From: Cochliopodium minus
Lineage: Eukaryota > Discosea > Himatismenida > Cochliopodiidae
NCBI GenBank assembly: GCA_024220525.1
Contig: JAMYWO010000092.1
Coordinates: 117,776-150,823, forward strand
Reading direction: 5' to 3'
Length of the DNA: 33,048 nucleotides
Shown here: positions 1-33,048 of the stretch, in pieces
Numbering within the stretch: position 1 is the stretch's first letter
Layout of the letters: every line of letters begins with the position of its first letter
The notes under the pieces: generated by a model
The model's input: the letters and a program-made list of their open reading frames with translations, nothing else
Told to the model about the DNA's origin: nothing
Database searches by the model: none
Translations under genes and position numbers: made by a program

Positions 1-749
1 CTTTTCGATGAGAGTAAACTCTTCTTCTATCAAATTTATGGTGTTGGATTCATCCAACTTTTCTTTTTTTCCTTGTGTACCACAAATGGCCAAAGAATGC
101 CACCACCTAAAAATCAATGAAATTTTAAATTTAATTTTTTGAATAATTTTTTTTAAAAAAATTTATATTTAAATTTTAATTTATTAATTTATTTAAATGA
201 TTTTATTAATTTATTTTAATTTATTTAAATGATTTTATTTATTTTATATTTTTTTAATTTTTTTAAATTATGTTAATTTGTTTATTTAATTTTATAATTA
301 ATTTTTGATTAATTTTATTTTTTAATTTTATTAATATATTTTATTAATTTATTTAAATTTTTACCCTGCTTCAACTTTAATTACAAACAACTTATCGAAA
401 AAATCTACTTTAGTGGGAATTAAATGCATCTCCTGTTCATCTTCCACTCCTAATTGACCATACTGTGATCCTCCACAAGCATACACAGCACCATCTTCAC
501 AAACAGCCAACGTATGAAATCCTGCATTGAAAAAAAAAAAAAATTCAAAAATAAAAATAAATAATAAAAATAAATGATAAATAATAAAAATAAATAATAT
601 AAATAAAAAAATAAAAAAAAAATTGGAATGTTTATTTAAACCTCCTAGGCTCATTGACTTCACTTTTTTATCATCAAAATCTTTGACAAACTTTGGCACG
701 AGTATGTTTTCTTTACTATTATGCCCTAACTGTCCAAACTCTCCCCAAC
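1..749 (-). CDS. RCC1-repeat (beta-propeller) protein, partial
   Basis: Three exons read on the minus strand: 749-642, 521-365 and 106-1, all joined in frame. The joined text has RCC1-type repeat signatures: GWGEFGQLG, then SLGGFHTLAV followed by DGAVYACGGSQYGQLG, then GWWHSLAICG near position 95. RCC1 repeats build seven-bladed propellers used as guanine-exchange factors or as protein-interaction modules, and the fragment does not tell which. The donor at 641 is GTTTAA, an unusual but frame-supported site. The intron between 365 and 106 is almost pure A/T. Both ends are missing. The C-terminal side leaves the window at base 1, with an acidic stretch (EEEFTLIEK) after the third repeat. The N-terminal side should lie above 750, but nothing coding is seen before a plus-strand gene starts at 1111. 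Confidence 0.75.
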
Positions 750-884
750 CTTTAAAAACAAAAATAAAAAAAAATGAACAAAATAAATAAAAACAAAAAA
801 AGATAAAAAATATTAAAAAATAAAGAAAAAAAATAATAAATAATAGGTAAATAAAATTTGTAAATAAATGAAAATAAAAATAAA

Positions 885-915
<31 letters not shown>

Positions 916-1110
916 TAAAAATAAAAATAAAAATAAAAATAAAAATANTTTTTATTTTAGTTTTAAAATTAAAATTAGTTTTTAAAATTTCATTATTTTA
1001 TATTTTATATTTTATATTTTAGATTTTATTTTATTTTTATTTAAAAATTTCATTATTTTTCATATTTTATTATAAATTTTTAATTTAAAAACATTTAAAC
1101 TTTATGAAAG
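750..1110. other. AT-only gap with one ambiguous base
   Basis: No coding signal on either strand. 751-947 is A-rich and ends in an (AAAAAT)n tract. Position 948 is N, and the sequence switches at once to T-rich text up to the acceptor at 1110. The left part fits an intron of the RCC1 gene and the right part fits an intron of the plus-strand gene, so the N may mark a join between unrelated pieces. Confidence 0.6.
871..947. repeat. (AAAAAT)n tract beside N
   Basis: Near-perfect A5T repeat about 75 bp long that abuts the single N at 948. It gives no coding signal and is a likely site of assembly collapse. Confidence 0.7.
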
Positions 1111-1788
1111 TGTTTAAATGAGACAGATCAACTTTGTAACGCCATAAAATATGCTTATAAAACTTTTGTAAATCAAACTCAAACAGCCATGTGGATTCTC
1201 TACAACCCTTCTTTTGATCCACTAAGTAACTATGGTAAAAAAGATTTTTTATTTTTATATTTTATCATATTTTTTAATTTTATTTTAATTTTTATTTTTA
1301 TTTTTTATTTTTTATTTTTTATTCTTATTTTTTAATAGGTGTTGAATGGCTTAAAAATGCTAGAGACATCTTGTTCAATCTCACAAAACAAACAAACGTT
1401 GATTTTTACTTATGTGGATTCAACCCAGAAATGAACGACGCAGTAAAAAAAAAATTATTTTAAATTTATTTTATCGAAATTAAATTTATTTTATTTATGA
1501 AATTAAATTTTATTTTTTAAAAATAATTAATTTTTTTAACAATTAATTTTTTTAATTATTTTTTCTTTTATTAAATTTATTTTTCGTTTATTTTTTTTAT
1601 TTCTTTTTTAATTAAGGTGACTTATGTTTACAAATTTTTTCCGATTGAAATATCTGTCAATATGTGTGTAGTCCTTATCTTCGTTCTAGCATCCTTTAGA
1701 TCCATTCTGGTGCCTATTCGTTCTGTTTTTTCCATCGCTTTGACAATTCTCTTCGTGTATGGTCTATTTACTCTCGTATATCAATATG
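1111..1788 (+). CDS. MMPL/RND-type multi-helix membrane protein, internal fragment
   Basis: Three frame-consistent exons: 1111-1234, 1339-1442 and 1617-1788. The first two encode a soluble loop, with Cys in LNETDQLCNA and FYLCGFN. The third encodes hydrophobic helices, including VLIFVLASFRSILVPIRS and a following segment that ends LFVYGLFTLVYQYG. The FRSxLxPxRS turn between helices followed by a small-residue helix is the pattern of the MMPL/sterol-sensing-like transporter family, which exports lipids or other hydrophobic compounds. The next exon should bring the GLxxDY region, but none is visible: after the donor GTACTT at 1789 the DNA is A/T only until the opposite-strand gene begins. Read-through would stop at 1812-1814. 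The 5' part is absent as well. This is either a gene fragment or a mis-joined contig. Confidence 0.55.
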
Positions 1789-2132
1789 GTACTTCTTATT
1801 ATCAAAACTCTTAATTTATTTTTATTTTTTATTTTATTTTTTATTTTTTATTTTTTATTTTTTAGTTTTATTTTTATTTTATTAAATTTGATTATTTATT
1901 TCAAATTTTTTATTTCAAAATTTTATTTATTTTGATTTTGATTTTGATTATTTTATTTTTTTCATTTTTATTATTTTATTTATTTTATTTATTTAATTTT
2001 ATAATTATTATTTTTTATTTATTTTTTATTATTAAATTATATATTAATATTTTTATTTTTTATTATTTATTTTTCAAAGTTTTTAAATTTATTTTATTTT
2101 TATATTCAAATTTTTTTTAAAATTTTTTTAAC
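1789..2132. other. AT-only spacer between two truncated genes
   Basis: T-rich simple sequence. I see no exon of the MMPL-like gene (+) or of the M28B peptidase gene (-), although both need downstream exons here. Confidence 0.6.
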
Positions 2133-4733
2133 CGAAAGTTCTTGCCAATTCCAACATGACACTCGTACCACTACTTGGATCAACAGCACCAAAAATCCAA
2201 GCATCTCTATGATTTCCAAACATCAATTTTTGATGAGAAGAAGAAGATCCATTCACGTATCCCTTCACATTCCACAATTCTACTTTTGTTATGTTCATTT
2301 CTATTTCCATCTCAACCTATTAATAAAAAAATCATTTTAATATTTTTGTTATTTTATATTTAATATTATATTTTCATTTTTATTTTGTCATTTTTGTTAT
2401 TTTATTTTATTTTTTATTTTTTATATTTTTATTTTTTATTTTTTATTTAAATTATATTTTCATTTTCATTTTCATTTTCATTTTCATTTTCATTTTCATT
2501 TTCATTTTTTATTTTTTATTTAATATTATAAAATTAAATTTATTTTATTTCTTTTTTTTAATTAATTTATCATGTTACTATTTTTTATGTCAATAATTTT
2601 TTTTATTAAATTCTATTATTTTTAAATTTTTTCATTTTTTATTTTTCATTTTATTTTTCATTTTTCATGGTTTTATGTTTATATTTTTTTATTTTTATTG
2701 AATTAATTTCTTATTTAAATATTATAAAACTATTTTTTTATTATTTTATTATTTTATTTTATTTTTTTATTTTATTTTTTATTTTTTTATATTATATTAT
2801 TTTAATATTTTTGAAAAAGTTTTTTACAATGGTTTTATTTGTTCCACCATAGTGATAATGAAAAGCGAGTCCTCCTTGCCAATCGATTGGAACTGAATCT
2901 CCATCCAATGATTCCAAAAGATATTTGGCGTCTCCATAACTTTTTTTGAAAAAACAATTTTTTTTTAAAAAAAAACAATAAATAATTTTTGAAGAAAAAA
3001 AAAAATAAAAAAAATAAAACAGAAATAAAATTTCGAAAAAAAATTTACAAAGATTAAAAATAAAAATTTAAATAAAATTTAAATCTTGAATTTAATTATA
3101 AATTAAAATGAATTTTTATAAATCAAAAAAAAAAAGTAAAAAAAAATTTGAAAAAAATGAAAAATAAAAAAATGGAAAATAAAAATGTAAAAAAACAAGT
3201 AATTTTTTAAAAATAACCTTATTGGTTGAACCAAAATTTGAGGAAGAGTGGTATTGACTCCTAATGCACTGATGGTTTCATTGCTGAAACATTTTTCTTT
3301 CAATCTTTGTTCACTAGGGTCTCCTGGACAAATGTTCAACAAAAGGGGAGATCCTTCTTGTACTCCTGTTTCTGGTCTGAATGGTCCCTTAGGATAAACG
3401 TCCCCTTGAAAAACTTTTAAAAAATAAATAATTAAAAAAAATTAAAAAAAAATTCATAAATTTAATAAAAAATAAATAAAAAAATAATTTTTAAAAAAGA
3501 AAATAATTAAAAACAAAAATAATTTATAAAAACAAAATGATTAAAAAATTTGAAATAAAATACTAAATATTCATAAATTTTAAAAAAATTAATAAACAAA
3601 AATAAAAAATAGAATAAAAGAAAAATAATAAATAAAAACGATATAAAAATTAATAATTAAGAAATAATTGATGAAAAATATTCATAAATTCAAAAATACA
3701 ATTAAAAATGATCAAAAAGTAAATAAAGAAATATTTTTTTTTACATCCATCATCAATTGGATCGGAATAAATCAAAATACCAACTGCTCCTCTTTTTTTT
3801 GAATACAAAATAATCAAAATTTCTTTTTTAAAAAAATTATGAACAATTTTTGTTTTTTGTACCTTACTTGAGCTCCATAAACTTTCAGTCCTCTAAATAT
3901 TTGACCATATCTAAAAAAAAATTAATAGAGAGAATGAGGAAGACGCAAAAATCAGTTTTTTATTAAAAATAAAATCAAAAATTTTTTTTTTTACCTTGCA
4001 ATGGCGATTTTACCTTTCACATCAATCCCCAAGTTTTCAAGTGTCATGTAATCTTGTTCTCTTCCGTAGTTTACATAAACCAATGGTGCTCTAACGTTTC
4101 CACTTGGACTGTAAACGTTGTAGGTCTTTAAAAAAATGAAAAAAAAATGAAAAAAAAAATTTAAAAATTAACATTTTATTATTTTCATTTAATTATTTTA
4201 TGATTTATAATAAATAAAATAAATATTTTTTTTTCTTTATTTATTATTTTACCAAAGAAATGTTTGTGTTGTTTGATGTTGGATCTTCTGGAACAACAGC
4301 TTCTTCTAAAGTACAATTATACACATTTGTTCCATTTTCTGAAAAGAGGGAAACAGATCTTGAAAGGGGATAGGAGATTATCGATTCAAATTTGATTATT
4401 TCTGCATCTAATCCAAATTCAACAAATTTATCATGAACATATTGTGCTGTCAAATAATCAAATATCGTTCCTATTTTTTGTTTTTAAAATATATTTTATT
4501 ATATCCCTTCATAAAATTGAAACAGCTATTGGTATAGATGAATCAATCAAAAAATTACCTGATAAATGAGGTTCTGAGGTCAAATTGTAAAGATATTCTT
4601 CCAATAAGAGAGGAGAGGGAGTATCCAAAATTATTTCTTTCCATTTATCTTCTATTCCCATCCAACTTGCATTTGATGAAACAATAAACAAAATTGAAAA
4701 AAGAAATAAGATGTTCTTGTTGCTTATTCTCAT
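2133..4733 (-). CDS. M28B glutamate-carboxypeptidase II (NAALADase)-like ectopeptidase, 3' half missing
   Basis: Eight exons, all in frame: 4733-4559, 4470-4253, 4125-3995, 3910-3863, 3791-3745, 3404-3218, 2939-2828, 2316-2133. The start ATG follows an A-run. Residues about 5-24 form a signal peptide or anchor (ILFLFSILFIVSSNAS). The order matches FOLH1-type enzymes: EEYLYNLTSEPHLSG, a PA-type insert (VYVNYGREQDY, GKIAIARYGQIFRG, VGILIYSDPIDDGWDVYP), then the metallopeptidase segment GNHRDAWIFGAVDPSSGTS. That segment holds the first zinc ligand His and the bridging Asp. These enzymes remove C-terminal Glu from peptides or folates outside the cell. The protein stops after ARTFG, about half the usual 700-750 residues. 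The exons with the catalytic Glu, the second Asp and the second His should lie below 2133 but are not in the window, so no active enzyme can be made from this copy as assembled. Confidence 0.85.
2456..2508. repeat. (CATTTT)n microsatellite in intron
   Basis: Eight perfect hexamers from 2461 inside the last intron of the M28B peptidase gene. Confidence 0.85.
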
Positions 4734-4892
4734 TTTTTTTTTTTAACTGAAATTTTTTTTTTTCTTTTCAACACAAATTTTCCATTCCACATTCTCTTAT
4801 TAAGAGCCACAAAATAGTTTCTTTAATTGTTCATAATAAAGGTTTATTTCAAATTGGAATCAATAATATAAAAAAAAATTGAAAAAACCAAA
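4734..4892. promoter_or_regulatory. Shared 5' region of divergent genes
   Basis: 159 bp separate the start codons of the peptidase (minus) and the UBA-USP protease (plus). Both promoters must fit here. The sequence is less monotonous than the introns and has A-runs next to each ATG. No known motif is recognised. Confidence 0.5.
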
Positions 4893-7800
4893 ATGAGTGT
4901 TAATGAAGAGTTGATAAATCAAATCATGGAAATGGGTTTTGAAAGAGATCATATAAAGCAAGCTATATATAAAACAAAATCTTCAATACATCAAAGAGTA
5001 TTGGACTATTTGTTCGAAAATCCATTTGATCCGTAAAATACCAAACAAATAAAAAGAAGTCCATATATTATCAACATTAAAATGAATTGAAAAATGATTG
5101 ATAATTGGATCAATATTAATCAACAAATACAAATATATTATGTTATTTTTGGATCTTTTGATCAATTAAATAGTACCTTATGTTGAGATTTTCCAAATTA
5201 TTTGGCCAATTAAATTCTCACAAATAAATTTTCATTATGAGTTTTCAAATTATTAAATTTTATGCTTGAATACAATAGAGAAATGAAGATAATAGAACCT
5301 CAACCAAAAAAACCCAAAAATGAAAATCAATATGTTGAATTTCAACCCCCACCACCTATTCCTTCATTCAATGACAACGATTTTGTAGGATCTGATCCAC
5401 CACCTCCTCCACCAATGGAAGACATTCCCTCAACGAAATTACAAACAACACCTTTGAACACATCAAAAAATGAAAATGATAATAATAATAAACCTCAAAC
5501 ATTAGAAGAAGGAATCAAATTAAAAGCAGAATCATCAAATACAAATGAAATAGAATACAAGGTAAATAATTTTTGTATTTTTTGAAAATTTTCATTTTTT
5601 TTTTTTTTTGAATATTTCAGCCAAAAACATCTGGAATGGTTGGATTATCGAACCAAGGTAATTTTTCTAATTAAAAAAAAAAATCAAAAAAAAATTTAAA
5701 GAGATCAAATAATTTTTAAAACCAAAATTTTCTGTAAATAAGGTGCGACTTGTTACATGAACTCCTTAATACAAGCTTTGTTTGCAACTCCAAATTTTAG
5801 GAAATTAGTTTACGAATATAAATACAACAAAGGTTCTAAAAATTTTTTTTATTTTTATTTTTGTATTTTTTTTTTATATTTTTTATTTTTTATTGTTTTT
5901 ATTTTTTATATTTTATATTATTTTTAATATTTTTTATTTTTATTGTTTTTATTTTTTATTGTTTTATTTTTTAGATAAGGATGGATTAGAGGAAGAGAAT
6001 ATTGTTTTTCAGCTCCAGAAATTGTTTTCGTTGTTACAGATTGGAGCTAATGGGGTTGTTGATACTATAGGCCTCACCAAATCTTTTGGATGGGATCAAC
6101 AAGTCTACCAACAACAAGGTAAATTTATATAAAAATAAAAAATAAAAAAAATAAAAAATAAAAAATAAAAAATAAAAAATAAAATAAAAAATAAAAAATA
6201 AAAAATAAAAAATAAAAATAAAAAATAATGAAATATTAAAAATAATAAAAATAAAAAATCTTGTTTTAGATGTTCAAGAATTATGTCGTGTTTTGTTCGA
6301 GGCATTGGAGACTTCATTCAAGGAAAATGAAAACGATGTGGGTGAAGAGAAAATAACACCTTATTTCAAATCTTTTGTTTCTGATTATTTGAAATGTCTT
6401 GATTGTCAAACTGAAAAATTCAGGGATGATCCTTACCTTGATTTTCCTCTTCATTTAGATGAAGGTAATTTTGAAAAATAAAAATTTACAATAAAAAGAA
6501 AAAAAATTAAAAAAAATTTTAAATTTACAAAACAATTAAATTTATTAAATTTATTGAAAAATAAAATTTAAAATTATTTTTTATTATTTTACAATTAAAA
6601 TAAATGTTATAATAATTCAAAAATAAATGTAATGAAATTTAGTTTATAAATAAATAAATTATAATTCAAATTTATTTCCAAATTCTTTTTGAAAGTATTT
6701 TTTTTAAAAAATTATTTTTAAAAAGATGACATTAACTCGATGGAAAAGGCTCTCAATTTTTTTGTGACACCAGAAACGTTAGAAGAAGTGTCATGCTCTC
6801 ACTGCAACAAAAAAACAACCACCCTCAAAGGATTAAAGTTCAGCACCCTTTCCAACATTTTGACTTTTCACTTGAAAAGGTTCACGTACAGTAAAGTAAC
6901 TTATTCTAGAATCAAAATTTCCAAGTCTGTCACTTTTCCTCTTTTGATTGACATGAATCTTTGGCTCAATACTTCCATCAATCCAAATGACCCTTCTACA
7001 TTACCTCAACCTGTTGATTTGTACAAAAAAACATTTAGATTTTTTTATTATTTATAATTATTTTTTTTTATTTTTTATTGTTTATTGTTTATTGTTTCAA
7101 ATTTTAAATTTTTTATTTTATTTTTAATTATTTTTTTTTTATTTTTTTTCATTTTTTCATTTTTTCATTTTTTATTTTTTATTATTTATTTTTTATTTTT
7201 TCTTTTTTATTTTTTATTTTCTATTTTTTTATTGATATTTAATTCTTTTTTTTTATTGATATTTAATTCTTTTAAAATTAAATATTTTTCATTTTATTTT
7301 TATTTTTATTTTTAAAAGGTATGATCATGGAGAGGGTGAGAGGTTGACTACTGCACAAGCAAAACAAAAAATAATAGACGACAATAAACAAAACTTTTAT
7401 GAACTCTATTCTGTGTTGATCCACAGAGGTGGTTGTTTTGGGTACGTTTCCCTTTTTTTTTAAAATTTTATTCAGTTTAATATTTACTTAATAAAGAGGT
7501 CATTATTATGCTTTTGTTAAAAATTTTGAAGATGATAAATGGTATAATACTGGTAAAAAAATAATTTAAAAAATTTAATTTAAAACATTTTTTTTTTTTG
7601 ATTTTTAAAATTTTAATTGATATTTATCTATTTTTATTATTATTTAATTTATTAACATTTTTTTTTTTAAAAAAAAGATGATTCGAATGTTTGCGAAATA
7701 AAAGAAGAGGAGGTGATAAAAATGTCTGAACAAGGAAGCGGAGGAAATTTAACAAGCACCAACGCATATTACCTCCTCTACAGAAAAATATCGAAGGAAA

Positions 7801-10800
7801 ACATCAACAAAATCGATGAGGAATTAATTCCGCAGTACCTCAAATCTTCTATTGTCGAACAAAACAAAAATTGGGAAGAAAAAAAAGAAAAGTTTCAGCT
7901 CAAAATCAACAAAGTCACCCCCAACTTTTATTTTCAGGATCAAGTTTATCAATTTCAATTTGAGAAGACTCTCACTCTTCAACAAATGAAAGATTTGCTT
8001 TACATAGTAAAAAAAAAAAATGATTTTTTTAATTATATTTGTTTGTTTTTTATTTTTAATTTTGTTTGTTTATTTTATTTTTTTAATTAATTTTTTTAAT
8101 TTTTTTTAATTTTTTTTAATTTTTTTTAATTTTTTTTAATTTTTTTAAATTAATTTTTCTGTTTTCATTTTTTTCAATATAGGAACTTGAACTAGAAAGT
8201 AAAGGAATTGGAAAAGATGATTTCAGAGTTAGAGGGTTCAATAAACATACCAAGGTTTTAATTTCTTATTTTTAATTTTATTTTTAATTTATGTATTAAA
8301 ATATTTCAATTTATTTTTTATTTTTAAAGATTTTATTCTTAATTTTTTTCAATTTATTTATATTTATTATTTTAATATTTTATTTATATTTATTTTTTAT
8401 TTTTTTAATTTTGTTTTATTGTTTATTTTTTATTTTTTTAACAAAGGTTCCAACAGAAATATATGAAGAGTCCCAAATGAACGAAACACTCGAAAAATTA
8501 GTTTTTTTCAATGGAAAATGTGTTTACATTCAAACGAGAGAAAAGGGGGAACATTGGGAAAAAGAAAACATGATGAAACTTGAAATTGTTTTGGCGAATC
8601 ATTCTCTCAAGAGATTTGAAGAAGTTTTTCATGTCATTTTGCCCAAAAACAGCAACGTAGAAGATTTAAGAAGTGCTCTTTTTGATCAGTATGCATCCCT
8701 CACTTCCCTTTTCTTTGGAGAAAAAGATGACTCTGGTTATTTTTTTCTTTCCTTTTATTTTTTTTATTTTTATATTAATTAATTTGTTATTTTTATTTTT
8801 TGATTATTTGATTATTTTATTTTTCATTTTTGAATTATTTTTTGTTATAAAAAATTTTTTTCTTATTAGATTTTTAATTATTTTTAGTATTTTTATATTT
8901 TATGTAAATAGACTTATTTTATTTAATTATTTTTATTTGAAATTTTCATAAAGATTTATCATTATTAATTAATTTATTAATTAATTTATTTGATAATCTT
9001 TTTTTTTCTTTATTAGATAAAAAAGAAGAAAAGTTGAAGAAAATTAGAATCATAAGAATACACCAAAACACATTCGAATTGGTGGACGATTCATTCATAG
9101 AAAACAAAAAAGAAAAGAACATTCTTTCAAAGTACTTTTCTATTGTGGACAACTCTCGTTTGTACGTCGAACTCGGAGTGAGCTCTTTTTTGGACGAAAA
9201 CTCTGTTTTGGTTCCCGTTTCTTTGTCTCCCTCCTCCTCCTTTGTTGTTCATCAGTTTGACATCCAATTAAATACTATTGAAATCAAATTCAATCACCCT
9301 GAGTCTCCCCTCTCTTTTGACCGCGAACTTTTGATAGATAAAAGGTTTTTCTTGTTTTTTATTCTTTTTTTTTTTAAATATATAAAACAATTTTTAATAT
9401 TTTGATATTTGTTATTTTTTTTTTGTTAATTAGAGTTTGATATTTTTATTAATTTTTTGTTTTTTGATCAAATAATTTTATTTTGTTATTTTCATTTTTT
9501 ATTTTATTTTTTATTTTGTATTTTTGTTATTTATTTTTTATTTTTTTCATATTTTCATTTCTATTTTTATTTTTTTCATTTTTTATTTCATATTTTTTAT
9601 TTTTTTATCTTTTCATTTTTAATTTTTTCTATTTTTATTTTTTTATTATATTTGTTAATTATCGAGTTTGATATTTTTTATTTTTTACGTTTTTATTTTT
9701 TAATTTATCTTTTTTTTTTATTTTTTTCATATTTTCATTTCTATTTTTATTTTTTTTATTTTTTATTTTGTATCTTCTTTTTATTTATTTATTTTTGCTA
9801 TAGATCAACATTTGCTGTTCTTAAAAAAGAAATAGGAGAAAAGCTGGGGATACCCGAGAAAGAATTCATTCTTATGAATAATTTCAACAAAAAAGAGTAC
9901 AAAAACGATGAGTTATCAGTAGACGAATCGAAAATATTGGATGGTTGCGCCATTTTTGTAGAAAGAGGATCTCCCATTTCCCAAAACGAGTTTCGCGTTA
10001 GATTTTTCACTTATAAATTCAATTTGAATGCTTCTCCCTTTTCTTTTTCTTTTGACCTTCCCGTTTTGAAAATTACTACTCTTGTAAAAAAAAAATTTCT
10101 TCAAATTTTTTTAACAAAAAAATTAAAACAATTTAAATTTTAAAATTGATAAAAAATAAAAAAAAAATATTAACAAAATTTTATGTTCCAAAATATAAAA
10201 TAAAATAAAATTGAAATAAATTAAATAAATAAATCTTTAAAAATATAAAATAATTTATATGTAAATTTTTAAAATTTTTTTAAAACTTTTTAAATGTATT
10301 CTTAATTATTATTTGGGAACATAAAGTTAACTATTTTTGTGAAAATTTTTAAAATTTTTTCAATTATTATCTTTTTGAATAAAGGGAGAAGTGAAGAAGA
10401 AAATATTGGAGAAAGAGAAGGGAGGGAGAGAAGAGAAAATAAGGGTGAGAGAAAAAATGCAGCACAGAGCTTCCAACCTTCTCACTGGAGACCTCGAATC
10501 CCCCTTTCATCTCCTCCTCTCCTCCAAACTAAAAGATGGTTATGAACTCTGTTATCAGCTCCTGGAAGATCCATCAAACGAAAAAGATGACAAAGAAGGT
10601 AATTAATTTAATAATTTATTTTAAAATCAAATAAATTTTATTTATTTTATTTATTTTATTTATTTTATTTATTTTATTTATTTTATTTATCAAATTTATC
10701 AAATTTATCAAATTTATCAAATTTATCAAATTTATCAAATTTATTTAAAATAGAGAATAAAGAAGATAAAGAGAACAATAAAGAAGTAAAACATTATGTT

Positions 10801-11717
10801 GAGGATTTACATGTTGAAAAGATGATTTTCATTGAAATCATTCAATGGAACAGGAACGGTTCTGGTGTCTTAGATGAAAGCGTAAAAATTTATTTTTTAA
10901 TTTTTTATTATTTTATTAATTTTAATTTTTTAATTTTATATTTTTTTAATTTTATTTTTTTAATTTTAATTTTTTTGAATATTTTGATAGATGATGAAAT
11001 AGTTTTGAAAAAGGATCATCCCTTTTGGCTTTGAAGCACATTATAGCAGACAAACACAAATTACACATTTCAGAAGTCAAAATTGTTAAAGAAAATAGGG
11101 GAAAAGCCAACATGCTTTCCACCCATCTTGAAGTCATATCAGGTAAAATAAAAAGAAATTAAAAATTAAACACAAAATAAAAAAATAAAAATAAAAAAAT
11201 AAAATAAAATGTTTCAAAAAATAAACAAAATTAAAGAAATGAAAATTTAAAAAAATTAAAAATGAAAATAAAAATTTTAAAATTTAAAAAAAATAAAAAA
11301 TAAAATAAAATAAAATGTTTCAAAAATGTTTCAAAAAATGTTTAAAATAAAATTAAAATAAAAAAATTAAATAAAATCAAAAAAATCAAAAATCATAAAA
11401 ATCAAAAAAATAAAAAAATCAAAAAAAATCAAAAAGGTAAACTGGGATATGCAAGATGACATGATTTTAGAAACGAGTCCTTGGTACTTGAAGACAGGAG
11501 AACTTTGGTTTGGAAAGATTGCAAGAACTTTGAGTCGTGGAGAGAGTTTTCAGAAAGCATGTACTCTGTTGACAACAACCCTAACAAAAAATCGGAGGAA
11601 CCCACCCTCAAAATAAAAACAAAGTTTGACAGAGAAAGGGACAAAGAAAAACAATTAGAGTTGGACAAGCAAAATGAAATTCAAATTATTGAAGAAAATG
11701 AAAATAAAATTAATTAG
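4893..11717 (+). CDS. USP47-like ubiquitin hydrolase with N-terminal UBA domain
   Basis: Cysteine protease that removes ubiquitin. Exons 1-16 stay in frame for 1001 codons: 4893-5032, 5279-5561, 5621-5657, 5743-5832, 5975-6118, 6270-6464, 6726-7020, 7319-7441, 7497-7552, 7678-8006, 8183-8254, 8447-8735, 9017-9344, 9804-10083, 10385-10598, 10754-10881. Residues 4-45 are UBA-like (IMEMGFERDHIKQAI). A proline-rich linker follows. The Cys box is NQGATCYMNSLIQALF (Cys157), the two CxxC pairs are CLDCQ and CSHCN, the His box is GGHYYAF (His438), and the third residue lies in STNAYYLLY (Asn483). SFGWDQQ and DVQELCRVLFEALE are typical of USP47. Ubiquitin-like segments follow. The tail (exons about 10991-11142 and 11437-11717, ending LEDRRTLVWKD and an acidic/lysine-rich end) matches the USP47 C terminus. 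It holds a phase mismatch, a short T-run at 11003-11006 and an in-frame TGA at 11457-11459. Joining of exon 1 is inferred; a start at 5262 or 5283 is the alternative. Confidence 0.85.
8091..8140. repeat. (TTTTTTTAAT)5 decamer repeat in USP intron
   Basis: Five perfect 10-nt units inside the intron between 8006 and 8183. Confidence 0.85.
10637..10744. repeat. Two-variant 9-nt minisatellite in USP intron
   Basis: About six units of a TTATTTTAT-type 9-mer (10637-10690), then six perfect CAAATTTAT units (10691-10744), inside the 10599-10753 intron. The two units share ATTTAT and differ in three bases. The reverse complement of the second unit recurs in the P2X intron near 23900. Confidence 0.85.
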
Positions 11718-11920
11718 ATTTATTTTTAAAATAATAAATTAAATAAATAAATTAAATTAAAATAAAAAACATCAACTTCTACTTAAATTTATTTGTTAAC
11801 TTATTACATTAAAGTTAAAATAAAAAAGAAATATTACTCCATTTATTTTCAGTATTTAAAAATTTTTTTTTTTATTTTTTATTTAATTTAATTGTAAAAT
11901 AAAAAAAAAATCAAAAACTG

Positions 11921-12268
11921 ATGAAATGCCTTATAAAATCTTGCAACTGCAAAAAATATAAATCAAACTTCAATTTGTTCGATATCATCCTTTCTTTGCT
12001 TGGATATTTGTTCATTTATTTAATTTCAAGCATATTTGGATTTTTTATTGCCTCCATTTTCATCCTCATTTCACATCTCTTTATCATCATCATCTGGGGA
12101 TTCAAAATTGCCTTCTTATCATTCATCACAGTGGCCATTCTTGTGTTTATTGCAAAATCTTTATTATTTGAAAAATTGATTTCAGAATTTTCTATATCGT
12201 TTAAAGATAGTTGTGAAAAATGTGATTGTGGACATATCAAAAAAGAACATGATCTTCATTTCAAATAA
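11921..12268 (+). CDS. Small membrane protein with Cys/His clusters at both ends
   Basis: Single-exon gene of 115 residues, not recognised as a named family. The N terminus has CLIKSCNCKKYKS. Two or three hydrophobic helices follow (about residues 22-52 and 56-80, such as FGFFIASIFILISHLFIIII). The C terminus has CEKCDCGHIKKEH. Taken together, the ends look like one CxC...CxxCxCGHxxxxH metal-binding motif of the kind seen in many protist proteins, but cut in two by the membrane segment. Both ends could face the same side and share a zinc ion; that is inference. The M50 protease gene starts only 77 bp downstream on the same strand, and the USP gene ends 203 bp upstream. Base use matches the neighbouring exons. 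No signal peptide separate from the first helix is seen. Confidence 0.6.
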   Translation: MKCLIKSCNCKKYKSNFNLFDIILSLLGYLFIYLISSIFGFFIASIFILISHLFIIIIWGFKIAFLSFITVAILVFIAKSLLFEKLISEFSISFKDSCEKCDCGHIKKEHDLHFK

Positions 12269-12345
12269 AAAAATGAAATTTTGTTTGAACAAATAAAGAA
12301 TTTTAACTGAAAAAAAAAAAATATTAAAAAAAAAAAAAATAAAAA

Positions 12346-13818
12346 ATGCAACCAAACCAACCAAGAAATAATGGTATGAATGTAGGATATTTGCCTGTAT
12401 CATTTTCCAATAATGCAACATGGAATATATCGATTGGCATATTCAAAATGTTTGATGGCTATCTTTATTTTCATTGGAGCTTTATCATTTTATTTGCTTT
12501 TTATTGGTATATGAGCTATGTGAGTGGAAGGTATACATTATGTTCCTTTATAAAACCAAAAATAAAATTTTCGTTGTAAATTAATTCAAAAAAAAAACAT
12601 TGAAAGTTATTTGGGAAAATTGATAAGCATTGGATTGGGATTTTGTTCATCATTAGTCCTATTACTAACAATTATATTCCATGAATTAGGTGGGATATAT
12701 TTATTTTATTTTTTTTTTATTTTTTAATTTTTAAATTATATTCATTTTATTTAAAATGAATAAATTTTTACAAACAAAAAAAATCTAAAAAATTGAATTA
12801 AAGGTCATGCCGTTGTATTTAAGTATGGATGTAAATACCAAGTAACAGGAATATACATATGGGGGTAAAAAAAATATACATAAAAAATAAAAATAAAATA
12901 AAAATAAATAAAAATAAAAATAAATTTTAAATAATTAAAATTACAAAAACGATTATTTTTTTTTTATTAGATTTGGTGGACTGACTGCAACAACTTACCC
13001 TGTTTACTCAGAAAATAGAAAAATGAGTATTCTGGGATCTTTGATTGGACCTGCCGTGAATGGATTTTTTGCAGGATTGTTTTTTTTGATATGGTTTTTG
13101 ATAAGGCATTCTTCTCTCCGCATTTTAATATTTTGTACAACAAAAAATAAAAAAAAATGAAATAAAATAAATAAAATAAAATAAAATTTTTATTTCAAAG
13201 GGATGCATTGGATTGCCTGGTCTCAAGTAAAACTTTTTTTAATAATCTCTATTTAATTACTAACCCAAATTTGAAGTTAATTTTGACACGTAAATATTTT
13301 TATTTTTAAAGATATTTTAAAATTAAAAATTAAATTTTTTGAAAAAAAAAAAGTATACAATTTACTTCCTGGAATTGATTTAGATGGTAAATTTTTCTTT
13401 AAAAATTTTTTAAATTAAAGATATATCTTTTTCAAAAAATAATTTAGGAGGAAAAGCATTATTAGGTACTTCTAAGTTATGTTGTAGAACTCAGACTGCG
13501 GAATTTTCTTCATATTTTAGTGGTTCCCTCATCCTTTTAGTTGGTAAATATTTATTTTTATTTTTTGTTTTTTGTTTAACATTTTTTTTGAAAAGTTAGT
13601 ATCTTGATTGCTTACTTCTTCTCCATTTGGTTCGCTTTTTTCATGTTGATGACTTTTTTCACAACTGCGTAATAATTTTTCTTCACTTTTTTTTAAATAT
13701 TAAAAATAATAATTTTTTTACTTTGATTTATTATGAATAAAGGTATGCTTGTTATGTTTCTTTCCAAAAGTGTCGTAGTCCTCAAAATCAAGGTTATAAC
13801 AATTTACAACAATTATGA
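12346..13818 (+). CDS. M50 (site-2-protease-like) intramembrane zinc metalloprotease
   Basis: Ten exons give 269 residues in frame: 12346-12530, 12607-12689, 12804-12864, 12971-13134, 13201-13226, 13277-13289, 13354-13386, 13448-13543, 13596-13668, 13743-13818. The order of motifs is that of short M50B (SpoIVFB-type) proteases. An N-terminal IFKMFDGYLYFHWSF segment comes first, then the catalytic FHELGH (His87, Glu88, His91) on a helix, then WGFGGLTA and GPAVNGFFAG, and then YNLLPGIDLDGGKALLG with the third zinc ligand Asp188. The family cleaves transmembrane segments of substrates within the membrane. No PDZ or CBS domain is present. Exon 6 is only 13 nt, and it supplies the residues just before NLLPG; without it the frame breaks. 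The donor at 12690 is GTGGGA. The tail is soluble and short. The gene is convergent with the next gene, with 98 bp between the stops. Confidence 0.85.
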
Positions 13819-13916
13819 TGATCTTTGTAATTGTTTCTACAAAAAACCTTGTTGGATTAAAGCTTGTTTAAAAAATTTATTTGGATTTGAAACAATTTTT
13901 TTTGAAAAAATAATTT

Positions 13917-16178
13917 TTATTTTAATTTTCTCTTTTTCCCTTTTTCTTGAGAACTTTGATCATCTTCAACAATGGAAGACATTTTGGATAAAACATCATC
14001 AATATCTCCTTCATAATCAAATAATTCTTGAACTTCACTCAAATTTTTTTTGTCTCTGGCTTGTTGGTTATCTTCTTCAGAAGCCAATTTTCTTTCCTTC
14101 TTTTTCTTTTTCTTGTCAACTCTCGTATCCATTTCACTTTTTCTCTTTCTCTTTTTCTTGTTTTTATTTTTGTTTTTGTTTGTTTCGTTGCTCATCTCTG
14201 AAAGATCGCTCATAAGGGAGAAAGCTGGATCACTTTCGTCATCACTTTTTTTCTTTTTTGAAATAACATTTTTCTTTATCTTTGTTGATTCTTTGGTTTT
14301 TTTGTGCGATGTTTTTTTGGGTGTGATTAGAGTTAGTTGATCATCTTCATCGTCAAAAAGATCTAACTCTTCAGAACCATTATTTTCCAATCCCCAAGGA
14401 TCCTCGCTAGAATCGTTGGAATCATCATCGTCATTCTGATCATAAGATTCATTGATATCTTCTTTCCCATTATCATTTTCTGATTTATCATCCATCTCAC
14501 TCAATTCTTTATTAACATTAATTTCCTTCTCTTCTATTATTATATTATTTTGATTTTCAATATTATCAATTCCAAGAATGTTTTTTTTAAATTTATCAGG
14601 AGCAATAAAAACATTAGGATCAATCCTCTTCCCCCTCTTCCTATTTCTTCTTTTATTAATTTTAGCCCTATAACTCTCAACTTTCTTCCAATTAGATTCA
14701 TCCAATCTCTTCAACTTTTCGAACTGATCAGAAGAACTCCCAGAAAGAAAAAACTTATAATTCTCAAAATCAAAAAAGATAGGATAAACAACTTGTCCAC
14801 CTTTCCTTCTAGAAAAAGTTTTCATAATAACAATTGAATCGGGAGGAATTTTTAATATTCCTCCGCTATCATTTTCTTTTAAATTTATGAAAAATTTTTT
14901 TCTGTTAAAAATTCTGTCGGATCTTTTGCTCAGTAAATAAAGTTCCTTCTCTGTCTTTTCGTCTCCCTTTCTCCATTCTTGTTGTATTTCTTTCAGTTGA
15001 TCATGTGGCCATGGACTTACAATTTTAGTAATAGTTTCTTCGGTCACTTTTAATATTTTGGCAGCTTCCTTTTAAAAAAAAAATTATTAAAAAAAAATAA
15101 ATAGAAATTTAAAAAAAAATTAAATTAAAAAATAGATCAAAAATAATTTGAGAAATTTAAATAAAATTATTAATTAAAAAATTGTAAATAATTAATAAAT
15201 CAAAAATATTAATAAAAAAATTTTAAAAAAATATTTTCTCAAATAGTTGAATATAAAAATTATTAATAAAAAAATAAAATTATCAATAATAAAATAAAAT
15301 TATTATAATAAAATAAAAGTATTTATTAAAAAAATTGTAAATAATTAATAAATCAAAAATATTATTAATTAAAAAATAATAATTTTACATTGAGTGGAAA
15401 GAGAAAATAAGGATTCAAATAAACTTTTTTGACGTTTTTCCTGTATTTGGGAAGAATCAATCCTATCACAGAGTTTTTTTTGAAATTAAGCATTGCATAA
15501 GGACGTGTTTTTTCGAGGTAATGTTCTTTGGCTGAAAAATTGAAAAAATTTTTCTTTTTGAGTTTTTCTTCGTATTTTTTAGTTGAAATTTCGACCACTT
15601 TTTCTCCTGTTGTTATCAACTTTTTTTTGTCATAATCTTCTTTTTGTGTTTGGATTATTTCTTCACATAAACTTTCTGCTATTTTGGAAATTTCTTTGAA
15701 TATTCTCCCTCGCAAATCTTCGTTATCTGTGAATTTTTTTATTGATTCCTTTTTGTTTTTTTTTTTTGAAAAATATGGCGGTAATAAAAATTATATTTTA
15801 AATAATAAAAAAAAAAAATGATCCTTTTTTATTTACATTCAATAATTTCTCTTCATTAGGAATTATATTGTTGATATCCAATACTTTTGGCTTCTTCACA
15901 TTATTTTCCAAAGATTTATCATAATATAATTCATCAACCTTGTATAATTTCTTATCATCTGAAGTATTATAACATGTTTGCAACAAATTATCGAAATTAT
16001 ACGCTTTATTGTGATAATGATCGTGTTTATCATAATACTTTGTGAAGCAATATTCATTTTCTTTTCTATACAAACTATAATCTTTAATTTTGCTTGATAC
16101 AGTCAAAGGAAGATCATCAATATCAATCTCCTCTTCCCCAATATTCCAATCAAAATCATCAGAATCATTCTCTTCCAT
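13917..16178 (-). CDS. Unrecognised 617-residue acidic/basic nuclear-type protein
   Basis: Three exons in frame: 16178-15837, 15748-15389 and 15068-13917. The start is chosen at MEENDSDDFDWN because an A-run precedes it; an upstream ATG at 16259 would add an unlikely hydrophobic leader. Residues 1-30 are acidic. A conserved-looking core spans about residues 115-390, with segments KTRPYAMLNFKKNS, VYLNPYFLFPLNEAAKIL, IVSPWPHDQLKEIQQEW and GGILKIPPDSIVIMKTFS. The last 200 residues are low-complexity, with alternating acidic runs (DDDDSNDSSED) and basic clusters (KNKNKNKKKRKRK, EKGKKRKLK) that would serve as nuclear or nucleolar signals. I do not recognise the core. A nucleic-acid or chromatin role is only a guess from composition. 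The gene is convergent with the M50 gene; the next gene upstream, on the same strand, ends at 16360. Confidence 0.7.
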
Positions 16179-16359
16179 TTTTTTTTTTTCAAAAATCGTT
16201 ATCAAAAATGTTTGAAAAGAGAATGAGATGAGGAGAGATATAACTTTAAAAAAAAACAAACATTAAATTATTTTGAATTTTTAATAATACACTAGAATAA
16301 TATACACTTAAATCGGAAGATTTTTTTTTTTTACATAAAAATGCAAAAAGAAAAAAAAA

Positions 16360-19300
16360 TCAATTCTCAAAAGAAATATTGTTAGAATCTCGATTCTCTT
16401 TGATGGCAGTAACATTGTCGTTGGGATTAATGGTAAGAGCAGTCGAATTTGCGTTTGGATTGTTAAAAGTAAGACTGGTAGTATTCAAAACATTGTTGGC
16501 ATTGATGAGTGATTCATTTTTGAAAAAAGCATACAAATTGGGAGAATCAAACTCGGTGCTTCTCTTCTTTAAACCAGAAGAAGAAGAACCGCTCCCATTT
16601 TCGAAAGTCTTCAAAGTGATACCAGGAAAAGGAGAAGGGTGAGGATTGGAAGTTTCTCCGCTTAACTGAGGGAAAACAAAAGAAGTTTGAGTAGGGGGTG
16701 TGGAAGTAGAAGGGGAATGAATGGAAGAAAAGTTTTGCAAAGAGAAAACTTCGTTGGTATTATTAGCGTTACTAGGGTTACTCGTGCTGTTGATATTGTT
16801 GTTGGTAGTACTGATGCTGATAGAACTAAAATTGTTACTAATATTGTTGATGTTACTGTTTAAGGAGCTCAAATGAAAAATGTTGTTTGGAAGGGTTCCC
16901 GAGTTTCTCGTGGTATTACTGCTTGCTTTGTTATTGTTTACACTCAAATCTACATTGATGTTGTTACTGGAATTGTTGTTAGAATTGTTGCTGGAATTGT
17001 TTCCACTGCTCCCCATAGAATTATTGCCAAAGTAGCTGAAGGAGGGAGAGGTGCTGAAACCGTTTCCGCTTGGAGGGTGGAGGGTGTTGGGGGGGATGGT
17101 TGGTGTATCAGAATTGCTCTTGTTGTTCACCGTTTTAAGAGGAATACCAGGGAAAGGAGATGGAAACTTGAGATGAATTCCAGGAAAAGGAATCTAAAAA
17201 TAAAAATAAATTAAAGTTTAAAAAATAAAACTAGTAAAATAAAACACAAAATAACAATAAATTTAAAATTTTTAAATAAAAACCTTTTAGAAATAAATAG
17301 TGTGGAAAAAAAATCAATAAAATTAAAAACTTTAATGTAGAAAATAAACAAACAATAAATAAATATAAAATAAAAAAATTATTAAAGAAATAAAAAAAAT
17401 AAATATCGAAAAAATGGAGGAAATAAAAATTTTTTTTTTACAGATTCATCCATTTCACGAGAAGTGTGGATCGTCTTGGTCAACTTCTTTGCAACTTTTC
17501 CTATTCTGTGAGCAATGTCTTTCATTTTGGGTCTTTTCTTGGGCTCGTGTTGCCAGCAATTTTGTATGAGTTCCTTGTACATTGAGTCCACCTCTTCTGG
17601 AATGAGCAACCTAAAGCCCTTTCCTGTCAATGAAGCAACTTCTCTGCTGTTCTTGGTATTAGCGAAAGGAATCTTTAAATAAAAAAAAATTAATATTTGA
17701 TTAAAAAATAAAAAATAAAAAATTTTTAAAAATAAAAAATAAAAATAAAAAAATAAAAATAAATATAAAAAAATAAAAAATTAAAAATAAATATAAAAAA
17801 TAAAAAAATAAAAACAAATTTTATTAAAATAATATTTAATGGAAAAGTTACGTGTCCTGTTGTGAGCTCCCATACTATGGTCCCAAATGCAAAAACATCT
17901 ACTGCTTTTTCACAAAAACCCTTGTTGGAAACTTCAGGGGCTCTCCACCGAGGATGCCCAACTGGTTGGTTAGGGCTCAAATATCCTCCTTTTCAAATTA
18001 AAAAAGAATAAGTTTTTTAAATTAATCAAAGAAATCACTTAATTTCATAAATAGAATAATAGAGATATAAAAGAATGGAGATATACAATAGGTATAGAGA
18101 GCTGATATAATTGATATATTTACAAAAAATTCTCAAATTATGTTTTACCTTTTGTTTGCTGAGAGATTCCTAGATCTGATATCTTCACTTTACCATTCTT
18201 ATAAAGAATGTTTTCGGAAGATAAATCTCTGTGCACCAATGGAGGTTTCAAGGAATGCATCATCTTTATTTTTTCAAGATAGGTGAAATGATTAATAAAA
18301 GAAAGAAAGTGAGATAAATTTCTTACCTTTAATCCTTCTGCTATACTTAATGCATAGGAAGTCATCTTTGAAAAAGTAAGATTTGCTTTCTGGTTGTGCA
18401 ACAAGGAGTATAATGAACATTCCATCAGCTCTGTGACGATGCATAAGTGTGGTTTAAGGCAAACACCTATCATCTGAACCACATAAGGATTGATTTGGCA
18501 AAGGTAGAGAGAATTAATCTCATTTTTAAACGATTCTATTGAACGTTTCAAATTGTTTTTCTTAAGTGCTTTCACTGCAACATTTTCGTTGTTATAAGTT
18601 GCCTTCCAAACATTTGAAAAAGCTCCTGTGAGGATATAAAAGAAGATCAGTGAGTTATTGATTATAAATGAGTTATAAATAGTATTTTACCTTCTCCTAT
18701 TTTTTCCTGTAAATTATTTAAGAGAAAAAAAAGTGAATAAGTTTTATAATAAAAATATTAAAGCCCCTATGTTGTTTTGATATATATCGATATAATTCAT
18801 AAATTATTGAAAATAAAAAGTATTTATGAATTGGAGATTAAAAATAAGGAAATCTTTTTTTTTTTTTGAATAAAGTTATACCTTGAATGCTAGATCATTA
18901 TAGTTTATTATTTTTATTGTCTTCTTTTGTAACAAGAAATTTTCCAATTCCTCCATATCTACAGTTTCCTCTTCGATTATTTCTTCAGAATCACTTTTTG
19001 AAGATCCACTGTAATAATCTTTTTTTCTCTGATCAGATGTTTCGTTGATAATGCTCAATTTCTTGATGTTACGCTGAATTTTGAGCTCCTCAGAATTTTC
19101 TTCTATTTCATCTTCAATTATTTCAGATTTGATCTTATTAGAGATTCTGTTCCTGATTTTTTTATTGCTGTTTCTATTACTGGTAAGATATTCCACCTCA
19201 TTATCATTATTGTCCTCTGAAAAATCTTCCACTTGGGTATTACCCTCAATAAAGTCTTCATCCAATTCTCCATGCAAGGAATGTCTCAAAGTATCAAATG

Positions 19301-19721
19301 ATTCAGAGGAGATATCAGATGAATCCCTCCTCTTTCTGATTTTCATAGAATCAAATTGATATCTAAGAGGGATATAAGATGATGTTTGTTTCTTTCTTTT
19401 GATAGAATTTGTGAATGAATCAAATGAATCTCTATCATTAGTTGGTGTAGAATCTAATGATGAATATGATGAATTTGGAGAGTTGGGACTTGATGTATAA
19501 TACTCTCTATCATAAGATAAAAACATATTTCCTCTTTGTGTATTTTGAATCGAATTTTCGGAATTCCTTTTCCTTAATTTCAATTCATTGTTTGACATTG
19601 CCATTATTTGCTTTTTTGATGGTATATCCACTCTTCCAGGGTTTGGCCATTTTATCTGTTTCTTTATTCTCCCTGATGTTCTATCCATCTGTTGTGAATT
19701 ATTGTTATTTATCATATACAT
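16360..19721 (-). CDS. TKL-like protein kinase with DLG motif and Asn/Ser-rich tail
   Basis: Seven exons give 823 residues in frame: 19721-18882, 18706-18691, 18625-18327, 18263-18149, 17988-17852, 17672-17442, 17193-16360. Residues 1-275 are disordered, with mixed Ser, acidic and basic runs. The kinase domain is about residues 281-546: P-loop IGEGAFSNVW, VAVK (Lys304), FKNEI, VHRDLSSENIL (Asp398), SDLG (Asp415), WRAPE (Glu442), DVFAFGTIVWEL and the C-lobe CWQHEPKKRPKM. The HRDLSSEN catalytic loop and the GHPRWRAPE region fit the tyrosine-kinase-like group common in amoebae. The usual DFG is DLG, which is tolerated in some active kinases. Exon 2 is only 16 nt and encodes the start of the P-loop. 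The 277-residue tail is Asn/Ser/Thr-rich and carries PFPGI at about 548, 559 and 734. All metal- and ATP-binding residues are present, so the kinase should be active. Confidence 0.85.
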
Positions 19722-20228
19722 CCCTTATTTATCTTTCCAATTTAATTTTTAAAAAAATAATTCAATTTTTTTTTATATTTTAACCAAATAAAAAAATTTA
19801 AATTATAAATATTTATTAAACATATCCTCTTTAAAATAGGTCTAATCTATGATTTTCAAATTTCAGTTATCTTTTAATTTTATTATTTTTCCATTCTCTC
19901 AGTTCGGATTAAAAAAAAAAAATAATTTATATAAAATATATATATGCATTATCTATATCTTACTTTTGACAAAAATATATAATACCAATTGAACTCAAAA
20001 ACTTTATAAAATACATAATTTTCAAAAAAGGGAGGCATATCTTTATGGTTATAAAGCAATCTTCTATTCAAAAAAAAATTAAGGAGAATTAAATAATGGA
20101 TTAGATTTTATTGTCTGAAACAAATATTGCAACTAATCCCAATTTATACAATTTTTCATTTGATTATACTTCAAAATTGTGAGAAAAAAAAATTTATAAA
20201 AAAAAAAAAAGATTGTTGTATAAAATAT
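19722..20228. other. Intergenic region between divergent genes
   Basis: The largest gene-free stretch in the window, between the kinase start (minus) and the SLX9-like start (plus). It is A/T-rich with short A-runs but less repetitive than the introns. No ORF, tRNA or named motif is seen. It presumably holds both promoters. Confidence 0.5.
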
Positions 20229-20882
20229 ATGCCAAAAGTATCAAAACAAGGTGTAAATAAGAGGGTTTCTGAATTAAGAAAGAAAGATAAAGAAACCAAA
20301 AGAGATATTTTGTTGGAAGGAATAAAACCAAGAAAGAAAATAAAAACAAAAAGAGAAAAAAGATTGGAAAAAAAAGAAAATTTTAAAGGAAGTAAAAAAA
20401 TAAATATCCATGTATTACCTATAAAATCAAACACCTTTCATTTATACAATTATTTTTTTTTCTATAAAGAATTCAAATCCAATAATCCCGCCCTTTTATT
20501 TAATGATATATATACCTTGCCAAAACCAAAACCAATCAAACAAAAGAAAGCACCATCAATAGAATTAAATTCGATAGTCGAAGTGATAAAAGAGGTAGAA
20601 AAAAATCAAAAACAAGAGAAAGATTTTCAAGATGAAGTAAGAATAGAGATGCAAAAAATGAAGAAATTAAATCCAAAAAAAATCGAAGAGATGGAAAGAG
20701 TGGAAAAGAAACAACTCAACCAAGTATTGTCTCATCCTTCGTTTATTAAAGATCCATTGAGCACAATACAAACACATCTTAATAACTGTTTCGACAACGG
20801 GATATTTTCTTCGGAGAAACCCAAACAAGAAATCCTAAAGAAAAAGAAAAAGAAAAAAAACAAAAACGACATGAAATTTTGA
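20229..20882 (+). CDS. SLX9/FAM207A-like ribosome biogenesis protein
   Basis: Start chosen at MPKVSKQGVNKRVSEL, because the open frame upstream of it is compositionally intergenic. The protein has about 217 codons if unspliced. It is very Lys-rich, with LLEGIKPRKKIKTKREKRLE in the first third, a predicted coiled helix (EVRIEMQKMKKLNPKKIEEM), and near the end KKQLNQVLSHPSFIKDPLST. The last block resembles the conserved SLX9/FAM207A end (basic helix, short SPxF/Y element, then a PLxxI amphipathic helix). SLX9 joins pre-40S particles in the nucleolus. A frame-preserving intron of about 77 nt is possible inside it: donor GTAAAAAAAT near 20392, T-rich tract, acceptor TATAAAG near 20469. It would remove an odd aromatic-rich patch (NYFFFYK). 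The C-terminal poly-Lys is a nucleolar signal. Confidence 0.55.
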   Translation: MPKVSKQGVNKRVSELRKKDKETKRDILLEGIKPRKKIKTKREKRLEKKENFKGSKKINIHVLPIKSNTFHLYNYFFFYKEFKSNNPALLFNDIYTLPKPKPIKQKKAPSIELNSIVEVIKEVEKNQKQEKDFQDEVRIEMQKMKKLNPKKIEEMERVEKKQLNQVLSHPSFIKDPLSTIQTHLNNCFDNGIFSSEKPKQEILKKKKKKKNKNDMKF

Positions 20883-21049
20883 AAGGGAATAAAGAATTTC
20901 AATGTAAAGAAATAAAATTTAAAAGATATTTATTAAAATTTAAAAGCAAAAAGTTTTAAACTTTTTTTCTTTTTTTTGTACTTTTTTTTTCTTTTTTTTT
21001 TCTTTTTTCTTTTTTTTTTTTGAATAATTTAATATTAGTTTTTTCCCTC

Positions 21050-21908
21050 TTATCTTTCCCTATTGTATGTTCTTTGTTGGTCGTTGGATTTCAAAGATTT
21101 CTGCTGCTCTTCTCTGTTTTTCTTTTTCAATTCATATTCTTCAGTTCGTTTGATGGAATATTCTTCCATCATCGAATCTGCACCCAACAATCCAGAAAAG
21201 AATACCCCAGATACTGTTCCATAGATCATATATGCCATATAATTTTGAAATCCATTTCTGATCTTTGGGAGGAAGATCACAGAGCTCAATGTGACTCCAC
21301 TTGCCAATCCATGCAACAAAATATCTTCTTTTCCATCTCGAAAATATTGAATGGCCAAAGGCATCGCGAAAAATGCGGCAGCTAATAAAGATAGATTCAC
21401 TGATGAGATCAGTCTATATTTCAATCTTTCTTTCGAAAAATTTACTATCTTTTATTTTTTGAAATAAAGAAGATAGGTTAATGATATTGAATGTGATGTC
21501 AGTGATATTTGTTGATATTTGTTTTTTTTTACACTACTATATATTTTTGGATGTTCTACTGGGACTTGATATTTTCTTATTTTTTGATTGGTATAGTTTT
21601 TTCCTTTTATATGAACAAGATGATAAGGATTGAAATGTTTGGGATATGTGATATAATAAACATTATATTGTAAATAGAAAGGATATATCTATTGTATTGG
21701 ATTATTCATAAATAATTTTTTTACCTTCAATTACTGCAATAATGATATTCATTGATATAGTGGTTCCTGTTGTGATTAATGAAAATTTTGTCCATTTGTC
21801 AAATAATTTTTGAAATAAATTTTCTTGATAGAAAGGTATAGCAATCGGTTCTATTTGTGATTGTTTGGGTAGTTGATTGGCGTCTTTATTTTCCCCATTT
21901 TCAGACAT
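21050..21908 (-). CDS. Four-helix membrane protein, weakly Tim17/22/23-like
   Basis: Two exons give 192 residues in frame: 21908-21725 and 21444-21050, with the acceptor GATAG. The start MSENGENKDANQLP follows an A-run. Residues 1-40 are hydrophilic. Four hydrophobic segments follow: FSLITTGTTISMNIIIAVI, LSLLAAAFFAMPLAI, a short LASGVTLSSVIFLP and MIYGTVSGVFFSGLLGA. The loop RDGKEDILLHGLASG resembles the Arg...Lys-Glu-Asp...Gly pattern between helices 2 and 3 of Tim17/Tim22/Tim23-type inner-membrane proteins, but I see no decisive motif. The C terminus is a charged helix (EEYELKKKNREEQQK). A mitochondrial (or related organelle) location is an inference from this resemblance only. The gene diverges from the P2X gene with 44 bp between start codons, and is convergent with the SLX9-like gene (167 bp). 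Confidence 0.55.
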
Positions 21909-21952
21909 TTTTTTTTTTAATAAAATAAAATTGAACTTTTCATTGATCCACA
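21909..21952. promoter_or_regulatory. 44-bp bidirectional start region
   Basis: Only 44 bp separate the ATG of the four-helix membrane protein (minus) from the ATG of the P2X receptor (plus). Part of it is an A-run (read on the minus strand). Both 5' leaders must be very short, or the transcripts overlap at their 5' ends. No TATA-type or other motif can be assigned with confidence. Confidence 0.55.
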
Positions 21953-24900
21953 ATGAAGCAAAAATGTATGGAATTCTTCTATCTTCAAACAGATCAATTG
22001 GTGGAGATTAGAAATCCTTGGATAGGTCAATATAAGAATTATATTTTTTAAATAAAACAATTGATGAAACAACATAGTTTATCCACAAACCAATTCACTA
22101 TTGATAAGTTTATAGTAAAAATATGATTGCACTTCTTTATTAGCAATTTTATATTCAAAGGATATACAGTTTCAAAAAACTAATATCTTTTTCTAAATCA
22201 AAAAATTTAGGATTATTGTTGTATAGCATTCAATTGATTATAGTGATTTATGTGATTGGAATAGCAATTATATATGAACGAGGTAAAAATTTCATATTTT
22301 CACATCCACAAAAAATCTCAAAATAAAAAATGTTAAACGTAATATATAGAATATCAATCAAAGGATAATGCAATAGGAACAGTGATGGGTGAAAAAAGAT
22401 TTTTTTAATTATTAATTTTATTTGTTATTTTTGTTTGTCGAAATGAATGATAGCGAAAGTGAAAGGAATATCAGGAAGAACGCAGATACATGATTCATAT
22501 GATTTCGTTAATCCTCCTCTTGAAAATGATGCAGTTGTAAAAAAAAATTTAAAAAATAAAAAGATTATTAATTAAAAAATTTTAAATTTCAAAAATTTAA
22601 AATGATATCAAATTAAAAATTAAAAGCTCAAAATCAAAAAAATATTTTAAAAATATTTAAAATATTTCAAAAAAATATCAAAAATATTTAAATTATTTCA
22701 AAAAAATTTAAAAAATTTTTTTAAAATATTCATTGATTTTTTTTAATTTCAAGATGGTGGGAGTAGTTTTAGCAAAAACGAAGATGCAGCAAAGAGGAGT
22801 TTGTGATGGTAATGATAATTCTGAAAAATGTACAAGTGACGCAGATTGTGTGGAAGGAAAATCAACAACCAACGGTTACACAAACGGGTAAATAAAAAAC
22901 AAAAAAATGAACATTAAAATCTAATTTTTAAAATTATTTAGTACTTGTAATATTAATACTGGATTTTGTTATATTGATGCATGGTATCTTTTTTTTTTAT
23001 TTTTTATTTTTTTATTTTTTATTTTTTTACTTTTTTATTTTTTATTTTATTTTTTTTGTTTATGACTATTTTTATTTTTTTATTTTTTTGTTTTATTTTT
23101 TATTTTTTAATTGTTTTTAACTACTGGTTTTTTATTTTTTATTTTTTTATTTTTTTATTTTTTTATTTTTAAATTTTTTTTAAAATTTTTATTAGGTGCC
23201 CTCCTGAAGATGATTCAGTGAGGTATTATCTTGATGGAGTTGAAGATTCAACAGGTAATACAAAATCGTTTTTCTTCATATTTCTCTTAATCTCAAAAAT
23301 TTTTTCATTTTCTTAGTGTTTTTTAAAGTTAATGTTGAATTTCCAAGAGTAAAAAATTTTTTTTATTTCTTTATTTTATTTCTTAATTTTTTAATTTGAA
23401 ATTTTAATTATCATAATGTTTTATAATTATTTTTATAATTATTTTTTTATTTTTTATTTATTTTTTATTTATTTTATTTTTTTTATTCTTATTTTCATTT
23501 TTAATTATATTTGAGTTTATTCTTATTTTCATTTTTTGTTTTAATTACATTTTTTTATTATTTTAATTATTATTCATTTTTTAATTAAAAATTTTTTATT
23601 TTCTTGATTTTTATTTATTATTTCTTATTTTTTCAATTATTATTTTTTAAAACATTTTTTATTTTAAAAGTGGCAAATAATAGCTGATAATGTTGGCAAA
23701 ACACCACTCGTTCAATACAATGTTTCTGATCCTGATAACAAAGGGGTCAACGTGTGGGCGGTCAAAGAGTAAAATTTTAATTAAAATAAAATAAATAAAA
23801 TAAAAATAAATATAAAATAAAAATAAATTTGACAAATAAAATAAATAATAAAAATAATAATAAATAAAATAAAAATAAATAAAAGAAATAAAATAAATTT
23901 GATAAATTTGATAAATAAAAAAAATTTGATAAATTTGATAAATTTGATAAATAAATAAATTTGATAAATAAAATAAATTTGATAAATTTGATAAATAAAA
24001 TAAAAAATAAATAAAATAAATAAAATAAATTTGATAAATTTGATAAATTTGATAAATAAAATAAAAATTTAAAAATTGTTCATAAAAGTATTTTGAGATT
24101 ATCTGGTATTGATGACATCAGCAAAATTACTTCGTCAGGTATTTATTTATCTTTTTTTATTTTATTTTTTTCATTATTATTTCTTAATTTATTAATTTTC
24201 TTTCAAAAGGAACTACAATTGCTTTTTTGGTGGAATATAATTGTAACTTGGATAAATCCGTCACAGATTGTAAACCTGAGTATTCGTAATTTTTTTTAAT
24301 TTTTTTAATTTTAATTTTTTATTCTTCTTATTTTTTTTTATTTTATTTTTAATCTTTATTATTTATTTTTTTATTTTTTTCATGTAAGATTTTCGAGGAT
24401 AGACGATCCATCTTCGTTTTCACCGGGATTCAACTTTAGATACGTGGACAGATACTACACTAAAAATGAAAATGGAGAAGAAATCCAAACTAGGTAAAAA
24501 AGAAAAGAAATTATTTCATAAAAAAATATTTAATAAAAAAAATTTTTAAAGAAAAAAAAATTATTAGAAAAAAAAAGAAATTATTTTTTTTTAAAAATCA
24601 AATTAATAAAATTGAAAAAAAATTTTTTTGATTAAAAAAAAAAGAGATATCATTAAAGTTTGGGGTGTCAGAATTACTTTTTTAGTGTCAGGATTAGGAA
24701 GGAAATTTGACTCTCCAAGTAATAAATCATTCTTTATTAAAGTTTATTCACTTTTAAATTTAAAATATGATTTTAGTTCCTTTTTTTGTAACTTTTGGAA
24801 GTGGTATCGGAATTGTAAATTTTATTTTTTATTTTTTATTTTTTATTTTTTTATTTTTTATTTTTATTTTTATTTTTTATTTTTTTTATTATTTTAAATA

Positions 24901-25057
24901 GTTGGCAATGGCCACTGTGATATGTGATGTATTGATTGTCTACATTTTTCCACAAAAGCACTATTATCGTTCCCACAAATTTTATCCTGTAGATGACAAA
25001 ACCAACGCAACAGACGAGAACATTCTCTTGTTGAGTGATGACAACAAATATATTTAA
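21953..25057 (+). CDS. P2X-type ATP-gated cation channel
   Basis: Fifteen exons give 376 residues in frame: 21953-22025, 22211-22282, 22350-22388, 22454-22536, 22754-22887, 22942-22983, 23196-23254, 23317-23348, 23671-23768, 24089-24138, 24210-24285, 24389-24493, 24645-24718, 24777-24814, 24902-25057. The length and plan are those of P2X subunits. A short N terminus is followed by TM1 (LLLYSIQLIIVIYVIGIAII), the ectodomain, TM2 (FGSGIGILAMATVICD...) and a cytosolic tail with the YxxxK motif YRSHK (347-351). ATP-contact residues are visible: AKVKG (Lys63, Lys65), GFNFRY (Asn268, Arg270) and Lys292 in IIKVWG. Cysteines 106, 115, 121, 136, 143 and 149 form the head-domain set, and 239/248 the YNCNLD...C pair; the remaining conserved pair is absent. 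The N-terminal YxTxK motif is degenerate (LQTDQ, Thr13). P2X trimers open to Na+, K+ and Ca2+ on ATP binding, at the surface or on contractile vacuoles in amoebae. Confidence 0.92.
23880..24060. repeat. GATAAATTT minisatellite in P2X intron
   Basis: Many copies of TTTGATAAA (9-nt period), mixed with AAATAAAAT-type units, in the intron 23769-24088. It is the reverse complement of the array in the USP intron at 10637-10744. Confidence 0.8.
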
Positions 25058-25198
25058 AATTTAAAATTCAATTAAAAACAATTTTTTTTTCAGTTTCTTC
25101 ATTATTTTTTTTTCGCCTTCCAAAAACAGGTTTGACGTTCAATATTAAAAGTTTTCTTTTTTTTGATATGATGATTACAAAAATGGATATTTATTTAA

Positions 25199-27173
25199 TT
25201 AACACAAAAAACTAAGTAAATAAATTAACAATCTCTTTGGAATAAGATAAACTACACAATTTTTTTCTTTTCTGAGCAACAACATGACCAACTTTAATTT
25301 GGAGTAGAGAATCATTAAACGGGTGTTGTTTTTGGTAATCTCTTCTATTCTTTTGAGAGAGGGAAGCTCTGATAATTTGGCAACAGAAAGAAACCTTATT
25401 GTTTGATTATTTTCAATGACTTTGCACAAATTATTTATTCCTAAAAAATAAAAATTAAAATTAAAAATTAAAATTTAAAATTAAAAATTAAAATTTAACA
25501 TATAAAAAATAAAAATAAAAAATAATTTCACCATCAACATCAAAATTTCCGTTACAAACATCGAGAGAAGTGAGAGTGTTGTTATACCTCAAAGCATCAG
25601 ATATATGATCCAAGCCAGCATTAGTAAGAGGATTGTTATTGATCTTCAAAGTTTTCAAGGAAGAGTTGGATTTGAGAGAATTAGACAAATACATGACACC
25701 TTCTTCTCTGATGCAACAAAAATGAATGACCAAGTATTTCAGAGAATTGTTGTTTTCAAGCATTTTGGAGATTTGAATCATGTTTTCAACGTTTAGATTG
25801 TTGTTGCAAAGTTCCAAGTAGATTAGCGATTTGTTGTGTGATAAAGCTTCTGTCAGTGTTTTTATCGATTTATCTTTCTTTTTTAATTTTTTTATTTTTA
25901 TTATATTATTTTTAAAATAAAAAATATCTTTTATTTGTATTTATTTATTATTTTTATTTTATTTGCATTTATTTTATTATATTTATTTTATTTATATTTA
26001 TTTACTTTATTACAATTTTATTTATTTTTTATTTTTTATATTTAAAATACTCAATTTAAAATTAATATATTTTTTTTATTTTTATTATAATTTTATTTTT
26101 TTACCAATTCAATTCTTGTTAAATATAGAAATGACAAAGTGTTGTTTTGAGAAAGGGAAGAAGCAAAATGATGAAAACCTTCATCCATTCTATTCGAACG
26201 AATGTCCAAATGAGTCAAAACCTTGTCATTCACCATCCATTCCCCCAACTCTTTCCCGGCCTTCTCCCCCTCGATTTTATTTCCCCTCAAATCCAAATAT
26301 GTCAGAGTTTTATTGTCTTTGAAAGCATCCAACAAATATTTCATTCCTTTCGTTTCTTCAGTTAAAAAAAAATAATTAATTTCATCTTTTTATATTTTAA
26401 AATAAATTTTAAAAAAATTTAATGATTTTTTGAAAATTTTATTATAATTTTTTATAATTTTATTGTTTGTATTAGTTTTTGCCTAATTCATTTTCTCTCA
26501 CATCCAATGAAGTCAAAGAGTGTCCTCTTTTCAAATTTTTAGCTAACTCTTTCGCCTATAATCCAAGCATTAAGTTTCAATTTATTTATTTATTTTTTTT
26601 GATTATTTTGTTTCGTTTTTGTTTGGAATTTTTTATTTTTTATTTTTTTTTTTTAATTTTTTTTTATGCTATAAATAAAATTTTTTTATTTTTTTTTTTT
26701 ACTCCATTTGCTTTCATATTATTACCACCCAAATACATATAAGTGACATATCTCAATTGCAAATTATTAAATAAATGGCAGATATCGCTTGATTCCAATC
26801 TGTTGAAGCCTATATTCAGAGATTTCAAGGTGGTTTTTTCTTTGAGCACATTGGAGAGATGGGAGATGCCCTTGGATTCCAAGTTGTTGAAATAGAGATC
26901 CAATTCTGTCAGATTTTTATTCTTTCTGAGAAATGGGCAAGCCAATATGAATTCTTCTCCCAAATTCATTTGTGCAAGATTTATAAGCTTGTTATCTGAA
27001 TTTAACTATTTGATGAATTTATGAATATCAGGCGTATATTAATTTTTTGTTAACGAAGAATTTCAAAAAAAATATCCTCTTTGAAATTTAAAATTTAAAA
27101 AAAAAATTCCAAAATGATTTTTTGATATTACTATCTTTCTTGCTTCATTATTCAAAAACAATTTATTTCCCAT
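25199..27173 (-). CDS. RI/NLRC3-type leucine-rich-repeat protein
   Basis: Seven exons give 422 residues in frame: 27173-27132, 27076-27055, 26995-26703, 26555-26483, 26355-26105, 25877-25532, 25440-25199. The start MGNKLFLNNEARKI follows a long A-run. The repeats are about 28 residues with the ribonuclease-inhibitor pattern: LTELDLYFNNLESKGISHLS, LKSLNIGFNRLESSDIC, LTSLDVRENEL, LTYLDLRGNKIEGEKAGKEL, LTHLDIRSNRMDEGFHHF, LKTLKINNNPLTNAGLDHI and LTSLDVCNGNFDVDG. No NACHT, F-box or other domain is seen. Such proteins act as protein-binding scaffolds; the partner is unknown. Exon 2 is 22 nt. The intron between 26483 and 26355 appears to use a GC donor (TTAG|GCAAAA). The gene is convergent with P2X, with 141 bp between stops. 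Confidence 0.8.
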
Positions 27174-27432
27174 TTTTTTTTTTTAATTTTATTTTAAAAC
27201 TAAATGAAAATAAAATTGTTTATTCTACGTGATATTTCAAGTATGTCAGGACATTCCAAAATTTTAGACCATTTTAATTAATAAAAAAAAAATTTAAAAA
27301 TTTAAAAAAAAAAAATTAAATAAAAAAAATAATTAAAATGAAAAAAATTAAAATACAAATTCATTTTCGTTTTATACAAAATTTTTTTTTAATAAATACT
27401 ATAAATATTTGTTAAATCAAACAATTGTTATT
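27174..27432. promoter_or_regulatory. Spacer between TBC gene end and LRR gene start
   Basis: 259 bp on the minus-strand path from the TBC stop to the LRR ATG. It is A/T-rich with A-runs. It must contain the 3' end of one gene and the promoter of the next; no motif is assigned. Confidence 0.45.
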
Positions 27433-30400
27433 TTAGGTGGCCAAGTTGAAGTATTTAGTGACATGATCCTCTTCTATACATTTTTGAAGGCAAAAAGAAA
27501 TAGTGACTTTATTTTGGCTGGTGTTGTGATCTTCTTCTACGCTTTTCTCAAACAATTCTTCCACAAAATTATTTATTTTCGAAAAAGGAACCTTTGATTA
27601 AAATAAATTATGAAAAAAATAAAAAAAATTAAAAATAATTATAAAATAATTACAAAATAATAAAAAATAAAATTAAAATGAAAAAAAATATTACAAAAAA
27701 ATTAATTCCCGCTTTGTTGGTGAAATGATAACTTTTAGTTATTATTTTGATAATGTTGACTAATTGTTCTCTCTCCAAAAGATTGTCCTTGTCATCATCA
27801 AAAATGTTACAACACACTTTTTTTTTAATTTTATAAAAGGTAAAAAAAAGTTTATAAAAAGATAAAAGAATTTACAAATGAATCTGTCTTTCAAAGATTT
27901 TTTCGTTAAAATTTCTATTACAGACAAAATTTCTTCCATAAAAACGAATCCCTAAAAATTTTTTGTTAAAATAAATAAATTTAAATAGAAAAAATAAATT
28001 AAATAAATCCAAAAATTTAAATAAAAAATATTAGGAATAAAAAAATTTTAAAATAAAAAATAAAAAAATATTAACAATGTATTAAATTTAATTTAAAAAT
28101 AAAAAATTATATTTTAGTAAAAATATATTTAGATGGAAAAAATAAATTAAACAAATTTAAAAAATTTAAATAAAAATATTTGGAATAAAATTAAAAATAA
28201 AATATTTTATATTTTAAATTTTTACTGTTCCGTTAGGATCCAAGAAATTAAAGAATTGGTGATTAAAAGATTTTCCGTAGTCCCACCACTTGATGATTTG
28301 GGGTACGAGTTTTTTGAACTGAAGAAAGTTTATGTAAGCTATCTCTCCCGAAATCTGCCCAACAAACTTTTCAAAGAAAAATTCCAATTCTTTTTCGTCA
28401 ACTAAAAGATTTTGAAAGTAAAAATAATAAATTTTAAAAAAAAAATAATTAAAATGATGTAATTATAAAAATTAGTTTTAAAACAAAATAATTTAAAATT
28501 TAAATAATTTTAAAATAATATAAAAATAAAAATTTAAACAAATCAATTTTAAATTAAATAATTCTAATTAAAAATAAATAATATAATTAAATAAAAAATA
28601 AAATAATTTAAAGTAATAAATAACAATTAATTCTTTAAATAATTCTTTAAAATGAATTAAAATAATGTATCAAATTATTTTATTTTTATTACAAGTAGAT
28701 AATTGTTTGTATTTTTTAATAAAGTTAGATTTGCTGTTGGCTCTCATCTCGAAAATGAGATTGTGGGAGGCATGAGAGAAGATTTTGGAGATTTTATTCT
28801 CGGGGATCAAAATATTTCTCGCTCCCGAAATGATTTTGTCTGTGCTGCAATCCAAACGACCTAAAAAAAAAATGAAAAAATAATTTATTTTTTTTCAAAA
28901 TTAAAAAAATAAAATTCAAAAAAATAAAATTTTTTAAAAAAATTGAAAAAAATTGAAAAAAAATAAATATTAAAAATTAAATAAATTTAAGTTTTAAAAA
29001 TTACCTTTCATTTTCAAAACAATACCAGAAAAGTCATATATTTTTAGGAGATCTTCTTCGTAGTGGCTGAGTATAGATAGAGCGAATCTGAGGAGGGATT
29101 TGGTTCCCTCTAACATGAACACATCTAATATCCTAAGACTCAACTCGAGTGGAACGAATCCAATAAACAATGTTAGAAACCAACTAATGAAGAATTAATA
29201 TTAAAATAAATTAAAATGTAATTTAAAATTTATCAAAATAAAAAAAATTGAAAAAAAATAAATAAAAAATAAATAAAAAATTTAAAAATTTAAAAATAAA
29301 AAAAAATAATAATTTTTTCAAAAAAAATAAAAAATTATTCTATCAAAATTCTAAAATAAAAATAAAAATAAAAATAAAATAATTATTAAAAAAAATTTTT
29401 AAAATAATTTTTAAAATAAAAATAAAAAATTAAAATAAAAAATTATTTTTTTTTAGAATTATTAATAAAAAATTAAAATAAAAAATTATTCTATCGAAAT
29501 TAAAAAAATTTAAAAAAATAAATAATAAAAAGTTAAACCTTTGAGTCACCAAAGAAAGATTGAAGTTCAATTTTGCAAGGTGATTATGTAGACGAGGAAT
29601 TTTTTTTTTGACGAGATAATCCAAAATTTTTTGGAGCAAAGTGGAGCCTATCATCGCCCTCCTGTAGAAATTCGATGCTATTTTCTCGCAAATCACTGTA
29701 AGAAGCCAAAAAGCAGATTCTTGTGGCATGTAAAGAAGAAAAATCGAACTAAGAAAGTTCATTCCTACAAAAAAATTAAATATTGTAAAAAAAAAAATTA
29801 AAATTAAAATAAAGAAATAAAAAAATTTTAAATAATGAAAAAAAAAAATGATTTAAACATATTCAAAAATATTCAAAAAAATGTCGAAAAAATTTAAATT
29901 TAATAAAAAATAATTAAAATATAATTAAGAAAAGTTAATTTTTGTTACCTTGGCAATAACCAACTGAAAGAATTGTTGTTAAATTTAAAACATTTTGAAT
30001 AAAATTTTTTTTTTTACTTTTTGGATTTTTCCAAGAGTAAGAAACCAAAACCTAATTTTAAAGATTACGAGAAATATTTTTTAAAAAAATATAAATTTAA
30101 AAATTAAAAAAAAAAATTAAAAAAAAATTTAAAAAAAATGAAAATAATGTTTACATTTCTTAATACGCCTTGTCCAGCTTTACTTTGGAAATAAGGATGT
30201 TCGGGAAGACTTCTATGAAGATCTTTTTCTATGTCTTCTGTGCAATAAGACTTTCTTCCCTCGTAGAATTTGATGAGATGACCGTAGTACCCGTAATTCA
30301 CTTTCATATAATAAATTGACCCACTAATCAGTTGCCACAAGTTTCCTCTTAAGTTATCTGGTATTCCAACTTTTTTTTTAAATAAATAATAAAAATTAAA

Positions 30401-33048
30401 TTAAAAATAAAAATAATGAAAAAGATAATTATATTAACACACTTTTTTTTAAATAATTTAAAATATTTTTAAAAATAATAAATTATATAAAAAAAATAAT
30501 AAAAAAAAACTGAAATTTATTATGTATTCAAAAATAATTAAAATTATTGAAATTTTTTTAAAGAAATAACAAAATAATGATTCATTTTTTTTAAGAAATT
30601 AAAATTAATCGAAAAAAAATTAAAATTTCTAACAAAAAATTAATTAACAATTTTTTTTTTTTTTACTTTCCCAAATTAATCTGGAAAGATGATCGTATTT
30701 TTTTCTCATGGAAATGTCGCAATTATACAAACTCAAATACTTTTGCCACTCACAATTGTTGGTTTTTTGTTTTGGAAGGTAATCTTCTTCGAATTCATTT
30801 TCCACTACGAACGTTTTGGGTAATGGATCGCAGTGTTGGTCTCTATCAAAATCGTTGTAAATATCTTCAAATTGTTCTTTCAATTTTTTGTGTCTTTGAT
30901 TTTCTGTGGAAGGAAAATTAAATATAAAAAAAAGATTGAAATAAAAAATAGTTAAAAAGATTGATTAAAATAAATGAATTTTAAAAATTATAAAAAAATT
31001 TAAATAGCTTTATATAACAATTTAAGAGCATTTTCATTGAAAAATGATTAAAATAATAAAAAATTAAAATAACTTTATATGAAAAATGATTAAAATTTAC
31101 AAGTTATAATAATACCCATTTTAATTATAAAAAAAAAATGAATAAAATAAAATAAAATAATACCAAAAATCCAAAGTTTCTCTAGGGCATTATACAAAAC
31201 ATTCCTTTCAGAATAGGAAACAACAAACAAAAGTCTAGTAGTGAGAATATTCACCTTAATGGCGTTCCCCACAACTAAATTGGTGTTTTCTTTGGTGAAA
31301 GAACTAATTTCGTTCAAAGGAACAGAAATTCTCAAATCTGCTTCGAAAGAAGTGTAGCATAGAAAATGTGTGCTTAAAAAAAGTACCTTACAATGAAAAA
31401 ATAATAGGTATAAAAATAATAAATTTAAAAATTTAATAATAAAATAATTGAAAGAAAAAATTTTTAAAAGGAAAATATGAAAAAAAATAAATAAAAAAAA
31501 TTAAATTATATAAGTAAAAATTAAAATTAAAATATATAAAATAAAAAAATTTAAATTTAAATTATTGTAATATTTTTAGAAATCCCTAAATAAAAATAAA
31601 AAATTTAATAATAAACTTTATAATAAAAAAAAAGAAAAATAAATAATTTTCTTTACTCCTTCAGATTTTCCAATTTTATCTTCATATAAAGTGGCATTGA
31701 AATCATGCAACAACTTTTCTTCATCAGGTATTCTAAACAACTTTTCATAACCTTCACTCAAAAGATTTTTCTTCAACTCATTCACCCCAATGATTATTTT
31801 CTCGGGCAATTTGAAGGAGGGAGAGTAAACTTTCATCTGCTCTTTCAAATCGTTGTTTGTTTCCACTATGGCCATGTTTTGCCTCACAAATATTCTTTTT
31901 AGTTCCATTAACAATTCTTTGGTGTCTTCTATTGTAACTGAATGAAACGAGGAGAAACAGTACTAATCATTTTTTTTTTTAATAATAAATTAAACTGTAT
32001 TATTTTAATTGATGTTTTTTATTTATATAGATATTTATTTTCGGTTTAACAAATAAAATTTATTTTTTAATAAATATTTAAATTATTTAATTGATGATAC
32101 TTGTTTTTCAACATTAATTATTAATTTACATTTCTTAATTTTTTATTTTCAAACTTTACTTTTTTAATGATTATTATAAAAATTCATTATATTTTTGAAT
32201 TTCACTGATTTTAATAAAATTATATTTTTATTCTCATCGTTGTTTACTTTTTTTATAATTGAATATTTTTATTTTTTTTACTTTTTTGTCTTCTGTGATG
32301 AGATAGAGATAATTGTTGATGGAAGTATTTTCGAGTTCAATATTGATGAGCTGCTGGAAATTGATTTTGATATTCAGACTGAGAAATCTGGAATAGAAGC
32401 AAATATGCAATGGAGTGATATACATCCATCCCTGTTTTGGAAATATCCCATCCCATAAAGAACAAGACAAATTATGGCTGAAATAAAAAAAATAAAAAAA
32501 ATTTTTAACGGAGAGATTTTGATTGAATGAAAAAATAGAAAAAGAAAAAGAAATATTTTCTATAGATGTTCATATATTTTATATTGTTGTATTTTTTTCA
32601 AAGTTTTTACACCAATTTTTCATTGAGATTGAAATTTTTGTGGAAAAAAAGTATATCCTGATCATTAATCTCTGTTGATGAAATATACTTGATCATATTT
32701 GAAATTATAAATTGAAAGGAAGGAAATCCCTCTATTTTTTTTTATTTTATTTTTTCGAAATAAATAAAATAAATAAATAAATATTTAATTAAAAATCTTT
32801 TTGAGTGAGGAATAAAAACAAAAAAAATTAATTTTCAAAAAGAGCAATATGACTATCTATCTTGTCCCATAACAATTCTGAAAAAGTAGAATTATTTATG
32901 ACTTCAGTTCTCCAAGAAACAGGAAAAGGTTTAAAGTTGTGAACCAATTTAGAATTAAGATCTTGTATTTCGATTTGTGGAGAAGAAGCCAAGAATAAAA
33001 TATCGGAAGCGCCTTCATAAATGTTTCTGAAAAAAAATCTAGAAACAA
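27433..33048 (-). CDS. TBC1D8/9-like RabGAP (two GRAM, TBC, EF-hands), 5' end outside window
   Basis: Exons read on the minus strand: 33046-32831, 32729-32611, 32477-32282, 31962-31657, 31386-31164, 30903-30667, 30369-30155, 30051-30018, 29963-29949, 29764-29539, 29183-29005, 28860-28693, 28401-28226, 27951-27876, 27816-27695, 27591-27433. GRAM 1 includes CSLWDGIFPKQGWMYI. GRAM 2 runs from LFRIPDEEKLL through ISVPLNEISSFTKE. The TBC domain has GIPDNLRGNLWQLISG, IEKDLHRSLPEHPYFQS (arginine finger) and NPKIGYCQGMNF (glutamine finger), so GTPase-activating activity for a Rab is expected. The C-terminal EF-hand loop DPNGTGFVFMEE is canonical; the next one (DDDKDNLLEREQ) lacks the final Glu. The layout equals the animal TBC1D8/TBC1D9 proteins, which act on endosomal Rabs. 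A 15-nt micro-exon encodes the glutamine-finger core. The junction after 32831 lacks a GT donor and meets TAA at 32830-32828. Confidence 0.85.

Follow-up and report, generated by a model that had tools for sequence, protein, structure and literature searches.

The locus analysed here is a predicted P2X receptor gene at positions 21953-25057 on the plus strand of the window (the whole stretch of DNA under study, 33,048 nucleotides; coordinates without a contig or locus prefix refer to it). As rebuilt by hand from the raw sequence, the gene consists of 15 exons (32-156 bases) and 14 introns (54-322 bases), all 14 with GT-AG borders, and its product has 376 amino acids. The GC content is 34.8% in the coding sequence and 2-21% in the introns, several of which are simple T- or A-rich repeats; that of the window is 17-30% along the whole length. 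The splice sites of this predicted model were picked by hand with P2X homology as a guide, which raises the score of the joined protein. On the other hand, the exons themselves are independent of the splice choice, since an intron-blind, six-frame search of the whole assembly (44.65 Mb, 598 contigs) with the Pfam P2X_receptor profile reached exon 11 in its unspliced form (24.3 bits, E 2.8e-4, below the 27-bit cut-off).

Several other open frames were observed around the gene. Immediately upstream, an open frame lies on the minus strand (21702-21952) with its first clear ATG at 21906-21908; 44 bases separate this codon from the start of the P2X reading frame, so that the two genes would be divided by a very short head-to-head spacer if this frame is real. 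Leucine-rich-repeat open frames (LRR_6, above the cut-off) are located downstream at 25488-25940 and 26664-27005 (minus strand). Elsewhere in the window there are fragments of a protein kinase (18138-18686, minus strand) and of a ubiquitin hydrolase (6722-7057, plus strand), a protein whose match to SLX9 is barely above the cut-off (20097-20882, plus strand) and a long asparagine-rich open frame (16360-17193); another asparagine-rich frame, at L034:4607-6442, adjoins a gene read by eye as a putative RecQ-type helicase.

The 376-residue product matched nearly the full Pfam P2X_receptor profile (PF00864; profile positions 4-359 of 361) with 279.2 bits (cut-off 27) and an E value of 6.5e-83, which is the outcome of a search against P2X families that an earlier, sequence-only reading of this DNA had suggested as a check. 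In PDB, 39 distinct sequences were found at E <= 0.01, and 34 of them are P2X receptors at E <= 1e-31, counting 5f1c, an entry listed as an uncharacterized protein that we take to be a tick P2X. The remaining five, retinol-binding proteins with E values of 0.001-0.0032, were taken as chance matches. The best match was a P2X1 chain (8zt5, E 5.8e-55), to which residues 7-358 could be aligned with 121 identities in 345 aligned residues (35.1%). The identification as a P2X receptor made in the sequence-only reading is thus well founded, and the protein is an additional member of an already known family. In a single-protein scan, relatives were confirmed for 0 of 11 pattern matches in IMG/VR virus contigs and for 0 of 100 in prokaryote genome contigs, and phage records searched in translation yielded none, which is expected because such collections hold viruses and prokaryotes.

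A 19-residue hydropathy scan detected exactly two hydrophobic stretches, in windows 21-49 and 313-343, which corresponds to the P2X layout, in which two membrane helices flank a long segment, here the predicted ectodomain. Exon 1 (21953-22025, residues 1-25) encodes the N-terminus that precedes the first helix, exon 2 (22211-22282, residues 25-49) covers the first hydrophobic stretch and exon 3 (22350-22388, residues 49-62) follows it. The second stretch begins in exon 14 (24777-24814, residues 313-325) and is completed in exon 15 (24902-25057, residues 326-376 and the stop codon), which also encodes a short C-tail.

A second P2X gene was recovered from a weak match of the genome search at C393:11751-13953. 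It has 15 exons, encodes 367 amino acids and shows GT-AG borders at all 14 introns, although its 20-base micro-exon represents one choice among several possible splicings. Its product matched the Pfam P2X_receptor profile with 234.6 bits and P2X4 in PDB with an E value of 1.7e-43, and 140 of 357 aligned residues (39.2%) are identical to the window protein. Both proteins start with MKxK. The paralogue retains the N-terminal YRTVK, the lysines of KPKG, NFR, the third lysine, the pore Asp and YXXXK (as YKENK); in addition, it has an extra cysteine (Cys86) and seven N-glycosylation sequons. Two of the 14 introns agree with those of the window gene in both place and phase, namely at residue 148 (phase 2), which is the 3' junction of exon 6, and at residue 228 (phase 1), the 3' junction of exon 10 (24089-24138, residues 211-228). 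The 12 unmatched introns may point to an ancient duplication, to intron turnover or to errors at some of the junctions.

On the 30,000-base contig C393, a stretch of 1,197 bases was also observed twice (10634-11830 and 18321-19516, 99.7% identical). The match at C393:19438 was rejected as a further P2X gene, as all that this copy includes of the paralogue is 80 of its 87 exon 1 bases; it is either a recent duplication or partial gene copy, or an assembly artefact. A match at C10:272215 (E 0.038) was also discarded because its open frame does not read as P2X. The genome therefore contains at least two P2X genes, from a search that scored the best candidates only, exon by exon.

To compare individual residues, we used a residue map taken from the PDB-search alignment to P2X1 8zt5. 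Seven residues of the window protein, K63, K65, T167, N268, F269, R270 and K292, correspond to Lys68, Lys70, Thr186, Asn290, Phe291, Arg292 and Lys309 of P2X1. The lysine pair (KVKG, 22456-22464) is encoded by exon 4 (22454-22536, residues 62-89), Thr167 by exon 7 (23196-23254, residues 148-168), which is followed by exon 8 (23317-23348, residues 168-178), Asn268-Phe269-Arg270 by exon 12 (24389-24493, residues 253-288) and Lys292 by exon 13 (24645-24718, residues 288-313). Hence the lysine pair, NFR and the third lysine of the P2X ATP site are all present, in agreement with the earlier statement that Lys63/Lys65, Asn268, Arg270 and Lys292 are kept. Seven of the eight ATP-pocket columns checked, a set of positions presumed to represent the P2X1 pocket, are identical to P2X1, the exception being Phe185, which is replaced by Ser166. 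The conserved pore Asp is D334, and the C-terminal YXXXK is kept as Y347-R-S-H-K351 (24965-24979), both in exon 15. All P2X subunits share this motif, which regulates surface expression (PMC3360091, available part); its presence fits surface stability and leaves both the plasma membrane and an internal compartment as candidate locations. A glycosylation sequon of P2X1 near the pocket, NFT, reads DST in the window protein, whose remaining ectodomain sequons are N133 and N195.

The N-terminal motif is different. In exon 1, L11-Q-T-D-Q15 (21983-21997) stands in place of Y16-D-T-P-R20 of P2X1, so the YxTxK/R site is gone, as the sequence-only reading had already noticed; we did not count this site as defining P2X by itself. 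A consensus protein kinase C site is described for P2X N-termini in the available part of PMC3360091, which also cites a paper whose title links this site to P2X2 desensitisation. Loss of YxTxK may alter desensitisation, as the sequence-only reading proposed.

Based on these sequence features, it is most likely (with a probability of roughly 0.9) that this is a P2X receptor gene that looks intact and that its product is a trimeric ATP-gated channel. Three subunits, each with two membrane helices, would form a trimeric cation channel, ATP would be bound between subunits by the seven residues aligned above (K63 to K292), and its binding would open the pore; the lining of this pore would come from the second helix, where the conserved Asp is retained. 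Permeability to Ca2+ and a cellular location would likewise be predicted by analogy within the family. Four features were counted against this channel: the change from Phe185 to Ser166, the absence of YxTxK, the change from NFT to DST, and the 12 of 14 introns that are unlike those of the paralogue. Some of them would also suit a P2X relative that is no longer an ATP channel on its own, or that functions only in heteromers with the second subunit, the paralogue: LQTDQ replaces YxTxR and Ser166 replaces Phe185, the paralogue has kept YRTVK, and one of the five Dictyostelium P2X proteins, DdP2XC, forms no functional channels (PMC3853471, available part). However, K63, K65, N268, R270, K292, the pore Asp and YXXXK are all retained and the reading frame is open over 15 exons, and we consider such a loss of independent function unlikely.

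The product contains ten cysteines, at residues 5, 106, 115, 121, 136, 143, 149, 239, 248 and 333. In the alignment to P2X1, Cys106, 115, 121, 136, 143, 149, 239 and 248 fall on positions 117, 126, 132, 149, 159, 165, 261 and 270, whereas the columns of P2X1 217 and 227 are occupied by Tyr194 and Val204. Eight of the ten paired ectodomain columns are therefore identical to P2X1, short of the full ten-cysteine set of vertebrate type. The human P2X1 cysteine list in PMC3853471 (section 12, available part) agrees with this numbering; its first cysteine is given as C177 in one place and as C117 in another. The head domain is encoded by exon 5 (22754-22887, residues 90-134; Cys106, Cys115 and Cys121), exon 6 (22942-22983, residues 134-148; Cys136 and Cys143) and the start of exon 7 (Cys149, 23197-23199). 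The edge of the exon beside Cys149 is fixed because the junction at residue 148 is common to the paralogue. Exon 9 (23671-23768, residues 179-211) covers the region of the P2X1 217-227 disulphide and is devoid of cysteines, and exon 11 (24210-24285, residues 228-253), the one matched without splicing, contains Cys239 and Cys248. The proposed set of eight ectodomain cysteines, with six in the head, the 239/248 pair and no pair in between, could thus be placed directly on P2X1 columns.

Of the five disulphides confirmed in P2X receptors, three lie in the head (PMC3360091, available part). The paralogue, like the window protein, has the 239/248 pair and lacks the 217/227 pair, and it keeps four of the six head cysteines; at the columns of both Cys106 and Cys149 it has Tyr, with which its alignment to P2X4 concurs. 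The absence of both 106-149 partners while the other four head cysteines are kept fits a genuine 106-149 disulphide and lends this predicted bond indirect support, short of proof, as the joint loss is a single case in a single gene. The pairings 115-136, 121-143 and 239-248 are predicted from homology. Alternatively, the cysteines of the window protein might be present yet free, or paired otherwise. This appears very unlikely to us: their columns match exactly those of a family with five known bonds (PMC3360091), the two partners of one predicted bond are jointly absent from the paralogue, and the same partners (117/165) are jointly absent from the receptor of Monosiga (PMC3853471), so far as the available parts of these papers go. 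We favour an ectodomain that would be stabilised by four bonds, 106-149, 115-136, 121-143 and 239-248.

An animal origin of the window gene, by contamination or horizontal transfer, could also account for its animal-like head, and the PDB matches that carry the P2X name are presumably all from animals, which says little since protist P2X proteins seem to be absent from the PDB set; with the GC content at 17-30% throughout the window and 2-21% in the P2X introns, a 39%-identical paralogue on a different contig of the same assembly, and both genes being without the 217/227 pair, which is retained in vertebrate receptors according to the part of the literature available, this origin is highly improbable.

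Other genes of the same assembly were also inspected. Among the best 60 of 70 matches, ribosomal protein L3 scored 541.9 bits with 7qiw, 538.7 bits with 6qzp and 500.1 bits with 5an9, L3 chains that we take to be from tomato, human and Dictyostelium, respectively; the lower score with the last of these speaks against a dictyostelid host. An EF-like GTPase (L039) and two divergent copies of EF-1alpha (L037 and L038, with 274 of 285 residues identical to each other) seem, from the predicted products, to be present in the same genome. The putative EF-1alpha copies read WYKGPTL and appear to lack the opisthokont insertion; together with the putative EF-like GTPase, they speak against an opisthokont host. 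Pairs of EF-like and EF-1alpha are known from Stramenopiles, Apusomonadida, Goniomonadida and Fungi (PMC3699394, available part). No match in the assembly was obtained for COX1, with the controls responding in 8 of 14 cases and organelle contigs possibly missing, or for pyruvate:ferredoxin oxidoreductase, with the controls responding in 10 of 14; the lack of an integrin beta match carries no weight, as its control responded in 0 of 14. A match to the Fe-hydrogenase family was found in the genome, and its motifs were read by eye as those of Nar1.

P2X receptors have been divided into two deep branches, one with those of Dictyostelium, green algae, fungi and some non-bilaterian animals and the other with those of human and most animals (PMC10620158, available part), and a high score against animal P2X is not a placement on either of them. 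One tentative reading, which we hold to be doubtful, is that the host is neither an opisthokont nor a dictyostelid and lies near the base of opisthokonts (apusomonad-like), with its P2X in the animal-type branch. If this were true, both the disulphide head and a complete ATP site would be older than animals, their absence from Dictyostelium would be a secondary loss, and the two genes, which differ by one disulphide and one N-terminal motif, would offer a natural test of the 106-149 bond and of YxTxK. The window protein, as a protist receptor rich in animal motifs, and the paralogue, which seems to have dropped one predicted disulphide as a unit, help to place the origin of the disulphide head in time, and the two receptors form a ready pair for probing the roles of single bonds.

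Comparison with known receptors places the window protein among several partly similar systems. The structures of P2X1 and P2X4 (8zt5 and 9bqh) share with it the overall layout, eight of the ten cysteines, most ATP-site residues, the pore Asp and YXXXK; P2X1 8zt5 differs in having the 217/227 pair, YxTxR and Phe185, where the window protein has no such pair, LQTDQ and Ser. The P2XA-E proteins of Dictyostelium discoideum resemble it in being protist receptors encoded by multiple genes per genome. In contrast to the window protein, all ten cysteines are missing from Dictyostelium P2XA (PMC3853471, section 12), which bears out, for P2XA and within the available part of that source, the earlier statement that Dictyostelium receptors lack most of them; the same source locates the Dictyostelium family on the contractile vacuole. 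A protein of Physarum carries a P2X receptor domain next to a cyclic-nucleotide-binding domain (PMC4758236, available part), so amoebozoan P2X is not confined to Dictyostelium.

The nearest counterparts in cysteine content are found in two other protists, as described in the available part of PMC3853471. The Monosiga brevicollis receptor lacks C117 and C165, like the paralogue on C393; in contrast, the window protein has the 117/165 pair and is without 217/227. The receptor of Ostreococcus tauri, for which 23% identity to a comparison partner is given, lacks C217 and C227 and thus has the same eight ectodomain cysteines as the window protein (section 12). Therefore, of the suggestion that a metazoan-like head in a protist is notable, the eight-cysteine set stands and the novelty was overstated. 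Cysteine sets vary among primitive P2X receptors without following the species tree (PMC3853471), and this published picture is left unchanged by the window protein. The two eight-cysteine receptors are the reverse of each other in three motifs: the algal one retains YXTXK/R and carries YESWL at the YXXXK site and Asn in place of the pore Asp (PMC3853471), whereas the window protein has lost the first and retained the other two. With YXXXK and the pore Asp, it represents a protist receptor that has more animal motifs than are reported for the algal one.
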